In this document: positions 1 through 64,000 of the stretch, in pieces
Layout: every line of letters starts with the position of its first letter
Numbering within the stretch: the first letter of the stretch is position 1
Assembly: GCA_016125225.1 (NCBI GenBank)
Contig: WGME01000014.1
Span: 62,001-126,000, forward strand
From: a bacterium
GTDB lineage: Bacteria; Planctomycetota; Planctomycetia; Planctomycetales; Planctomycetaceae
Direction of reading: 5' to 3'
DNA length: 64,000 bases
Made by a program: the position numbers and the translations under genes
Notes under the pieces: model-generated
What the model was told of the DNA's origin: nothing
Seen by the model: the letters and a program-made list of their open reading frames with translations, nothing else
Databases searched by the model: none

Positions 1-663
<663 letters not shown>

Positions 664-736
664 AATGCAGGCCCGACCTTGCTGCAGAAGTGAATGTGAC
701 TGGCAGCCCAAATGTCTGAGACCTGAAGTCTGAATC

Positions 737-1141
737 ATGCCTGAGAAATCGCTACGACTGGTGATTGTGACGCCGGAGAAGACCCTCTTGGACGAGACGG
801 TCTCCGCGCTCAGCTTTCCGTTGTACGATGGTGGCATTGGCATTCTCCCCGGGCGGTTGCCGTTGATCGGCCGTCTCGGGACCGGGGAGTTGAAAGTCCA
901 GCAGGACGGTGCGGAAAAGCTGTTTTTTATCGACGGTGGGTTTGTTCAGGTTCGCGACAACGTGGTCACACTGCTCACGAACAGTGCTCAGCCCGCCGAC
1001 CAGCTTTCAGTCGCCCAGACTCAGCAGGAACTAGACACTCTCACACAGCAGACGCCCACGACCGACGAAGGCATCAAGCAAAAACTGAACCAACAGTTAA
1101 AAGCCCGTCGCAAGTTGTCGCTTGCCCACAAAGTGAAGTGA
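737..1141 (+). CDS. atpC: F1Fo ATP synthase subunit epsilon
   Basis: This 134-residue protein is the epsilon subunit of F1, which links rotor and catalytic head and can inhibit ATP hydrolysis. The N-terminal beta-sandwich is recognisable from LRLVIVTPEKTLLDETVSALSFP and from GGIGILPGRLPLIGRLGTGEL. The family usually reads G-x-x-G-I-L-P-x-H here, so Arg replaces the common His. A helical C-terminal part (about residues 90-134) ends in the basic KARRKLSLAHKVK. Its length is normal for the family. Its position directly after atpD supports the call. It is probably the last gene of the atp operon, since the next 400 bases hold no gene. Confidence 0.94.
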   Translation: MPEKSLRLVIVTPEKTLLDETVSALSFPLYDGGIGILPGRLPLIGRLGTGELKVQQDGAEKLFFIDGGFVQVRDNVVTLLTNSAQPADQLSVAQTQQELDTLTQQTPTTDEGIKQKLNQQLKARRKLSLAHKVK

Positions 1142-1546
1142 AGCCTGTCGTTTCCGATTGCTCTGGGAATTCTCAGAGCGGCCATTCAGTCGGATTCTCA
1201 AGTCTCGTTATCATCCGCGAGATTTACGTAGCTTATCTCTTCGCGCGGTCGCTCGCCGGCAATCGAGATCAAAGATTCCCGAACCGCTACATTTTGCCAT
1301 GCCAAATCATGGGACGGTCTCTCGCGCTCCCTCAGGCAACTTGATACCCGCGAAAAGTGTCATCCCTTAGAAACCTTACGACCGAACTAAAACATGATTG
1401 TGTAGCTATCGAGCCGCTTTCGTCTCTGCGTACTTCCGAAAATGCGAATCGCATGACGATCCATTCTTCGGTTGGCCGTGGAGACGAGATCAAATCAAGA
1501 TCTGGCTCCGGTCTCGTGTAACGATCAGGCGACAGGTGCGGTCTTC
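1142..1546. other. Intergenic stretch after the atp operon
   Basis: About 400 bases without a convincing gene. Short open frames here have no recognisable protein content. The one structure seen is a 20-base near-palindrome at 1160-1179, just after the atpC stop. A second short palindrome (ATGCG-AAT-CGCAT) lies at about 1444-1456, upstream of the FHA gene. No convincing sigma-70 promoter was identified. Confidence 0.5.
1160..1179 (+). terminator. Hairpin after atpC, possible terminator
   Basis: GCTCTG and CAGAGC arms flank an almost self-complementary centre, giving a 20-base imperfect palindrome 19 bases after the atpC stop. There is no run of T after it, so it is not a textbook intrinsic terminator. 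It could instead stabilise the 3' end of the atp mRNA. Confidence 0.3.
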
Positions 1547-2281
1547 ATGACACATTCTTCCTCGACATCCCTCCGCTCAGGGGCCTTGCAGTGCGTGGAA
1601 CTGGAGTGCCGTATTCCGGAACGACGCTTGCGCCGACTGCGAATGGACTACGATGACTTTCTGATCGGACGCGCCGAGTTCTGCGACCTGCGTCTGGATG
1701 ACACTGATTCACCGTTGGTACTAGCAGAACTGCATCGACAAGCGGATGTTCTGTGGATCGAAAGTGCGGAAGATGGCCACCCGCTGACCATTAATGGCCA
1801 AGGCTGCCAACGCCTGGCATTACGCGATGGCGATGTGTTGACCATCGGAAATGGGACCATCGAGATCTGCATCGACCGCATGCCGAGCTTTGGTACGCAA
1901 TCGGCGTCGCTCGACGAAGACCTGTCTGCCCTGTCGGCCGATGAGCTTTGCGAACGCATTATTGCCGAACAATCCGAAGTCGATGAATTCGAACGGAAAG
2001 AACTGGAAGGCTGGAAGTCACTGGTAATCGCTCTCGAGCAGACTTTGGCCGAGGCACAGACACAAGGTGGCCGTGTCGCACAGGAACGCATCGACGGCGC
2101 GATCACGGAACTGCGGCAATTATCGGTCACTCTTCAGTCTCGTGCTGACGAGTTGCTGGCCCGGGAAGCGGACTTTCTGGAGACCACTGCGGAACTTCGC
2201 GTGGCACAAACCGAGATGGTCCAGAAGCTCGATCTCCTGCTGCAGCAATTCGACGAAGGCGAACTCCGGGCCAGTGCCTGA
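1547..2281 (+). CDS. FHA-domain protein with C-terminal coiled coil
   Basis: Residues about 15-115 resemble a forkhead-associated domain, a phosphothreonine-binding module. The pieces seen are DDFLIGRAEFCDLRLDD, a middle strand region ending TINGQGCQRLALRDGD, and VLTIGNGTIEI. The classic Gly-Arg is present, but the Ser and His that usually follow it are not clear, so phosphopeptide binding is uncertain. From about residue 145 onward the protein is Glu/Gln/Leu/Ala-rich and predicted coiled coil. The start is the ATG at 1547. An in-frame TTG at 1472 would add 25 residues with no domain content. The partner kinase is not nearby, and the cellular role is unknown. Confidence 0.75.
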   Translation: MTHSSSTSLRSGALQCVELECRIPERRLRRLRMDYDDFLIGRAEFCDLRLDDTDSPLVLAELHRQADVLWIESAEDGHPLTINGQGCQRLALRDGDVLTIGNGTIEICIDRMPSFGTQSASLDEDLSALSADELCERIIAEQSEVDEFERKELEGWKSLVIALEQTLAEAQTQGGRVAQERIDGAITELRQLSVTLQSRADELLAREADFLETTAELRVAQTEMVQKLDLLLQQFDEGELRASA

Positions 2282-2336
2282 CCGCCAGAATCGTGCCCGT
2301 TGACTTGCGGGGGCTCAGCGGGTTAGTCTGCGTCGT

Positions 2337-2891
2337 ATGTCTAATCGTGATGGTTCCCAACGATCTCACGTCCGCCGTTACGACAGTGACGAGCAGGAAG
2401 CCTATCTCAATTTGTGGCGGACTTATGACCGTCTGAAAGCCTACGAGGAAGAGGTTTTCACGACGGTTGGCCTCTCGGCGCAGCAGTACAACGCCCTCCG
2501 TTTACTGCAGATTGTGCACCCGGCGACGTTAACGGTCCAGGGGATTGGTGCGAAGCTGATCTCCCGGGCACCTGACATGACGCGACTGCTCGACCGGCTG
2601 GAACAACGGGGTTGGATCACACGCACGCGCCGCGAAGACAATCGACGTGTCGTCGATGTGGCCATCACTTCCGCAGGTCTGCAGTTACTGAAGCAACTCG
2701 CGGACCGTGTGATCGCCTGTCATGAACGGCAGCTGGGCCATCTCTCATCCTCGGAACTGCGTACCCTCAGCGATCTGTTGATTAAGGCAAGATCACCGCA
2801 TGAAGAAATCGGCGGGCCGTGGGACCCCGAGCAACTTGTGAGATCTCGCCCACTCAATTCGAAGCAGGCCTTAGAGACCAATCGGGAGTGA
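2337..2891 (+). CDS. MarR-family transcriptional regulator
   Basis: This 184-residue protein has the MarR winged helix-turn-helix. LSAQQYNALRLLQI begins the fold at about residue 46. The recognition region includes the DMTRLLDRLEQRGWITRTR segment at about 80-100. The wing is EDNRRVVDVAITSAG at about 101-115. A helical dimerisation part follows. MarR proteins bind DNA as dimers and usually repress a neighbouring gene until a small ligand binds. The obvious candidates are this gene itself and the FHA gene 55 bases upstream on the same strand. The last 35 residues are unlike the family core. Ligand and targets are unknown. Confidence 0.88.
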   Translation: MSNRDGSQRSHVRRYDSDEQEAYLNLWRTYDRLKAYEEEVFTTVGLSAQQYNALRLLQIVHPATLTVQGIGAKLISRAPDMTRLLDRLEQRGWITRTRREDNRRVVDVAITSAGLQLLKQLADRVIACHERQLGHLSSSELRTLSDLLIKARSPHEEIGGPWDPEQLVRSRPLNSKQALETNRE

Positions 2892-2914
2892 GCTATCTCG
2901 CTTGCGACGTCTAT

Positions 2915-4165
2915 CTACGAAAGCTGACGACCTGCCTGAAAATCGTCGTGTGTCCAGGCCCAGTTGCCTTCGAGCATCGTGCCGACCACCTCATGGCCAG
3001 CATTGAGCAGTTGATAGGTGGGGTTCTCGCAGCCGGATGGTGATAGCGAAATCACAGCCAGGTCGGCTCTCTTACCCGCAGTCAAAGTGCCCGCATGATG
3101 GCCACATCCTAATGCGCGTGCTCCGTTGATCGTCCCCAACTTCATTAAGGTATGATGGGGTACGTCTGAGTACGTTTGAGCCATGAACTGCATTTCCCGC
3201 CAGAGACTGAGATCAGGATTGGAAGCTCGGCTGTCGGTGCCTAAGGCGACCGAGCCGCCGAGTTCAACGAGATCCCGCCAAGGGTGGGGGGGATGCTCAA
3301 ACGCCGCATGAGTCCGCGGGCAATAGACCAAAGTGATCTGCGGATAAGCCGCCATCAGCGCGAGTTCGTCGGTCGTCAGGTAGTTGCCATGAATGACGAG
3401 CGATCGAGGTAGTTCCGTCAGTGCATCGATCCACTCGCGACAACTGCGATCACCAAAAATGTCGGCTTGCCACAATCCGAGAGACATCAGGAACTCGCGA
3501 AATTCGCCAGTACCATGCCGTAAAAGTTCGCATTCCGCCGCCGTTTCTCCCAGATGGACGGCCACGGGTAAGGCCCGCGCATTCGCCTGCTGTACAGCGG
3601 TATGGAAAAGATCGGGATGTACGCTGTACGGAGCATGCGGACTCAGACCATAGCACAACCCGGTTGGAACTTCTGATGACTCAACCGGCTGTTGTGCCAA
3701 AGCCACTTGCGAGGCGACACGCGGCCCGGTCAAGCCCAGCAATTCCTGAAACACCACCGTGCGAGGCTGCTGGGCGGCAGCCGTATAGTCGCTCCATGTC
3801 CAACCCGTCGTGGCGATATCCCCCAGCAGTGTGACACCACTCCGTAGAGATTCCTGCAAACCACTGCGAATCGCGGATGAGACTTCATCGGGATGCTGCT
3901 GCCGATACCCGATGACCGCCTTAATCCAGGACGTGAACGGCAGCAATGGCGATAGCGGCGAACTGAGATGGCTGAATTCCAGGTGCGTATGGCAATTCAC
4001 CAACCCGGGAATGATTGCGACATTGCCCAGGTCGATCGCCGATGGCGAACGGCTGTCGCCCACGGAAATGATTTTGCCATTCGCAACCGTCAGGCAACCA
4101 TTTTCAATCGGACGGCTATCGACCGGCACAATCCAGCGAGCGCGGTAAGTCGTCACAGAGACCAT
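2915..4165 (-). CDS. Amidohydrolase, Atz/Trz (aminohydrolase/deaminase) type
   Basis: This 416-residue metal-dependent hydrolase of the amidohydrolase superfamily has all expected ligands in order: NCHTHLEFS (His59, His61), SPHAPYS (His177), HLGE (His204, Glu207), IHGNYL (His259), CPRTHAAF (His286) and GTDSRAS (Asp311). This set is typical of cytoplasmic deaminases acting on ring amines, such as S-adenosylhomocysteine/methylthioadenosine, guanine or aminodeoxyfutalosine deaminases. The HTHLEFS motif resembles the aminodeoxyfutalosine deaminase group, but substrate cannot be settled here. Its ATG at 4165 directly abuts the TAA of the upstream DUF1501 gene. It is therefore the last gene of the GntR-led operon and translationally linked to it. 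Confidence 0.88.
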   Translation of the reverse strand: MVSVTTYRARWIVPVDSRPIENGCLTVANGKIISVGDSRSPSAIDLGNVAIIPGLVNCHTHLEFSHLSSPLSPLLPFTSWIKAVIGYRQQHPDEVSSAIRSGLQESLRSGVTLLGDIATTGWTWSDYTAAAQQPRTVVFQELLGLTGPRVASQVALAQQPVESSEVPTGLCYGLSPHAPYSVHPDLFHTAVQQANARALPVAVHLGETAAECELLRHGTGEFREFLMSLGLWQADIFGDRSCREWIDALTELPRSLVIHGNYLTTDELALMAAYPQITLVYCPRTHAAFEHPPHPWRDLVELGGSVALGTDSRASNPDLSLWREMQFMAQTYSDVPHHTLMKLGTINGARALGCGHHAGTLTAGKRADLAVISLSPSGCENPTYQLLNAGHEVVGTMLEGNWAWTHDDFQAGRQLS

Positions 4166-5629
4166 TTATGCCAGCAGTTCCGAAATGATGCGCGATGGTT
4201 CCACACCGATCAGCCGCTGGTCGAGACCCTGGTATTTGAATGTGAAACGTTCGCCATCAAAGCCCAGCAGATGCAACACGGTACGATGGAAATCGTGAAT
4301 ATGCACTGGATCTTTCACAATGTTATAGCTGAAGTCGTCGGTTTCACCGTGAATGGTGCCACCTTTAGTGCCGCCCCCAGCCATCCACATGGTGAAGCAG
4401 CGCGGGTGATGATCGCGGCCGTAATTGGTTTTGGAGACACCGCCTTGTGAGTAAATGGTGCGGCCGAACTCCCCCCCCCAGATGATCAGAGTTTCGTCGA
4501 ACAGCCCACGGCGTTTCAGGTCTTGAATCAACCCGTAACACGGCTGATCGACATCCATGCATTGATCGGGCATGCGGCCGGCCATGTTGCCATGATGATC
4601 CCAATTGTTGTGATAGATCTGAACGAACCGCACCCCGCGTTCGACCAACCGGCGAGCCAGTAATGCGGTATGAGCAAACGAGCCCGGCTTATGGATGTCT
4701 GGCCCATAGAGCTCTTCGGTCGATTTGGGTTCCTGCGTGAGATCAACGAGTTCCGGCACGCTCGATTGCATGCGGTAGGCCAGCTCGTATTGTTCGATGC
4801 GGGTGCGAGTTTCCGGGTCGCCGAGTTGTTCCAACGTTCGGCGATTGAGGGCCTGCAGTCCATCCAATGTTTTGCGGCGGATCTCACTGGGCACCCCCGG
4901 CGGATTATTGATGTACAGAATCGGGTCGCCGCCGGTGCGGAAGGATACGCCCGCGTGTTCACCGGAGAGATACCCCGATGACCACAATCTGGCAGAAATC
5001 GCCTGCACCTGTTCGACATTTCGTGGTTGAGCCACCAGCACGACGAACGTGGGCAAGTCTTCATTCAACGAACCCAGACCGTAGGACGTCCAAGACCCTA
5101 AGCAGGGGCGGCCCGTGAGCTGATTTCCCGTCTGCATATAGCTGATGGCCGGTTCATGATTGATCGCTTCCGTGTGCATACTGCGAATGAAGACCATGTC
5201 GTCAACGCATTTGGCGGTGTAGGGCAGCTTTTCGGTCACCCACATTCCGCACTCGCCGCGCTGCTGGAAGTTGTACATCGACGGTGCGATCGGAAATCGC
5301 TTCTGGCCCGATGTCATCGTGGTCAACCGCTGTCCCATGCGGACCGATTCGGGCAGGTCTTTGTCGTACCATTCCTGCATGACTGGCTTGTAGTCGTACA
5401 GGTCGAGCTGAGAGGGGCCGCCGACCATGTGCAGATAAATCACATGCTTGGCTTTGGGAGCATGATGCGTGAGCGCCAACGGCACGCCGCTGGGGTTCGA
5501 AGCCGTCGCGGCCGTGGCCGAATCCTGACCCAGCAGCGATGCGAGAGCCGCCCCACCGAGGAGATGTGAGCCGCGTGCCAGCAGATGCCGACGGGTCATG
5601 TTCAGGCGGTATTCATCGAAGAGAGACAT
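4166..5629 (-). CDS. DUF1501 protein, Tat-exported sulfatase/phosphatase-like
   Basis: This 487-residue protein starts with a twin-arginine-type signal (TRRHLLARG, then a hydrophobic stretch to about residue 42). Family marks follow: YLHMVGGPSQLDLYDYKP, FVRSMHTEAINHEPA, GRPCLGSWTSYGLG, RFVQIYHNNWDHH, WGGEFGRT, and the closing DFHRTVLHLLGFD. DUF1501 belongs to the alkaline phosphatase/sulfatase fold group, but no reaction has been firmly assigned. The start is supported by AAGG eight bases upstream of the ATG. It lies 60 bases after the PSCyt1/LamG gene and abuts the amidohydrolase, so it sits in the middle of a four-gene operon. Confidence 0.93.
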   Translation of the reverse strand: MSLFDEYRLNMTRRHLLARGSHLLGGAALASLLGQDSATAATASNPSGVPLALTHHAPKAKHVIYLHMVGGPSQLDLYDYKPVMQEWYDKDLPESVRMGQRLTTMTSGQKRFPIAPSMYNFQQRGECGMWVTEKLPYTAKCVDDMVFIRSMHTEAINHEPAISYMQTGNQLTGRPCLGSWTSYGLGSLNEDLPTFVVLVAQPRNVEQVQAISARLWSSGYLSGEHAGVSFRTGGDPILYINNPPGVPSEIRRKTLDGLQALNRRTLEQLGDPETRTRIEQYELAYRMQSSVPELVDLTQEPKSTEELYGPDIHKPGSFAHTALLARRLVERGVRFVQIYHNNWDHHGNMAGRMPDQCMDVDQPCYGLIQDLKRRGLFDETLIIWGGEFGRTIYSQGGVSKTNYGRDHHPRCFTMWMAGGGTKGGTIHGETDDFSYNIVKDPVHIHDFHRTVLHLLGFDGERFTFKYQGLDQRLIGVEPSRIISELLA

Positions 5630-5689
5630 GGAGCCAGCCTTTACACAGTGCCGAATCGTTTGCGGGGTTGTTCAATAGGTGGTCAGCTT

Positions 5690-8600
5690 CTATTTGCAGA
5701 GAAACTCGTCCAAGTTCATCAGTTCGTTGCATAGCATGGTCCAAGCGGCCAGCGTCGCCGGATCGAGAGCGGCATCGGGAACGGAATCTCCAAACGTAAT
5801 CAGTTGCTTGGCCTCGTCGGTATGCGAAGTGTAATAGCTCTGAAGCTCGGAGAGAGAATGTTCAATAATGGTTTGCTCTTCGCCCGTCCAATCGCGGGAT
5901 AACAGCCGCTGACCCAGCCTGCTGAGCTTCTCGGCCGTGGTGGCTCCGCCCGCTTGCAGCAGCGTTTCTGCCAGATGCCGGGCCGCTTCGACATATTGCG
6001 GATCGTTCAATGTGACGAGGGCTTGCAGCGGCGTATTGGTTCGTTCGCGGCGTACCGTACAGACTTCACGAGCCGGGGCATTAAAGATATCGAGCGATGC
6101 TGGCGGGGCACTTCGTTTCCAGAACGTATACAGACTGCGGCGATACAAATTCTCGCCGGTGTCGTGCTGGTAGTTGCGAGTGTTGCTGCCGATCATGGCG
6201 ACCGCTTCCCATACCCCATCGGGTTGGTACGGCTTGACGCTGGGTCCACCAATTGTCGGCACCAACAGACCCGAGGTGCTCAACGCCGAATCACGGACCA
6301 TCTCGGCATCCATGCGAAAACGTGGCCCGCGTGACAGCCAGCGATTGGCAGGATCGGCTTCGAGTTTCTCCGGCGTGGTGATGGCTGCCTGTCGGTATGT
6401 CGCCGAAGTCACCAGCAATTTGAAGAACTGCTGCACGTCCCAGTTCTGTTCACGGAATTCGACGGCTAGCCAGTCGAGCAGTTCCGGATGCGAGGGCAGT
6501 TCGCCGGTGACACCGAAATCACCAGCCGTGCGAACGAGTCCTGTCCCGAAGACTTCCTGCCAGAATCGATTGACCGTCACGCGAGCGGTAAGCGGGTGTT
6601 CGGCACTTAACAACCAATGTGCCAATCCAAGACGATTCCGGGGAGCTTCCGTTGGAAAGGCAGGGAGCACCGCCGGAGTTTTCGCCTGCACCTGATCGCG
6701 GCGTTTGTCGTACTCGCCCCGGAACAGGATATAAGCCATCGGGGCATCTTGCTTCTCATTCATCACATGGGCGACCGTTCCCCGGGCTTTGATGTCGGCT
6801 TGCTCCCGCTCCAGCTTTTGCTGCTCACTCAGCCGTTGTTGATAGGCCGAATCTTGCGTGTCGAGCCACCAGGCATAGAGCTCATCGACCTGCTTGGCTG
6901 GGCGTTCTTCGGCGGGCTTCGCCACCAGGGCCGCATAGCGAGTCGACTTCGCCAGCATCGCGACTTCACCAGCAGGCAAACTCCGCTGATAGAGGCGAAC
7001 GTCATTCAATGTGACCCCAGTCAAAGGGCTGGAATTCTGACGTTGGCCTAACTTCAATGGGACTTCGGTCCGTGTAGTATTCTTCAAGCCATTTGCCTGA
7101 ACATTGGTCGGTTCCAGTTCCCCGTTGATGTAGACCTTCACACCTTCGGCTTTCATGGACCCGTCATAGCTGACGAGCACATGGGTCCATTCATCCGCTT
7201 TGATCTGCTTGCGGGAAACCACCTTCAAGGCATCTTCCTGCCACTTGTGGATGATGTGCATGCCCACTCGGCGGCCTTCTATCCACAGGTCCCAGCCACG
7301 GTAGTCATTTGCATCGTCCATGCGGGCGAGAATGGCGCCGGAACCGTCATTCGCGGGAAGTTTCACCCAGGCCGCACAAGTGAAGGGTTGGTCTTTGTCG
7401 AAGTCACCAACGTCTGAGAATTCGGCCAGTCCGGGTTGAGCCAGATACAAGGCATGTTCGCCGGTTTGGCCGGGACGCCATTCTCCCCCCGATTTCAATG
7501 GCAGGGTCGACGCTTCCCCCGACTTGATGACCGTCAGCTGTGAGACGGCGGGATCGCTACCCGGGCCATCGGTCAATGGCAATTGAAAGACGAGTTGTTC
7601 CGTCGAGACCGATTGAGATAACTCAGCAGGCGTGATACCTGCCAGCCAGGTATCGAATTCTGGTCGCGCCGCTTGCTTACGTTGTTCGACCGCGGAGCGA
7701 GCAGCGGCAATTTCGCCATCGAGTGTTTGCCAGCGGCCCATGTCTTCTGACTTGGGGACGACTATGATCGGCGGCGAATCTTTGATATTCCCATCTTTGG
7801 CGGGTTGCGTGGTGTTATTGAAGAAGGCCGCCAGCTCGTAGAATTCCTGCTGAGTCACCGGGTCGAACTTGTGATCGTGGCAGACCGCACATCCCGTGGT
7901 TAGCCCCATCCAGACGAGTGATGTCGTTTCCGTCCGGTCGCGGGTGTAGAGGACCAGATACTCTTCATCGATGATGCCCCCTTCATTTGTCGTGATATTG
8001 CAACGATTGAAGCCGGTGGCGATTTTTTGATCGAGCGTCGGACTCGGAAGCAGATCTCCCGCCAGTTGTTCGATGGTGAACTGGTCAAACGGTTGATTCT
8101 GATTGAAGGCGTTGATCACCCAATCACGGTAGATCCACATCTCGCGATAGTTGTCGAAGTGAATACCGTGGGTGTCGGCATAACGGGCCGCATCGAGCCA
8201 ATATCGAGCACGATGCTCGCCCCACTGTGGCTTCTGCATCAAGAGATCGACGAGTTTCTCGTAGGCATCCGCCGAACCATCGGCGACGAACGCTTCGACC
8301 AGTTCGGGGGCCGGAGGCATGCCGGTCAGGTCGAGACTCAGACGTCGGGCCAAGGTGCGGCGATCGGCTTCCGGCGCGGGGGATAGATTCCGTCGTTCGA
8401 GTTCGGCTAACACCAATCGATCAATCGGGTTTCGTATCCAACTGCTGTTCTTGACCTCCGGCAGTTCCGGTCGATGTGGGGCGATGAACGACCAGTGGGG
8501 TTGATACTCCGCCCCCGCCTTCACCCAATCGACCAGAACCTGTTTTTGCTCAGCCGTGAGGGTCTTTTTCGATTCTGGCGGAGGCATGACCTCATCGGGA

Positions 8601-8890
8601 TTGTCCGTGAGAATCCGTTTCAGCATTTCACTGGTGGCGGGGTCGCCGGGGGTAATCGCGTGCAGATTGATGGCGGCTTCGCGATGATCCAGCCGCAAAT
8701 CGGCCTTGCGGGAGGCACTGTCCGGACCATGACAACTGAAGCAGGCGTCGGCCAGAATTGGCCGGACATCGCGGTTGTATGCCGGTGGCTCAGCCGCCAC
8801 CGTGTTCGCCGCAGTCATGACCAGACCGGTCAGCCACCCGCAAGCGGCCGTGAGAACGATTCTTTTGTGAGCCAGCGCCGTCAACATCAT
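5690..8890 (-). CDS. PSCyt1-DUF1549-LamG-DUF1553 protein
   Basis: This 1066-residue exported protein has a signal peptide (residues 1-33). A planctomycete cytochrome C domain follows, with CFSCH (Cys50, Cys53, His54) as predicted covalent haem site. DUF1549 comes next, containing a second CxxCH in GCAVCHDHKFDP. A LamG/concanavalin-like domain (about 490-650) carries YRGWDLWIEGRRVGMH and KVYINGELEP, and DUF1553 closes the protein. LamG domains commonly bind carbohydrate, so it may act on polysaccharide-rich matter at the cell surface. The start ATG shares its A with the TGA of the upstream GntR gene (TGATG), a coupling signature. The DUF1501 partner follows, as is usual for this family. Biochemical function is unknown. 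Confidence 0.93.
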   Translation of the reverse strand: MMLTALAHKRIVLTAACGWLTGLVMTAANTVAAEPPAYNRDVRPILADACFSCHGPDSASRKADLRLDHREAAINLHAITPGDPATSEMLKRILTDNPDEVMPPPESKKTLTAEQKQVLVDWVKAGAEYQPHWSFIAPHRPELPEVKNSSWIRNPIDRLVLAELERRNLSPAPEADRRTLARRLSLDLTGMPPAPELVEAFVADGSADAYEKLVDLLMQKPQWGEHRARYWLDAARYADTHGIHFDNYREMWIYRDWVINAFNQNQPFDQFTIEQLAGDLLPSPTLDQKIATGFNRCNITTNEGGIIDEEYLVLYTRDRTETTSLVWMGLTTGCAVCHDHKFDPVTQQEFYELAAFFNNTTQPAKDGNIKDSPPIIVVPKSEDMGRWQTLDGEIAAARSAVEQRKQAARPEFDTWLAGITPAELSQSVSTEQLVFQLPLTDGPGSDPAVSQLTVIKSGEASTLPLKSGGEWRPGQTGEHALYLAQPGLAEFSDVGDFDKDQPFTCAAWVKLPANDGSGAILARMDDANDYRGWDLWIEGRRVGMHIIHKWQEDALKVVSRKQIKADEWTHVLVSYDGSMKAEGVKVYINGELEPTNVQANGLKNTTRTEVPLKLGQRQNSSPLTGVTLNDVRLYQRSLPAGEVAMLAKSTRYAALVAKPAEERPAKQVDELYAWWLDTQDSAYQQRLSEQQKLEREQADIKARGTVAHVMNEKQDAPMAYILFRGEYDKRRDQVQAKTPAVLPAFPTEAPRNRLGLAHWLLSAEHPLTARVTVNRFWQEVFGTGLVRTAGDFGVTGELPSHPELLDWLAVEFREQNWDVQQFFKLLVTSATYRQAAITTPEKLEADPANRWLSRGPRFRMDAEMVRDSALSTSGLLVPTIGGPSVKPYQPDGVWEAVAMIGSNTRNYQHDTGENLYRRSLYTFWKRSAPPASLDIFNAPAREVCTVRRERTNTPLQALVTLNDPQYVEAARHLAETLLQAGGATTAEKLSRLGQRLLSRDWTGEEQTIIEHSLSELQSYYTSHTDEAKQLITFGDSVPDAALDPATLAAWTMLCNELMNLDEFLCK

Positions 8891-9654
8891 CAGCGAACCT
8901 CGGGTGTCGTCTTAAATCGTTGTGCCAGAATCGAACGTGACAGGGAAGACTCGGTGGGGGGCAATGCCTGTGACCAGTAAGTCATTCCCGAGCGAATATG
9001 TCGCGACATGGCGGTTAAGGCTGCCTGCCGCTGTTGTTTCAACAAGGCTTGCGTGATGGCGCCGTGCTCACGGGCTTCCTCATTCAGGCGGTGATAGCCG
9101 TTGCATGCACTATCGTATTCCCAGGCGACATCACGAAATGCCCGGAAGAGTAACTTCAACCGATTCAGTTCCTGAATCAGAAAAGTATTGCCTGCGGACT
9201 GGGCAATCAGATCGTGCAATTCGCTATCCAGCTCGCGTGCCCGCTGAACCAGCCTGGTTCCGCCACGAACGGTAGGTGCCTGTAGTCGAGTAAACTCGCG
9301 ATCGAGGCTTTGCAGAGGCTTCAGGGGAATGCGACCAACGGCCCCGCGAACGGCTTCGCATTCCAGGGCCCTACGCACACGGCAGACTTCGCGAACTTCC
9401 CGAGACGAAATTTGTCGGACGACAGCCCCCCGGTTAGGTTGCAGCGTCAACAGGCCGATGCCTCCCAGCGTGATCAGAGCTTCGCGAATGGGCGTGTGAC
9501 TGACGCCGAACCGCTGAGCCAGTTCCTGCGTCACCAGATGTTGTCCGGCTTGCAACCGGCCGTGAAAAATATCACCCAACAGAGACTGCACAATCGCATC
9601 GCGGCGCTCGCCACGGCGAAGGGGTTCCGTCTGTAGGGAAATGGGCAAGGACAT
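8890..9654 (-). CDS. GntR-family regulator (FadR/FCD subfamily)
   Basis: This 254-residue DNA-binding protein has an N-terminal winged helix at about residues 15-85. It includes LVTQELAQRFGVSHTPIREAL and then GLLTLQPNRGAVVR. These match the GntR signature closely. The C-terminal helical half begins VREVCRVRRALECEAVRGA and fits an FCD effector domain, which usually binds a carboxylic acid and a metal. It heads the operon with PSCyt1/LamG, DUF1501 and amidohydrolase genes, and its stop overlaps the next start. It likely controls its own operon. A 9-base-arm inverted repeat at 9720-9747 is the best operator candidate. Confidence 0.92.
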   Translation of the reverse strand: MSLPISLQTEPLRRGERRDAIVQSLLGDIFHGRLQAGQHLVTQELAQRFGVSHTPIREALITLGGIGLLTLQPNRGAVVRQISSREVREVCRVRRALECEAVRGAVGRIPLKPLQSLDREFTRLQAPTVRGGTRLVQRARELDSELHDLIAQSAGNTFLIQELNRLKLLFRAFRDVAWEYDSACNGYHRLNEEAREHGAITQALLKQQRQAALTAMSRHIRSGMTYWSQALPPTESSLSRSILAQRFKTTPEVR

Positions 9655-9719
9655 GAGCGACTCAATGGCAATTGGATTCTTTGCAAAGTACCCATAAATG
9701 CTGATAGATGCAACGGGCG

Positions 9720-9747
9720 TCTACAGAAATGGCCAGGATTCTGTAGA
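9720..9747. promoter_or_regulatory. Inverted repeat, candidate GntR operator
   Basis: TCTACAGAA (9720-9728) and TTCTGTAGA (9739-9747) are perfect 9-base arms separated by ten bases. A second overlapping near-palindrome, GATTCTGTAGAATC, extends the right arm. The site lies 65 bases upstream of the GntR gene and between it and the divergent glycosyltransferase. That placement fits autoregulation, but binding is inference. Confidence 0.42.
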
Positions 9748-9898
9748 ATCTAACTCGGCCATGCTTGGGAAAGCTGGCCCGAAAACGACGGTGAATTCCG
9801 AGTGAAGATCCCGATTTGCGCGGGAATTCCTTAACAAATTGGTTAGAGTAGTGTCGCTGATCGCAGTCACGGATGATCCCAGCACAAGGATGGATGCC

Positions 9899-11023
9899 AT
9901 GGCACGGATCTTCTACAGCATGGCCGGTGAAGGCCGAGGTCACGCCGCCCGGGTTCGTACGTTGGTGGAGCATCTCCGCCATGATCATGAACTGGTGCTG
10001 TTCGCGTCGGACGAGGCCTATGATTTTCTGGCCCGTTGTTACGGTCCCGAGCAACAGGTGCCGAACGTCCGGCTGATGCGAATTCCCGGGCTGCGTTTTC
10101 ACTACACCAACCGCAAGCTCGATTTGTGGCGGACGATCTCCAGCGGCCTGGCTTATGCGTTTCATGGATTGCCACAACTCGTAGCCGCGTTTCGACGCCG
10201 CATACGTGATGAACAACCCGACTTGATTCTCTCCGACTTTGAGCCCGCCTTACCTCGGGCTGCCACAGCCGAACGCGTTCCCTATATCAGCATCGATCAT
10301 CAGCACGTGCTCATGGCTTATGATTTGCGGTCACTCCCCTGGTCTCTGAAATGGCACGCGTGGTCCATGAGTTGGGCAGTCTGGTTGTACTACACCCGGC
10401 AGACCGAAATTATCACGTCGTCGTTCTATCACACCCCGCTGAAACCCGGTTGGGAACGAGTGCGTCAGGTGGGACCGTTGATTCGGGCCGAGGTCGCCGC
10501 CGCGAATCCTCACAGAGGAAATTACCTGCTCTCCTACCTGAGAGCCAACACGCCGGATTCCATCCTAGACGTCTTGCAGAGTGTGGGACGCCCCATCAAA
10601 GTCTATGGCCTGGGAGAACGTCCGCCCTGCGTGAATCTGATATTCTGCCCGATTCACGAAACTCAGTTTGTGACAGACCTGGCCAACTGCGAAGCCGTGA
10701 TCTGTGCCGCGGGGAACCAGTTGCTGGGAGAGTCGTTGTATCTCGGTAAGCCCGTGCTGGCGTTGCCGGAAGCGCAACACCATGAGCAAAGGATCAACGC
10801 CCACTATCTGCAGGAAATGGGGGTGGGCATGTGGACCACACTGGAAACCCTCGACGCAGCCAAAATCGAGGAGTTCCTGGCTCGATTGCCAGAGTTCCAA
10901 CAACGTCTGTTCGACCTGCGCGGCCAGTTTGATGGTACTGCAGCGACGTTGCAGATCATCCAGGATGTTTTATCACGTACCACCAGGCACTCACAGGAAT
11001 CAGTTCCCGTGCGGGCTGCTTGA
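9899..11023 (+). CDS. MJ1255-like glycosyltransferase (GT-B type)
   Basis: This 374-residue protein has the layout of UDP-glycosyltransferase/MurG-type GT-B enzymes. The N-terminus MARIFYSMAGEGRGHAARVR matches the glycine-rich start of the MJ1255 (TIGR00661-like) family. LILSDFEPALPRAAT and YISIDHQH follow in the first lobe. The second lobe has CEAVICAAGNQLLGESLYLGKP and a QHHEQRINAHYL segment, the donor-binding region. The acceptor is unknown; a glycolipid or surface polysaccharide is plausible. The ATG at 9899 is preferred because AAGGA lies eight bases upstream. Upstream ATG 9890 and TTG 9839 would lengthen it without homology. Its 3' end overlaps the convergent methyltransferase by 24 bases. 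Confidence 0.82.
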   Translation: MARIFYSMAGEGRGHAARVRTLVEHLRHDHELVLFASDEAYDFLARCYGPEQQVPNVRLMRIPGLRFHYTNRKLDLWRTISSGLAYAFHGLPQLVAAFRRRIRDEQPDLILSDFEPALPRAATAERVPYISIDHQHVLMAYDLRSLPWSLKWHAWSMSWAVWLYYTRQTEIITSSFYHTPLKPGWERVRQVGPLIRAEVAAANPHRGNYLLSYLRANTPDSILDVLQSVGRPIKVYGLGERPPCVNLIFCPIHETQFVTDLANCEAVICAAGNQLLGESLYLGKPVLALPEAQHHEQRINAHYLQEMGVGMWTTLETLDAAKIEEFLARLPEFQQRLFDLRGQFDGTAATLQIIQDVLSRTTRHSQESVPVRAA

Positions 11024-12202
11024 AGCCTTCGTTGTGAGTGCTGCCACCGCGCGTTCCAGATGCCAGCCGGTGATGCCGGATTCCGCCTTCAGGCGTTCAT
11101 AATCGCGGCGACGTTCGCTCAACAGTTCGGCGGAATGATCGCGCCGTCGTACCGCCCGAATCAACAGGTTCTTCGGAGTGTGCTCCAGCTCAATGAACTC
11201 GACGATCTGCGTGCGATATCCCTGCATTTCCAGAAAACGGGCACGCAAGGCATCGGTCACATCGGCGGCAAAGCGTTCTCGCAACAAGCCGTAACCAACC
11301 ATTCCCGGAAGAACCGTTTCGGGAAGCAATCGCGACAGTTCATGCTGGCAGCATGGCACCGCGAAGATGACATCTGATTGCCAGGCCAAGGCGTGGGCCA
11401 GGGCTTCATCCGTGGCGGTATCACAGGCATGAAGTGAAATCGCCAAATGGACTGATCCGGCAGGCGAGTAATGTTGAATATCGCCAGTGATGAACTCCAA
11501 CCCCGTCAGTCGTAAGTCGCGCGCGATGGACTGGCATTGCTGGATCACCTCTCGCTTGAGGTCAATTCCCACAATGTGCACGTCCCGCGATTTGTTGACC
11601 GTGAGGTAGTGGTGCACCGCAAAGGTGAGGTAGCTTTTGCCACAGCCGAAATCGACCACGCGGATTTCACCCGTGGCTGGCAATTCCTCGTAGATATCGT
11701 CGACAAATTCCAGGTAGCGATTGATCTGCCGAAATTTGTGCGCCATCGTCGGGAAGACCTTCCCCTGAGCTGACATGACACCAATCGTTTCCAGAAAAGG
11801 ACACGCTTGCCCTTCGGGAAGGATTCGCTGACGAGTCCGATTGTGCTCGGTGCTGTCGGGACTTTTCGTGGGGGGCTTGGTTTTGAACTGCACCTGCCCC
11901 GAGGGTTTCACGCGAACGGTCACATCGGCTTCCGTGGCGAACCAGTGCAGATCGCCGTATTTGGTGGCGAAGGCCGCCGTGATCCGATCGATCAATTGAT
12001 CGGCCGTCACATTGTCATGAAAGGCTTGAGCACCGCGCTGGAATGACCATTGATAATGGAATTGATTTTGAATCGTAATCGGTCGCACGCTGATTTTTGT
12101 CACCTCTGAAGGCGCCAACGGGCGACTCAGGATGAGCTGAATCATGGACCGGGAATCCAGATGCTGTCGAAGTAGAGTTTGCCAGGAAGCCACGGAGCGC
12201 AT
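11000..12202 (-). CDS. Class I SAM-dependent methyltransferase
   Basis: This 400-residue cytoplasmic protein has its methyltransferase core in the second half. VVDFGCGKSYLTFAVHHYL is motif I, the S-adenosylmethionine loop. HIVGIDLKREVIQQC is the acidic end of strand 2, and LAISLHACDTATDEAL is the motif IV region. DVIFAVPCCQHEL follows. The first 150 residues look like a separate nucleic-acid- or substrate-binding part. The arrangement resembles the Methyltransf_32 group, some of which act on RNA, but the substrate is not known. The CCQHEL segment carries two adjacent cysteines in the position where related enzymes also have PCC. Confidence 0.82.
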   Translation of the reverse strand: MRSVASWQTLLRQHLDSRSMIQLILSRPLAPSEVTKISVRPITIQNQFHYQWSFQRGAQAFHDNVTADQLIDRITAAFATKYGDLHWFATEADVTVRVKPSGQVQFKTKPPTKSPDSTEHNRTRQRILPEGQACPFLETIGVMSAQGKVFPTMAHKFRQINRYLEFVDDIYEELPATGEIRVVDFGCGKSYLTFAVHHYLTVNKSRDVHIVGIDLKREVIQQCQSIARDLRLTGLEFITGDIQHYSPAGSVHLAISLHACDTATDEALAHALAWQSDVIFAVPCCQHELSRLLPETVLPGMVGYGLLRERFAADVTDALRARFLEMQGYRTQIVEFIELEHTPKNLLIRAVRRRDHSAELLSERRRDYERLKAESGITGWHLERAVAALTTKASSSPHGN

Positions 12203-12267
12203 GAAGCCATCTCACCTCAACCAGCGATCGCAAGAGCAGCGAGTCGCTCACCTGCGGTCGGCTGGGA

Positions 12268-13623
12268 TTAAAGCCCTGTCGGAATTCGCCCGCCACGCAT
12301 CACGAACTTGCCGCTGCTTGAAACTGGCAAGGCAAGGACCACGGCATCGCCTAAGTCTCGATCGAAGGTAACCCGCTCCCCAGCGGATCGTCCGGCGACA
12401 GGGACAAGACGCACAACGGTCGTGCGACCGTTGATGGCAGCCATGGCCATCTGATCGGCAATCACCGCCGAGATTGCACCTGCGGGCGTATCGCCGGGAA
12501 TCGGAATCAGATCTAACCCCTGCCCGCCCACCGCACTGAAAGAGGCCAGATGTTCGAGTGCCAACGAACCGGCTTCGGTTGCCGAGACCAAGCCTGCGTC
12601 CCTCAGCACCGGCAACAGAATTGAGGCCTCTGAAGCAGAACTTGTCGAGGCAAATTGACCGCCAGTGCGGATGGCAGAGGAAATTAATGCGAGTGCGGCG
12701 GTTGTGCCCGGCGATCCAAACGCAGGGACGCCCAGCAGTTTCAGCAATTCCGCAATCGTCTGACCCGGACGAATGGTCGGAGCAAGCGACACGTCAATCT
12801 TGCCCAAGTCGGCATGCAGGCGAGTGGCAATCTCTCGACCGACCAATTCAGCCACCCGGGTTGCCTGAAAGGACGCGGAACGAATTTCGCCCGCCAGACA
12901 CGCGAGATCGGCCTGAGGATCGACCTGTAATCGCTGTTCAATGGCATGACGTATTGGCCCCATTGCCGACACGCTGACAAAGACCACCAGGTCATTCCAG
13001 CCATCCCCGGCAAAAGCCCCGGCAATGGGGGGGCCATCATCGGGAACATTCCCCAGAACGGCGAGCCGAGCGGCACCAGCACCAAATCGATCGGCCGTGG
13101 CAATGGATGTGTCGCGAATCGTCTTGCCCAGCAAGTCGACGGCGTCCATATTGATGCCCGCACTCGATGTTGCCACTTCCACAGCAGCATGCACCCGTGC
13201 GGTTTGTGCCAGCACCGTGGGCAATGCGGCAATCAACTGTCGAGACCATTTCGACATGCCATGCTGTGCTCGTACAAAAAAACCACTGATTTGATCGAGG
13301 TGAGCGCTGGAGGCCGCACCATCGAGCGTCCGTGCAATGTTGATCAAATCATCGGGACTATGCCCCTCGGACAGGCGATCAATCGGAGAGATCGTCACCC
13401 GTCGCTGGAGAATGGGGACCCCCAGATCTGCAGCAACGGCACTGCACACCTGCGATAAAGCCCCCGCCTTTTCCAGAATTCGCTGGTACAGATTTTCGCA
13501 TAGCCCATGCAGATTGCGATTGGCCAAGTCGCCCGCATTGATGCCGAGCGTGACCGTGCGAACTTCCAATGGGGGGGCGGACCATGTCAAGGGGGCCGCC
13601 AATGCCGCGTGACGAGTCGTCAT
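12268..13623 (-). CDS. DUF711 / UPF0210 (PFL) family protein
   Basis: This 451-residue protein matches the UPF0210/DUF711 family: EVRTVTLGINAGDLANRN near the start, RRVTISPIDRLSEG, GDWND-like AGDGWNDLVVF, and Gly/Ala-rich C-terminal strands with the SAVIADQMAMAAINGRTT segment. The fold is related to glycyl-radical-enzyme-like barrels, but no reaction is established. It lies 71 bases downstream of an ACT-domain gene on the same strand. In Firmicutes the UPF0210 gene is likewise preceded by a small ACT gene (UPF0237), so the pairing is probably functional. Confidence 0.85.
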   Translation of the reverse strand: MTTRHAALAAPLTWSAPPLEVRTVTLGINAGDLANRNLHGLCENLYQRILEKAGALSQVCSAVAADLGVPILQRRVTISPIDRLSEGHSPDDLINIARTLDGAASSAHLDQISGFFVRAQHGMSKWSRQLIAALPTVLAQTARVHAAVEVATSSAGINMDAVDLLGKTIRDTSIATADRFGAGAARLAVLGNVPDDGPPIAGAFAGDGWNDLVVFVSVSAMGPIRHAIEQRLQVDPQADLACLAGEIRSASFQATRVAELVGREIATRLHADLGKIDVSLAPTIRPGQTIAELLKLLGVPAFGSPGTTAALALISSAIRTGGQFASTSSASEASILLPVLRDAGLVSATEAGSLALEHLASFSAVGGQGLDLIPIPGDTPAGAISAVIADQMAMAAINGRTTVVRLVPVAGRSAGERVTFDRDLGDAVVLALPVSSSGKFVMRGGRIPTGL

Positions 13624-13694
13624 ATCAACGAATTCCCCGGGACCTTGCGTGAAGTCATTACTGTTGCTGTCCGATTCTGTCGGTTTCCATCACA

Positions 13695-14267
13695 TCACAA
13701 CGGGGCTGGTTGCGAAATCGCTTGCAGAACGTCATTCCGGTAAAGTTCGAAGGCAATCCCTTGAGATCCCAGCGAATGGTTCAGTTCCTGGTGCAGTCGA
13801 ACCACATCGATTCCCCGCGGCACGGCTAATTGCAAGCATGATGCGAAGACTCCTGCGGCGTCATCCCGCTCGCCGTACAGATCGGTAATGTCGATCCCCT
13901 CTTGAGCCATGCGGAACGATACACGCCGCAGCACTCCAGGCGAATCCTTGCCAGACATTCGTAGCAGATAATTATCGATCAGGACTGGCACTTCAGGATC
14001 GTCGAGCAATAACTCATTCGCAGGATCTTTCAGGACCAGATCGCCGCCGAATGGGCGACAGACGGCGCGGATGTGATCGACAATCACTTCCGTGTCTCGT
14101 GTCTCAGGAAATTCGACGGCGGCGATGATCGTAAAGTATTGTCGCATGATCGCCAGACTGACATCGACGAATCCGCCGCCGAGTTCGTCCAAGGCCGTGG
14201 CCAACGCCGCCAGAATGCCCACACGGTTCGTGGCCATCACGGTCATCACATACTGTTTTTTTACCAT
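13695..14267 (-). CDS. Tandem ACT-domain protein, GcvR-like
   Basis: This 190-residue protein has two ACT folds. The first (about 5-80) starts YVMTVMATNRVGILAALATAL. The second (about 100-180) starts YLLRMSGKDSPGVLRRVSF. ACT domains bind amino acids or other small ligands. The two-ACT layout resembles GcvR, the glycine-cleavage repressor partner, but no gcv gene is nearby. Its partner is more likely the DUF711 protein immediately downstream. The divergent GNAT gene starts 258 bases away, leaving a shared promoter region. Confidence 0.82.
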   Translation of the reverse strand: MVKKQYVMTVMATNRVGILAALATALDELGGGFVDVSLAIMRQYFTIIAAVEFPETRDTEVIVDHIRAVCRPFGGDLVLKDPANELLLDDPEVPVLIDNYLLRMSGKDSPGVLRRVSFRMAQEGIDITDLYGERDDAAGVFASCLQLAVPRGIDVVRLHQELNHSLGSQGIAFELYRNDVLQAISQPAPL

Positions 14268-14524
14268 CTTCGCCCTCCGCCCCCGCAGTCAACACTTGAG
14301 TCGATCAACTCCGTTGCTGACTCTCTAGACACTCAGGTTTGCGGACCTGCCATCTGTCACTCGATTCAATCAGTATATGACAACAGGTCGTCTGAGTCTG
14401 TGGACAGACACATCGAAAATTGGGAGGCTTTAGTTTGAGAACATCCGCAGACGATACCGTGTCGCAGATGCGACGCGATCGCCCCACATCATCTTGTGAC
14501 AATTCGCTAAGGAAGTGAAAACCG

Positions 14525-14953
14525 ATGACCACACTTGTCGATTATGCTCTCGAACCCGAATTGTCCGTTCACGAGTTCATCAATGTGCTCGTCGCTTCCA
14601 CTCTGGCGGAACGACGCCCGATTGACGATGCCGAGCGAATGAGCGGCATGTTGCGCCAGGCGGACCTGATCGTGACCGCCCGTGCTTCCGGGAAACTGAT
14701 CGGAATCTCGCGGGCCTTATCTGACTTCAGTTTTTGCACCTATCTGTCGGATCTGGCAGTCGATCAGGCCTTCCAGCGTCAGGGGATAGGGCAGGAATTG
14801 ATTCGCCGCACCCATCAGGCCGCCGGATTGCACACCACGCTGATCCTGCTGGCAGCCCCTAAGGCCAGGGAGTACTACCCCTACATTGGCATGCAGTTTC
14901 ATGACTCCTGCTGGACGATTCCGGCCCAACCCAAGAAAGTCGCTGTGTGCTGA
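14525..14953 (+). CDS. GNAT-family N-acetyltransferase
   Basis: This 142-residue protein has the acetyl-CoA-binding core of GNAT enzymes. [20 protein letters not shown] (about residues 75-95) contains the Q/R-x-x-G-x-G/A loop as [20 protein letters not shown] follows and matches the C-terminal region where a Tyr often acts as general acid. The substrate is unknown. An AAGGAAG ribosome site lies nine bases before the ATG at 14525. It is a single gene facing away from the ACT/DUF711 pair. Confidence 0.86.
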
Positions 14954-15037
14954 CGCGTTTCGACCACAAAGAATGAACACACGACCACGGTCACGAGAAA
15001 AATCGTCGATCGGATTTTGCCGCCGCGACGACTTCGT

Positions 15038-15043
15038 TATACT
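15038..15043 (+). promoter_or_regulatory. Possible -10 element of the tRNA-Gln gene
   Basis: TATACT lies about 50 bases upstream of the tRNA. TTTTGC 17 bases before it is a poor -35 match. It is the best sigma-70-like site in the gap and is only a candidate. Confidence 0.3.
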
Positions 15044-15093
15044 TCGTCTCAGATCTGTGTCCGTCGAGACTCTCGTTCTCGGCGATGCCATCC

Positions 15094-15164
15094 TGCCCGG
15101 TGGTGTAACGGTAGCACGAGTGACTCTGGATCACTTGGTTCAGGTTCAAATCCTGGCCGGGCAA
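15094..15164 (+). tRNA. tRNA-Gln, anticodon CUG
   Basis: The cloverleaf can be folded by eye. The acceptor stem is TGCCCGG (15094-15100) with CCGGGCA (15157-15163), and the discriminator is A. The D arm occupies 15103-15117. The anticodon stem AGTGA/TCACT encloses loop CTCTGGA, with anticodon CTG at 15126-15128. The T arm has loop TTCAAAT and stem TCAGG/CCTGG including one G-U pair. No CCA is encoded. It reads CAG codons and stands alone between the acetyltransferase and the sulfatase. Confidence 0.95.
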
Positions 15165-15354
15165 TTCTTAAATGATTGATGTGCCGTGTGTTGGCAACGG
15201 CTGTAACTTTTCGACCAAGTACGAATGTGTCGTCTGGTCACTTCGGGTGGCGCGGCCTGTGGTGCTTTGACCTCGAATTTCCAGGTTCAAGGGACGCGTT
15301 TAGGCTCCGGCTCGCCGCTGTGGGAACTAGGTCGCTAGTCTCTTTCCCTGCCAA

Positions 15355-16959
15355 TCATTGTGCCGTCTTGGCTTTGGTTTTGGCTTTCTTGCCAGCGGGC
15401 TGAGGCGGCTGCGGTTCGCCTTCAAACGGGCGGTTGCCGTAGGCTTCGCGTGGCACATCTCCTGTTTCCTGAACTTCTTTTCGCAATCGTTCGAGTTCGG
15501 TATGCAATGTCTTCACTGTCTCGGCATAGGCGGGATCGTTGTAGAAGTTTTTGACTTCGAGCGGATCGGCATCGCGGTCGAGCAGTTCCCAGTCGTCGAC
15601 ATCGGGCTTGTAGTAATGGACCAGCTTGTAGCGATCGGTAATGACGCCGTAATGCGGACGCACGCGGTGTGGCACGGGGAATTCGTAATAATGGTAGTAC
15701 AGGCTTTTCCGCCAGTCCGCGGGTGTCTGGCCTTGGAATAAGGGCACGAGACTGCGACCCTGCATCTCCGCGGGAATGTCCTGTCCGGCCAGATCCAGAA
15801 AGGTCTCGGCAAAATCGATCAGCGAGACAATGTCGTGATTCACACTGCCCGCCGGAGTCTGGCCGGGCCAGCGTACCAGTAGTGGTGTCCGCAGAGATTC
15901 TTCGAAGATCCAGCGCTTATCGAACCAGCCGTGCTCGCCGAGATAGAAACCCTGGTCCGACGAGCACATGACCACTGTGTTTTCGGCAAGGCCTTCCTGA
16001 TCGAGGAAATCGAGCAGTCGTCCAATGTTTTCATCAACGGCTTTCACGCAGGCGAGGTAGTCGTGCATGTAGCGGTTGTAGCGCCAGCGGACGAGGTCTT
16101 TGCCGGTGAGGTTGGCCTTGCGAAAGTCTTCATTGCGGGGCTCATAGTAGGCATTCCAGACCTTAAGTTGCTCCGGGGTCAGGTTCGGAGCGGGACGGAA
16201 TTTCGCATCGAGATCGGTAAAGGTTCGGTCCAATCCCATGTCATGATCGCTGATGGCCTTGCTGCGACCGGCGTAGTCATCGAACAGTGTTTCCGGCTCC
16301 GGATACTGACGGTCATGGTCCCAACCCAGATGCCGGAGCGCCGGTGACCATTCGCGGTGCGGGGCCTTGTGCTGGCTCATCAGCATGAAGGGCTTGGACT
16401 TGTCACGGTTCTTCAGCCATTCAATCGACAGGTCGGTGATGATGTCGGTGGTATAGCCCGAGTGCTTCACCTGCTTGCCGTTGTCGATCATCGGCGGATT
16501 GTAGTAAATCCCCTGTCCCGGCAGGATATGCCAGTAATCAAAGCCAGTGGGGTCGCTGATCAGATGCCATTTCCCGATGATGGCTGTGGAATACCCCGCT
16601 CCCTGCAGAAGTTTGGGAAACGTCGTCTGGCTGCTGTCAAAGCGGCTGTTGGTGTTGTTGTAAAAACCGTTCTTGTGCGAGTACTTGCCGGTCAGAATCG
16701 TGGCTCGACTGGGGCCGCAAATGGAGTTGGTGACCAGGCAACGCTCGAACCGCATCCCCTCTTTCGCAATACGATCCATCGCCGGGGTTTCGAGCAGCTT
16801 GCGGCGTTCACCGTAGGTGCTGATGGCCTGGCATGTCAGATCGTCGGCAAAAATGAACAGGATGTTTGGACGTGTTGCATCAGCGGCATTCACCGCAGGG
16901 GTCGCCAGGCATCCCAGACCACACAGCAGTCCCCACAGAACGACAATTTGCCGACGCAT
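15355..16959 (-). CDS. Type I sulfatase (CxPSR), exported
   Basis: This 534-residue sulfatase cleaves sulfate esters, probably of sulfated polysaccharide or other extracellular substrates. A signal peptide occupies residues 1-25. The metal pair Asp39-Asp40 sits in NILFIFADD. SICGPSRATILTGK carries Cys81 in the C-x-P-S-R motif, which is converted to formylglycine by a maturase encoded elsewhere. GKWHL and HKAPH supply further active-site residues. The ATG at 16959 is preferred over the longest frame (17370) because it begins the signal peptide and has GGAG about ten bases upstream. The Lys/Ala/Pro-rich tail (AGKKAKTKAKTAQ) is odd but common in planctomycete sulfatases. Confidence 0.94.
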   Translation of the reverse strand: MRRQIVVLWGLLCGLGCLATPAVNAADATRPNILFIFADDLTCQAISTYGERRKLLETPAMDRIAKEGMRFERCLVTNSICGPSRATILTGKYSHKNGFYNNTNSRFDSSQTTFPKLLQGAGYSTAIIGKWHLISDPTGFDYWHILPGQGIYYNPPMIDNGKQVKHSGYTTDIITDLSIEWLKNRDKSKPFMLMSQHKAPHREWSPALRHLGWDHDRQYPEPETLFDDYAGRSKAISDHDMGLDRTFTDLDAKFRPAPNLTPEQLKVWNAYYEPRNEDFRKANLTGKDLVRWRYNRYMHDYLACVKAVDENIGRLLDFLDQEGLAENTVVMCSSDQGFYLGEHGWFDKRWIFEESLRTPLLVRWPGQTPAGSVNHDIVSLIDFAETFLDLAGQDIPAEMQGRSLVPLFQGQTPADWRKSLYYHYYEFPVPHRVRPHYGVITDRYKLVHYYKPDVDDWELLDRDADPLEVKNFYNDPAYAETVKTLHTELERLRKEVQETGDVPREAYGNRPFEGEPQPPQPAGKKAKTKAKTAQ

Positions 16960-17164
16960 GATGCACTTCTCCGAGATGAGCCAATCGAACTTGGACTGCA
17001 GCAATTCTTTCGCCTGACGGCCGACGGTGGTTGAATGAAACAGCCACGGGATTGACCGGCCAGGGATTTCCCACACCATAACCGAATTGGGGTGTGAGGT
17101 CACATCATGGGCCATCCGAAGATCAGCACGCGAAGAAAAGAAATGCCGTGTCAGCCGGTGTCCC

Positions 17165-18610
17165 TCAATGTGTTGTTTCCGGAGCGGGAGTATCGGAAGT
17201 CGCTGCCGGTCCATCATCTCGCCTCCGATCCTTGCGAGATTCGCGAACGTGCCGCAATGTTGTCCAGGGGCTGTCCGCCAGCGAGGTGCCTTTCGGCTGG
17301 CCGATCCGTTGCGACAGATAGATGCCTGAGTGGCCACTGAAAAGGTAGGCGATACTGCAGGCGAGGGCAAAATAAACGGTGAATTCCCCGCCGAAGAGCT
17401 CGATGCCCATCATTGTGCAGGCCAAAGGGGTGTTAGTCGCTCCGGCGAATACGGCGAGAAATCCTAACGCTGCGAAGAGATCGACTGGGCAACCTAGCCA
17501 CATCGCGAGTGTGTTACCCAAGGCGGCCCCAATGAAGAACAATGGCGTGACCTCACCGCCTTTGAAGCCGCTGCTGAGCGTAACGGCGGTGAACACGACT
17601 TTCGCCAACCAACTCCAGGTGTGAGCACCGCCGACATGGAAACAGCTGACGATGGTGACCGCGTGGGGATCGCTCGATGAGACACCCAGTCCCAGGTAAT
17701 CGCGAGTATCGAGTAACCAGACCATGCCAATGACAATCAGTCCGCCAATCGCGGGACGCAACACGGCCGAGGGAATCAACCGGCGAAGTAGAGCCTGCAT
17801 TCCGTGCACCATCTCGGCAAAGAGCAGGCTCACCCCACCAAAAGCCACCCCCGCCAGGACCACTTTGAGCATCAACGAGGGAACGAGCGGGGCTAACGGT
17901 CCGGCATGGTCGGCCCCGGCCATTGATGCGACATGGTAATGCGTATGCCCGATCCCCCAGGCGAGACAAGCCTGATCGGCCGTGATTCCCGCGATCAGGC
18001 AGGGAACCAAGGCAGCGGAATTCATCCGACCGATGATCAACACTTCCATCGCAAAAATGGTCCCGGCGATGGGTGTCCCGAAGACTCCGCCGAAGCCAGC
18101 GGATACACCGGCCATCAACAGAATCTGTCGATCACTACGGCTCAGCGAGGGAATGCAACGAGCCAGGCCACTGGCCAAACTGCCGCCCATCTGAACTGCC
18201 GTGCCTTCACGTCCGGCGGAACCGCCAAATAAGTGAGTGATGACTGTGCTGATCAAAATCAAGGGGGCCATGCGGAGCGGAACTCCGCCTGCGGGTTCGT
18301 GGATCTCGTCCATCACCAGATTGTTGCCCGCCTCAACCGACTTGCCGATGGCTGCGTAGAGGCCGCCGATGACCATCCCTGCCAGCGGCAAGGCATAGAG
18401 CAGTCCGGGATGTGCCATCCGTGTGGAGGTCGCGATGTCCAACGACCAAAGAAATAAGGCACAGGCAGAACCGACCATGCCACCCAACGGAATCGCGAGC
18501 AGGCACCACTTCAGCAGATACTTGACTAGAGAAACGTGTTGATCGAATGGTTTGATTCCCACCAGACCGACCGGTTCGGTCTCCGCTTCCGGCTGCTGAT
18601 CGGTGCTCAA
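17165..18610 (-). CDS. ClC-family anion transporter, CLC-F-like
   Basis: This 481-residue membrane protein has about ten hydrophobic segments. The ClC gating region reads GGSAGREGTAVQMG, with Glu135 as gating glutamate. It is followed by GFGGVFGTPIAGTIFAMEV. Two features differ from chloride-type ClCs. The GSGIP loop is replaced by GNNLVMDEIH (about 95-104), and the proline of GREGP is Thr. The late helix reads AGATNTPLACTMMGIELFG. These are features I associate with the fluoride/proton antiporter clade (CLC-F), so fluoride export is a reasonable inference. No fluoride riboswitch was seen in the 66 bases upstream. It follows two DUF1501 genes, with no obvious functional link. Confidence 0.85.
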   Translation of the reverse strand: MSTDQQPEAETEPVGLVGIKPFDQHVSLVKYLLKWCLLAIPLGGMVGSACALFLWSLDIATSTRMAHPGLLYALPLAGMVIGGLYAAIGKSVEAGNNLVMDEIHEPAGGVPLRMAPLILISTVITHLFGGSAGREGTAVQMGGSLASGLARCIPSLSRSDRQILLMAGVSAGFGGVFGTPIAGTIFAMEVLIIGRMNSAALVPCLIAGITADQACLAWGIGHTHYHVASMAGADHAGPLAPLVPSLMLKVVLAGVAFGGVSLLFAEMVHGMQALLRRLIPSAVLRPAIGGLIVIGMVWLLDTRDYLGLGVSSSDPHAVTIVSCFHVGGAHTWSWLAKVVFTAVTLSSGFKGGEVTPLFFIGAALGNTLAMWLGCPVDLFAALGFLAVFAGATNTPLACTMMGIELFGGEFTVYFALACSIAYLFSGHSGIYLSQRIGQPKGTSLADSPWTTLRHVRESRKDRRRDDGPAATSDTPAPETTH

Positions 18611-18676
18611 CCCCTGTTCTCCCCCGCTGATGACGATTGCTGGTGCTTGCTGTTTGGCACGGCGAATACCGTACGG

Positions 18677-20095
18677 TCAGGAGAGGATGGCATCAATGAC
18701 ATGAGCACCTTCGACGCCCGTCAGGCGGGCATCGAGCCCCTGGAACTTCACGCTGAAGGCATCGTGTCGGACACCAAGCAGGTGCAGCATCGTCGCATGA
18801 AGATCATGCACGGTGGTGACATTTTCCACGGCGGCATATCCCAATTCATCGGAGCTGCCATGGACCAGCCCCCCTTTGACACCGGCTCCACACAGCCAGA
18901 CGGTCATGGCTTTATTGTGATGATCGCGGCCGCTGCCCCCTTGCGACATCGGTGTGCGGCCGAATTCCCCCGCCCAGACTATCAGCGTGTCTTCCAATAA
19001 TCCTCGGCGTTTCAGATCGGTAATGAGTGCCATGCAGGGCCGATCGATTTCTAACGCTTTCTGAGCGACGCCTTCTTTGACGCCGCCGTGATGATCCCAG
19101 TCTTTGTGATACAATTGAATGAATCGCACGCCCCGTTCCGCGAGACGACGAGCCAGCAAACAGTTCGACGCGAACGAGCCGTCTCCCGGCTGGCAACCAT
19201 AAAGGTCTAAGGTCTCCTGCGTCTCATGGGCCACATCAATCAAATCGGGCACGCTGGCCTGCATCTGAAAGGCCATCTCATATTGAGCGATGCGGGTCGC
19301 AATTTCGGGATCGAGTGCCAAAGCTGCTTGTTGCTGGTTCAGTGCATTGATGGCCGCGACGTCGGCTCCCTGCTGATCACGCGTCATGCCCGGCGGATTG
19401 CTCAGGTACATCACGGGATCACCCTTGCTGCGTAACTGCACCCCTTGATACCTGCTGGGAAGAAAGCCGCTGCTCCACTGGCGGGCGGCGATGGGTTGAT
19501 TCTGCCCCCCTTTGCCGAGAGACGTGAGCACAAGAAATCCGGGGAGATCGGCAGCGTCGCTTCCCAGTCCATAGGTGACCCAGGCCCCCATGCTCGGCCG
19601 TCCCGCGATCTGCGAGCCGGTGTTCATGAACATGTGAGCCGGATCGTGATTGATCGCATCCGTGGTCATGGAACGGATGAAACAGACGTCGTCAATCACC
19701 GACCCGAGATGGGGAAAGAGTTCGCAAATCTCGATCTGGCTTTCACCAAATGCCCGGAACGGATGTTGCGGCCCGAAGCACGTGAGTTTCTGTCCCTGAA
19801 GTTGAGCGATTTGCTGGCCCTGAGTGAAGCTGTCGGGCATCGGCTGACCATGCATCTCGGCCAGTTTGGGTTTGGGATCAAACGTTTCCAGCTGCGACGG
19901 CCCCCCCGCCATCGTCAACCAGATGACCCGCTTCGCCCGTTGCGGCAACGGCAGTTGCGGTAGGGCACCTTTCAACGGCGCCGCAACACATTGACGCGGG
20001 GTGAGCAATGACGATAAAGCCACAGCCCCCAACCCCTGAGTCGTGCGACTCAGAAACAAACGTCGCGCTATCTTGCATTCAAACGAGGTCATCAT
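18677..20095 (-). CDS. DUF1501 protein, tandem copy 2
   Basis: This 472-residue protein is closely related to the DUF1501 protein encoded just upstream. It has a Tat-like start (ARRLFLSRTTQGLG, hydrophobic to about residue 38). IWLTMAGGPSQLETFDPKP, the FIRSMTTDAINHDPAHMFMN segment, GRPSMGAWVTYGLG, RFIQLYHKDWDHHGG, WAGEFGRTPMSQ and DLHATMLHLLGVRHDAFSVK follow. It has the alkaline phosphatase/sulfatase-like fold by family, with reaction unknown. It is the third gene of the unit PSCyt1 > DUF1501 > DUF1501, 32 bases from the preceding stop. AGGA lies upstream of the ATG. Confidence 0.93.
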   Translation of the reverse strand: MMTSFECKIARRLFLSRTTQGLGAVALSSLLTPRQCVAAPLKGALPQLPLPQRAKRVIWLTMAGGPSQLETFDPKPKLAEMHGQPMPDSFTQGQQIAQLQGQKLTCFGPQHPFRAFGESQIEICELFPHLGSVIDDVCFIRSMTTDAINHDPAHMFMNTGSQIAGRPSMGAWVTYGLGSDAADLPGFLVLTSLGKGGQNQPIAARQWSSGFLPSRYQGVQLRSKGDPVMYLSNPPGMTRDQQGADVAAINALNQQQAALALDPEIATRIAQYEMAFQMQASVPDLIDVAHETQETLDLYGCQPGDGSFASNCLLARRLAERGVRFIQLYHKDWDHHGGVKEGVAQKALEIDRPCMALITDLKRRGLLEDTLIVWAGEFGRTPMSQGGSGRDHHNKAMTVWLCGAGVKGGLVHGSSDELGYAAVENVTTVHDLHATMLHLLGVRHDAFSVKFQGLDARLTGVEGAHVIDAILS

Positions 20096-20127
20096 GGTGA
20101 GTCATTTCCTGGTGAATGGGCTCGTTG

Positions 20128-21552
20128 TCATGTCAAGATGTCATGCAGCACGCCGGCTTGTTCGACCCCGGTCAATCGAGCATCAAGCCCCTGAAACTTC
20201 ACGCTAAACGCATCATGGCGAATACCTAACAGGTGCAACATCGTGGCGTGCAGATCGTGGACCGTGCACACGTTTTCGACGGCGGCATAGCCCAACTCAT
20301 CGGTGGCCCCGTAGGTCATGCCGCCACGGACACCGGCACCAGCCAGCCACATCGCCATCGATTTATTGTGATGATCGCGTCCGATGGGCCCTTTGTTCCC
20401 CTGAGACATGGGAGTCCGTCCGAATTCGCCCGACCAGACGATCAGGGTGTCATCGAACATGCCACACTGCTTGAGGTCGGTGATCAGGGCGGCACAGGCC
20501 CGGTCCACTTCTTTGGCCCGTAAGGGAAGCTCTTCACGCAGCAGACTGTGATGGTCCCAGTCGCGATGATAAAGCTGAATAAAACGCACGCCGCGTTGCG
20601 CCAGTCGGCGAGCCAGCAAGCAGTTCGATGCAAACGTCCCGTCACCCGGTTCGCAGCCGTAATCTTGAATCGTCGAGGCACTTTCCTGGGACAGATCCAT
20701 CAGATCAGGCACGCTCGACTGCATTTCGAACGCCATCTCATACTGAGCAATCCGCGTGGCGATCTCGGGATCGGGTTCAATCACATCGCGACGGCGATTC
20801 AGAGCATTGATGGCAGCGACATCGGCCGCCTGTTGTTCGTGAGTCACACCCGTCGGCGTGCCCAAGTACAAGACAGGGTCGCCCTTGGACCGCAATTGCA
20901 CGCCCTGGTAGCGGCTCGGAAGAAATCCGCTGTTCCACTGGCGCGCGGCAATGGGTTGCGGCGAGCGACCTTTGCCGGTGGAGACCAGCACCACGAATCC
21001 CGGCAGATCACTGGCCTCACTGCCGAGTCCGTAAGTCACCCAGGAACCCATGCTGGGCCGTCCGGCGATTTGCGAGCCGGTATTCATGAACATGTGAGCC
21101 GGGTCGTGATTGATCGCGTCGGTGGTCATCGATTTGACCAGGCAGATGTTGTCGACGACAGAGCCCAGATGCGGAAGCAGTTCACAAAGCTCGGTGCCAC
21201 TCTGCCCATACTTTCGGAACGGGAACTGCGGTCCGAGACAATAGAGCTTCTGTCCTTGAAGCTGGGCCAGTTGTTGCCCCTGAGTGACACTGGCGGGCAT
21301 CGGCTGGCCACTCATCTCGGCCAGTTTCGATTTCCGATCAAACAGTTCAAGATGGGACGGTCCCCCCGCCATCGTCATCCAGATGACGCGCTTGGCCCGC
21401 TGCGGAAGCGGTAGCGTGTCCAACGCTCCGGCTTGCGGTGCGGCAAAGAGTTCCCGGGGATTCAGCAGCGACGCCAATGCCACGCCGCCCACACCTTGAG
21501 ATGCGTGTGTCAGAAATTGACGGCGATTTGTGCTGAGTGCCTGAGTCGTCAT
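20128..21552 (-). CDS. DUF1501 protein, tandem copy 1
   Basis: This 474-residue exported protein starts MTTQALSTNRRQFLTHASQG, a clear Tat-type signal with NRRQFL, and has GAGG six bases upstream. The longest frame begins at 21603 but adds only non-signal residues. The body has IWMTMAGGPSHLELFDRK, the SMTTDAINHDPAHMFMNTGS segment, RFIQLYHRDWDHHS, WSGEFGRTPMSQGN and HATMLHLLGIRHDAFSVKFQ. It is highly similar to copy 2 along its whole length, including at nucleotide level, which indicates a tandem duplication. It lies 53 bases after the PSCyt1/DUF1549 gene. Confidence 0.93.
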   Translation of the reverse strand: MTTQALSTNRRQFLTHASQGVGGVALASLLNPRELFAAPQAGALDTLPLPQRAKRVIWMTMAGGPSHLELFDRKSKLAEMSGQPMPASVTQGQQLAQLQGQKLYCLGPQFPFRKYGQSGTELCELLPHLGSVVDNICLVKSMTTDAINHDPAHMFMNTGSQIAGRPSMGSWVTYGLGSEASDLPGFVVLVSTGKGRSPQPIAARQWNSGFLPSRYQGVQLRSKGDPVLYLGTPTGVTHEQQAADVAAINALNRRRDVIEPDPEIATRIAQYEMAFEMQSSVPDLMDLSQESASTIQDYGCEPGDGTFASNCLLARRLAQRGVRFIQLYHRDWDHHSLLREELPLRAKEVDRACAALITDLKQCGMFDDTLIVWSGEFGRTPMSQGNKGPIGRDHHNKSMAMWLAGAGVRGGMTYGATDELGYAAVENVCTVHDLHATMLHLLGIRHDAFSVKFQGLDARLTGVEQAGVLHDILT

Positions 21553-21605
21553 CGGGACCTCGCGATCATTCTTTTCAGTGACCATCATTCTCTGAACTGG
21601 CAAAG

Positions 21606-24134
21606 CTATGATCGCGTCATTGTTTCATGAAGATTGAGCAACACCCGGGCAATGTGGGTCCAGGCGGCAAGCTCCACGGAATCGAGCCCGTCTGGTGGCG
21701 CGACCTGACCAACCTTCAGGAACGCCGTCGCCGCATCGTGCTGGCTCTGATAGATTTGCCGATGCTGTATGAGCAGGGGCTCGATGGTCTCCAACTCTTC
21801 CGGTCGTGGATCTCGTTGCAGAGCTTTCTGCCAGGCCCAAATGATGCGGTCCCGATCGGTGGTCGCGGAGGAGGCCAGGATCTCGCCGGCGAAGGCCCGG
21901 GCGGCTTCCACATATGTCGGATCATTCAGGAGGATCAGTGCCTGTTGCGGAATGTTCGAGCGGTTACGCTCCGCACAACATTCCTCGCGACTCGGCGCAT
22001 CAAACGCCAGCAGACTCGGATGCAGAAACGACCGCTGCCACCACGTGTAAAGGCCGCGACGATGTTGCGATTCTCCGGTGTCAGCGACATATTGCCGGAC
22101 CGGGAAATTGAGATTCTCCCAGTAGCCCTCGGGCTGGTAGGGTTTCACGCTGGGGCCACCAATGGTTGGTGACAACAGCCCAGCAATCGACAACGCATAA
22201 TCTCGAACGAGTTCAGCATCCACACGGTAAGCACTTTGCCGGGCCAGTTCGCGATTGTCGGGATCGGCCGCCAATCGTTCGGGCGATGCCGTCGAGATTT
22301 GCTGATAAGCCTGGCTGGTGACGATTACGGTGACCATGTGTTTCATGTCCCAGCCAGAATCCATAAATTCGCAAGCCAACCAGTCTAGCAGGGCGAGATT
22401 GCGGGGCGGTTCTCCCTGGGCACCCAGATCATCGAGAACTTTGCTCAACCCGGTCCCGAAGAATTGCTTCCACAACCGATTCATCACGGTCCGTGCGGTG
22501 AGTGGATTCTCGCGTGAAACCAGCCACTGTGCGAGATCGAGACGGTTGAGCGGGCGGCCCTCGATGACGGGCTGCGGCAGATAATGCGGCAACGCGGGTT
22601 GCATCACTTCACCCGATTCATCCATCCAATTTCCACGGGGAAGAATACGCACGGTCCGCGTTTTGGTGGTACTGACACTCACCAGACATTTGGCCAGCGA
22701 ACCGTAATAGCCATTCCGATCGCGCTCTTTCTCTGCTAATTCATCGAACACGCTTTGCTGGGACCGATCGACCACCTGTCGGAAATAGGTCTGAATGGCC
22801 GTTTTCTCTTTGGCAGATCGATCTTTGGCCTCTTTCTTCAAAGCCGTGGCGGCTTCGGTCGCCCCCTTCTTCTCCCCTTCTGTCGGTGCAGCCCCCCCGG
22901 CAATTTCCGGCAAGACAACATTTTCGGTAGCGACTTTGGCTTCCCATGCGGCCTGTGCGCTGTCGAGCGCGGCGGCGGCTGCATCACGTTTCTTCTGCGC
23001 CTCGGCGAGGGCAGTGTCGAGTTCTGCGAGTTTCGCTCGTTCTGCCTCGGTCGCGACAATCATGCCATCTTCGCGACGGCCGAGAATGGGTTCCTGAATG
23101 TCGGCGAAGAACGCGCCCAGCGAGTAAAAGTCCCGCATCGTGATGGGGTCGAATTTGTGATCGTGGCATTGGGCACAGCCGGTGGTTTGCCCTAACCAGC
23201 CGGCACCGATGGCACGCACGCGGTCGGTGAGCATCCGGGCTTCGTAATCTTTCGCCTGGGCTCCCCCTTCTTCCGTACTCAGCAAGAGACGATTGAAAGC
23301 CGAGCCGATGCGGGTTTCCTGATTCGCATCGGGCAGCAGATCACCGGCCACCTGTTCGATGGTGAAGCGATCAAACGGCTTGTTCTCATTGAAGCATTGA
23401 ATGACCCAATCTCGATAAGGCCAGACGTTCCGCGGAGTATCGCTGTGATAACCAATCGTGTCAGCAAACCGCACGACATCGAGCCAGCCAATCGCCATCC
23501 GTTCGCCATAATGGGGGTTGGCGAGAACTCGTTCGACTAACCGCTCATAAGCATTGGGTTGCTCATCGGCGATAAACGCGGCCACCTCTTCGGGGGTCGG
23601 TGGCACACCAATCAAGTCACTATACAGGCGGCGAATGAGCGTTCGACGATCGGCCCTCGGCGACGGTTCCATCCCGATTTCCGAGAGCCGTCGTTGTACC
23701 AGCACGTCAATCGCATTCTGTCCCTTCGGGATTTCGGCTTTGACCGGCGGCTCATACGACCAGTGCTGCTGATACTCAGCCCCCTGTGCCACCCAACGCT
23801 GGAGAATGGCTTTTTGCTCCGCGGTCAGATGTTTATTCGAATCGGGCGGCGGCATCACCTCGTCCGGGTCCGCACTCAGAATGCGTTGGATCAGACTGCT
23901 GGCCGTAACATCTTTCGGTTGGATCGCGCCAGACTCAATGGCGGCTTCACGTACATCGAGACGCAAATCGGCCTGGCGATGCCCTGCATCGGGGCCGTGA
24001 CAGAAGAAGCAGTTATCCGAAAGAATCGGTCGCACATCGCGGTTGAATTCCACCCGATCGTCGGCCCACCCACAAATGGTAATCGAGACCAGGCAGAACC
24101 AGCCCATCACGGTCAGAAGGCTAGCGCGAATCAT
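21606..24134 (-). CDS. PSCyt1-DUF1549-DUF1553 protein
   Basis: This 842-residue exported protein has a signal peptide (1-24) and a cytochrome-C-like domain with CFFCH (Cys42, Cys45, His46). DUF1549 includes TTGCAQCHDHKFDPITMRDF, a second CxxCH. An Ala/Lys/Glu-rich coiled coil lies at about 360-450, in the place where the 1066-residue paralogue has its LamG domain. DUF1553 follows with RLDLAQWLVSRENPLTARTV and NRLWKQFFGTGL. GAGGA seven bases before the ATG supports the start. It heads the unit with two DUF1501 genes. Haem attachment and redox function are family-based inference. Confidence 0.93.
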   Translation of the reverse strand: MIRASLLTVMGWFCLVSITICGWADDRVEFNRDVRPILSDNCFFCHGPDAGHRQADLRLDVREAAIESGAIQPKDVTASSLIQRILSADPDEVMPPPDSNKHLTAEQKAILQRWVAQGAEYQQHWSYEPPVKAEIPKGQNAIDVLVQRRLSEIGMEPSPRADRRTLIRRLYSDLIGVPPTPEEVAAFIADEQPNAYERLVERVLANPHYGERMAIGWLDVVRFADTIGYHSDTPRNVWPYRDWVIQCFNENKPFDRFTIEQVAGDLLPDANQETRIGSAFNRLLLSTEEGGAQAKDYEARMLTDRVRAIGAGWLGQTTGCAQCHDHKFDPITMRDFYSLGAFFADIQEPILGRREDGMIVATEAERAKLAELDTALAEAQKKRDAAAAALDSAQAAWEAKVATENVVLPEIAGGAAPTEGEKKGATEAATALKKEAKDRSAKEKTAIQTYFRQVVDRSQQSVFDELAEKERDRNGYYGSLAKCLVSVSTTKTRTVRILPRGNWMDESGEVMQPALPHYLPQPVIEGRPLNRLDLAQWLVSRENPLTARTVMNRLWKQFFGTGLSKVLDDLGAQGEPPRNLALLDWLACEFMDSGWDMKHMVTVIVTSQAYQQISTASPERLAADPDNRELARQSAYRVDAELVRDYALSIAGLLSPTIGGPSVKPYQPEGYWENLNFPVRQYVADTGESQHRRGLYTWWQRSFLHPSLLAFDAPSREECCAERNRSNIPQQALILLNDPTYVEAARAFAGEILASSATTDRDRIIWAWQKALQRDPRPEELETIEPLLIQHRQIYQSQHDAATAFLKVGQVAPPDGLDSVELAAWTHIARVLLNLHETMTRS

Positions 24135-24321
24135 GGAGCATCCTCAGGTGTTGACCCATTGCAGATCGACGAGTGTTTATCTGTTTGACTGTATCCGCAC
24201 AGCTTCCCGGAGACAACCAGCCGGTCAGAGTCCGCGTACAGGCGTCAGATATTCAGTCCGAGTCTTGCGATGGGCAGAGGGAAACAGTCCGTCGCAGGAA
24301 ATGACTTCAGATTTCAAGAAA

Positions 24322-26034
24322 TTACCGCGAGGTTTTCCGCAGTGGGACAGGTGTCGTCGTCGCAGCGCTATTGGGGGAGTATCGGCGAATCTCCCAGCCA
24401 CCTTCGACCAGATCATCATTCGGATCGGTCAGCAGGTTCGCACTGGTCGCCGTGCCCATCAGGAATCCGTCACCATCTTCGAGCATCGTACGGATCCCGT
24501 TATTCGCAACGTTCCCCACTCCCGACTTGCTGACGAAGGTGGCTGGCCGATTCGCCCCTTCCATCATCAAGAGGTCGCCGCCGATTTCTGCCGGAATCGC
24601 TTCGCCATCGACGTATTTGTTCCCGAAGAGAATGAACGACATATCGAACGTACCAATCCAGAGTCGATTCTGATGCGGCAACATCGACCACACATATTGG
24701 TTGTAAGGATTGCCGAAGCCGGCTTTGCCAAACTTCGCGGAGCCCAAGCCGTTGGGAACCTGTGTCCAAGTGGCTCGGTTGCCGGTCTTCTGATAAGTCC
24801 ATAACGGCGAGTCGCCATATAGCAATTCCACCTGGAATTCCCCCTGTCGATTCAGTTGCCCGCGAAAGAATGCAGCGGGGCGAAAGCTTTTGCGGATCGA
24901 CTCTGCGACCAGATCTGGTGATCCGGGTAAACCGTATTCTTCCTTCAAGACCTGTGCACCATAACCCGGAATCTGGAGTGTGCCGAAGAGGAGTGAGCCA
25001 TCGAACGAGGCGGCGGCTCCCATCCACAGCGATCGCCAGATCACCGCATCGGGCTCATAATTCCTGATGTCCCAGACCTTGCTCCAGGCATGGCGATCAG
25101 CAATTGTGAGTCCCGCATCTGTCAGCGGCGGACTCATCCAGACACCAGCCGGAGAGGTCGCGCGGGCACCGGTCACTGTCTCAACGGTCTGGCTTAATGT
25201 CGACCATGTGAAGGCAAAGAGTCGGCCGTCGTGCTCGGTCACGGTCGCGGCTTCGTTATCGAGCTGGCCGACAATGTCGTAGTCGAAAGGATTGGCCAGT
25301 GAGCCACGCCATCGCAGAACCGATCCCCCACCGTTTAACGTGTAGGTGTTAAGCGTGCCGGTATAAAGAACATCGTTGACGGTAATCCAGCGGCGAATAT
25401 CGGAAAACTCGCGGATGTGCCGGGCATCCAGAAAGGCACCGGTTTGAGCATCAAAGGCAAACAAATTGATTCCCAATTGCGTGAGATCGGGGCCGCCGAC
25501 CAGCACGATCTGACTGTTCGCACCAGCGGATCGCATGCCGAGAGTTTGCTGAATCAGCGGATGATCTGGCGTCCGGTTTTCCAACTGCCCCTGAGCATTA
25601 ATCCGCCAGATTTCAGGCGGCCGCCAATCTCCCAGAAAGATTTTCAGCACCGGCGAGACACCGGGATACTGGCTCTTCCGGAACTCGAAGACGTTGAATT
25701 CCGTTTCAATCGGGACTGGTAGTCCCGTGATGCCCCCTAATGCCAAAGCGACGGGATTGGCAGCCGTGCCAAACCAGACACTTTCGCCAGCGCGAACCAT
25801 GCTCCACACATAGGCCTGATTGACCTTGGGCTGTCCCTGCAAGTCGGGTGGCTGCTCACCCAACGGGTAATACGTGCCCCCCAAACCATGATAGAATTCA
25901 TCCGGCTGTGCTTTGCCGATCAGTGCGAAGTCTGGCTCGGCGGCTGGCAGCAGGATGGCTGAGCCGGAAAACCAGGAGATGATCAGCGCGACCACCCAGG
26001 ACCAATCAAAGCGACGTTCTTGCGAGCATGCCAT
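24322..26034 (-). CDS. Secreted protein of unknown function, propeller-like repeats
   Basis: This 570-residue protein has a cleavable-looking signal (hydrophobic 12-32, Ala-Ala at 31-32). I do not recognise a family. A motif recurs: AYVWSMVRAGESVWFGTA (about 74-91), RSLWMGAAASFDGSLLFGTL (about 340-360) and YVWSMLPHQNRLWIGTFD (about 445-462). Each is a W-x-M...W/L-x-G-T strand pair, as in beta-propeller blades. Many Trp, Gly and Tyr residues fit that fold. There are no cysteine-haem motifs and no obvious catalytic triad. It is divergent from the esterase gene, whose longest frame overlaps its start. Its role is unknown, perhaps ligand or surface binding. Confidence 0.7.
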   Translation of the reverse strand: MACSQERRFDWSWVVALIISWFSGSAILLPAAEPDFALIGKAQPDEFYHGLGGTYYPLGEQPPDLQGQPKVNQAYVWSMVRAGESVWFGTAANPVALALGGITGLPVPIETEFNVFEFRKSQYPGVSPVLKIFLGDWRPPEIWRINAQGQLENRTPDHPLIQQTLGMRSAGANSQIVLVGGPDLTQLGINLFAFDAQTGAFLDARHIREFSDIRRWITVNDVLYTGTLNTYTLNGGGSVLRWRGSLANPFDYDIVGQLDNEAATVTEHDGRLFAFTWSTLSQTVETVTGARATSPAGVWMSPPLTDAGLTIADRHAWSKVWDIRNYEPDAVIWRSLWMGAAASFDGSLLFGTLQIPGYGAQVLKEEYGLPGSPDLVAESIRKSFRPAAFFRGQLNRQGEFQVELLYGDSPLWTYQKTGNRATWTQVPNGLGSAKFGKAGFGNPYNQYVWSMLPHQNRLWIGTFDMSFILFGNKYVDGEAIPAEIGGDLLMMEGANRPATFVSKSGVGNVANNGIRTMLEDGDGFLMGTATSANLLTDPNDDLVEGGWEIRRYSPNSAATTTPVPLRKTSR

Positions 26035-26089
26035 GCGAATTCACTTTCAGCCGTTCCATTCGATCATCGCCATGTTCCAGCCCATTTCG

Positions 26090-26959
26090 ATGGATCGCAA
26101 GTCGAAAGTCCTCGTGGGCCAAGCGGTTCGCTCCATGTTCGGGCTGATACTGATTCTAACGCCTATTCCGTCGATCAACGCAGAAGAAACGGCCACGATA
26201 AGTGCGGGGCAAGCAGATGACTCGGGCGTGATCGTTCATCGAGTGACGACCACTTATCAAGCCGCGCCGACGGAGATTCGGGTCGTCCTGCCGCAGCCGT
26301 ATGATCCGGCAGTCCGTTATCCGGTGATTTATGTCTTGCCCGTCGAAGCGGGGCGCGAAAGCCGGTACGGCGATGGTTTGCAGGAGGTTCTCAAGCAGGG
26401 TCTGCATCAGCAACATGCAGTCCTCTTTGTCGCCCCCACATTCGCACACTTACCGTGGTACGCCGATCATCCCACCGATCTTGCGATCCGTCAGGAAAGC
26501 TATTTCGTGAAGGTGGTCGTGCCTTTCATCGATCAGACGTATTCCACGCGAGCGGAACGTTCGGGGCGTTGGCTGCTCGGCTTCAGCAAATCGGGATGGG
26601 GGGCCTGGTCGTTAATTCTGCGGCATCCCGAACTCTTCGAGAAAGCCGCGGCCTGGGATGCCCCGCTGATGCTCGATCAACCGGGCAAGTATGGAAGTGG
26701 CCCGATCTTCGGCACTGCGGAAAACTTCGCCCGGTATCACATTCCTGAGCTTCTCGCGAAGCAATCCGCCAACTTTCGTGGAAAGCCCCGATTGATCCTC
26801 CTCGGTTATGGCAACTTTCGCAGTGAGCACGAACGACTACGGCCTGTGCTCCATGAGCATGAAATCTCTTTCATCGAACGTGATGGTCCACAGCGAAATC
26901 ATGATTGGCACAGTGGCTGGGTCTCAGAGGCCGTCCAGCTGTTGATGGAGCCGAAGTGA
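26090..26959 (+). CDS. Putative secreted esterase (alpha/beta hydrolase)
   Basis: This 289-residue protein resembles the putative esterase/FrmB-like family. A hydrophobic leader (about 12-25, FGLILILTPIPSINAEE) is a signal peptide. YPVIYVLPVEAG is the first core strand. WLLGFSKSGWGAWSLILRHPELF holds the nucleophile elbow, with G-F-S-K-S-G and the first Ser the likely nucleophile. HDWHSGW near the end supplies the catalytic His. The start is uncertain. ATG 26090 gives a normal signal peptide, while ATG 26033 would add 19 residues. No strong ribosome site is visible for either. The divergent neighbour is the 570-aa unknown secreted protein, so the two may be co-regulated. Confidence 0.78.
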   Translation: MDRKSKVLVGQAVRSMFGLILILTPIPSINAEETATISAGQADDSGVIVHRVTTTYQAAPTEIRVVLPQPYDPAVRYPVIYVLPVEAGRESRYGDGLQEVLKQGLHQQHAVLFVAPTFAHLPWYADHPTDLAIRQESYFVKVVVPFIDQTYSTRAERSGRWLLGFSKSGWGAWSLILRHPELFEKAAAWDAPLMLDQPGKYGSGPIFGTAENFARYHIPELLAKQSANFRGKPRLILLGYGNFRSEHERLRPVLHEHEISFIERDGPQRNHDWHSGWVSEAVQLLMEPK

Positions 26960-26984
26960 TGCCCAGACAAACTCAGAAATGGCA

Positions 26985-27008
26985 ACAGCCCGGGGAGCAA
27001 CCCGGGCT
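26985..27008. terminator. GC-rich hairpin between convergent genes
   Basis: CAGCCCGGG (26985-26993) and CCCGGGCTG (27000-27008) form a perfect nine-pair stem with a six-base loop. It sits between the esterase stop and the stop of the convergent 315-aa gene, so it could end transcription from both sides. There is no T-run, and it may equally be a dispersed REP-like palindrome. Confidence 0.45.
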
Positions 27009-27036
27009 GCGCTGAACCTTGGCCTATCGTGCTCTG

Positions 27037-27984
27037 CTATTGCAAGACGTAGACTTCACAGTCGTCGATGATGAATGGCGTTGACCATGTCCGCCCATCA
27101 TCCTGGTTGACGATGTTGAAGAAGAACGTGTTGACCTGCATCGCCTGATAGCTGTAAGGGAACTGCGATGTCAGGTGATCGGCAGCGGTGAGCTTTTCAA
27201 CACCGGGCTTGGCGTAGTAGTGCACCTTGCCATCGGGTGTGAACGACATGCCGAACGTCCACCAGCCAGGTTCGTTGATGACCGGGCCCGGCAGATCTTC
27301 GCCGCGGCTCCCCGAACGAACCAGAATCTGCGCCGATTCTTTTTCGAGAGCACGATCGGCTTTCGAATTGAATTGTACGAACATTCCCGGCCAATAGTTC
27401 TCGACTTCGCGGCGAGTGCTGGCGGAGCGGAACAAACGCCCGGCTGTCGAACCTGACTTGGTGATGATGGTCTGACAATCGGCACGGAAACCGAAGTGGC
27501 TACCAGTCCGGCGTTCCCACTGATCAAACGAAGGCAGATAAACGCGGCAAACGATGCTGGGCGTGCGGTTGACCGGCAGATACCCCACCGTCGTGGCGAA
27601 GTTCGCGATCAGGTCGTCCTGCTGGAACTTCATCGAAAGCTGGCCGGGAATTCCCGACTGGAAGGTTTGCAGCATCATGGAACCGGTGCTGCCGGGCAGT
27701 CCGCCGGGCGGCGTTTCGACCCGCTTCACGACATCGGGCGTGCCACGGTAGGTGCTTTCAAACCAGCGGTTATTGCTGGAGAAGCCCGCGGGAGCCCGCA
27801 TGTTTTTATCGATGTTGCTGCTGGCCTTGGGAAGGTTCAGCGTGTAGGTGAAGGTGGCGTCCTCGAAGTCGTCGCCCGCGTTCAACTTCGTCCCGGTCCC
27901 GGGAACCACTTGGGCATACATCGGCGAATTGAGTCCTGCAAACGCAAGCAGCAGGACCGGAGTTAACCAGGGGACCCGGGGCAT
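27037..27984 (-). CDS. Secreted protein of unknown function (315 aa)
   Basis: A signal peptide is evident (PWLTPVLLLAFAGLNSPMYAQ, cleavage near residue 24). The start at 27984 is fixed by AGGAAG six bases upstream; the open frame extends to 28104 without support. The body is rich in beta-strand-like segments and aromatic residues, for example GWWTFGMSFTPDGKVHYYAKP and NTFFFNIVNQDDGRTWSTPF. It ends FIIDDCEVYVLQ. This looks like a jelly-roll or LamG/polysaccharide-lyase-like sandwich, but I cannot name a family. It stands alone between an esterase and a DUF1501 gene, consistent with a role at the cell surface or outside the cell. Confidence 0.72.
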   Translation of the reverse strand: MPRVPWLTPVLLLAFAGLNSPMYAQVVPGTGTKLNAGDDFEDATFTYTLNLPKASSNIDKNMRAPAGFSSNNRWFESTYRGTPDVVKRVETPPGGLPGSTGSMMLQTFQSGIPGQLSMKFQQDDLIANFATTVGYLPVNRTPSIVCRVYLPSFDQWERRTGSHFGFRADCQTIITKSGSTAGRLFRSASTRREVENYWPGMFVQFNSKADRALEKESAQILVRSGSRGEDLPGPVINEPGWWTFGMSFTPDGKVHYYAKPGVEKLTAADHLTSQFPYSYQAMQVNTFFFNIVNQDDGRTWSTPFIIDDCEVYVLQ

Positions 27985-28258
27985 GGCGAACTTCCTGTTC
28001 TGTAATGATTCCGAAGGCGACTCGTCATGAGCCGGTTCGGGGCAACGGCCGGGTTGCGGCGTAACTTGCCGATGCTGGCTGCGAGCAGAGGATTGCGAGG
28101 TCACAATCCCTGGCCCATACGTCGGATGGAATCGGTTGTTCCGCGTGTGACATACAGCCTTGCGGTCACGCCCCGCATAACCGGTTCATCTTGCCAGAGA
28201 GTCCGTGGCTTCTCCCGTGGGAAACCGAATCCGGCTCAAGTGTTCATCGCTGCGATCT

Positions 28259-29665
28259 TCAGCTTCCGTATAACGCCGACATGACTCGGCCTTCGGTTAG
28301 CATCAACGGACGGTTCAAACGGTCTGTGAAATGGCCAGCGGGGTCGATTCCCAAAGCCGAGTACATCGTGGCTGCCAGATCCCACGGACCGTAAGCATCG
28401 GTGGCGGGGTAGGCCCCGCGGCTATCCGAACTGCCAATCACTTGGCCGGAGACAACCCCCGCACCCGCCAGCAGAATGGAGTAACAGAAGCCCCAATGCT
28501 TCCGGCCTGGTGATTCGCCTACAAAGGTCTTTTCCAAGGCCACCAGCGGGGCACGCCCAAACTCCCCGGCGACCACGAACAGCGTTTCATCCAGCAGGCC
28601 GCGTTCATCCAGATCTCGCAACAGTGTTGAAACACTCTGATCAAACCGAGGCAGCAATCGGTCACGCATCGACAGGAAAATATCGTTGTGGGTATCCCAG
28701 CCGTACTCGGTGGTGACATCGGGAGCCAAATCCTGCCCGCGACCGGTATGATTCCAGAAGACGGTGATCCAGGGAACTCCGGCTTCCACTAACCGGCGGG
28801 CGAGCAGGCAGGCTTGCCCAGAACGATCCATGCCGTACTGCCTGCGTAGGGATTCCGATTCACGATCGATGTCAAACGCATGGCAGACTTCCGGACGATC
28901 AAGCAGATTCCTCGCGCGATCCGAAAGGATGTTATAGTTGGCATAGGCCGAAGTCGCTGGATCAACTGCCGCGGATTGTTCCAATGATCGCAACAGGTCA
29001 TCGCGTTGATGGCGTCTGCCGATATCTAAGGCCGGCAAGGGACTCAAGCCGGGCAGCACGGTTGGCTCGGCCGTGATGTCACCCAGCAACAGAGGATCGT
29101 AATCGCTACCGAGCAATCCAGCATTCTGCCCGGGACCAATGTTGATCGGAATCTGTGCCGGGCCATTGACCGTGACTGCCGCATCCAGCGAGGTCCGCAC
29201 GCCGCGCAACCGTTTGACAATTGCCCCGTGCATGGGCCAGTCGCTGGGTTGTGGCGGAGGGTTGGAAGACCGCCGCGCGTGATACCTTCCGGTCAATGTC
29301 AGATAGAGAGCCGATCCATGATCGAGGTCTTCATGGGACATGCTGCGCACGATGGCATATTTGTTGGCCATCGCGGCCATGCGGGGGAGATGTTCGCAAA
29401 TCCGGGTTCCAGGCACCCGGGTCTCGATAGCAGAAAACGCTCCACGAATCTCTGCCGGGGCTTCAGGCTTGGGGTCCCAGGTATCAATCTGACTTTGGCC
29501 GCCATTGGTGACGAGAAAGATGACCGATTTGGCACGACCAAACCCCGGCCAAGTCGGCGTTTCATCATGAGACCAGGAGAGGGTTGGCCGTAACCCCAGC
29601 CATAATCCCCCCAGCGACTGCAAACAAGTCCGCCGCGTTAAACTCAGCGTGTCGCGTCCGCGCAT
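28259..29665 (-). CDS. DUF1501 protein
   Basis: This 468-residue DUF1501 member has a Tat-like signal (TRRTCLQSLGGLWLGL). Family marks are VIFLVTNGGQSQIDTWDPKP, VRSMSHEDLDHGSALYLTLTG, GVPWITVFWNHTGR, VVAGEFGRAP, RKHWGFCYSILLAGAG and LAATMYSALGIDPAGHFTDR. It is closer in style to the 418-residue copy at 57861 than to the tandem pair at 18677-21552. No DUF1549 partner is next to it, which is unusual in this window. The start at 29665 is chosen because it begins the Tat motif, with GGAG close upstream. Reaction unknown. Confidence 0.9.
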   Translation of the reverse strand: MRGRDTLSLTRRTCLQSLGGLWLGLRPTLSWSHDETPTWPGFGRAKSVIFLVTNGGQSQIDTWDPKPEAPAEIRGAFSAIETRVPGTRICEHLPRMAAMANKYAIVRSMSHEDLDHGSALYLTLTGRYHARRSSNPPPQPSDWPMHGAIVKRLRGVRTSLDAAVTVNGPAQIPINIGPGQNAGLLGSDYDPLLLGDITAEPTVLPGLSPLPALDIGRRHQRDDLLRSLEQSAAVDPATSAYANYNILSDRARNLLDRPEVCHAFDIDRESESLRRQYGMDRSGQACLLARRLVEAGVPWITVFWNHTGRGQDLAPDVTTEYGWDTHNDIFLSMRDRLLPRFDQSVSTLLRDLDERGLLDETLFVVAGEFGRAPLVALEKTFVGESPGRKHWGFCYSILLAGAGVVSGQVIGSSDSRGAYPATDAYGPWDLAATMYSALGIDPAGHFTDRLNRPLMLTEGRVMSALYGS

Positions 29666-29759
29666 GGTCTCCGCCCGTAATTCTGATATCCGCCGCGCAC
29701 AGAATATCGTATCACGGAGCGTGGATGCGTTGCTACCGCAATTAAGACGTTCAGCGGTC

Positions 29760-30752
29760 TCAATCGGAAAGAGCCGCGAGATCATGGTCGACCATCATGT
29801 GGACCAGTTCGCGGAAAGCGACCTGCGGTTTCCAGCCCAAGGTTTGCCGGGCTTTGGTGGTATCGCCGAGTAACAGGTGAACTTCTGCCGGTCGATAAAA
29901 TTTTGGGTCGACGACGACATAATCTTCATAGTTGAGCCCCACATGACTGAAGGCCAGTTCGCAGAACTCGCGGACGGTATGTGTTTCCCCGGTCGCGATG
30001 ACGTAATCATCTGGCTGCGATTGCTGCAGCATGCAGTGCATGGCGATCACAAAGTCCCCGGCAAAACCCCAGTCGCGAAGGGCATCGAGATTGCCCAGAG
30101 CGAGCTGCGTCTTCTTGCCCTGCTTGATCTGGGCCACATGCCAGGTGATCTTGCGGGTGACGAACTCCAACCCACGGCGCGGCGATTCGTGATTAAACAG
30201 AATTCCGGAGCACACGAACATGCCATAGGCTTCGCGGTAGTTCCGGGACAGGTCAAATCCTGTCACCTTGGAGATGCCATACGGGGATCGCGGATGAAAT
30301 TTCGTGGATTCCGTCTGCGGAGACTCGGTCACCTGACCGAACATTTCGCTCGACCCCGCGAAATAGAATCGGCACTGCGGGACAATCAAACGGACGGCTT
30401 CAAGCAGGAAGTGCGTGCCATTGATATTCGATTGAAACGTGGAAAACGGGTCATCGAACGAATACGAAACGAAACTCTGCGCACCGAGGTGGTAGACCTC
30501 GTCCGGCTGCACGTCCTGTACGATTTTGTAGAGACTGGCGTAGCTCTCCAGGCTGCCGGAATGCAGGGTGACCAGATCTGTCAGATGGGCAATTCGCGAA
30601 AGCCGCGTGCCCTCTCTTTCGAAAGCCACCCGGCGGACAATGCCATGCACCTTGTATCCCAGCGCGAGCAGATGCTCTGCCAGATACGAACCATCTTGCC
30701 CTGTAATCCCCGTGATCAGGGCGCGTTTGACAGATTCCGACATGCGAATCAT
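29760..30752 (-). CDS. gmd: GDP-mannose 4,6-dehydratase
   Basis: This 330-residue short-chain dehydrogenase/reductase converts GDP-mannose to GDP-4-keto-6-deoxymannose, the first step to GDP-fucose, GDP-rhamnose or related sugars for surface glycans. ALITGITGQDGSYLAEHLL is the NAD(P) site with the GQDGSYLAE run typical of Gmd. SSEMFGQV, PRSPYGISKVTGFDL (the catalytic Y-x-x-x-K) and LFNHESPRRGLEFVTRKIT are all present. The start may be 30752 or the ATG at 30743 (MSESVKRALITG). No reductase or fucose synthase gene is adjacent. Confidence 0.92.
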   Translation of the reverse strand: MIRMSESVKRALITGITGQDGSYLAEHLLALGYKVHGIVRRVAFEREGTRLSRIAHLTDLVTLHSGSLESYASLYKIVQDVQPDEVYHLGAQSFVSYSFDDPFSTFQSNINGTHFLLEAVRLIVPQCRFYFAGSSEMFGQVTESPQTESTKFHPRSPYGISKVTGFDLSRNYREAYGMFVCSGILFNHESPRRGLEFVTRKITWHVAQIKQGKKTQLALGNLDALRDWGFAGDFVIAMHCMLQQSQPDDYVIATGETHTVREFCELAFSHVGLNYEDYVVVDPKFYRPAEVHLLLGDTTKARQTLGWKPQVAFRELVHMMVDHDLAALSD

Positions 30753-30836
30753 ATACTCCGGCGAATATTCAGTTTCCTGCCGGATTCTGTCGTAACATGA
30801 CCGGGGCCGTCAACCGGCGCACTCGTTCACTCCCCC

Positions 30837-33800
30837 TTACCGAGACTCCAAGGTGATCGCCATCACCACGGGCGCGCTGCGGTCTGGCCCTTTGATCAGT
30901 TCCAGACTGGCAATCCGCTCGGCGCGTTCCGGAATGACCGAGAAGTAACGAATCTGCTGGCCACGTAATCGATAAGCCAGCTTCGACCCCGGCACATCGA
31001 CCACGCGGATGTAATCAGCGAACTCCACCCCATTCCTGAGCGGATGATCTTCGGTCGTTCCGTCCGCATAGTTGATGCGGGCAATCATGGAGACCGATTT
31101 GTCCTCACCAAAAGGGAAGCCCCAACCACTGACACCACTGAGGAAGTGAATGGCCTTCGCGGGCATGTTGCAGGGCAATTCCACCGATCGCGGCATGGTC
31201 ACTGCAACCGGGCCATTCTCACTACGGAGCAGCACCGCATTCGGCACGCGGTCGCCTTGGGGATCGATGAGGTTAAAAGGGACACCATCAAAAACCTTCG
31301 ATTCCCAATCGGGGAAGATCAGCCGTTCGGCATCGGCATCGCGGTTATAGAACATGCCTTGTGTACTGACTGCCGACGCGACCTTCCGCAGATCCAGCGG
31401 CACAAACTGCCCGCGCTGTGTCAGGAATTCAAGCAGATTCGTCAGATCGCTCGCCGTGAGTTGCTTCTCAAAACCTTCGGGCATGATCGACTTCTTCGAG
31501 CCGACGAGTTCTTCGATATCGTCCCGAGGAATGGGATGCCGCTTGGCTTCGGTATCGATGATTTCAATGGCGGTACGACTTTCCCCGGCGAGCATGCCAT
31601 TGATCACACGGCCATCCATCAACTGCAAGGTATACGCCCGGAAATTGCCTTCCACGCTGCGACTCGGGTCAAGAATGTGAATGAGCAGTTCATGCTTGGG
31701 ATGCACCGCCATGCCGGTGAGATCGGGGCCAATCTTCTGGCCTTCGCCGCTGTGCATGTGACACTTGGCACATTGCTTCTTGAAAACTTCCTTACCCGCG
31801 ACAGGATCGCCCGTGTGTTCGGTGACTGCGTGCAGTTCTTCGATCACCTTCTGACGGTCGGCGTTGGGCAAGCCGCCTTGGCGTTTCAGCAATTCGGTTG
31901 CACGGCGTTGGATCTGACGATCCGGATGAGCCGCCAACGCCTGCTTCTGATCTAAAGACAGATCCGAGAGTTGCAGGTCGCCTTGATCGACGGCATCGAG
32001 CAAGGATTTCACCGTTTGCGGTCGTCCCAGCAAGACGCGAATCGCCGCTTGACGGACCGCCGGGGTAAACGAGGTCGAACGCTGGACAAGTTGTGGTCCC
32101 AGATCGGCCGCCGTGCTGGTTTGCAACGCGTTCATAATGCCGCTGGCCACATCAGTGGCCGCTTGCGGTGTGATGAGTGTTAAGAGTTGCGTGACGACTT
32201 CGCTCGACTGAGGCTGGTAGGCCACCAGTTCCTGGGCCGCCGCGATGCGTTTCTCGGCCGCCATTTCCGGATCGCAGACCGCCTTCAATTGGGCTGCCAC
32301 GATTCCCGCGGTGTACTTCTGCAACGACTGGCTGCCCCATGAGGAAGAGAGCTTCGCCAATTGCCCTTTCATGGTCGTGGGGGACTTTTCAAAAACCGCA
32401 ACCAGAATCTGTTCCGATGCGTCAGAAATCTGTACCTGATGATCTTTGGGCCAACCTCGCGTCAAGCCTTCCAGGACCGCAGGCAACAGTCGAGGCAAGC
32501 GATCGCCACGCGGAGTGGACGTGAAGGACGCGATAATGGCATCGAGTTCCGCTCCGGTCAGCTTACCGCGGGCCATGTGTTCGCAGACGATGGGCACCAC
32601 GGTCCAGCAGGCGGCTTTGTCGGTAATCAGCATCGACGTGTATTCCGCGCCACTCACCGCCGCAGTGACGTAGGCCGTCCCATGCTGAGCGGCGGCACTG
32701 GTGAGGGCATCACGTTGCCAACGGTCATCCCCTTGCAAAGCATAGAACGATTCCGCTGCCAGTCGCTGGGCTGATTTCTCGGTCGCCGGCAGATCAGCCA
32801 GTGCCAGAAACGCGGCGAGTTTCACCTGTGGATGACGATCCGACAGGCCTACATCGGCAGCGAGCTGGCCTGCTGCCTGACTCTGTGGTAGCACCTGCAA
32901 CGCATTGCGACGCACACCCGCCGACGGATGTTTCACCGCGGCAAAGACCGCTGCGACGACATCGGGATGCGCGTCATCAATCGCACCGAGACCATGCAAT
33001 GTCCACAACGCATGAATCGCGCCGACATTGAGTCCCACGGCATCCACCGCCTGATCATGCACCAGTTTCAGCAGTTCCGGCACGACGTCGAGTTCCCCTC
33101 GCTCGACCAACAGCCGCTGGGCATGCCGCCGCCAGAAGAGGTTGTCCCTCGTCAAAGCCTGCACCAGTTCCCGCGGCCGCTCGATCGATAATGATGCCGC
33201 CTGGCTTTCCGCTGTCTGCTTTCCGTTTTCCGCTCCATAAACAACGCGATAGACCCGCCCATGCTTCTTGTCCCGCAGGTCGGACTCATACGCGTTTCCC
33301 TTGCCGGTCTTGAAGCCCGCCGGTGTGGGGTTGTGCTGCACAATATAGTTGTACCAGTCGAGCACCCACACATTCCCGTCCGGTCCGACTTCCGCCATGA
33401 TCGGCGCGGACCATTCATCGTCGCTGGCGACGAGATTCATCGGGCTGGTTGAGGCGAAGTCGGTGCCTTGTGCGGTGAGATGGAACGTCCCGACCAGATG
33501 CCCCGTCGGTCCGCAGACAAACGCGGTCTGATTCCAGAACTGTGGCGGATAATTACGAGCCGTGTACAACGCATGACCAGCCCCCGCTGTGTAACCGCCA
33601 TGTTGATCGACCTGCCGGATTTTTTCCGTGATGGGTTTGAACAGGTAAGTATCAGCGATGGTGCCAAGTTGTTCGGCCGACCAGCCCCGTACGCGTTCGT
33701 AGTAACGGTTGGCGATGGGCATGTAGACGCTGGGATTCCGGTTCGCGGTGGAGCCGAAGATAATGCCCTCTTCGCTCATCCCAAAGCCCCAGGTGTTGTT

Positions 33801-35297
33801 GTTCGTCGAGCGGACGAATTCGAGCGCAGTGACTTTCGGACGCCCAGGGATCGCAATCCCTGGGCGTCTTTTAGATTCCGGATGGAACCGCAGAAACCCT
33901 TGCCGGAAACTCGGAATCTCCTCACCATTCGCGATCACCGGGCGGGAGTTGTTATATCCCTGCATCCCCCAGATCCAGTTGTCGAGACCGTACTGGAAGT
34001 TGCTCACACCGCCGTGTGTGTCGCCGAGTTCCCAACCGGTGATGAGAACTTCACGCACATCGGCCCGGTCGTCGCCATCGGTATCTTTGAGGTACAGCGT
34101 TTCGAGCGCGTGCTGCACGATAGCTCCGCCGTGATGGAACGCAATCGCCGTCGGGATGCTGAGCTTTTCGGCGAAGACCGTGAACTTGTCGGCCTTGCCG
34201 TCGCCATTGGTGTCTTCGCAGATGCGGATGCGGTCGCGGCCCTCGCCATTGGTCTGCAACTCGTTGGGATAATCATACGTCTCGCAGACCCATAACCGGC
34301 CGCGTTCATCCCAGGTCATCGCGATCGGCTTGCCCTGCAGATCGGGCTCGCTGACGAAGAGTTCCAGATGAAACCCCTGGGGCACCGAGTAGTGCTGCAT
34401 CGACTTCTCGGGCGGCAGCGGCAACTGCATCTTGGTGATCGGATCGCCCAGCGTGCCCCACCGCGTGGAAGGCGTGTAGTTCGGAATCTTCGGGCCGACC
34501 TCTTCGTACTCGAACTTGGCGGCGTCGGCAGCGATGGCCGTCATGGGTAGCGGCTGGAAGGTGGTCGTATAGACGTACGCCGGCACGACACTCGGGTCTT
34601 GACCGCACGCCCAGCGAATGCCTCGTTCGACGAGATTGTGGAAACCGGGATTGCTGAAGGTGCGTTGATCGTGACCCCAGGCGGTGTAGAAGACACGGCC
34701 GTTGCCATGCGTGCGAACCCACGTCCACGGCTCCTCAGTCTTGCCGTCGGCCTGCATGCCTTGCTTGCGGACCTCCAGCACAATGCGGTCTTTCTCGTTG
34801 TGCTTGGTATGCACATAGGTTTCATCCCAACTACGAAAGCTGCTGTAGCCTTTCAGAATGGGATGCTCTGGCGCGACCGCTTCCACGCCAAAGACTTCGC
34901 CGCCATGCTTCTGGAACTGAGCCCCCACTAGTTCGATAAACTTCGGCGAGTTGCGGAAGCAGTACGACGCACAATGCAAGGGGATGAACCCCTTGCCGCT
35001 GGCAACATAATCCAGCAGCGCGGCTTCCTGTGTCGGCGTGATCTCATCGATATTGGCGTACAACACCAGTCCATCAAACTCGGCGAGCGTCTCCTTCGTG
35101 AGCGCGACCGCCGGATCATCGACGTACTTCATCGAGATCGCCCGGGCCGCCAGCACCGGCTCCAGCTGCACAAACCGCTCCATCGGCCGATGATGCCCGT
35201 TATCGCCGAGGAAGAGGAGTTTCAACGGCGGCAAGTCGGCGGCAAACAGTGTCACCGGGCACAATGCCAACCAGAGGATGCCCAGAAAGCGCTTCAT
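30837..35297 (-). CDS. ThuA/PVC-type dehydrogenase/HEAT/cytochrome c protein
   Basis: This 1486-residue exported protein has a signal peptide (1-20). A ThuA-like domain (about 25-240) includes GFIPLHCASYCFRNSPKF and FYTAWGHDQRTF. A PVC-type membrane-bound dehydrogenase propeller follows (about 300-670) with RGRLWVCETYDYPNE and NTWGFGMSEEGIIFGS. HEAT-like alpha repeats span about 720-1140. A cytochrome c domain has CAKCH at Cys1176-Cys1179-His1180 and IGPDLTGM. A C-terminal beta domain of about 240 residues ends the protein. By family it is a predicted periplasmic carbohydrate-type oxidoreductase passing electrons to haem; substrate unknown. Residues about 478-486 are encoded by a perfect DNA palindrome that looks inserted. 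Confidence 0.92.
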   Translation of the reverse strand: MKRFLGILWLALCPVTLFAADLPPLKLLFLGDNGHHRPMERFVQLEPVLAARAISMKYVDDPAVALTKETLAEFDGLVLYANIDEITPTQEAALLDYVASGKGFIPLHCASYCFRNSPKFIELVGAQFQKHGGEVFGVEAVAPEHPILKGYSSFRSWDETYVHTKHNEKDRIVLEVRKQGMQADGKTEEPWTWVRTHGNGRVFYTAWGHDQRTFSNPGFHNLVERGIRWACGQDPSVVPAYVYTTTFQPLPMTAIAADAAKFEYEEVGPKIPNYTPSTRWGTLGDPITKMQLPLPPEKSMQHYSVPQGFHLELFVSEPDLQGKPIAMTWDERGRLWVCETYDYPNELQTNGEGRDRIRICEDTNGDGKADKFTVFAEKLSIPTAIAFHHGGAIVQHALETLYLKDTDGDDRADVREVLITGWELGDTHGGVSNFQYGLDNWIWGMQGYNNSRPVIANGEEIPSFRQGFLRFHPESKRRPGIAIPGRPKVTALEFVRSTNNNTWGFGMSEEGIIFGSTANRNPSVYMPIANRYYERVRGWSAEQLGTIADTYLFKPITEKIRQVDQHGGYTAGAGHALYTARNYPPQFWNQTAFVCGPTGHLVGTFHLTAQGTDFASTSPMNLVASDDEWSAPIMAEVGPDGNVWVLDWYNYIVQHNPTPAGFKTGKGNAYESDLRDKKHGRVYRVVYGAENGKQTAESQAASLSIERPRELVQALTRDNLFWRRHAQRLLVERGELDVVPELLKLVHDQAVDAVGLNVGAIHALWTLHGLGAIDDAHPDVVAAVFAAVKHPSAGVRRNALQVLPQSQAAGQLAADVGLSDRHPQVKLAAFLALADLPATEKSAQRLAAESFYALQGDDRWQRDALTSAAAQHGTAYVTAAVSGAEYTSMLITDKAACWTVVPIVCEHMARGKLTGAELDAIIASFTSTPRGDRLPRLLPAVLEGLTRGWPKDHQVQISDASEQILVAVFEKSPTTMKGQLAKLSSSWGSQSLQKYTAGIVAAQLKAVCDPEMAAEKRIAAAQELVAYQPQSSEVVTQLLTLITPQAATDVASGIMNALQTSTAADLGPQLVQRSTSFTPAVRQAAIRVLLGRPQTVKSLLDAVDQGDLQLSDLSLDQKQALAAHPDRQIQRRATELLKRQGGLPNADRQKVIEELHAVTEHTGDPVAGKEVFKKQCAKCHMHSGEGQKIGPDLTGMAVHPKHELLIHILDPSRSVEGNFRAYTLQLMDGRVINGMLAGESRTAIEIIDTEAKRHPIPRDDIEELVGSKKSIMPEGFEKQLTASDLTNLLEFLTQRGQFVPLDLRKVASAVSTQGMFYNRDADAERLIFPDWESKVFDGVPFNLIDPQGDRVPNAVLLRSENGPVAVTMPRSVELPCNMPAKAIHFLSGVSGWGFPFGEDKSVSMIARINYADGTTEDHPLRNGVEFADYIRVVDVPGSKLAYRLRGQQIRYFSVIPERAERIASLELIKGPDRSAPVVMAITLESR
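33841..33866. repeat. Palindrome inside the 1486-aa coding sequence
   Basis: CGCCCAGGGAT (33841-33851) and ATCCCTGGGCG (33856-33866) are perfect 11-base arms around a four-base loop. On the plus strand TCTTTT follows, so it resembles an intrinsic terminator antisense to the gene. On the coding strand it gives in-frame residues RRPGIAIPGRP. The segment interrupts an otherwise well conserved dehydrogenase stretch. The best reading is a REP-like element that inserted without breaking the frame. Confidence 0.6.
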
Positions 35298-35360
35298 GGA
35301 AAAGTCTCGTTGATGTGAAGTCTAATTGCGCAGAACCATGACGAGAGAAGAACCGCTGAA

Positions 35361-35837
35361 TCATTTCTTCGGGATTACCACGACTATATTCGTGTGAAAC
35401 GAGTGACCATATGTCTGGGCCGGAGGCACGTATTTGAAAAGATCCCTCGGAGCACCGCTGTACCGACCAGTTTCATAAGCAATCATCTGAAAGGTACTGC
35501 CGATCGTAGGAACAGGTAATGATTCAGGTGCAGTGACTGATTCTGGATTAAACAGAACCGGACTCTTCAACTCAGCTCCATCAATTGTTTCAACTCGAAT
35601 GAGATAGTTCTGCTGCGATTGTCCTTTAAATGTTGAAGGATTTGGAACAATCGTCCCGGCGATTTCTGCAATCGTTCCGAGCCGTAAGCCAAGCCGCCCC
35701 TGCACTCCTCTGCGGCTCAATTCTTCCAGCGAAATCGGAGCCTCTGGCCGTTCTTCAAATCCACTGACTGAAAAGGTAGCGATACCAATCACAAAAACAG
35801 TCAGGAGTCCTGCTTTTGCTTGCAACCCATTATTCAT
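35361..35837 (-). CDS. Small secreted or membrane-anchored protein, unknown
   Basis: This is a 158-residue protein. The start at 35837 is preferred (GGGAG upstream, and the signal-like GLLTVFVIGIATFSVSG follows directly). The longest frame would begin at 35867. After the hydrophobic segment comes a beta-rich domain with LRLGTIAEIAGTIVPNP, YLIRVETIDGAELKSPV, STFQMIAYETGRYSG and HTNIVVVIPKK, the look of a small OB- or barrel-type fold. No family is recognised. The gene is visibly poorer in G+C than its neighbours, which may mean recent acquisition. It sits between the giant dehydrogenase and the Gfo/Idh oxidoreductase on the same strand. Confidence 0.68.
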   Translation of the reverse strand: MNNGLQAKAGLLTVFVIGIATFSVSGFEERPEAPISLEELSRRGVQGRLGLRLGTIAEIAGTIVPNPSTFKGQSQQNYLIRVETIDGAELKSPVLFNPESVTAPESLPVPTIGSTFQMIAYETGRYSGAPRDLFKYVPPAQTYGHSFHTNIVVVIPKK

Positions 35838-35916
35838 GGGAACTACTCCCTCAGATTGTTCGGCCAACTTCGAGTGACATGCTTGCAGGCATGGGCATTA
35901 CCTGATTCGGCCCCAT

Positions 35917-37032
35917 TTACGTCAACGTGAACGCCGGCAGTTTGACGATTTCGCCGCCTTTCATCGCCGACTGGTGAGCGCAGATGCCGACGCAGGTCCA
36001 GTTCGCCGACTGTACGGCGTTGGGCCAGGGGTCGCGGTTCTGCACCAAGGCGGAGATGAATTCATTGACCAGGTGGGGATGCGAACCGCCGTGGCCGCCG
36101 CCCTGGATGAACGACAGATGGTCGGCGTCCTGAATGGTCTTTGTGAACATGCGGATCGGCTCGGGCAACAGATGGGCAAAGTCTGGGACTTCGATCTTCG
36201 AAGCGATTTCCGGCTCCGGAAGTTTCGCGGTATGCAGGACGTGCGGTTCCCCTTCGACGAGGGTCCACTCGAAGCTCTTTTTGGTGCCGTAGACGTCGAA
36301 GCTCTCGCGGTACTGTCGGGCGACATCGTACAGGAACCGCCAGATATGGGCCGTGACGTCGCTGTCTTTCACCTTAATGTGGCAGCTTTCGACGGCGAAT
36401 TTGTTGCCCGACTTCTGAGCGATGTCCTCCCGCACGGCTCCCGATCCGAAGCAGCTCACATACTCGGCGACACTATTCATGAGACCCAGGCAGGGGCTGA
36501 CCACATGGGTCGCGTAATGCATGGGAATCATCTTTTCCCAGTAGCTCGGCCAGCCATCCATATCCTGCGGATGCGATGCCGCAAGATGCTGAATCTTGCC
36601 GAGTTCGCCCTTGTCGTACATCTCCTTGATGAACAGGAATTCGCGGCTGTAGACCACGGTTTCGGCCATCATGTACTTGAGGCCGGTCTTCGCGACCTTA
36701 TCACAAATCTGCTCACATTCTTCGATGGTGGTGGCCATCGGCACGGTGCACATCACATGCTTCCCGGCGTCGAGAGCCTTCAGCGACATCCATGCATGAT
36801 CGGGAATCGGGCTGTTGATGTGGACGAAATCGACCTGAGGATCAGCGAGGACATCTTCGTACTTGGTATAGCGTTTCGCGATGCCGAATCGATCGCCGAT
36901 CTTGTGCAAATGCTCTTCATTCCGCTGGCAAAGAGCATACACCTCGGCATCGGGATGCCGCTGGTAAATCGGAATGAACTCCGCCCCAAAGCCCAGGCCG
37001 ATCATCGCCACTTTGACAGGTTTCGTCGCCAT
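35917..37032 (-). CDS. Gfo/Idh/MocA-family oxidoreductase
   Basis: This 371-residue NAD(P)-dependent oxidoreductase is typical of sugar or inositol metabolism. VAMIGLGFGAEFIPIYQRHP is the Rossmann start. VDFVHINSPIPDHAWMSLKAL and GKHVMCTVPMATTIEE follow. The usual EKP of this family is here VPMAT, so the catalytic Lys position is altered. YWEKMIPMHYATHVVSP, with the paired His region, and a C-terminal beta-sheet domain complete it. There is no signal peptide, so it is cytoplasmic. It is divergent from an AraC/XylR-type regulator 212 bases away, which probably controls it. The substrate is unknown. Confidence 0.9.
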   Translation of the reverse strand: MATKPVKVAMIGLGFGAEFIPIYQRHPDAEVYALCQRNEEHLHKIGDRFGIAKRYTKYEDVLADPQVDFVHINSPIPDHAWMSLKALDAGKHVMCTVPMATTIEECEQICDKVAKTGLKYMMAETVVYSREFLFIKEMYDKGELGKIQHLAASHPQDMDGWPSYWEKMIPMHYATHVVSPCLGLMNSVAEYVSCFGSGAVREDIAQKSGNKFAVESCHIKVKDSDVTAHIWRFLYDVARQYRESFDVYGTKKSFEWTLVEGEPHVLHTAKLPEPEIASKIEVPDFAHLLPEPIRMFTKTIQDADHLSFIQGGGHGGSHPHLVNEFISALVQNRDPWPNAVQSANWTCVGICAHQSAMKGGEIVKLPAFTLT

Positions 37033-37052
37033 GCTGCTGCTCGCTGATGAAG

Positions 37053-37072
37053 GTATCGAGACGGGTCGATAC
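37053..37072. promoter_or_regulatory. Inverted repeat between oxidoreductase and regulator
   Basis: GTATCGA (37053-37059) and TCGATAC (37066-37072) are perfect seven-base arms around GACGGG. The site lies 20 bases upstream of the oxidoreductase start. It is a candidate operator for the divergent XylR-like protein or another regulator. Confidence 0.35.
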
Positions 37073-37244
37073 TGGTCATGATATCACCGTGCGAGAAAAC
37101 ATCCATGAGTTTTTACGCATGAGCCTTGAGATATTTCACCGAGCCAATCTGGCGGATGATATGTGGATTCTGTGATAATCCGATCGATGCCGTCTGCGCC
37201 ACACCTTTTTCCATGAGCTTTTCTACACGAGAAGAATCGGTCCT

Positions 37245-38441
37245 GTGAAACACCGGCCGGCGATTGCACTTTTGATCGAAACATCCAACAGCTATGCCCG
37301 CGGGCTGCTGGAAGGGATCATCGCGTATGTCCGCGCGCATGATGCCTGGTCGATCTGGCTGCCGGAACAACGCCGTGGGGAGGCCCCGCCGGAATGGATT
37401 CGCGACTGGAAGGGGGACGGCATTATCGCCCGTATCGAGACGGAGGAAATCGCACAGATTCTCAGGAAAACGCAGCTGCCAGTGGTTGATGTGAGTGCGG
37501 CCCGGCCGTTGACTTCGGTCCCATGGGTGGAAACCGATGATACGGCGATCGCGAAGATGGCGGTTGAACATCTCGCCGAGCGTGGGTTCCGACGATTGGC
37601 GTTTGCGGGTGACAGCCGGTTCAACTGGTCGCGATTCCGTCAGCAGGCCTTTGTCACCGCGTGTGATGAGGCGGGTTTGCCCTGTGATCTGGCGCCGGAA
37701 ACCTGGCAAGCGACGCGGCGGAAACCCAGCTCAGCGTCACTCTGTTCCTTTCCGGAATGGTTGACGCATATCGAGAAGCCGCTCGGTCTGTTCTGCTGTT
37801 ACGACATCAAAGCCCAACAAGTGCTCGATGTCTGCCGCACATTGAACATCGCCGTCCCGGAGCAGGTTGCGGTCTTGGGGGTCGATAACGATCCCATTCT
37901 GTGCAATCTCTGCACGCCGCCGTTGTCGAGTGTGATTCCGGATGCCTTCCGCACGGGCTATACCGCCGCCGAATTGCTGGAACGCATGCTGCGTGGTGAG
38001 ACTGTCTCACCACAGCCGTACCTGATTCCGCCGCTGGGTATTGAAACCCGGCAGTCCACGGAAACCTTGGCCGTTGAAGACCCGGTAATTGCCGAAGCGT
38101 TGCGGTTCATTCGGGAGCGGGCGCGGGACGGCATTGATGTCAGCGATGTGCTGAAGGTGGTGCCATGGTCTCGGCGGGTCTTCGAGTCACGTTTTCAACA
38201 GATTGTCGGGCGGTCACCCCATCAGGAAATTGTGCGGGTGCGATTGTCACGGGTGCAGCAATTGCTCGCTGATACTGACCTTTCCCTGAGTGAAATCGCC
38301 ATGCGCACCGGTTTCGAGCATCCAGAATATCTCTCGGTCGTCTTCAAACGGGAACTGGGAATCACGCCATCGGCTTATCGACAGAAACATCAGTCGGCGA
38401 CCGGTGTCGGGGCAGGCAGGTCACGGAAGCGAATGGGATAA
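37245..38441 (+). CDS. XylR-like AraC-family regulator
   Basis: This 398-residue regulator has an N-terminal periplasmic-binding-protein-like sensor (about 1-265: IALLIETSNSYARGLLEGI, then AVLGVDNDPILCNLCTPPLS). A C-terminal AraC double helix-turn-helix (about 285-385) includes LSEIAMRTGFEHPEYLSVVF and the KRELGITPSAYRQKH end. The layout is that of XylR, which senses a sugar and activates catabolic genes. The start is GTG with GAGAAG upstream. The divergent Gfo/Idh oxidoreductase is the likely target, and a sugar or sugar derivative the likely ligand. Its 3' end overlaps the convergent 433-aa gene by 52 bases. Confidence 0.9.
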   Translation: MKHRPAIALLIETSNSYARGLLEGIIAYVRAHDAWSIWLPEQRRGEAPPEWIRDWKGDGIIARIETEEIAQILRKTQLPVVDVSAARPLTSVPWVETDDTAIAKMAVEHLAERGFRRLAFAGDSRFNWSRFRQQAFVTACDEAGLPCDLAPETWQATRRKPSSASLCSFPEWLTHIEKPLGLFCCYDIKAQQVLDVCRTLNIAVPEQVAVLGVDNDPILCNLCTPPLSSVIPDAFRTGYTAAELLERMLRGETVSPQPYLIPPLGIETRQSTETLAVEDPVIAEALRFIRERARDGIDVSDVLKVVPWSRRVFESRFQQIVGRSPHQEIVRVRLSRVQQLLADTDLSLSEIAMRTGFEHPEYLSVVFKRELGITPSAYRQKHQSATGVGAGRSRKRMG

Positions 38442-39691
38442 GCCACGTCGAGCAACTGCGTCGGTGCCGCATATTCAAAGCGATAATCGAGCGGTTGGCC
38501 GGGCAGCTTGTCGAACAAATATTCCAGTATCATCGCACCATCGGCTTCCGCAGCGACATCAAACGATTCTGCAGGATAGATAGTTTCGTTGCGGCCGATC
38601 AATCTCGCGGAACGATGAAATAACCCTGCACGATGGGATTCAAACGCCGGGCCGCCCTGATCATAGTTGACCACGATGCGGATGCTGGCCCTGAGTTGAT
38701 TCTCACCGGACGGTTGAAAGTCTACCTTGCGGAGACGTACCGCAACGCCGCCGCGACGCTTCACAATACCCGGCGACAGATCGTGAGCCGCAAACGCGAC
38801 GGTATCCCAACGGGCGGTGTAGTGCACGGTCGCGGTGCCGGTGAGAGACCAGAGGGTTGCCTTGGCATCGGGCCAGAGCAAATCGACCGGAAAAACGACT
38901 TCACTGCCACCATCGGGAAAAGGTAATTCCAAGACGGCGGGTGGATTCCAGGGTGTCAGGGACTCGTTCGTAGCAGTCGTTCCAGACCAGTCCTTCATGG
39001 CAACACGCACAAATAACGGCCGCAAGCGTGGTTCAATCTGCAAGCGCCATTCGCTCCGCAGCAATTGCGATCGATCATTATTCGGAAGCGGCTTCAAAGA
39101 GGCTGACACCTGACTGATTCGAGCCGCTCCCTCTATGACCTTTGGCGGATGCAGTGTTGGCGGAACCGGGGTGAAGAGAAAGTGATGGCGATCTGGTTGC
39201 CACACGCAGCGGGTCTCGGTCACGGACTCCAGCAGACTGACGCCCTGCCAGAAGGTGAAGTTGCCCTCAAGTTGGGGCACGCCTGACGAGGATACCTGCT
39301 TGTCAAAGCGAACCACATTTGCTGTCTGTGACTGAATCCCCATCTCGATATTAAACGTTGATGACGTTTCGGACCTGGTCAGTTCCCACATACTCGGCTT
39401 CAACGACGCCGCAGCCAGTTCCCGCTCCCACTGGTTTCGTAGCCGGGCCAGAATGTCGCGCGTCGCGGGGGAGTAACCGCTGAGATCTTCCGGCAAATCG
39501 GAAAGGGCACTCGCCCCCAAATCCTGCAATGATTTCAAGCCGCGCGAACGTTCCGAGGCGTCGAGCGATTCCAGATGCCGTATCGCCTGCGAAATTGCGG
39601 TTGCCACGGCCGATGATGGCGTCGGTTCATCTGCCCAGGCCCCGGCCATCGTAACTATCACAGCAATGGTGATGAGCAATGGTCGCGACAT
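38390..39691 (-). CDS. Exported protein of unknown function (433 aa)
   Basis: A signal peptide (LLITIAVIVTMAGAWADE) is followed by an alpha-helical section (about 25-95: AIRHLESLDASERSRGLKSL, then LARLRNQWERELA). A long beta-rich part follows, with WQPDRHHFLFTPVPPTLHPP, YTARWDTVAFAAHDLS and VAVRLRKVDFQPSGENQLRA. The N-terminal part looks like a single HEAT-like hairpin. I recognise no family and see no catalytic motif. Its 3' end runs 52 bases into the convergent regulator gene. The next gene upstream on its strand is the DUF1080 lipoprotein, 45 bases away, so the two may be co-transcribed. Confidence 0.7.
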   Translation of the reverse strand: MSRPLLITIAVIVTMAGAWADEPTPSSAVATAISQAIRHLESLDASERSRGLKSLQDLGASALSDLPEDLSGYSPATRDILARLRNQWERELAAASLKPSMWELTRSETSSTFNIEMGIQSQTANVVRFDKQVSSSGVPQLEGNFTFWQGVSLLESVTETRCVWQPDRHHFLFTPVPPTLHPPKVIEGAARISQVSASLKPLPNNDRSQLLRSEWRLQIEPRLRPLFVRVAMKDWSGTTATNESLTPWNPPAVLELPFPDGGSEVVFPVDLLWPDAKATLWSLTGTATVHYTARWDTVAFAAHDLSPGIVKRRGGVAVRLRKVDFQPSGENQLRASIRIVVNYDQGGPAFESHRAGLFHRSARLIGRNETIYPAESFDVAAEADGAMILEYLFDKLPGQPLDYRFEYAAPTQLLDVAYPIRFRDLPAPTPVAD

Positions 39692-39736
39692 GGCGTGATC
39701 ACTCCAGCGCTCGGCGATGTCTCGCGGCTATTGGGG

Positions 39737-40465
39737 TTATTCGTCGATGCGGATGCGCAGGTGGCGGACTTCGAACGGGAAATCTTCGGCTTGGATGCCA
39801 ATGCTGCCGGAACTGAGGAAGTTCGGTTCGCTGGATGAAATCGGCGTGCCATTCAGTGAGACATTCAGCGCACCATCTTTCGAAACAATTTCCAGGGAAT
39901 TCCACTGACCGACCGGTTTGCGAGCGGCCTCGCGGGCCGCGCCATCATCTTTGACCACCGGCGGCTCAGCACCACCGTTCTCCTTAATCGCGGCCATCTG
40001 CACGTGCTTGCCCTGAACTTCCAGGCACAACGGCCAGATCTTCGCTTCACCGGTGATGTAGATGAGGAAGCCTGTGTTCCCTTTGAATTTGGCCTCGTCG
40101 GTCAGGTTGGCCGGTCGCGGGAACTTGTAATCAAGCTTCAATGTAAAGTTCTGGAAGCTCTCTTTGGAATAGAGGTAGCCACGCGGCTTGCCGGAGGAAA
40201 TCAAACGGTCTTGGTCTTCGGTCCAAGTATCCACTTCGGCGGGAAAGCTGACGAAATCGGCAAGCGAAAGCAACCGGAAGTCGGGCTCCAGCTCAAAGGG
40301 CGTTTCTGGTTCCGGCTCGGGGAGGGGCAGGGTGGCCTGGGTTTCCGGCTCCGGAGTGGCAGAGAGGGGTGGTGCCATCTTCGACGGCGTGGTGGTGGGG
40401 GCACACCCGGCCCAACTACCACAGATGATCAGTCCGCTCACCCAGCAGAGAATGCTTCGGTTCAT
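39737..40465 (-). CDS. DUF1080 (3-keto-disaccharide hydrolase-like) lipoprotein
   Basis: This 242-residue protein has a lipoprotein signal ending WAGC (Cys at about residue 20) and a Pro/Glu/Thr-rich linker. A DUF1080 domain starts with FRLLSLADFVSFPAEVDTW. FTLKLDYKFPRPANL, TGFLIYITGEAKIWPLCLEV, WNSLEIVSKDGALNVSLNG and IGIQAEDFPFEVRHLRI follow. DUF1080 is a concanavalin-like fold; some members hydrolyse 3-keto-glycosides, others only bind glycans. The start at 40465 is preferred over 40522 because it begins the signal. The protein is probably anchored to a membrane facing the periplasm. Confidence 0.9.
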   Translation of the reverse strand: MNRSILCWVSGLIICGSWAGCAPTTTPSKMAPPLSATPEPETQATLPLPEPEPETPFELEPDFRLLSLADFVSFPAEVDTWTEDQDRLISSGKPRGYLYSKESFQNFTLKLDYKFPRPANLTDEAKFKGNTGFLIYITGEAKIWPLCLEVQGKHVQMAAIKENGGAEPPVVKDDGAAREAARKPVGQWNSLEIVSKDGALNVSLNGTPISSSEPNFLSSGSIGIQAEDFPFEVRHLRIRIDE

Positions 40466-40576
40466 GTCAATCAACGCTTTCCGGCTCTGATAGCTGACGT
40501 CTGCCATGCCACAGTGTAACATGGCAACCAGCCCGTGGGCATCCTTCCATCTTACCTTCTCTCAGGATCATGCATC

Positions 40577-41011
40577 ATGCTGCGACGTTGGACTCCATTT
40601 CTAGTGTTGGGTGGTTTGGCAACGACGTTCTTTGTCGGCTGGCAGAGTGGTGCGGCCCATGCCGAAAACGAAGCCAAAAGCCGCGTCTTTGAACTGCGGA
40701 CCTACACCACGCTGGAAGGGCGCTTACCGGCCTTAAATGCCCGCTTCCGTGATCACACCGTGGCGCTCTTCGAAAAGCATGGCATGACCAACGTCATCTA
40801 CCTGACGCCGATGGATGACGCGAAGAAGGACAACACGCTGGTCTATCTGTTGGCCCATGACAGCCGGGACGCCGCCAAGGCTTCGTTCCAGGCGTTCGGT
40901 CAAGACCCCGAATGGAAAGCCGCCCGCGAAGCATCAGAAGCCGATTGCAAAATCGTCTCGAAAGTGGAGTCGGTCTTCTTCACGCCGACTGATTATTCAC
41001 CGATGAAGTAA
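40577..41011 (+). CDS. NIPSNAP-family protein, exported
   Basis: This 144-residue protein has a signal peptide (PFLVLGGLATTFFVGWQSGAA) and one NIPSNAP domain (about 35-140). FELRTYTTLEGRLPALNARF starts the ferredoxin-like fold, and EKHGMTNVIYLTPM and LVYLLAHDSRDAAKASFQAF follow. NIPSNAP domains are dimeric alpha/beta barrels of unclear function, often exported in Planctomycetota. AGGA nine bases before the ATG at 40577 decides the start (the frame opens at 40535). The stop is followed within six bases by an inverted REP-like pair. Confidence 0.88.
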   Translation: MLRRWTPFLVLGGLATTFFVGWQSGAAHAENEAKSRVFELRTYTTLEGRLPALNARFRDHTVALFEKHGMTNVIYLTPMDDAKKDNTLVYLLAHDSRDAAKASFQAFGQDPEWKAAREASEADCKIVSKVESVFFTPTDYSPMK

Positions 41012-41016
41012 TCTCA

Positions 41017-41090
41017 TCTTAGCCCCACGTCAGTGACGTGGGGCAGATTCACGTGTGATATTCCCCCGGGTCATTGACCCGGGGCTAAGA
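41017..41090. repeat. Inverted pair of REP-like palindromes (BIME-like)
   Basis: Two palindromes form a 74-base unit bounded by TCTTAGCCCC (41017-41026) and its exact complement GGGGCTAAGA (41081-41090). The left palindrome (41022-41044) has perfect 11-base arms GCCCCACGTCA/TGACGTGGGGC. The right (41064-41084) has 10-base arms CCCCGGGTCA/TGACCCGGGG. The arms differ at the same positions on both sides, so pairing is kept while sequence changes. It fills nearly the whole gap between the NIPSNAP gene and mtnA. Confidence 0.85.
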
Positions 41091-41097
41091 CAATAGG

Positions 41098-42168
41098 ATG
41101 GAACCCCGCTCGATGAATCCCCGCCCCGCGGTCGCCTGGATCGGCCAACTCGATGGTTATCTGCAACTGATTGACCAGACCTTGCTGCCGACGCAGGATG
41201 TGCTGATTGATTGCCGAACCGTGGAACAAGTGTGGGAAGCGATCAAGTCGCTGCGCGTGCGGGGGGCTCCGGCCATTGGAGTCGCCGCCGCTTATGGCGT
41301 GATTGTGGGCTGCCAGTCACAAGCCGAACTGCCCCGCAGTGAATTCGACGCCCGCCTGACCCACGTGCTCGACTATCTCGCAACGAGCCGACCGACTGCC
41401 GTTAATCTCTTCTGGGCGCTCGACCGGATGAAAGCGACGGCGGCGGAGCAACCGGACACGCTTCTGTCCTCAGAGCTCTTATCGCGACTGCTGGAAGAAG
41501 CCCGCACGATCGAAGTAGAAGATCGGGCCATGTGCGCCGCCATGGGTCGCTTTGGTGCCGAACTCCTGGCGAATTGCAGCGGTGTCCTCACTCACTGCAA
41601 CACCGGCGGGCTCGCCACGGCCGGTGATGGCACCGCTTTGGCGGCCATCTTCGCGGCTGCGAAGGCCAATCCCAAACTGCAGGTCTACGCCGATGAGACG
41701 CGACCGTTGTTGCAGGGGGCTCGGCTCACGGCTTGGGAACTGTTGCAGCGCGGTGTCCATGTCACCCTCATTTGCGATTCCATGGCCGCATGTGTGATGA
41801 AGCTGCGACGCGTGCAGGCCGTGATCGTCGGGGCCGATCGTATCGCCGCCAATGGCGACGCCGCGAACAAAATCGGGACGTATGGTCTTTCGGTGCTGGC
41901 GAAGGCCCACGGTATTCCGTTTTATGTCGCGGCCCCGTCCAGCACGTTCGATCTCACCTTGGAATCGGGCGAGTTGATCCCCATTGAAGAACGGGCAGCG
42001 AGCGAAATCACTAACGGGTTCGGCAAGCAGACGGCACCCACCGATTGCCCGGTCTTTAACCCAGCGTTCGATGTGGCACCCGCCGAAAATATCACCGCCA
42101 TCATCACTGAACGGGGCGTCATTCAACCGGTCACAGTCGACAATGTCCGAAAGATGATCAAAGGATAA
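41098..42168 (+). CDS. mtnA: S-methyl-5-thioribose-1-phosphate isomerase
   Basis: This 356-residue enzyme isomerises 5-methylthioribose 1-phosphate to methylthioribulose 1-phosphate in the methionine salvage pathway. LRVRGAPAIGVAAAYGV is the phosphate-binding region. GVLTHCNTGGLATAGDGTAL carries the catalytic Cys, and VIVGADRIAANGDAANKIGTY carries the catalytic Asp. PSSTFDLTLESGELIPIEER closes the domain. The length is normal. The start may be 41098, or ATG 41113 (MNPRPAVAW), which has GGAA nine bases upstream. The gene begins eight bases after the REP-like pair. No other methionine salvage gene is adjacent. Confidence 0.94.
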   Translation: MEPRSMNPRPAVAWIGQLDGYLQLIDQTLLPTQDVLIDCRTVEQVWEAIKSLRVRGAPAIGVAAAYGVIVGCQSQAELPRSEFDARLTHVLDYLATSRPTAVNLFWALDRMKATAAEQPDTLLSSELLSRLLEEARTIEVEDRAMCAAMGRFGAELLANCSGVLTHCNTGGLATAGDGTALAAIFAAAKANPKLQVYADETRPLLQGARLTAWELLQRGVHVTLICDSMAACVMKLRRVQAVIVGADRIAANGDAANKIGTYGLSVLAKAHGIPFYVAAPSSTFDLTLESGELIPIEERAASEITNGFGKQTAPTDCPVFNPAFDVAPAENITAIITERGVIQPVTVDNVRKMIKG

Positions 42169-42208
42169 GTTGGGGGAAGGGTGAAGCACGGATCGGAGTA
42201 TAGCGACG

Positions 42209-44932
42209 GTGTCGAAATCCAATCCCAGTGATCCGTCTCCTTTGTTAGCCATCCTAGACGGGGCACCGTCGCGAAATCGTTCACAGCTTCGACTTCTCTT
42301 GATCACATGGTTGGTGCGATCGTATCGGCTGCTGATCTTAGGATTCGCAGTCTGGTTAATTCATCACGCCGCTCAAACGACGGCCTCTCCGTCAGACGAT
42401 GCCGATGCAGGCATTTCGATAACTTCGGCCCGCCAGATCTTTCCACAGGCGGATCGACTGCGACCAGCGGAGCCGCAACAGAAACGTGTTGCGGTGTTAT
42501 CCGCCAGCGGGGAACTATTGGGTTATGTGTTACGGACCTCGCCGGACACAGATGACCTCGTGGGCTATACCGGACCGAATGACCTGCTGATTGGACTCTC
42601 TCCCGCTGGTGAAGTCGTCCAGGTGCGTTTGCTCGAGAGCCATGACACGGCATCGCACGTCGAAAGCATTCGGACGGCGCAAGAATTCTGGCAGCAGTTT
42701 CCCGGTTGGACACCCGGGCTGCAGCCTTTTCCAAAGATCGAAGGCGTCAGTGGCTCAACGCTGACCAGTCTGGCGATGGCAGAGGCGGTCCAGCGCCGGC
42801 TCTCTGGTGGGACAACATCACTTCGGTTTCCGGAAGCGGTCTCATTGAAAGAGGTGCAATCGTTTTTTCCTGATGCCAACTCCATCAAAGTCGATCAGCC
42901 TCGTGCTGGCTGGACTGCCGCTTTCGATGCCCAATCGGCATTACTCGGGTATGTCGTGCGAACATCACCGGCGACCGACAACCAGATCGGATATCAGGGG
43001 CCGACGGAATCATTGTTCTCCGTCTCCCCCGATCAACAGACGATTCTCGCGGTCCGCATCCGCCAGAGCTACGAAACCCCTGACTATGTTCAACGCATTG
43101 AAAACGATGCGGCTTTTCTGCATTTGCTGGCGGGACGAACTCTGGAGGATTACCGCCAGCTTGATTTCCAGTCGGCCGGCATCGAAGGGGTTTCCGGAGC
43201 AACGATCACCAGCTTTTCCATCGCCGATGGAATTCGCCGTCGACTCCGAATGGATGCCACATTCCAGGCGGAAAAAGAGACGTCATCTCGAAGCGTGAGG
43301 AATGTCACCCTACGTCAAATGGTTCTGGTGGGAATCATTGCGGGCGGACTGCTGATGACGTTCTGGACGCGTCTGCGCGGACGATGGACGCGACGCCTTT
43401 GGCAGGTCGCCGTGATCATCCTGTTTGGTTTTTGGCTGGGAGATCTGCTGTCGTTATCCCTGCTGACAGGCTGGTCGCGACATGGATTGTCAGAAAGTTC
43501 CTCCGTCGTTTTGATGGTGCTGGCAGCGGTGTCGCTGGGGATACCCTGGACCACAAAGCAACAGATGTATTGTCATCAGTTGTGCCCGCATGGTGTGGCT
43601 CAGGAGTGGTTAGGGAAGCTCCCGGTACAGAAATGGCACCTGCCGCGTAGGCTGACCCGTTGGTTATCGTTCTTTCCGAGCATCATATTGATCGTTGCCT
43701 TAGCATTGGCTGTCCTGAAACCCGGCTTCGATTTAACACAACTCGAACCGTTCGATGCCTGGTCGGTGGGGACGTTGGCCGTCGCTTCTTGTGTGATTGC
43801 GATTCTGGGATTAGCCACTTCGGTGGTGCTGCCACAGGGGTATTGCCGCTTCGGTTGCCCAACCGGGGCGTTGTTGAAATTCGTGCGTTCTCATGGCCAG
43901 GCAGAATCGTTTGGCCGACAGGAAGCGATAGCCTCCGTAGCAATCGTCGCCATCGCGGCAGTTCATTTTGCGTCATCATGGGAAACAAAAATAAACCAGG
44001 AGAAGTTGCCTCAAACATTCAGCGATCGCTTGCCGATGCCCGCCATCTCAGGTGATGCCTTCGGCACAAGCTGGTCGGTACGTCTGCGACCGAGTCAAAC
44101 GTTGCCTGTGGAACTGCGCGAGTCACTGTCGGCAGAATTGGTCCGCATCGAACGAAAACTGTCGCACTGGCAGCCCGAGTCGGAAACTTCATTGTTCAAT
44201 AGCAGCGACACCACGCTGGAACTCGAAGTTTCCGAGGAGTTAATCCAACTCCTGCAGCAGGCTAAAGAGACCAGTGAGCTGACTCAGGGAAAGTACGACA
44301 TCACCGTCTCGCCGTTGGTGGATTTGTGGGGCTATGGTCCTGCGCGTCGCACGGGGGTGCCTACCGATGACGAAATCGCCACGGCCCTGGACCGCGTTGG
44401 TTGGAACAATCTGCATATCGATGCGGAATACCATTCACTTCGGAAAGACCACCCGCAGTTGCAAATCGATCTCGGCTCATTCCTGCAGGGCTATGCGGCC
44501 GATCGACTCGCTGTGTTGCTATCGGCCGGGCAGATCGACGAGTTTCTGATCGACGTCGGTGGGGAACTGCGGGCACGTGGTTTCTGGTCTGTCGCGATTG
44601 ATGATCCGCACGATCCGCAGCGGCCGTTGCTCACATTGAAATTGAAAGACCAGGCTTTGGCGACCAGTGGCACATACCGTCCCGGTTTGAATGGCGAAAC
44701 GACCACGCGGCATCTGTTGTCACCGGTAACCGGCCGCCCCATCGTGACCGATTTCGTGCTGTGTGCGGTGATCGCTCCGATCGCTTGTGATGCCGACCGG
44801 TGGGCCACCGCGTACTTGTCTCTGCCGGTTGACGAGGCCTTGTCACTGGCCGAATCACGGCACGACGCGGTCTTGCTGGTCACACAAAATGGTCTCATCC
44901 AAAAGACCTCGTGGTGGCCCCGTGACCAATGA
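42209..44932 (+). CDS. FMN_bind x2 / NosR-like membrane / ApbE fusion
   Basis: This 907-residue fusion is predicted to move electrons across or along the membrane and to flavinylate itself. A membrane helix (about 28-52) is followed by two FMN-binding domains. Their acceptor motifs are GVSGSTLTS (Thr184) and GVSGATITS (Thr332). Five or six helices (368-590) follow, with YCHQLCP (Cys455, Cys459) and YCRFGCP (Cys546, Cys550) as in NosR/4Fe-4S-type membrane proteins. An ApbE domain (about 612-895) has LQIDLGSFLQGYAADR, DVGGELRARG, ATSGTYRP, HLLSPVTGRP and CDADRWATAY (Mg ligands Asp863 and Thr867). The lysine usual in D-L-G-x-x-x-K-G is Gln759. The extra CxxCxxCxxxCP ferredoxin motifs of NosR are absent. 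No nos genes are nearby. Confidence 0.92.
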   Translation: MSKSNPSDPSPLLAILDGAPSRNRSQLRLLLITWLVRSYRLLILGFAVWLIHHAAQTTASPSDDADAGISITSARQIFPQADRLRPAEPQQKRVAVLSASGELLGYVLRTSPDTDDLVGYTGPNDLLIGLSPAGEVVQVRLLESHDTASHVESIRTAQEFWQQFPGWTPGLQPFPKIEGVSGSTLTSLAMAEAVQRRLSGGTTSLRFPEAVSLKEVQSFFPDANSIKVDQPRAGWTAAFDAQSALLGYVVRTSPATDNQIGYQGPTESLFSVSPDQQTILAVRIRQSYETPDYVQRIENDAAFLHLLAGRTLEDYRQLDFQSAGIEGVSGATITSFSIADGIRRRLRMDATFQAEKETSSRSVRNVTLRQMVLVGIIAGGLLMTFWTRLRGRWTRRLWQVAVIILFGFWLGDLLSLSLLTGWSRHGLSESSSVVLMVLAAVSLGIPWTTKQQMYCHQLCPHGVAQEWLGKLPVQKWHLPRRLTRWLSFFPSIILIVALALAVLKPGFDLTQLEPFDAWSVGTLAVASCVIAILGLATSVVLPQGYCRFGCPTGALLKFVRSHGQAESFGRQEAIASVAIVAIAAVHFASSWETKINQEKLPQTFSDRLPMPAISGDAFGTSWSVRLRPSQTLPVELRESLSAELVRIERKLSHWQPESETSLFNSSDTTLELEVSEELIQLLQQAKETSELTQGKYDITVSPLVDLWGYGPARRTGVPTDDEIATALDRVGWNNLHIDAEYHSLRKDHPQLQIDLGSFLQGYAADRLAVLLSAGQIDEFLIDVGGELRARGFWSVAIDDPHDPQRPLLTLKLKDQALATSGTYRPGLNGETTTRHLLSPVTGRPIVTDFVLCAVIAPIACDADRWATAYLSLPVDEALSLAESRHDAVLLVTQNGLIQKTSWWPRDQ

Positions 44933-45037
44933 TACATCCATTCCGCCCAGTATCGTGAACCTGGCGAGGCTTCCGGCTGTCCGCAACGGTGTGGCATTGG
45001 CAGAATGGGGTGCCCGATCTGAAGGAGATATCATCTC

Positions 45038-45847
45038 ATGCCCGGTGTAAAATGTTGGCAGGTCGATGCCTTTACGAATCAGCCGTTCGGTGGCAATCCG
45101 GCAGCCATCTGCTGGCTCGAAGACGCCGCCGATTCGGCTTGGATGCAATTCGTGGCCGCGGAGATGAACCTGTCCGAGACAGCGTTCGTGCGACGACTGG
45201 AGACGGATCTCGAATTGCGGTGGTTCACGCCCACCGTCGAAGTTGACTTGTGTGGTCATGCCACGTTGGCCACAGCTCACGCCCTATGGTCTGCGAACAT
45301 CTTGGAATCAACGCAACCGCTGCGGTTTCAGACGCGGAGTGGTTTGCTGACCTGCACGCGCGACGGCGATTTTATCGAACTCGATTTCCCGGCCACACCG
45401 CCGACGGACATTGACCTGCCGAATGGGTTGGCAGAGGCGTTGGGAGCCAAGCCGATCGCGGTGGGGCAAAGCCGCTTTGATCTCGTCGCTGTGTACGAAT
45501 CCGCCGCGACGGTGCGTCACCTGAAGCCAGATTTTCGACAATTGGAACGCTTTCCCGTGCGGGGCGTAATCATCACGGCTCCAGCGGACGAACCGGGCTT
45601 CGATTTCGTCTCGCGTTTCTTCGCTCCCAACGTCGGTGTCGATGAAGACCCCGTGTGCGGTTCGGCCCACTGCTGCCTCACCCCTTATTGGGCTGCTCGA
45701 CTCGACAAAGCGGACCTGATGGCCCATCAAGTCTCAGCACGCGGCGGGGTACTCCGTTTGAAACATCGAAATGACCGAGTCATTCTCGGCGGCCAAGCCG
45801 TAACTGTCTGGCAGGGGGAACTGACCAGTGCCGCGGGCCGTCGCTAA
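45038..45847 (+). CDS. PhzF-family isomerase
   Basis: This 269-residue protein has the PhzF/diaminopimelate-epimerase fold. QVDAFTNQPFGGNPAAICWL starts the first half. MNLSETAFV holds the catalytic Glu47, equivalent to the active-site Glu of PhzF. FTPTVEVDLCGHATLATAHAL follows, and EDPVCGSAHCCLTPYW is the second-half signature. PhzF itself isomerises a phenazine precursor, but most family members have unknown substrates and no phenazine genes are present here. AAGGAG lies ten bases before the ATG. It converges on the epimerase gene, with 24 bases between stops. Confidence 0.92.
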   Translation: MPGVKCWQVDAFTNQPFGGNPAAICWLEDAADSAWMQFVAAEMNLSETAFVRRLETDLELRWFTPTVEVDLCGHATLATAHALWSANILESTQPLRFQTRSGLLTCTRDGDFIELDFPATPPTDIDLPNGLAEALGAKPIAVGQSRFDLVAVYESAATVRHLKPDFRQLERFPVRGVIITAPADEPGFDFVSRFFAPNVGVDEDPVCGSAHCCLTPYWAARLDKADLMAHQVSARGGVLRLKHRNDRVILGGQAVTVWQGELTSAAGRR

Positions 45848-45871
45848 GACAGTCGCACGTTCTTTGAATTG

Positions 45872-46864
45872 TCAGTTTTCCAACGTCTTCCGCATGGCAT
45901 CCTGGAAGTCAAAGCGGGGGGTGTAACCGAGTTGGCGACGAGCTTTATCGATGCAATAGTCGAGGTTGAGACCGAGAAACTTGATCCGCGCTCCCGATAA
46001 CAATGGAGCTTCCTGCTTCCCCAGCAGTCGGTACAACCCTTCCAGGACGCGGGCCAGAAGCCGTGCGACTCCCAGCGGAACGACTTTGCTCGGCAGCGGA
46101 CAACCCGCCGACTTCGCGATGGTTTCCACAAATTCTTTTTTTTTGACGAGACGACCATCGGTAATGTTGAAGACTTCACCGATCACGTCATCATTTGAAA
46201 TCGCGAGTTCGATCGCATCGACCAGGTTTTCGACGTAAACATTGTTCATCAACTTGTCTGGTGATCCGAGGTAAGCAAACTGACCCGACTTTAATCGTTC
46301 GATCAACCGGGGAATGATGGTCCGATCACCGGGGCCGTAGATGAAGCCGGGACGCAGTACCACCGCAGGAAGCTGGCGATTGCGGACATAGTCGAGCACC
46401 AGGTCTTCCGACTCCACTTTGGTCAGCGTGTAGCCATCGATTCCCGCTCGATTGGGGGGAGTGGCTTCATCGGTGCCGTAGTGATCGCGGGCCTCATACA
46501 CTCCCAGCGAACTGATGTGGACGAACCGCTTCAATTGTCCCGTTACCAGGGCGGCATCGAGCAAGACGCGTAAGCCATCGACGTTGATTCGGCGATAATC
46601 TTCGACCGGTCCCCAGTCTCCCACTTTGGCCGCACAATGCACGATGAGCGTTGCCTGTTGCACCGCGCGGGTCAGCGACGGCGGATCGCTGAGGTCGCCG
46701 ATGACCAACTCGGCCCCTTGATCAGCAAGATATTGAGCCGCCGAGGCCGAGCGTACGAGAGCCTGGACCCGCCAACCGGACTTCAAGGCACGAGCCACCA
46801 CATGACGTCCCACCAAGCCGGTGGCTCCGGTCACCAGCAAACAATCATCAGCCGTTGGTACCAC
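45872..46864 (-). CDS. NAD-dependent epimerase/dehydratase (3beta-HSD-like SDR)
   Basis: This 330-residue extended short-chain dehydrogenase starts LLVTGATGLVGRHVVARALK, the G-x-x-G-x-x-G cofactor site. LIVHCAAKVGDWGPVEDYRRI follows, and GYTLTKVESEDLVL holds the catalytic Y-x-x-x-K. VVLRPGFIYGPGDRT and NNVYVENLVDAIELA are typical of the 3-beta-hydroxysteroid dehydrogenase/isomerase-like and sugar epimerase groups. Substrate unknown: a nucleotide sugar, sterol-like or hopanoid-like compound are all possible. It lies 61 bases after murG on the same strand, so it may be read from the peptidoglycan operon. Confidence 0.88.
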   Translation of the reverse strand: MVPTADDCLLVTGATGLVGRHVVARALKSGWRVQALVRSASAAQYLADQGAELVIGDLSDPPSLTRAVQQATLIVHCAAKVGDWGPVEDYRRINVDGLRVLLDAALVTGQLKRFVHISSLGVYEARDHYGTDEATPPNRAGIDGYTLTKVESEDLVLDYVRNRQLPAVVLRPGFIYGPGDRTIIPRLIERLKSGQFAYLGSPDKLMNNVYVENLVDAIELAISNDDVIGEVFNITDGRLVKKKEFVETIAKSAGCPLPSKVVPLGVARLLARVLEGLYRLLGKQEAPLLSGARIKFLGLNLDYCIDKARRQLGYTPRFDFQDAMRKTLEN

Positions 46865-46925
46865 CCAGAATTCCTTAGCGTTTCAATAGTTGACCTGGCA
46901 TCAATCGATCTCGGCAAGGCCGAAC

Positions 46926-48122
46926 TTAAGCCGGTACCGCCATGGATTGTTCGGCCTGCAACAGGTTCACGATGCGTTGGGCCGCATCGGGACAGGCAAA
47001 GTCTCGGGCGGCTTTCGCCATGCGGCGGCGGCGCGGTCCATCATCCAGTAGCGGGGCGACCGCTGTCCAGAGCCTTTCGGCTGTTTGCGGACTCGCTAAT
47101 GCCTGTTCGACAACCAAAGCCGCCCCCTGACGTGCGAAGGCATCGGCATTCACACGTTGGTGGTTGTCGGTGGCCTGGGGGTAAGGAACCAATACGGTCG
47201 CACGTCCGGCACACGCGAGTTCTGCCACCGTCGTGGCCCCGGCGCGTGAGATAATCAGATCGGCCTGACGATAGATGTCGGGCATTTCTTCAAAGAAGTC
47301 GGCCACCAAAGCGGGTTGCTGCAATTCGTGGTAGGTCGTCCGGATCGATTCTAACTGTCGCGGGCCAGTCTGATGGATGACTTTCCAAGTGCGGAACTCC
47401 GGGTGCTGACGCAACATCTCCACCACGCCCATGTTGAGACCGTCGGCCCCTTGACTCCCTCCCAAAACCAGCAGGCAACGTTGCGCCTGCTGTGTCTCCA
47501 AGGGTTCGGCATGCAGGGCTGCAATCGACTTTCGCACGGGATTGCCACAGACCAACGTGGGGACATGCCGGGGTAACCAGTCAATCGTTTCATCAAAGGC
47601 GGTACAGACGACGCGGGCGAACCGGCTAAGCCAGCAGGTCGCACGACCGGGGACGGCATTCTGTTCCAGTAGCACAACGGGCACGCGGCTACGGTAAGCC
47701 GCCCAGATCACGGGAGCACTGGCGAAGCCCCCCAAGCCGATCACAATTTGCGGCCGCTCGCGTTTCACGAGGCGCCGGGCTTCCACCACGGCACGCCAGT
47801 TCCGCCACACGAATTGATCAGGGCGACGCCTGCACAATGCGGGTGACGCCGTCGATAAAATGTGATGTTCCACACCGGCTGATTCCACAATCCGGCGTTC
47901 AATCGGACGGTCACTTCCGGCAAAGACCATGCGAACTGCGGGGTAGCGTGCCTGCAATGCCTCCGCGAGGGCGATACCGGGAAAGAGATGCCCGCCCGTG
48001 CCGCCGCCCGCGAACAGAAACACACCGCGCTGTCCGCGGGCAGCTTCGGCCAGAAGTGGTCCTGCCCAACCCGCGGGGGGCGAAATGGAGGTCACCGCAA
48101 GTGCTGCTGCCGACGTGTCCAT
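46926..48122 (-). CDS. murG: MurG, lipid II-forming GlcNAc transferase
   Basis: This 398-residue enzyme adds GlcNAc to lipid I on the inner membrane face, making lipid II. VFLFAGGGTGGHLFPGIALAEAL (Gly-rich loop at about 39-45) is the hallmark of the N-lobe. LVLGGSQGADGLN, HQTGPRQLE, and ISRAGATTVAELACAGRATVL with PYPQATDNHQ form the UDP-GlcNAc site. The N-terminus is about 30 residues longer than usual and ends in AEAARGQRG. No in-frame ATG lies closer to the domain, so the long start is kept. It follows ftsW by 39 bases. Confidence 0.95.
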   Translation of the reverse strand: MDTSAAALAVTSISPPAGWAGPLLAEAARGQRGVFLFAGGGTGGHLFPGIALAEALQARYPAVRMVFAGSDRPIERRIVESAGVEHHILSTASPALCRRRPDQFVWRNWRAVVEARRLVKRERPQIVIGLGGFASAPVIWAAYRSRVPVVLLEQNAVPGRATCWLSRFARVVCTAFDETIDWLPRHVPTLVCGNPVRKSIAALHAEPLETQQAQRCLLVLGGSQGADGLNMGVVEMLRQHPEFRTWKVIHQTGPRQLESIRTTYHELQQPALVADFFEEMPDIYRQADLIISRAGATTVAELACAGRATVLVPYPQATDNHQRVNADAFARQGAALVVEQALASPQTAERLWTAVAPLLDDGPRRRRMAKAARDFACPDAAQRIVNLLQAEQSMAVPA

Positions 48123-48161
48123 AGGCGTTCCACAATCTCAATCTGCGAAAAGGAGCCGGTG

Positions 48162-49295
48162 TCACGCGGCCTGCTGTAACGAACTCTGGTCGAATTGCAG
48201 TACGGCAGACTGTTCCGGTTCGGTGCGGGCGAGACTCCAGACAATCCCCAAGGTGAGCAGGCTGGCAACCAGATTGCTGCCGCCTGCACTGATCAGCGGA
48301 TGTGCAATTCCTTTCGGTGGGACCATCGCCGTGACGACGGCCACATTGATCGCGGCCTGTAATACCAGTTGAGTAAGCAACGTGGTTCCGGCTGCAAATT
48401 CAAAGGACTGCGGCGGTCGCGACGAAATCAGTCGCATGCCGGAAAGGTACAAACCACACCAGACGGCAATGATTCCTAATGTCCCCGCCAATCCGAGTTC
48501 TTCCCCAATCACGGCGAACACAAAGTCGGTATTCGCTTCTGGCAGATAACTCAGCTTCTGCCATCCTTTTCCCAAACCGGTCCCCCACCAGCCTCCGGTG
48601 CCTAAGGCGACCAGTGACTGCCGAATCTGATACGGTGCGGCATCGAGATTGGCCCAGGTATCCATAAAGCCGGTGATGCGTTTCCATTGATACGGCTTGA
48701 GAAACAACAGCCCGAGACAGGCCGGTAGCAACAACCAGCCACAAGCGACAAAACGACGCGTTGGCCAGCCGCCGAGATACAACACGAAGAGCGTACTCAC
48801 CGACAGAAATGCCGCCGTGCCCAAATCGGGTTCCAGCAATACCAACGGAACCATCAAACCAGTCGGCCACAAGACGGGAACCGTAGCGGGCCACCATTTC
48901 AATTGGGGATCGCGACGGGTCTGCAGCAAATGGCAGGTGAACAGTGGCAGCACAATCTTCGCGAGTTCCGACGGCTGCAGAGAAACTCCGGCGATCCGCA
49001 ACCAGCGCTGGGCACCATTCACCCGCACACCGACACCGGGAATCATCACCAGCACCAGCATCATCAAGACCGCCCCATAAAGTCCCGGGCTCCAGCGGCG
49101 CCAGTGGTCTGCATTCATCAAGCTAGCGACAATAGCCACGCCGATTCCCAAGCCCGCCGCAGCCAGATGCCGAACCAAGTACACCCGCTCAAATTCGGTC
49201 GGCCGCGAAGTGATACTGGCGCTATAGACCATGAGCACCCCGACACCGAGGAGCACACCGGCCAGCGACAGATAAAGTTTCGCAGCAAAGGACAC
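48162..49295 (-). CDS. ftsW: FtsW/RodA/SpoVE (SEDS) peptidoglycan polymerase
   Basis: This 377-residue, roughly ten-helix membrane protein of the SEDS family is a glycosyltransferase that polymerises lipid II. GVGVRVNGAQRWLRIAGVSLQPSELAKI is the best-known family stretch (about residues 75-105). LLEPDLGTAAF, GLGKGWQKLSYLPEANTDFVFAV and LISAGGSNLVASL follow. The position between mraY and murG identifies it as FtsW rather than RodA. The start is GTG (49295), 15 bases after mraY. Its penicillin-binding partner FtsI is not in the cluster. Confidence 0.94.
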   Translation of the reverse strand: MSFAAKLYLSLAGVLLGVGVLMVYSASITSRPTEFERVYLVRHLAAAGLGIGVAIVASLMNADHWRRWSPGLYGAVLMMLVLVMIPGVGVRVNGAQRWLRIAGVSLQPSELAKIVLPLFTCHLLQTRRDPQLKWWPATVPVLWPTGLMVPLVLLEPDLGTAAFLSVSTLFVLYLGGWPTRRFVACGWLLLPACLGLLFLKPYQWKRITGFMDTWANLDAAPYQIRQSLVALGTGGWWGTGLGKGWQKLSYLPEANTDFVFAVIGEELGLAGTLGIIAVWCGLYLSGMRLISSRPPQSFEFAAGTTLLTQLVLQAAINVAVVTAMVPPKGIAHPLISAGGSNLVASLLTLGIVWSLARTEPEQSAVLQFDQSSLQQAA

Positions 49296-49310
49296 TGAAG
49301 GGGATTTCCA

Positions 49311-50414
49311 CTAACGAATTTTGAGACTGGCGACAGCCAGCAATGCCAGCAACGCCGACCCGATCCAGAATCGCACCACAATTTTGATTTCGTGCTGTCC
49401 CTGAAACAGGAAATGATTGTGCAACGGGCTGCAGGCAATCAAACGCTTCCCCGTCAATTTGAACCAGCCGATCTGGCCGATCACGCTCAGGGTTTCAATC
49501 ACAAAGACGCCCCCCACCACCGCCAGCAGCAGTTCCTGATGAATGGCAAGGGCTCCATAACCCAGCAGCGCCCCAGTGGGGAGCGATCCGGTATCTCCCA
49601 TGAAGACCTGGGCGGGATAACAGTTGAACCACAGAAAGCCGAGCACAGCTCCGACCATGGCACCGAACAGCACGCTCAATTCGCCGGCACCACTGACATG
49701 CGGAATTCCCAGGTAATCTGCCATCACGCGATGACCGGCCAAGTAGGTCAATGCGACGAAAGCAGTCCCCGCAAAGATCAGGCATCCTCCCGCCAGTCCG
49801 TCCAAGCCATCGGTCAGATTCACGCCGTTGGATGCCCCGACAATCACCAGCGATCCCCAGAGCGGGAAGAACACGCCAATTGGAATGATCCAGTCACTCA
49901 AGGGAATCGCAATCGCTTGTGTCCATGCATTTAAGGGCTGCGTTGTTGCTAACCACCCCGTAATTCCCACAGAGACGATCACCTGGCCGATGAACTTTTG
50001 TGCGACGGTCAGTCCCCGGCGGGACGTGCGGATTTTGATCCAGTCGTCGATGGCACCCAGGCATCCAAACGCACTCACCACGACCAACGCCTGTTGCACG
50101 AGCGGACTGCTCAAGTCTCCGAATAACAGACCGGCTCCGAGAATCGAGCCGACAATGAAGATGCCGCCCATGGTCGGCGTGGCATTCTTCGACGCATGCA
50201 GTTCATTCAAGCGAGCCGAAGCGGAATCAATCCGCTCTGTGAACCGGGACTTCAGCCAGGCAATGGCCCACGGTCCAAACAACAACGCCAGCAGAAACGC
50301 AGTGACGGTGGCACAGGCTGTTCGAGCCGTGAGATAGACCGGCGTAGGCCCTGCGGCGACGGATTCCCATCCCCTTGATCCCGGACCATAGACCTGTAGC
50401 CACCAGTAAAGCAT
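49311..50414 (-). CDS. mraY: MraY, phospho-MurNAc-pentapeptide transferase
   Basis: This 367-residue integral membrane enzyme transfers phospho-MurNAc-pentapeptide to undecaprenyl phosphate, making lipid I. NATPTMGGIFIVG, FGCLGAIDDWIKI (the Asp-Asp pair) and GASNGVNLTDGLDGLAGG are present. FNCYPAQVFMGDTGSLPTGA and SPLHNHFLFQG complete the family motifs in order. About ten membrane helices are expected. It follows murF by 44 bases and precedes ftsW by 15. The usual murD gene between mraY and ftsW is missing. Confidence 0.96.
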   Translation of the reverse strand: MLYWWLQVYGPGSRGWESVAAGPTPVYLTARTACATVTAFLLALLFGPWAIAWLKSRFTERIDSASARLNELHASKNATPTMGGIFIVGSILGAGLLFGDLSSPLVQQALVVVSAFGCLGAIDDWIKIRTSRRGLTVAQKFIGQVIVSVGITGWLATTQPLNAWTQAIAIPLSDWIIPIGVFFPLWGSLVIVGASNGVNLTDGLDGLAGGCLIFAGTAFVALTYLAGHRVMADYLGIPHVSGAGELSVLFGAMVGAVLGFLWFNCYPAQVFMGDTGSLPTGALLGYGALAIHQELLLAVVGGVFVIETLSVIGQIGWFKLTGKRLIACSPLHNHFLFQGQHEIKIVVRFWIGSALLALLAVASLKIR

Positions 50415-50458
50415 GCGGTTTTTTGACCTTAATCGTTGTCAAATTCTCAAGAGTTTCA

Positions 50459-51868
50459 TCAGGCACATTGACGGGCAGGGAACACGGTCGATTGTGCGGC
50501 GCGCTGTTTCAACCAGTCGATCACCCGCTCGGTCTGCATCACCCGCGAGCCTTTAATCAGCACCACATCCCCTGGTTCGAGCCAGCAATCGAGTACGGTT
50601 AACAGCACGTCCAGAGATTCCCCGGCGGCAATCTGTCCGGAACGCAGTCCGTGCTTCTGCGCACCATAGGCCATCTCTTTCGCCGCGGAACCGAAAGCCA
50701 GCAACCCATGGATCCCTGCGGAGGCCAGTGCGGCTCCCACTCGACGGTGCTCTGATGCCGAAGACTCGCCGAGTTCTCGCATATCTCCCAGAAACGCATA
50801 CCGTTTCCCGGTGGGCTGTGGCGTCTCGACACTCGCAAGATGTTCGATCGCGGCCAGCATCGATGACGGGCTGGCATTGTAGGTGTCGTCGATCACCGAC
50901 CATGGCCCGATCGACAACAATGCGCCGCGTCCCGGTGCCGGTTGAAACTCTTGCAGTCCGTCGGCAATCAAATCGAGCGGCACCCCCACCTCTCGCGCCA
51001 CGGCAATTGCCAAGAGGGCATTCGTCAGATGGCTCGCCGATGGCAATGCGATGTCAAAGGTCTGATCATCGATCTCGAACGTCAGGCGTCCGGCGGATCG
51101 GGTGATGTGCCGGGCTTGCAGGTCGTTCTCTGGTCCCGTACCGACAAACAGAACGCGACATGGAGCTTTCGCGGCCATGGACCGTGTCACCGGATCATCG
51201 CCGGGGAGCACAGCGAATCCCGTAGCCGGGAGCGCTTCGAGCAGTTCTCCTTTGGCCATCACAATGTTTTCCGGACTTCCGAACGAAGCCATGTGGGCTT
51301 GGCCGATATTCGTGATCACGCCGATTTCCGGCAACGCAACCTCACACAGATCGCGAATGTCGCCGCGTTGAGACGCTCCCATTTCCAGCACGGCGAACTC
51401 GTGAGAGTCGTTCAGGTCCATCAACGTCTTAGGCAGGCCAATGGCGTTGTTGTAATTCCCCGGGCTCTTCAAACCCTGAAACTGCTGTCCCAATGCGATG
51501 GCCAGCAGATCTTTGGTCGTCGTTTTGCCGACACTCCCCGTGACTCCTATGATCAGGGCTTCACGTCGCTGACGAACCCAACGCGCCAGCCGTCCCAGTG
51601 CTCGCGTGGTGTCATCGACCACGAGCTTCGGACCGGAGATGGCATCCGCACGCGGCAGTTCACAGACGACCAGACTGGCACCAGAAGCAAGTGCCTGGGC
51701 CGCAAATTCATGACCATCGAACCGCTCACCACGCAACGCCCAGAAGACATCGCCCCGTGCCAGTTCACGAGAATCGGTCACAATTCGCGATGCACGTCCC
51801 CAGGCCGCTGAGGGAATCAGCCTGCCTTGAGTTGCCGCTGCCAAATCATGCCAGCCGAGAGGGTCCAT
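50459..51868 (-). CDS. murF: MurF, D-Ala-D-Ala adding ligase
   Basis: This 469-residue cytoplasmic Mur ligase adds D-Ala-D-Ala to UDP-MurNAc-tripeptide using ATP. Residues 1-85 are the N-terminal substrate domain (DSRELARGDVFWALRGERFDG region). GVTGSVGKTTTKDLLAIAL is the P-loop. NYNNAIGLPKTL and LEMGASQRGDI follow, then DDTYNASPSSMLAAIEHL, FLGDMRELG and GSRVMQTERV of the C-terminal domain. The ATG shares its A with the murE TGA, so the two are translationally coupled. Confidence 0.96.
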   Translation of the reverse strand: MDPLGWHDLAAATQGRLIPSAAWGRASRIVTDSRELARGDVFWALRGERFDGHEFAAQALASGASLVVCELPRADAISGPKLVVDDTTRALGRLARWVRQRREALIIGVTGSVGKTTTKDLLAIALGQQFQGLKSPGNYNNAIGLPKTLMDLNDSHEFAVLEMGASQRGDIRDLCEVALPEIGVITNIGQAHMASFGSPENIVMAKGELLEALPATGFAVLPGDDPVTRSMAAKAPCRVLFVGTGPENDLQARHITRSAGRLTFEIDDQTFDIALPSASHLTNALLAIAVAREVGVPLDLIADGLQEFQPAPGRGALLSIGPWSVIDDTYNASPSSMLAAIEHLASVETPQPTGKRYAFLGDMRELGESSASEHRRVGAALASAGIHGLLAFGSAAKEMAYGAQKHGLRSGQIAAGESLDVLLTVLDCWLEPGDVVLIKGSRVMQTERVIDWLKQRAAQSTVFPARQCA

Positions 51869-53403
51869 CAGGCTCTCATTCGCAAAGGTGACAGATCAGT
51901 GGTGGAAGGTGCCGAAGATAATTGCAACCGGTTGGCAAGACACTGCCGGGCCACTTCACGATCATCGAAAGGCAATCGCTGACTGCCGATGATTTGCTCC
52001 GGCTCATGCCCTTTTCCCGCGAGCAAAATGCAATCACCGTCTTCTGCCATGTCAACGGCTAGTTGAATCGCTTGATACCGATCCGGCTCGACCAGAATCT
52101 CGCACGATTTGCCTGACATCCCGGCAAGCACATCATCAATGATCCGCTGCGGATCTTCCGAGCGAGGATTATCGCTGGTAACAATGGCAACATCCGCAGA
52201 CAGGGCCGCCTGACCCAACTTGGGCCGTTTGCTGCGATCCCGATCGCCCCCCGCACCAAAAACGCAGATCAGTCGACCGGGGGTCAACGGTCGCAATGTT
52301 TGTAAAGCCCGCGTCAGGGCATCATCGGTATGGGCATAATCGACCAGCACGGCGAACGGTTGCCCGAAATCCATCGATTCCATGCGGCCAGGAGCACCTC
52401 GGAACTCGGCCAGTCCCGCCGCGATTGCCTCCAGCGATACGCCAAGACTCATCGCTGCCGCCACGGCCCCCAAAGCGTTCGCGACGTTGTGTCTTCCCGG
52501 CGTTGTCAATTCGATAGTGGTGGTACCGTGAGGAGTCTGTAATTCAAACCGCGTCCCGGATAAACGCAATTGCAAGTTGCTCGCGGTGATGTCTGCGGTT
52601 TGCTCGAGCGATGTCGTCAGAGTTGTTACGCCCTCCGGAAGGCCAGCGAGCAGCGACCGCCCACCCGCATCGTCGAGATTCACAATGGCTGTTCCGCCGG
52701 GTCGTAAGAGAGACCAGATCTTCTGCTTGGCTGCTACATATCTCTCAAAGCTTCCGTGATAGTCGAGATGGTCGTGCGTGATGTTCGTGACGATGGCAGC
52801 AGCCAACTCAACCCCCGCGGCTCGATCCTGATGGAGCGCATGGCTGGAGAGTTCGATCGCGGCATAGCCGGTCCCGTTCTGTCGCATCCGTTGCAGCCAC
52901 TGCTGCAAAGTCCGCGAGTCGGGAGTTGTCAATTTGGCCGGTATGGTGATGTTGCCGTCGTGGTAGTGGATCGTTCCCAGCAGGCCGCAGCGATGACCTG
53001 CCGCTCGCAGGATGCACTGCAGCATCCAAGTGGTGGTGGTTTTTCCATTCGTTCCCGTCACCCCCACCGTAGCCACGGCCTGCGTCGGCTGCCCCGCGAG
53101 TTCCGCGCACAGTCGCGCATAAGCCCGACGGACGTTCAACACAAGACATTGTGGCAGCGGGATTGATGGATGGGGTTGTTCCACCAGCAGACCCGAAATC
53201 CCGAGGGAAACCGCCTGATCCAGATAGCGTCGGCCATCATCGTGGACGCCACGAATCACCGCGAAGAGACCGCTCGGCGTGCAATCGGCAGCTCGATCGG
53301 TCGCCGCAGTGACCACCAGATCGTTGCCCTGAAACCATGACGCGGTGGGAAAGAGCGCACGCAGGCTCACCGAAGTCGATGGTGGTGCGGCGGCCGGTTC
53401 CAC
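51868..53403 (-). CDS. murE: MurE, meso-diaminopimelate adding ligase
   Basis: This 511-residue cytoplasmic Mur ligase adds the third stem-peptide residue to UDP-MurNAc-L-Ala-D-Glu. GVTGTNGKTTTTWMLQCIL is the P-loop, TTPDSRTLQQWLQRM and IELSSHALHQDRAAG follow, and VDYAHTDDALTRALQTL marks the C-terminal domain. The DNPRSEDP motif (about residue 415) is the signature of enzymes using meso-diaminopimelate rather than lysine, so a Gram-negative-type stem peptide is predicted. The start at 53403 gives about 20 low-complexity residues (Ala/Pro/Ser) before the domain. It is the first gene of the murE-murF-mraY-ftsW-murG run. Confidence 0.96.
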   Translation of the reverse strand: MEPAAAPPSTSVSLRALFPTASWFQGNDLVVTAATDRAADCTPSGLFAVIRGVHDDGRRYLDQAVSLGISGLLVEQPHPSIPLPQCLVLNVRRAYARLCAELAGQPTQAVATVGVTGTNGKTTTTWMLQCILRAAGHRCGLLGTIHYHDGNITIPAKLTTPDSRTLQQWLQRMRQNGTGYAAIELSSHALHQDRAAGVELAAAIVTNITHDHLDYHGSFERYVAAKQKIWSLLRPGGTAIVNLDDAGGRSLLAGLPEGVTTLTTSLEQTADITASNLQLRLSGTRFELQTPHGTTTIELTTPGRHNVANALGAVAAAMSLGVSLEAIAAGLAEFRGAPGRMESMDFGQPFAVLVDYAHTDDALTRALQTLRPLTPGRLICVFGAGGDRDRSKRPKLGQAALSADVAIVTSDNPRSEDPQRIIDDVLAGMSGKSCEILVEPDRYQAIQLAVDMAEDGDCILLAGKGHEPEQIIGSQRLPFDDREVARQCLANRLQLSSAPSTTDLSPLRMRA

Positions 53404-53549
53404 GGCGGAATCTCCCGCCCCAGTAGATCACGCTGCCAGCAGCAGGCGAAACCATCCGCTCGCATCTTCCCTCCCGGAAGCATTTCACGAGCGCCGCTGT
53501 ACAAAGTCGGAGTGCCACATCCTGCCGCAACTCCACCGGGCGGTCGAGA

Positions 53550-53577
53550 TTGTCCGAAATTGCCGAAATCCGTCAAG
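53550..53577 (-). promoter_or_regulatory. Candidate sigma-70 promoter of the mur cluster
   Basis: On the minus strand TTGACG (53577-53572) is followed after 16 bases by GACAAT (53555-53550). That is five of six at -35 and four of six at -10. It lies about 150 bases upstream of murE in the 247-base gap after ribF and faces the mur genes. Judged by eye only. Confidence 0.4.
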
Positions 53578-53650
53578 CCGGAATTCGCAGGATCGGAGGA
53601 ACAGGTAAACCACGCAGCCCAGGCAGACTCTTGAGACAACTCCAGTCGGC

Positions 53651-54565
53651 CTAGCCAATTTGTTGCCGTACGGCTGCCAGATCTTGTTTTAACTGCTCCC
53701 GTAAGGCTTCAACCGAGGGGAACGAGCAGATGTCTCGCAACTTGTCCAGAAGTTTTACGGACAGGGTTTGGCCATAAAGATCCCCAGTGAAATCCAGCAC
53801 ATGGGCCTCGACTTTGGTGGCCCCCTCACCAAAAGTGGGGTTCGGTCCGACGTTGAGGGCGACGGGATAACTACGGGCATCGATTTCAAGCTGTCCGGCA
53901 TACACGCCCTGACCGGGCAGCACGGTGGGAATATCCGCGAGATTCGCGGTGGGAAAGCCGAGTGTCCGCCCCCGTTGAGCACCGGTGGTGACCACCCCCG
54001 TGATGGTGTAAGCATGCCCGAGCAATTCGTTGGCATCAGCAATATCGCCTGCCAATAGAAGCGACCGCACGACGCTGGACGAAACCCATTGACCGTTAAA
54101 AGTGACCGGGGCGATGACATCGAGGGTCATGCCCTGCGACTGGCACATCTGCCGGAGTGTCGTGATACTGCCGCCACGGTCGCGACCGAAACTGAAATTC
54201 GGGCCTTCCACCAATCCTCGGGCGGCAAGTTCTTGGCAGACCAGTTGCTGAAAGAAGTCTTCGGCCGTCAAACGCAGAAGTTCGCGCGAGGTCTTCAGCA
54301 CCAGAACATGATCCACTCCCGACTGCTGTAACAGTTCGCTGCGCTGCGGAATTGTGGTGAGGCAGGGGGGGGCCCCTTCCGGTCGTAGCAATGCCAGCGG
54401 GTGGGGATCGAAGGTCACCACGACGGCTGGAACCGAGTTCGAACGGGCCAGACCGACAAGCTGGTCGATCATCACCCGATGCCCTCGATGCACGCCGTCA
54501 AAATTTCCGATCGCAACATACCCACCGCGACAGGCTGACGTGATTTCTGCTGGCAACCAACTCAT
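53651..54565 (-). CDS. ribF: Bifunctional riboflavin kinase/FAD synthetase
   Basis: This 304-residue enzyme makes FMN from riboflavin and then FAD. The N-terminal adenylyltransferase half has YVAIGNFDGVHRGHRVMIDQL, TFDPHPLALLRPEGAPP, GPNFSFGRDRGG and VSSSVVRSLLLAGDIADAN. The kinase half has GVVTTGAQRGRTLGFPTANL, PGQGVYAGQLEI and FDFTGD-like VLDFTGDLYGQTLSV. The start at 54565 begins right before the domain; the open frame reaches 54682 without support. FMN and FAD from this enzyme are also what the ApbE fusion at 42209 needs. Confidence 0.95.
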   Translation of the reverse strand: MSWLPAEITSACRGGYVAIGNFDGVHRGHRVMIDQLVGLARSNSVPAVVVTFDPHPLALLRPEGAPPCLTTIPQRSELLQQSGVDHVLVLKTSRELLRLTAEDFFQQLVCQELAARGLVEGPNFSFGRDRGGSITTLRQMCQSQGMTLDVIAPVTFNGQWVSSSVVRSLLLAGDIADANELLGHAYTITGVVTTGAQRGRTLGFPTANLADIPTVLPGQGVYAGQLEIDARSYPVALNVGPNPTFGEGATKVEAHVLDFTGDLYGQTLSVKLLDKLRDICSFPSVEALREQLKQDLAAVRQQIG

Positions 54566-54678
54566 AGCGCGCGTGTTGTTCCACTCGTCCTGCGGATGTC
54601 TGACTCCCCGCGCAGATGGTAATGCAGAATGCGGCCGGCGAACAGCAGAGGTTTTATCACCTGGCCAGCAACTCCGGT

Positions 54679-55965
54679 TCAAAACGGAGTCGGCAAGAGC
54701 AAGGCATGGTGCTCAAACAGCACCCGACGGCCGGCGGACCCGATCGCGGGCGTGAAAAACAGCAGAAATAAATAGATGCCCAGCAGCGGGACCAGCAATA
54801 ATCGGCACGGCCATCGCCAAAACCATCGGGCTTGGGTCTCGCGCTGACGGGCTTTGGCATAGGCCCAGCCGATGAGGATCTTCGCCGGGTAAATGGTCGT
54901 CACGAAAATGAGCGTCACAAACCACATCGCATCCTGGGGCGGAGCAGCGATTTTGAAGAGATACAGCGGTAAGGCCAGGGCATAGAGGAGCACTGTGGTC
55001 AGAAACCAGCCCACGGGTGCCCGGGCTCCCAGCTTGCGAACGAACTTCCAGTCCAGAAAGGCTCGCCAGCGCTGTTCAGCCGCGTAATGGGCCTGCAGAA
55101 ACGGTATCCAAGCGAGCACGGGCATTAAGATCGCGGCCCCCATTAAGGTCACAATCACCTGCCCAGGCTTGTCGACATCCCGCAAGAATCCGAACAACAT
55201 GGTCGGCACGAATAGCCAGGCAAACGTCCCGAGGAATCCCACGGCTCCCAGACGGAAATGGTGTGGGATTTTCAAAGCACGGGTAAAGTCCCGCACCGCG
55301 GTCGCTGCATTCTGGAGATAGCCGTCAGCCCGCCATTGCTGCCACATCCAACGCAGATTTTTGATCGGCCTGAAATAGCACCAGAACGAACCACCCCGCG
55401 CCAATGCGAGAATCAGATGGGCCGCCACTGCGGTGGACAAGAGCGTGAGAAAGGCGTTCCAACCGCGAGCCGCGGCGGACTCGGGCGAGATCGTGCGAGC
55501 ATCACTCGCCGCATCGGCAACAAACCGCACGATCAACAGCCAGAACCAGGTGCCAAACGCCATTCCCCCCAAACGTGGCGCCAGGGGCAATAGCGGCAAG
55601 GCATAGGTCAATTTGCCGGTGCGGGCCACTCGCCCCTGAGCTTCCAGCAGATATCCCAACGCGACAAAATTGACGATCGGAATCGCTGCAATCACAGCCA
55701 GCAGCAGCACCAGACTCGCCAACCCGAAGCAGAGCGAAGTGATCCAGCCAATCGCCTTCAACGGATGTTTCAATGGGTGCGGAAACGGCGGCAGTGAATC
55801 AAATGAATAGTATGGCTCTTCGGGTTCGAAGTCGGTGACCTGCAGTCGCAGTTCCCCCGTTTCGACATCTCCCGGGGAGGGCGGATCGCTGGTTGATTCC
55901 TCGGATTCCCACGGTTCCGACAATGTTTCGGAAGTCCTTGCATCAGGCACTGTTGGGGTTCTCAT
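54679..55965 (-). CDS. Polytopic membrane protein, DUF4013-like
   Basis: This protein of about 428 residues has an acidic, Ser/Pro/Glu-rich cytoplasmic N-terminus (about 1-70). It then has some seven hydrophobic segments, including CFGLASLVLLLAVIAAIPIV, FLTTVLLYALALPLYLF and LLLVPLLGIYLFLLFFTPAI. The segment IVNFVALGYLLEAQGRVART resembles the start of DUF4013-type membrane proteins. Function is unknown. The start is ATG 55965; a GTG at 55974 would add three residues. It lies 113 bases upstream of ribF on the same strand. Confidence 0.75.
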   Translation of the reverse strand: MRTPTVPDARTSETLSEPWESEESTSDPPSPGDVETGELRLQVTDFEPEEPYYSFDSLPPFPHPLKHPLKAIGWITSLCFGLASLVLLLAVIAAIPIVNFVALGYLLEAQGRVARTGKLTYALPLLPLAPRLGGMAFGTWFWLLIVRFVADAASDARTISPESAAARGWNAFLTLLSTAVAAHLILALARGGSFWCYFRPIKNLRWMWQQWRADGYLQNAATAVRDFTRALKIPHHFRLGAVGFLGTFAWLFVPTMLFGFLRDVDKPGQVIVTLMGAAILMPVLAWIPFLQAHYAAEQRWRAFLDWKFVRKLGARAPVGWFLTTVLLYALALPLYLFKIAAPPQDAMWFVTLIFVTTIYPAKILIGWAYAKARQRETQARWFWRWPCRLLLVPLLGIYLFLLFFTPAIGSAGRRVLFEHHALLLPTPF

Positions 55966-56229
55966 GAACGACACAATTGCGGCCTCAGACGGGAATTCTC
56001 ACAAGGACATGGTCACGGATCACAATATCACATTCGTTCCGTCGTAACTTTCCGGACCGTTCAATCGTGTCCTGGCAAAGACAGATACCCCGCAGATTTG
56101 GCACAGGTTGCACAGGAAGTGAAACTCCCGGCTGTTCCTCGTGGTATTCTTAGAATGAGACCCTGGTTGCCGCACAGGGAATAAGAACCGGGATTCACTT
56201 CAATCCTAGAGCGTCTCCGGGAGTCTATC

Positions 56230-57858
56230 GTGTCTTTGCGTCGTCTCTGGTCGAGTGTGGTTCCGCTGGGAATTGCCGCCGCGATTGTGCTGTTAGTCGC
56301 CGCGGCGGCTCGCAGCCCAGTGCATCCCGTTCCACCCGCCCCCGCTCCCGACCAACTCGCTGAGGCCGAAGCCGTCGTTGCTCAAGTCAACGCTTTGCTC
56401 CAGCAGCAATGGACTGACTACGGTGTCACACCTGCCGAGCCCGCCGACGAATTACAGATCCTGCGGCGACTCGCCTTGTCATTACATGGTTCGATTCCAT
56501 CTCTCGAAGAAATCCGACGGTTTGAGGCCGACGATCAACCCCAACGACTGGAACGCTGGACGATTCAAATGGTCCGCGACCGTCGTTTTGCGGATTACTT
56601 CGCGGCCCGGTTGGCCCGCAGCTTCATTGGGGCGGAAGGGGGCCAGTTCATCATTTTCCGACGCGATCGCTTTACGAACTGGCTCGCTGATCAAATCCAA
56701 TCGGGCCGGCCTTTCGACGACGTCGTTCGGGAAATGATCAGCCAGGAAGGCTTGTGGACTGGCGTGCCGGCGACGAACTACATCACCCAGGCGGTCGCGG
56801 ATGGGAATCTCGATCAGAACAAACTCGCGGGACGGACAGTGCGAGCTTTTCTCGGTCAACGCATTGACTGTGCCCAGTGCCACGATCACCCCTTTGCCGA
56901 TTGGAAGCAAGCGCAGTTTGAAGGATTGGCCGCCTGCTTTGGCGAAGTCCGCATCACGGGCACCGGGGTCGATGACAGTCCGGGCCGAACCTTCAAAGTT
57001 GAAGACCGCATGACTTTGGAAGAACGGGAAGTGGCCCCCAACGTTCCGTTCGGCAAACCGTGGTGGCCAGCATCGGGCTCGTATCGCGAACGGTTGGCGA
57101 CGTGGGTCACACATCCCGAAAATCGGCGGTTTGAACGGGCTATTACCAATCGCGTTTGGGGCCTGGTTTACGGACGTGCCTGGATCACTCCTGTCGACGA
57201 CCTACCGAATCCCTCCGAACCGGGAGAACCAACCGATCTGCTCGATCTACTGGGGAAAGACTTTCGGGAACACGACTATGACCTACGTCGGTTAGTCTAC
57301 CTGGCCACAGCCTGCGAGACCTTTCGAATCTCGTCAACTCATGCCGCGTACGAAACCGGAGACCGCATCGGCGATGTGGAAGAGAGTCTCGCCGCATTCC
57401 CGCTGGTGCGATTGCGTCCCGAGCAGATGATCGGGGCGATGTGCCAATCGGCATCGATCAAAACGATTGATCAGAACTCGCATCTGTTGACGCGGTTTCT
57501 CCGCTTCGTGCGGGAGCAGGACTTCATCAAAGAATATGGCGACCTGGGCGAAGCCGAACTTGAAGAACGCTCCGGAACAATTCCCCAAGCTCTGTTACGC
57601 ATGAACGGTCGCTTTGCCAACGAAGTCAGCAATGCCGGGCCGGTCTCGGCGAGTGGTCGCATCTCGGCGATGGCACCAACCAACGAGGCCGCCATCGAAA
57701 CGGCTTTTTTGTGCTGTCTCACTCGAAGGCCCACCGCTGAAGAATCAACGTTCTTCCTCGCCGATCTCAGCGGAGACGAACCTCGGGGCCGGGCACAAGT
57801 GATGGAAGACATTTTCTGGACGCTGTTCAACTCGCCCGAATTCAGTTGGAATCACTAA
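56230..57858 (+). CDS. DUF1549-DUF1553 protein
   Basis: This 542-residue exported or membrane-anchored protein starts with a hydrophobic segment (GIAAAIVLLVAAAARS) and a Pro/Ala linker. DUF1549 (about 55-260) includes IDCAQCHDHPFADWKQAQFE with one CxxCH. DUF1553 (about 290-535) has RFERAITNRVWGLVYGR and the DDLPNPSEPGEPTDLLDLLG segment. Unlike the two longer paralogues it lacks the N-terminal PSCyt1 CxxCH domain. The start is GTG with GGGAG seven bases upstream. The DUF1501 gene follows after two bases, the standard partner arrangement. Confidence 0.9.
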   Translation: MSLRRLWSSVVPLGIAAAIVLLVAAAARSPVHPVPPAPAPDQLAEAEAVVAQVNALLQQQWTDYGVTPAEPADELQILRRLALSLHGSIPSLEEIRRFEADDQPQRLERWTIQMVRDRRFADYFAARLARSFIGAEGGQFIIFRRDRFTNWLADQIQSGRPFDDVVREMISQEGLWTGVPATNYITQAVADGNLDQNKLAGRTVRAFLGQRIDCAQCHDHPFADWKQAQFEGLAACFGEVRITGTGVDDSPGRTFKVEDRMTLEEREVAPNVPFGKPWWPASGSYRERLATWVTHPENRRFERAITNRVWGLVYGRAWITPVDDLPNPSEPGEPTDLLDLLGKDFREHDYDLRRLVYLATACETFRISSTHAAYETGDRIGDVEESLAAFPLVRLRPEQMIGAMCQSASIKTIDQNSHLLTRFLRFVREQDFIKEYGDLGEAELEERSGTIPQALLRMNGRFANEVSNAGPVSASGRISAMAPTNEAAIETAFLCCLTRRPTAEESTFFLADLSGDEPRGRAQVMEDIFWTLFNSPEFSWNH

Positions 57859-57860
57859 TC

Positions 57861-59117
57861 ATGTTGCCATCGACACTGCATCGTCGTGATCTGTTGCGAT
57901 TCGCCGCGGGACTCGGGTTGTCATTCGCTGTGCCGGGATTGGATTTGCGGGCCGCGAACCGTCGTGGTCCAGAACGACCCAAGTCATTCATCCTGCTGTG
58001 GATGAATGGCGGTCCCAGCCAGTTGGAAACGTGGGACCCGCATCCCGGCACCACCATCGGCGGTCCGACACAGGCCATCCAGACCACGATTCCCGATTGC
58101 CAGATTTCGTCGGAATACCCGCTGCTGGCCGAGCAGTTGCACCGCGTCTCAGTCATTCGGTCGCTCACTTCCAAAGAAGGCGACCACGAGCGCGGCACTT
58201 ACGCTGTCCGCACTGGCTATCGTCCCGACCCGACCACGATTCACCCGGCACTCGGTGCGATTGCCGTGCATGAACTTCCCGATTCCGCTGTGGAGATTCC
58301 GCAGTTCGTCTCGCTGGGCGACCCCGGCTTCCCCTCACGCGGCGGGTATCTCGGCGATCGGTTCGATCCCTACCGCATTTTCAATCCCGGAGAATCGGGC
58401 CAGAACATCACCCCCAATGTCGATGACGAACGGCAACAGCGTCGGTTAGCCGCATTGAGAGTCACGTCACAGGCCTTCCGTCGCGGTCGAACGCAACGAG
58501 TCGAAAACACGCTGCATCAACACAATCTCGATGCCGCGCTGAAAATGATGACCTCTGACCAGCTGAAGGCGTTTTCGATCAAGGATGAAGCCGCCGAGGT
58601 GAAGCAGGCGTATGGTGACACTCCATTCGGCAAGGGTTGCCTTGTGGCGCGGCGGCTGGTTGAGCAGGGTGTGCGGGCCATCGAAGTGGCTCAGACTGGC
58701 TTTGACACGCACGCTGATAACTTCACCGGCCACACTCTGCGGGCCAAAATCATGGACCCTGCAATTGCGACGTTGCTGACCGAACTGGAAGAACGCGATC
58801 TGCTTGCCTCAACAGTGGTCCTAGTCATTGGCGAATTCGGTCGCTCGCCGGCGATCAATCCACTGGAAGGCCGCGACCATTGGCCGACCGGGTTTTCTTG
58901 TCTGGTCGGTGGCGGCGGTCTGCAAGCGGGGCAGGTCATCGGTGCCACCGATCCGGAAGGCAAAGAAAAGACCCCGACCGATCCCATCGAAATTCCCGAC
59001 CTGTATGCGACCATCATGCAGACGATGGGCATCGATTACGCCCGCGAACTCATCACGCCCATCGGCCGTCCACTCAAACTCAGCACCGGCACCCCGATCG
59101 AGCGTTTGCTCGGCTAG
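57861..59117 (+). CDS. DUF1501 protein
   Basis: This 418-residue DUF1501 member has a Tat-like start (HRRDLLRFAAGLGLSFAVPG). ILLWMNGGPSQLETWDPHP, VIRSLTSKEGDHERGTYAVR and the GDRFDPYRIFNPGESGQ region follow. VIGEFGRSPAINPLEGRDHWP and DLYATIMQTMGIDYARELIT close the protein. The ATG at 57861 directly follows the upstream TAA; a TTG at 57846 inside the previous gene is less likely. The stop TAG lies inside a REP-like element shared with 62984-63016. Paired with the DUF1549 gene as an operon; reaction unknown. Confidence 0.93.
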   Translation: MLPSTLHRRDLLRFAAGLGLSFAVPGLDLRAANRRGPERPKSFILLWMNGGPSQLETWDPHPGTTIGGPTQAIQTTIPDCQISSEYPLLAEQLHRVSVIRSLTSKEGDHERGTYAVRTGYRPDPTTIHPALGAIAVHELPDSAVEIPQFVSLGDPGFPSRGGYLGDRFDPYRIFNPGESGQNITPNVDDERQQRRLAALRVTSQAFRRGRTQRVENTLHQHNLDAALKMMTSDQLKAFSIKDEAAEVKQAYGDTPFGKGCLVARRLVEQGVRAIEVAQTGFDTHADNFTGHTLRAKIMDPAIATLLTELEERDLLASTVVLVIGEFGRSPAINPLEGRDHWPTGFSCLVGGGGLQAGQVIGATDPEGKEKTPTDPIEIPDLYATIMQTMGIDYARELITPIGRPLKLSTGTPIERLLG

Positions 59118-59146
59118 CCGCGAGGCAGAGCCGAGTGCTGCCTGAC
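59115..59146 (+). repeat. REP-like hairpin, TAGCCGCGAGGCA type, copy 1
   Basis: TAGCCGCGAGGCA (59115-59127) matches exactly 13 bases of the element at 62984-63016 read on the minus strand. Over 32 bases the two agree at 25 positions. AGGCAG (59123-59128) pairs with CTGCCT (59138-59143). One paired A-T of the other copy is G-C here, so the stem is conserved. The first three bases serve as the stop codon of the DUF1501 gene. Confidence 0.6.
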
Positions 59147-59212
59147 ATCGCCAATCGCTGATCCGACCGCGTAATCGCATCCCGTCTGTGTCGACGCTAC
59201 AATGCGGCGACA

Positions 59213-60112
59213 ATGACATCGCCTGTAGCGTCACCACTCGAAGAGACCGTGTTGATCGTCGGGGTGGGCCTCATCGGAGGGTCCATCGCGTCGGCGGTGC
59301 GAGCGCGCGGCGTAGCCCGGCGTGTGATCGGGCTGGGGCGTGATCAATCCCGGCTCAATGCGGCGGTCTATCGCGGCTTGCTGGATGCGGATTTCACTGA
59401 TCCCGTGGAAGCCGCGAAATCAGCAACGTTTGTAGTCGTCTGCACGCCGGTAACACGGATTATTGACGACGTGCGAGCGCTGTTACCGCATCTGCCGAAG
59501 TCCGCCCTCGTCACTGATGCGGGCAGCACGAAGCAGCGGATTGTCGCGGAGTTGGCAGATTTGGCGGACCAACAGCCGACATTTGTTGGTTCACATCCCA
59601 TCGCGGGGTCCGACAAACAGGGATTCGAGCACGCCGATGCGAACCTGTTCCTGCACCGGCTGTGTCTCATCACTCCTACGGTCCAGCATTCCACGGAAAC
59701 AGTCGCCCGGGTGGAACGCTTCTGGCAAGGCCTGGGGATGACCACGCAATTGATGGACGCCGCGATTCATGATGAAACTTTGGCCCGCACCAGCCATGTT
59801 CCCCATGTGGTCGCGGCGGCAATGGCCAATTCCATTCGCGAAACCGATTTGACTTTCACCGGGACTGGCTTCCGTGATACGACCCGCATCGCCGCCGGAG
59901 ACGCCGATCTGTGGACCACCATCCTGATGGAAAACACCAACGCCGTCCGCACGAGCATCGCCACGGTCCAAGAGCAATTAGCATTATTTGATCGAGCCAT
60001 GGCGAATGGCGATGCGAAGCAGTTGCGGTCATTGCTGGCGAGTGCCAAGAGCCTGCGCGATCAACTGTCCGAAAATGTCGAAGGCCCAATGACGAATGTC
60101 GAAAGAGACTGA
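59213..60112 (+). CDS. tyrA: Prephenate dehydrogenase
   Basis: This 299-residue NAD(P)-dependent enzyme of tyrosine synthesis has an N-terminal Rossmann domain with VLIVGVGLIGGSIASAVRA, VVVCTPVTRI and VTDAGSTKQRI. GSHPIAGSDKQGFEHADANLF, holding the catalytic His, and RTSHVPHVVAAAMA follow in the helical domain. FRDTTRIAAGDADLWTTILM ends the core. The last 13 or so residues (ENVEGPMTNVERD) have no family counterpart. They are encoded by a cluster of AATGTCGAA repeats that continues past the stop. hisS follows on the same strand. Confidence 0.93.
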   Translation: MTSPVASPLEETVLIVGVGLIGGSIASAVRARGVARRVIGLGRDQSRLNAAVYRGLLDADFTDPVEAAKSATFVVVCTPVTRIIDDVRALLPHLPKSALVTDAGSTKQRIVAELADLADQQPTFVGSHPIAGSDKQGFEHADANLFLHRLCLITPTVQHSTETVARVERFWQGLGMTTQLMDAAIHDETLARTSHVPHVVAAAMANSIRETDLTFTGTGFRDTTRIAAGDADLWTTILMENTNAVRTSIATVQEQLALFDRAMANGDAKQLRSLLASAKSLRDQLSENVEGPMTNVERD

Positions 60113-60160
60113 TCATGAAGTCGGCAATCTTTCGACATTCCGACTTCCTCATTCGACATT
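60074..60160. repeat. AATGTCGAA repeat cluster at the tyrA 3' end
   Basis: AATGTCGAA occurs at 60074-60082 and 60095-60103, and its complement TTCGACATT at 60131-60139 and 60152-60160. GAATGTCGAAAGA (60094-60106) pairs perfectly over 13 bases with TCTTTCGACATTC (60128-60140), forming a hairpin that contains the tyrA stop. Related words (TTCGGATTTC) continue to about 60185. This looks like a dispersed repeat, not a simple terminator. Confidence 0.7.
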
Positions 60161-60232
60161 GTTCGGATTTCGAGTTTCGGATTTCAACAAACCCCCTAGA
60201 CCATTCACTCTTGACCCAAGGACTCTGGTTTC

Positions 60233-61546
60233 GTGTCCGATAAACTGATTCAACCGCGCGTCCTCAAGGGGTTTCGCGATTACCTGCCCTCGACAATGCT
60301 GGTGCGCGAACGCCTGATGGACACCGCTCGCCGCGTCTTCCGCAGTTACGGCTTCAGTCCGATTGATACCCCTGCTCTCGAATACGCCGAAGTTCTCACT
60401 GGCAAAGGGGGCGAAGAGTCCGACAAGCAACTCTTCCGCTTCCAGGATCAGGGCGGCCGTGATGTCGCCATGCGGTTCGATCTGACGGTGCCACTCGCCC
60501 GGTTTGCGGCGTTGCATGCGTCTCAGCTCGGATTGCCGTTCAAGCGGTATCACCTCGGGACCGTCTGGCGCGGCGAGAACACGCAGAAGGGACGCTACCG
60601 TGAGTTCATGCAGTGCGATTTCGACACCATCGGCACGTTGTCTCCCGGAGCCGATCTCGAAACGCTGCTGGTGATTCATGATCTGCTGGTGGCTCTCGGT
60701 TTCGAACGGTTCACGATCCGCGTGAACAACCGCATGGTCCTGAATGGGCTGCTCGCGGCACAAGGGTTGTCCGACAAAACCGTCGGCGTGCTGCGATCGA
60801 TCGACAAACTCGCCAAGATCGGTGTCGAGAAGGTGATCGAAGAACTGGTCGAACGAGTCGGACTGACAACACCGCAAGCCGAAAAAGTGCTGTCGATTGC
60901 CCGCCCGGAAGCCACGCTGGATGACCTCGATGCGGCTCTCGTGGATAGTGAACTCGGTCGCACCGGCGTCGAACGTTTACGCACCCTGTTCGACACCGCA
61001 ACCGCCGCCGGAATTCCACGAGAGCGATTGGCACTGGATGTGTCTATTGCCCGCGGCCTCGACTATTACACCGGCACCATTTTTGAGACCTTCCTGAATG
61101 ATCTGCCCGGCATCGGCAGCATCTGTTCGGGGGGGCGGTACGATAATCTGGCCGACCTCTTCACGAAGGAAAAGCTGCCGGGCGTCGGTGCGAGTCTGGG
61201 ACTCGACCGCCTGCTCGCCGCGATGGAAGAACTCAATCTGCTCGGTGATGCTTCGACACCCGCCCAGATTCTGATTGCCTATTTCGATGCGAATCGGTTA
61301 GGGGATTACCACGCCCTCGCGCGCACGCTTCGTGAAGCGGGTTTCGGTGTCGAGGTTTATCCGGAAGCGGTCAAGCTCGGCAAGCAGTTGCAGTACGCCG
61401 ACCGCAAAGGCCACCGCATCGCCCTGATTGCTGGTTCTCAAGAGTTCGAACAGGCCGCGTGGCAGGTGAAGAACCTGAAATTGAAGACTGCCGAGGTGGT
61501 ACCAGCGGCCAACTTAGCCGCCTATCTCGCAACCAGCCTGCAGTAA
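60233..61546 (+). CDS. hisS: Histidyl-tRNA synthetase
   Basis: This 437-residue class II aminoacyl-tRNA synthetase charges tRNA-His. Motif 1 lies in RLMDTARRVFRSYGFSPIDTP, followed by ALEYAEVLTGKGGEESDKQL and MRFDLTVPLARFAA. GRYREFMQCDFDTIG is motif 2. ARGLDYYTGTIFE is the histidine-specific motif and SICSGGRYDNLADLF is part of motif 3. GVGASLGLDRLLAAM follows, and an anticodon-binding domain fills about 335-437. The start is GTG with AAGGA 12 bases upstream. A hairpin with a T-run follows the stop. Confidence 0.96.
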   Translation: MSDKLIQPRVLKGFRDYLPSTMLVRERLMDTARRVFRSYGFSPIDTPALEYAEVLTGKGGEESDKQLFRFQDQGGRDVAMRFDLTVPLARFAALHASQLGLPFKRYHLGTVWRGENTQKGRYREFMQCDFDTIGTLSPGADLETLLVIHDLLVALGFERFTIRVNNRMVLNGLLAAQGLSDKTVGVLRSIDKLAKIGVEKVIEELVERVGLTTPQAEKVLSIARPEATLDDLDAALVDSELGRTGVERLRTLFDTATAAGIPRERLALDVSIARGLDYYTGTIFETFLNDLPGIGSICSGGRYDNLADLFTKEKLPGVGASLGLDRLLAAMEELNLLGDASTPAQILIAYFDANRLGDYHALARTLREAGFGVEVYPEAVKLGKQLQYADRKGHRIALIAGSQEFEQAAWQVKNLKLKTAEVVPAANLAAYLATSLQ

Positions 61547-61558
61547 GTGGCGGCCCGA

Positions 61559-61615
61559 GTCTCACTTCTGCCAGCTGTTGGCGAACAGAAGCGAGACGAT
61601 CTCTCATCCTTTTTA
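61559..61615 (+). terminator. Intrinsic terminator after hisS
   Basis: GTCTCACTTCTG (61559-61570) pairs with CAGAAGCGAGAC (61586-61597) over 12 positions with one mismatch, and the loop contains a further GCCA/TGGC pairing. A TCCTTTTT run follows at about 61607-61614. It starts 13 bases after the hisS stop. Confidence 0.6.
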
Positions 61616-61804
61616 AGGCGATTTATGGCGATCATCTTGTCGCCATCTCCCTTTTATCCGCGAATGACCAAGAGTCATTACTGGATTCTATCGTGTCGGA
61701 ATGTGTTTCCGATAAACGACTTGCGAATTAAGCATAATTACGGTGATTTATTTTACTCATTGTCGAGTTGCAAGCAACGTGCGCCTTGGATAGCTTGTTG
61801 ATTC

Positions 61805-61819
61805 TGAGACTCAGTCTCA
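61805..61819. promoter_or_regulatory. 7-1-7 palindrome, Fur-box-like
   Basis: TGAGACT, one base, AGTCTCA: a perfect 15-base palindrome about 130 bases upstream of the DUF1559 gene. Its 7-1-7 layout and TGA...TCA ends match the architecture of Fur-family sites, though the inner bases differ from the E. coli consensus. Regulator identity is inference. Confidence 0.4.
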
Positions 61820-61881
61820 ACGCCAGCCGTCCTCGTGACAAGCCAGCTGAAGTTGCCTGCCAGCCAGTCCCGGTGATGGTC

Positions 61882-61917
61882 GAATCTGGATCGCGACATT
61901 GTGGTCGCGGCCGATTC
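61882..61917 (+). promoter_or_regulatory. Nested hairpin in the DUF1559 gene leader
   Basis: GAATC (61882-61886) pairs with GATTC (61913-61917), and inside it GCGAC (61893-61897) pairs with GTCGC (61904-61908). This is a two-tier stem ending 28 bases before the ATG. It could be a structured 5' leader affecting translation or RNA stability. The internal bulges make it only moderately stable. Confidence 0.35.
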
Positions 61918-61945
61918 CTCCTGAAACTTCGCGGGAAATTCATTC

Positions 61946-62962
61946 ATGGCAGCTTCCTCATCGCGCCGGTCGCGCGGTTTTACCCTGATCGAATTGCTGG
62001 TGGTCATTGCCATCATTGCGATCCTGATCGCTCTGTTACTTCCTGCGGTGCAGCAGGCCCGTGAAGCGGCCCGGCGGACCCAGTGCAAGAACAACCTGAA
62101 GCAAATCGGGATCGGGATGCACAACTATCTCGATACTTACACCGTCTTTCCACCGGGAGGCACGTGGCCATTTCCCGTCAATGCGGCGGGTTCGGTTGGT
62201 GGGCCGTTCTCACCGCAAGCCCGCCTGCTGCCCTATCTGGAGCAGGCGAATCTCTCGAATCTCATCGACTTCAGTCGCCCTTATGGCGATCAACCGACGG
62301 TCTCCAAGGTGCGGATTGCCCCTTACATCTGTCCCAGCGAAGTGGAAGATCATCTGACTTCGAATGGGAATCACTGGCCGTTCAGTTATGCGGCCAACGC
62401 CGGCACATGGTTCATTTTTGATGCTGCCACCCAGATGATTGGCGACGGGGCCTTCGGACAGAATTCGAAGTTCTCAACCAAGGACTTCACCGATGGCACA
62501 ACGAATACTGTTGTGTTTTCTGAAGTGAAGGCCTTTCAGCCCTATGTCCGCCCGAATGCCGATCCGGCATCGATGGCAACCCCTTCCACACCCGCCGACA
62601 TCGGGCTGGCTGCCGGACAAACGGTTCGTACCAGCGCACATACCGAATGGGTTGAAGGTCGATCTCCGCAATACAGTTTCACGACCACCTTCGGGCCAAA
62701 TGTGCGTTTCCCTTACACCGACACGGCCACAGGCAATGTTCTGCCGAGTATCGATTACATCTCTCGGACGGAGGTAGGAGCCCCGACAACCGGCACCGGT
62801 GCCCGCACCTATGCCGCAATCACCACCCGCAGTTTTCACACCCAGATTGTGAATAGCCTGCTATGCGACGGGTCGGTCCGAAGCATCTCCGAGAACATCG
62901 ATTTCCTCGTGTGGCGATCACTCGGAACACGAGGCGGTGGAGAAGTGCTCAGCGAGTTCTAA
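61946..62962 (+). CDS. DUF1559 pseudopilin-like protein (H-X9-DG)
   Basis: This 338-residue protein has a type IV pilin/type II secretion prepilin N-terminus. [28 protein letters not shown] has the cleavage site before Phe, Glu at +5 and a long hydrophobic helix. [20 protein letters not shown] follows. The body is the DUF1559 domain, and it ends with [19 protein letters not shown], in which His and Asp-Gly are nine residues apart (the H-X9-DG motif). Planctomycetes carry dozens to hundreds of these surface or secretion-linked proteins; their function is unknown. GGGAA nine bases upstream supports the ATG. Confidence 0.95.
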
Positions 62963-62983
62963 ACTTTTCTCAGCGGTTACGAA

Positions 62984-63016
62984 GCGAGGCAACGTTCGGC
63001 GTTGCCTCGCGGCTAA
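62984..63016 (-). repeat. REP-like hairpin, TAGCCGCGAGGCA type, copy 2
   Basis: GCGAGGCAACG (62984-62994) and CGTTGCCTCGC (63000-63010) are perfect 11-base arms around TTCGG. On the minus strand the element begins TTAGCCGCGAGGCA, as does copy 1 at 59115 apart from the first base. It lies between the convergent DUF1559 and ettA genes and could also stop transcription from both sides, although there is no T-run next to it. Confidence 0.65.
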
Positions 63017-63039
63017 ACGGTCAACGTACATCGGGTCGC

Positions 63040-64000
63040 TTATTTCACGAGTTTGCGGTACTTGATGCGGTGTGGGGTATCGGCATCGGAACCCAGGCGT
63101 TGTTTCCGCAGCGTCTCGTAAGACTGGTAGTTGCCTTCGTGCCAGACCACCGTGCTATCCCCTTCAAATGCGAGGATATGCGTGGCGACACGGTCGAGGA
63201 ACCAACGATCGTGGCTGATGACCACCGCACAGCCAGAGAAGCTTAGCAAGCCTTCTTCCAGAGCCCGCAGCGTATCGACATCGAGGTCGTTGGTCGGTTC
63301 GTCGAGCAGCAGGACGTTGCCGCCGACGGTGAGCGTTTTCGCCAGTAACAACCGGTTGCGTTCCCCCCCGGAGAGGAACTTCACCGGCTTCTGCTGGTCG
63401 GGGCCTTTGAAGTTGAACTTGCCGCAATAGGCACGGCTGTTGATCATCACACTGCCGTACTTCAGGTTATCGTTCCCCCCGGAGATGTTGTCGTAGACCG
63501 ACTTTTCATCGTCGAGGCTTTCGCGGTTCTGTTCGACATAGGCGACCTTTACCGTTTCACCGACGGTGACCTTGCCGCCATCGGGCGATTGCTCACCAAC
63601 AATCATGCGGAACAAAGTCGTCTTACCGGCCCCGTTCGGACCGATGATCCCCACAATTCCTGCGGGCGGCAGACGGAACGACAGGTTTTCGTAGAGAATT
63701 TTGTCGCCGAAGGCTTTGGCGACATTGTCGAAGATGACCACGGTATCGCCGAGACGCGGACCGGGGGGAATCTTCAGTTCAATCGTTTCATCGCGGCTTT
63801 CCTGTTCTTCCGCGACGAGCTTTTCGTAGGCCTGCAGTCGGGCCTTGCTCTTGGCCTGCCGGGCTTTCGGCGAGCTGCGGACCCATTCGAGTTCCTTCTC
63901 GATGGTCTTCTGCCGGGCTGATGCCGACTTTTCTTCCTTCCGTAAGCGTTCCTGTTTCTGCTCCAGCCAGGACGAGTAGTTGCCTTCCCACGGAATACCA
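63040..64000 (-). CDS. ettA: ABC-F ATPase EttA, C-terminal part
   Basis: About 319 C-terminal residues of the translation factor EttA, which binds the ribosomal E site and gates elongation according to ADP/ATP level. The frame runs off the window at 64000, so the start is missing. GIPWEGNYSSWLEQKQERL opens the arm/linker region characteristic of EttA. The second ABC domain has GPNGAGKTTLFRMI (Walker A), LSGGERNRLLLAKTL (signature), LLLDEPTNDLD (Walker B) and VVISHDRWFLDRVATHIL. It ends YETLRKQRL...HRIKYRKLVK. It is soluble, with no membrane domain. Confidence 0.95.
   Translation of the reverse strand, partial: GIPWEGNYSSWLEQKQERLRKEEKSASARQKTIEKELEWVRSSPKARQAKSKARLQAYEKLVAEEQESRDETIELKIPPGPRLGDTVVIFDNVAKAFGDKILYENLSFRLPPAGIVGIIGPNGAGKTTLFRMIVGEQSPDGGKVTVGETVKVAYVEQNRESLDDEKSVYDNISGGNDNLKYGSVMINSRAYCGKFNFKGPDQQKPVKFLSGGERNRLLLAKTLTVGGNVLLLDEPTNDLDVDTLRALEEGLLSFSGCAVVISHDRWFLDRVATHILAFEGDSTVVWHEGNYQSYETLRKQRLGSDADTPHRIKYRKLVK

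Follow-up and report, generated by a model that had tools for sequence, protein, structure and literature searches.

A planctomycete membrane protein with two FMN-binding domains and its own ApbE domain, and a likely exported FAD enzyme partner

A single gene in the window, the 64,000-nucleotide stretch of planctomycete DNA analysed here, encodes a 907-aa protein that combines two FMN_bind domains, a Fer4_5-type membrane domain with two cysteine pairs and a C-terminal ApbE domain. The reading that we favour, and consider fairly probable, is that it is a NapH/PceC-like, self-loading two-flavin carrier linking an exported FAD enzyme to the membrane and quinone, with electrons likely moving inward. 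The features of the gene and its neighbours are:

41098-42168: IF-2B/MtnA-like gene, ending 40 nt before the fusion gene
42209..44932, + strand: whole gene, fusion of two FMN_bind domains, Fer4_5-type membrane domain and ApbE, 907 aa (ORF list, Pfam, model)
42293..42364, + strand: transmembrane helix 1, about residues 29-52, inside to outside (hydropathy; helix 22-58 in the model)
42386..42805, + strand: first FMN_bind domain, residues ~60-199, RnfG-like fold (Pfam; fold match)
42758..42760, + strand: Thr184, predicted FMN attachment site, in EGVSGSTLT (motif, alignment)
42830..43285, + strand: second FMN_bind domain, residues ~208-359, NqrC-like fold (Pfam; fold match)
43202..43204, + strand: Thr332, predicted FMN attachment site, in EGVSGATIT (motif, alignment)
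43313..43990, + strand: six further transmembrane helices, residues ~369-594 (hydropathy, charge; helices in the model)
43571..43588, + strand: first CxxxCP pair, Cys455/Cys459, residues 455-460, predicted cytoplasmic side (motif)
43844..43861, + strand: second CxxxCP pair, Cys546/Cys550, residues 546-551, predicted cytoplasmic side (motif)
44027..44929, + strand: ApbE (FAD:protein FMN transferase) domain, residues 607-907, predicted outside (Pfam, 224.5 bits)
44486..44488, + strand: Gln760, in place of Lys (Glu in E. coli) of the ApbE motif (alignment)
44795..44809, + strand: Asp863 and Thr867, equivalents of E. coli Ftp ligands D280 and T284 (alignment)
45038-45847: PhzF-like gene

The open reading frame starts with GTG, preceded 10 nt upstream by GGAG, and contains no internal stops. 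The initial annotation had proposed the multi-domain flavin fusion and a domain search to check it; the fusion is confirmed, each domain scoring above its Pfam cut-off: FMN_bind with 61.4 bits over two stretches (cut-off 22), Fer4_5 with 35.0 bits over two stretches (cut-off 22) and ApbE far above 25.6 bits. The structure model has a mean pLDDT of 89.8. An operon with the IF-2B/MtnA-like and PhzF-like neighbours was considered and rejected, neither family recurring among the 25 neighbour clusters listed for loci other than the window, and we therefore claim no functional meaning for them. Scans of 41000-45200 for promoter-like sites (0 found, 1.4 expected) and terminator-like sites (3 found, 4.1 expected) were uninformative.

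In a fold search with the model, residues 60-200 match RnfG (9eri_G, Z 12.0) and the second FMN_bind domain matches NqrC (4xhf_C, Z 10.2). Acceptor motifs of FMN_bind follow the pattern [ST]G[AS]T-x-[ST], and a motif scan finds only two in the whole protein, at 178 and 326; a residue count bears out the numbering Thr184 and Thr332 given earlier. Among 60 acceptor-bearing alignment rows, the Thr184 column holds Thr in 59 and Ser in one, and the Thr332 column holds Thr in all. A search of the 6.35 Mb genome found no FMN_bind matches besides these two domains, which is consistent with the earlier remark that no nos, rnf or nqr genes lie nearby. Identity with RnfG or NqrC was rejected on that ground and on score (rnfG 49.4 bits against a cut-off of 102, nqrC 12.4 against 144).

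The multi-helix region with two CxxxCP pairs is as described initially, and the cysteines of both pairs are conserved in 60/60 of the same rows. Hydropathy and charge give seven hydrophobic segments; the loops rich in arginine lie on the same side as the cysteine pairs. Read by hand from the helix count and positive-inside charge, rather than with a dedicated predictor, this topology places both acceptor domains and ApbE on the outer face, ApbE thus not in the cytoplasm, in agreement with the original prediction. Transferase and acceptors therefore lie in one chain and on the same predicted side, as in the class of ApbE domains fused to their targets, and self-flavinylation is plausible. A fold search with the protein listed no match for the membrane part and is uninformative there.

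How does this architecture compare with known systems? NapH-like flavinylated systems, in the accessible text of PMC8238504 (Meheust et al. 2021), have a multi-helix PF12801 protein with an N-terminal outward FMN-binding domain, occur in flavinylation gene clusters and mostly have unknown reactions. The window protein shares PF12801 (the Fer4_5 match), several helices and a predicted outward FMN domain, but has two FMN domains, an ApbE domain in the same chain and, as likely partner, a PF12831 FAD enzyme. The main text of that paper does not contain 'fused', 'fusion', 'Planctomyc' or 'Verrucomicrob'; its supplementary tables may list members. PceC/RdhC proteins, according to the available part of PMC5928378, span the membrane with six helices, carry two CX3CP motifs and hold their FMN domain outside, between the first two helices. 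A predicted outside FMN domain, multiple helices and two CX3CP motifs are common to both, whereas the window protein has two FMN domains, seven helices and ApbE, and the one frequent neighbour here, in 106 clustered loci, is a FAD_oxidored enzyme; PceC/RdhC proteins of organohalide respiration are encoded with a reductive dehalogenase. Since PceC/RdhC proteins combine the FMN domain, helices and two CX3CP motifs, the lack of a ferredoxin motif is normal: the CxxCxxCxxxCP motifs of NosR are indeed absent (the whole protein has 7 Cys, 4 of them in the CxxxCP pairs), but this is not the oddity it was taken for. NosR shares FMN_bind and the CxxxCP membrane core and carries ferredoxin-type Cys motifs at its C-terminus. 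Lacking those, and with 42.3 bits against a cut-off of 1000 for NCBIfam NosR, the window protein is not NosR; the accessible text of PMC4334474 does not mention NosR. Multi-flavinylated proteins, a subject also of PMC10339131, have, in the available part of PMC8238504, more than one FMN domain per chain, and the window FMN domains match in fold domain 1 of CbFMN4 (Z 8.6) and domain 2 of SaFMN3 (Z 7.2); relative to those proteins as described there, the window protein adds a membrane Cys core and ApbE. It is also reminiscent of the trypanosomatid fumarate reductase, a glycosomal or intracellular enzyme which, in the accessible text of PMC12052999, has its own N-terminal ApbE domain and so likewise has ApbE fused to its flavinylation target, although the window protein would be a bacterial membrane electron carrier with ApbE at the C-terminus.

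With what would such a carrier exchange electrons? Neighbour clustering finds FAD_oxidored in 64/106 loci, far more often than any other family, the next real-looking one being sulfatase-like (16/106, at scattered positions). Among 80 relatives, loci fetched by the acceptor part alone, 46 have a FAD_oxidored gene within 300 nt on the same strand; it directly adjoins the acceptor gene in 43 of the 67 loci with at least 2300 nt of upstream DNA and is missing there from 24, and in L038 it lies 834 nt upstream. The FAD enzyme of the window's own genome, a protein of 777 aa with 54% identity to the G040 query, is encoded on a separate contig (C27:223184-225511), unlinked to the fusion gene. Absence of a recognised adjacent copy rarely means absence from the genome: 27 of 28 such genomes have a match at E<=1e-100. 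The 28 were drawn from 31 loci, leaving out L124 and L189, which have abutting fragments of the FAD enzyme (94 and 108 bits), and L166, from the same metagenome bin as L157; in L132, which was kept in the search, a fragment (53 bits) abuts as well.

Across 680 genomes of the two phyla, the FAD enzyme is present in 48/48 with a strong acceptor and 5/632 others. For Planctomycetota, the counts are 35/35 and 3/357, and for Verrucomicrobiota 13/13 and 2/275, at limits (acceptor >330 bits, FAD enzyme >=790 bits) that were set after the scores were seen. Under a looser rule (acceptor E<=1e-30), the FAD enzyme accompanies the acceptor in 36/41 Planctomycetota and 13/26 Verrucomicrobiota genomes, and, with E<=1e-100 as the sole criterion, relatives of it occur in 25/351 acceptor-negative Planctomycetota and 59/275 Verrucomicrobiota without a strong acceptor. 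Fisher values for this co-occurrence overstate independence because the genomes are related. Export-signal-like N-termini are found, by a hydropathy threshold, in 42/43 FAD enzymes. Since acceptor relatives in two phyla mostly occur with it, the exported FAD_oxidored enzyme is, on this genomic evidence, the likely redox partner. The electron donor and acceptor had been called unknown; co-occurrence and adjacency now propose a candidate partner.

In the NapH/PceC-like carrier that we favour, two covalent-FMN domains and the protein's own ApbE transferase would face outward. After insertion, the ApbE domain would take FAD and, in a Mg-dependent reaction, move FMN onto Thr184 and Thr332, either of the same molecule or of a copy next to it. 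Both FMNs would then shuttle electrons between the exported FAD_oxidored enzyme, here that of contig C27, and the membrane part, which the cytoplasmic CxxxCP pairs, with whatever cofactor they may hold, and a bound quinone could tie to the respiratory chain. Electrons most likely flow inward: a substrate would be oxidised outside the cytoplasm, and the quinone pool would receive its electrons.

Outward flow, from quinol through the two FMNs to an exported FAD enzyme acting as reductase of an external acceptor, is a somewhat unlikely alternative that would take PceC, NosR and fumarate-reductase-like systems as its models. In the available text of PMC8238504 and PMC5928378, characterised systems of the PceC/NosR type do feed reductases, and flavocytochrome c3 and urocanate reductase are among the many matches of the FAD enzyme's Rossmann core at Z ~16. 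However, thioredoxin reductases, lipoamide dehydrogenases and Thi4 reach the same Z, so that the fold does not discriminate function: the search returned no specific relative, flavoproteins of many functions tying at Z ~15.6-17 and 992/1000 chains reaching Z 8 or more. By sequence, moreover, the enzyme of locus L042 is a PF12831 protein (239.5 bits), and its PF00890 match, confined to residues 185-221, scores 22.9 bits, barely above the cut-off of 20.4. Two weak hints also speak against outward flow. A Golvesin_C domain is present in both FAD enzymes tested (2/2), and although the top fold row, xanthan lyase 6f2p, has an rmsd of 25.5, Foldseek aligns the 6f2p end domain at 2.0 over 138 columns; this end would suggest a carbohydrate-side substrate, but some adjacent FAD enzymes seem to be without it. 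The other hint is a conserved gene beside five unlinked Verrucomicrobiota copies; the two members of this gene family that were tested are LacI-type regulators.

A PF06439 gene lies at 39737-40522 of the window, and three others lie near unlinked Verrucomicrobiota FAD enzymes. The idea based on these, that the FAD enzyme makes 3-keto-sugars for PF06439 hydrolases, was not supported by PF06439 counts: a home-made model, trained on the 4 stretches of 8 that were free of stops, detected the family twice among 80 acceptor loci and three times among 20 loci of the FAD enzyme. This model is insensitive, since it missed the window's own PF06439 gene. The genome itself has 25 PF06439 matches. A literature search for a FAD-dependent oxidoreductase with xanthan lyase in Planctomycetes found none; PF12831/FAD_oxidored was named only in a Brucella flavoproteome paper, a Thermogutta sugar paper contains 'FAD' 0 times, and the golvesin literature is unrelated, as judged by titles and the beginnings of abstracts.

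Would the fused ApbE domain load the carrier itself? Sequence score, fold and metal-site Asp/Thr assign it to the ApbE/Ftp flavin transferases, the model matching Vibrio cholerae ApbE (6nxi) with Z 37.0 and rmsd 2.4 over 295 aligned residues. Metal site 1 of E. coli Ftp consists of D280, T284, D283 and the backbone of T166 (available part of PMC4767422), and the statement that the Mg ligands are kept is mostly right: Asp863 and Thr867 are retained, but the D283 position, in our reading of the alignment, is Ala866. The Gln noted in the D-L-G-x-x-x-K-G motif is present, at 760 rather than 759. It is improbable that this domain is inactive or acts mainly in trans, the FMNs being loaded by one of two other ApbE proteins. 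The genome does have two further ApbE genes, and Gln760 and Ala866 deviate from the common residues or E. coli ligands. However, no FMN_bind match was found elsewhere in the genome, and Gln760 is no argument against activity because position 760 is Gln in 10 of 13 aligned fused proteins (Lys in 1, Glu in 2) and Glu in E. coli's own transferase. His835 and Arg824 are kept in 13/13 fused rows, and Asp863 and Thr867 in 12/13.

The fusion also recurs: a survey of domain order, as proposed initially, finds it in 12 of the 80 relatives, so that the order is no chance event, the other 68 acceptors lying outside clear ApbE fusions. L115 and L178, with partial ApbE hits (58 and 23 bits), are excluded from the 12, although the L115 piece is labelled fused in the ApbE tree. 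The acceptor tree has at least 3 changes of fusion state, and in the ApbE tree the fused copy of G028 groups with separate, operonic ApbEs. Recurrent fusion together with adjacent separate ApbE genes argues for a working pair. An improbable alternative is that the fusion protein serves in the maturation or assembly of the exported FAD enzyme rather than as its electron partner. Nitrous oxide reductase is said to require flavinylation of NosR by ApbE for its maturation (accessible text of the review PMC12052999), and strict co-occurrence would equally suit a dedicated factor, but two FMNs and a transmembrane Cys-pair core exceed a flavin supplier's needs (an argument, not data), and in L127, L162 and L168 acceptor and ApbE are present with no adjoining FAD enzyme. 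Taken as a whole, the initial interpretation is partly supported.

What might the two-flavin carrier mean for these bacteria? Planctomycetota and Verrucomicrobiota are major polysaccharide degraders. A partnership across the two phyla names a specific exported enzyme for a NapH-like system, and the recurrent fusion offers a one-gene system for the question of within-chain flavinylation in bacteria and possibly a self-loading covalent flavoprotein for engineering. We tentatively suggest an undescribed respiratory module of both phyla, in which an exported dehydrogenase of the FAD_oxidored type, with a sugar or glycan as its probable substrate, would pass electrons through two covalent FMNs and a PceC-like core to quinones, and which repeated uptake of ApbE would have made self-maturing; with ApbE repeatedly absorbed into the carrier, the module would in several lineages need no separate flavin-loading gene. 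In phyla with this way of life, carbon could then also be oxidised by way of an exported dehydrogenase coupled to respiration.

Both acceptor domains and the transferase lie in one chain, as the initial annotation had proposed, encoded by a single gene:

42209-44932, plus strand: acceptor-ApbE fusion gene, GTG start, open through 907 codons

Two FMN_bind domains, two Fer4_5 domains and an ApbE domain, the three families named for a domain search, all exceed their Pfam cut-offs. The flavin-attachment motif occurs exactly twice, at Thr184 and Thr332, the expected attachment residues and those already put forward as acceptors, and the two anticipated CxxxCP pairs are Cys455/459 and Cys546/550. 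In a structure model based on an alignment of 72 sequences from the window and related loci (mean pLDDT 89.8, pTM 0.67), fold comparison matches residues 60-200 to RnfG (Z 12.0), residues 208-359 to NqrC (Z 10.2), and residues 607-907 to V. cholerae ApbE (Z 37.0). Hydropathy and charge, read by hand and not with a dedicated predictor, indicate seven hydrophobic segments (approximately 29-52, 370-386, 398-419, 430-446, 486-503, 518-542 and 574-592) and arginine-rich loops on the same side as the Cys pairs. An N-terminus on the inner side would leave both FMN domains and ApbE outside and both Cys pairs inside, a prediction that agrees with the common outer face suggested for acceptors and ApbE. 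PceC is described as having six helices; its FMN domain, which follows helix 1 and precedes helix 2, has been placed outside by experiment (PMC5928378).

The transferase site was read manually from an alignment with E. coli Ftp, the source of the metal-ligand list and of the E169 and R240 contacts (PMC4767422). Asp863 and Thr867 correspond to D280 and T284, so the claim that the Mg ligands are kept holds for these two metal ligands and fails at D283, where the fusion has Ala866. R824 corresponds to R240, and W654 is found at Y60; Ftps that bind FAD have an aromatic residue (Tyr) close to the flavin. The glutamine regarded as an oddity is present, although it is Gln760 and not Gln759. It aligns with E169, therefore wild-type E. 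coli has Glu where Lys had been expected, and among 13 fused rows (the window and 12 others, the partly misaligned separate ApbE rows being left out) the position is Gln in 10, Glu in two and Lys in one. His835 and Arg824 are present in 13/13 of these rows, and Asp863 and Thr867 in 12/13.

The window's genome (6.35 Mb, 42 contigs, completeness rated 100%) contains no FMN_bind match beyond the two in the fusion, so the search gave the fused ApbE no FMN_bind target outside its own chain. It encodes two additional ApbEs (G000:C35:55398 and G000:C19:140664), both far from the fused ApbE in the ApbE tree. An IF-2B family (MtnA-like) gene at 41098-42168 stops 40 nt ahead of the fusion and a PhzF-like gene follows at 45038-45847; neighbour clusters gave no sign that either recurs beside the acceptor elsewhere. 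A 3-keto-disaccharide hydrolase-like gene (PF06439) at 39737-40522 is one of 25 such matches in the genome.

How often has the acceptor been joined to ApbE? Each of the 59 related genomes gives a match of some kind, in many cases to nothing but the ApbE part, and only three give a full-length match: the window's own (G000), its genus-mate G001, and G028. In the Planctomycetota draw, the acceptor was detected at E<=1e-30 in 41/392 genomes, including G161, which encodes another fusion (900 aa, ApbE confirmed). A scan of genome contigs with the acceptor alignment, which is no census, gave a best 80 loci from Planctomycetota and Verrucomicrobiota; 12 of these acceptors are fused to ApbE (>100 bits), while at 14 other loci ApbE is encoded by a gene of its own, 11 directly downstream at 39-208 nt and three upstream of the FAD_oxidored gene discussed below. 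In a tree of 88 acceptors, made by a quick method with 29 of 85 inner branches weak and with the partial-ApbE loci L115 and L178 counted as unfused, the fused rows require at least three changes versus the separate-ApbE group and five versus all rows. The clade that holds the window (SH-aLRT 99) has 13 rows, of which 11, drawn from both phyla, are fused. The G028 fusion falls elsewhere: in the acceptor tree and again in the ApbE tree it stands next to G409 and G034, whose ApbEs are separate and operonic. Fusion of adjoining genes is the simplest account of the origin. Acceptor open frames of 871 aa (G563) and 802 aa (G692) suggest further Verrucomicrobiota fusions. One separate ApbE of a FAD_oxidored-acceptor cluster (L039:4600-5943, genome G032; the locus also appears as L142) bears an NqrM domain at its C-terminal end (29.5 bits against a cut-off of 22). 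L126 and L159 share the gene order of this locus. The acceptors of L097 and L112, from g54 genomes, are 444-453 aa and match the model only from position ~198 onwards, which would fit one FMN domain instead of two; they still adjoin the FAD enzyme.

The commonest conserved neighbour of the acceptor is a ~755-aa FAD_oxidored (PF12831) protein, present in 64/106 clustered loci; the next real-looking family, sulfatase-like by manual reading, occurs in 16/106, at scattered places. In 46 of the best 80 loci the FAD enzyme is encoded on the acceptor's strand and within 300 nt of it; 43 of these are among the 67 loci whose upstream DNA reaches 2300 nt or more. Three further loci have it at ~0.75-2 kb. 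By a hydropathy threshold, 42/43 enzymes are predicted to have an export-signal-like N-terminus, and 42/43 are without the flavinylation motif. In G001, 151 nt lie between the matched parts of the acceptor and FAD-enzyme genes, and the window's genome encodes a 777-aa enzyme on contig C27 (54% identity to the G040 query). The two enzymes tested carry a C-terminal Golvesin_C domain. The fold of the enzyme model (mean pLDDT 85.1) does not reveal a substrate on comparison. In G698, G735, G712, G639 and G676 the adjoining frame is 612-647 aa and the match stops near position 600, therefore the Golvesin_C end is probably absent, and this carbohydrate-type domain may not be essential. Unlinked Verrucomicrobiota FAD enzymes at five loci (L207-L211) adjoin a conserved gene, which in L208 and L210, the only two tested, encodes a LacI-family regulator; L208, L210 and L211 also contain a PF06439-like gene.

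With just 2-4 candidates scored per genome in the phylum draws, the FAD enzyme was found in 36/41 Planctomycetota acceptor genomes, scoring >1000 bits in all but G326, where it is split in two; the five without it (G093, G108, G145, G351, G371) have weak acceptor matches or are incomplete. Among the other 351, G392 alone exceeds 1000 bits, a piece of the enzyme in G200 scores 840, and some relative is present in 25/351 at E<=1e-100. Where the acceptor exceeds 330 bits the enzyme is present in 35/35, versus 3/357 others at >=790 bits (G392, G200, and G074, with a weak acceptor match adjoining). G029, of the same genus as G161, has neither protein. In Verrucomicrobiota (288 genomes), the enzyme reaches 790 bits in 13/13 strong-acceptor genomes versus 2/275 (G468, G481), with relatives in 59/275 at E<=1e-100. 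Thirteen more acceptor matches of <160 bits extend at most over the second FMN domain plus the membrane part, and 0/13 of those genomes has the enzyme at 790 bits, with weaker relatives in G472 and G597. By coordinates, 26/36 Planctomycetota and 6/13 Verrucomicrobiota pairs are adjacent. The Fisher values are 7e-47 and 9e-21, for score limits set after the scores were seen and genomes that are not independent. Among 28 genomes from 31 loci without a recognised adjoining enzyme, all but G459 (L190) gave a match at E<=1e-100, and 22 of these 27 matches exceed 1000 bits. Some matches are partial or at contig edges, therefore a few of the pairs may in fact be adjacent.

The class of the fusion protein is already known: it is that of the NapH-like systems, with 2465 clusters, most having an N-terminal FMN domain (PMC8238504). 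Fusion of ApbE to its own target is also known, from a trypanosomatid fumarate reductase (PMC12052999). Neither a bacterial membrane acceptor-ApbE fusion nor a PF12831 partner of the acceptor was found in literature searches or in keyword checks of the main texts of PMC8238504 and PMC10979944, which does not prove absence from print. In the most likely mode of action, ApbE would use FAD to attach FMN to the two acceptor threonines, either within its own chain or on another copy, and electrons would then pass by way of the FMNs between the membrane core and the exported FAD enzyme. Some adjoining FAD enzymes seem to be without the carbohydrate-type end domain. We weakly favour an inward flow of electrons from an oxidised substrate, because of this domain and of the conserved neighbour at five verrucomicrobial loci, a LacI-type regulator in the two members tested.
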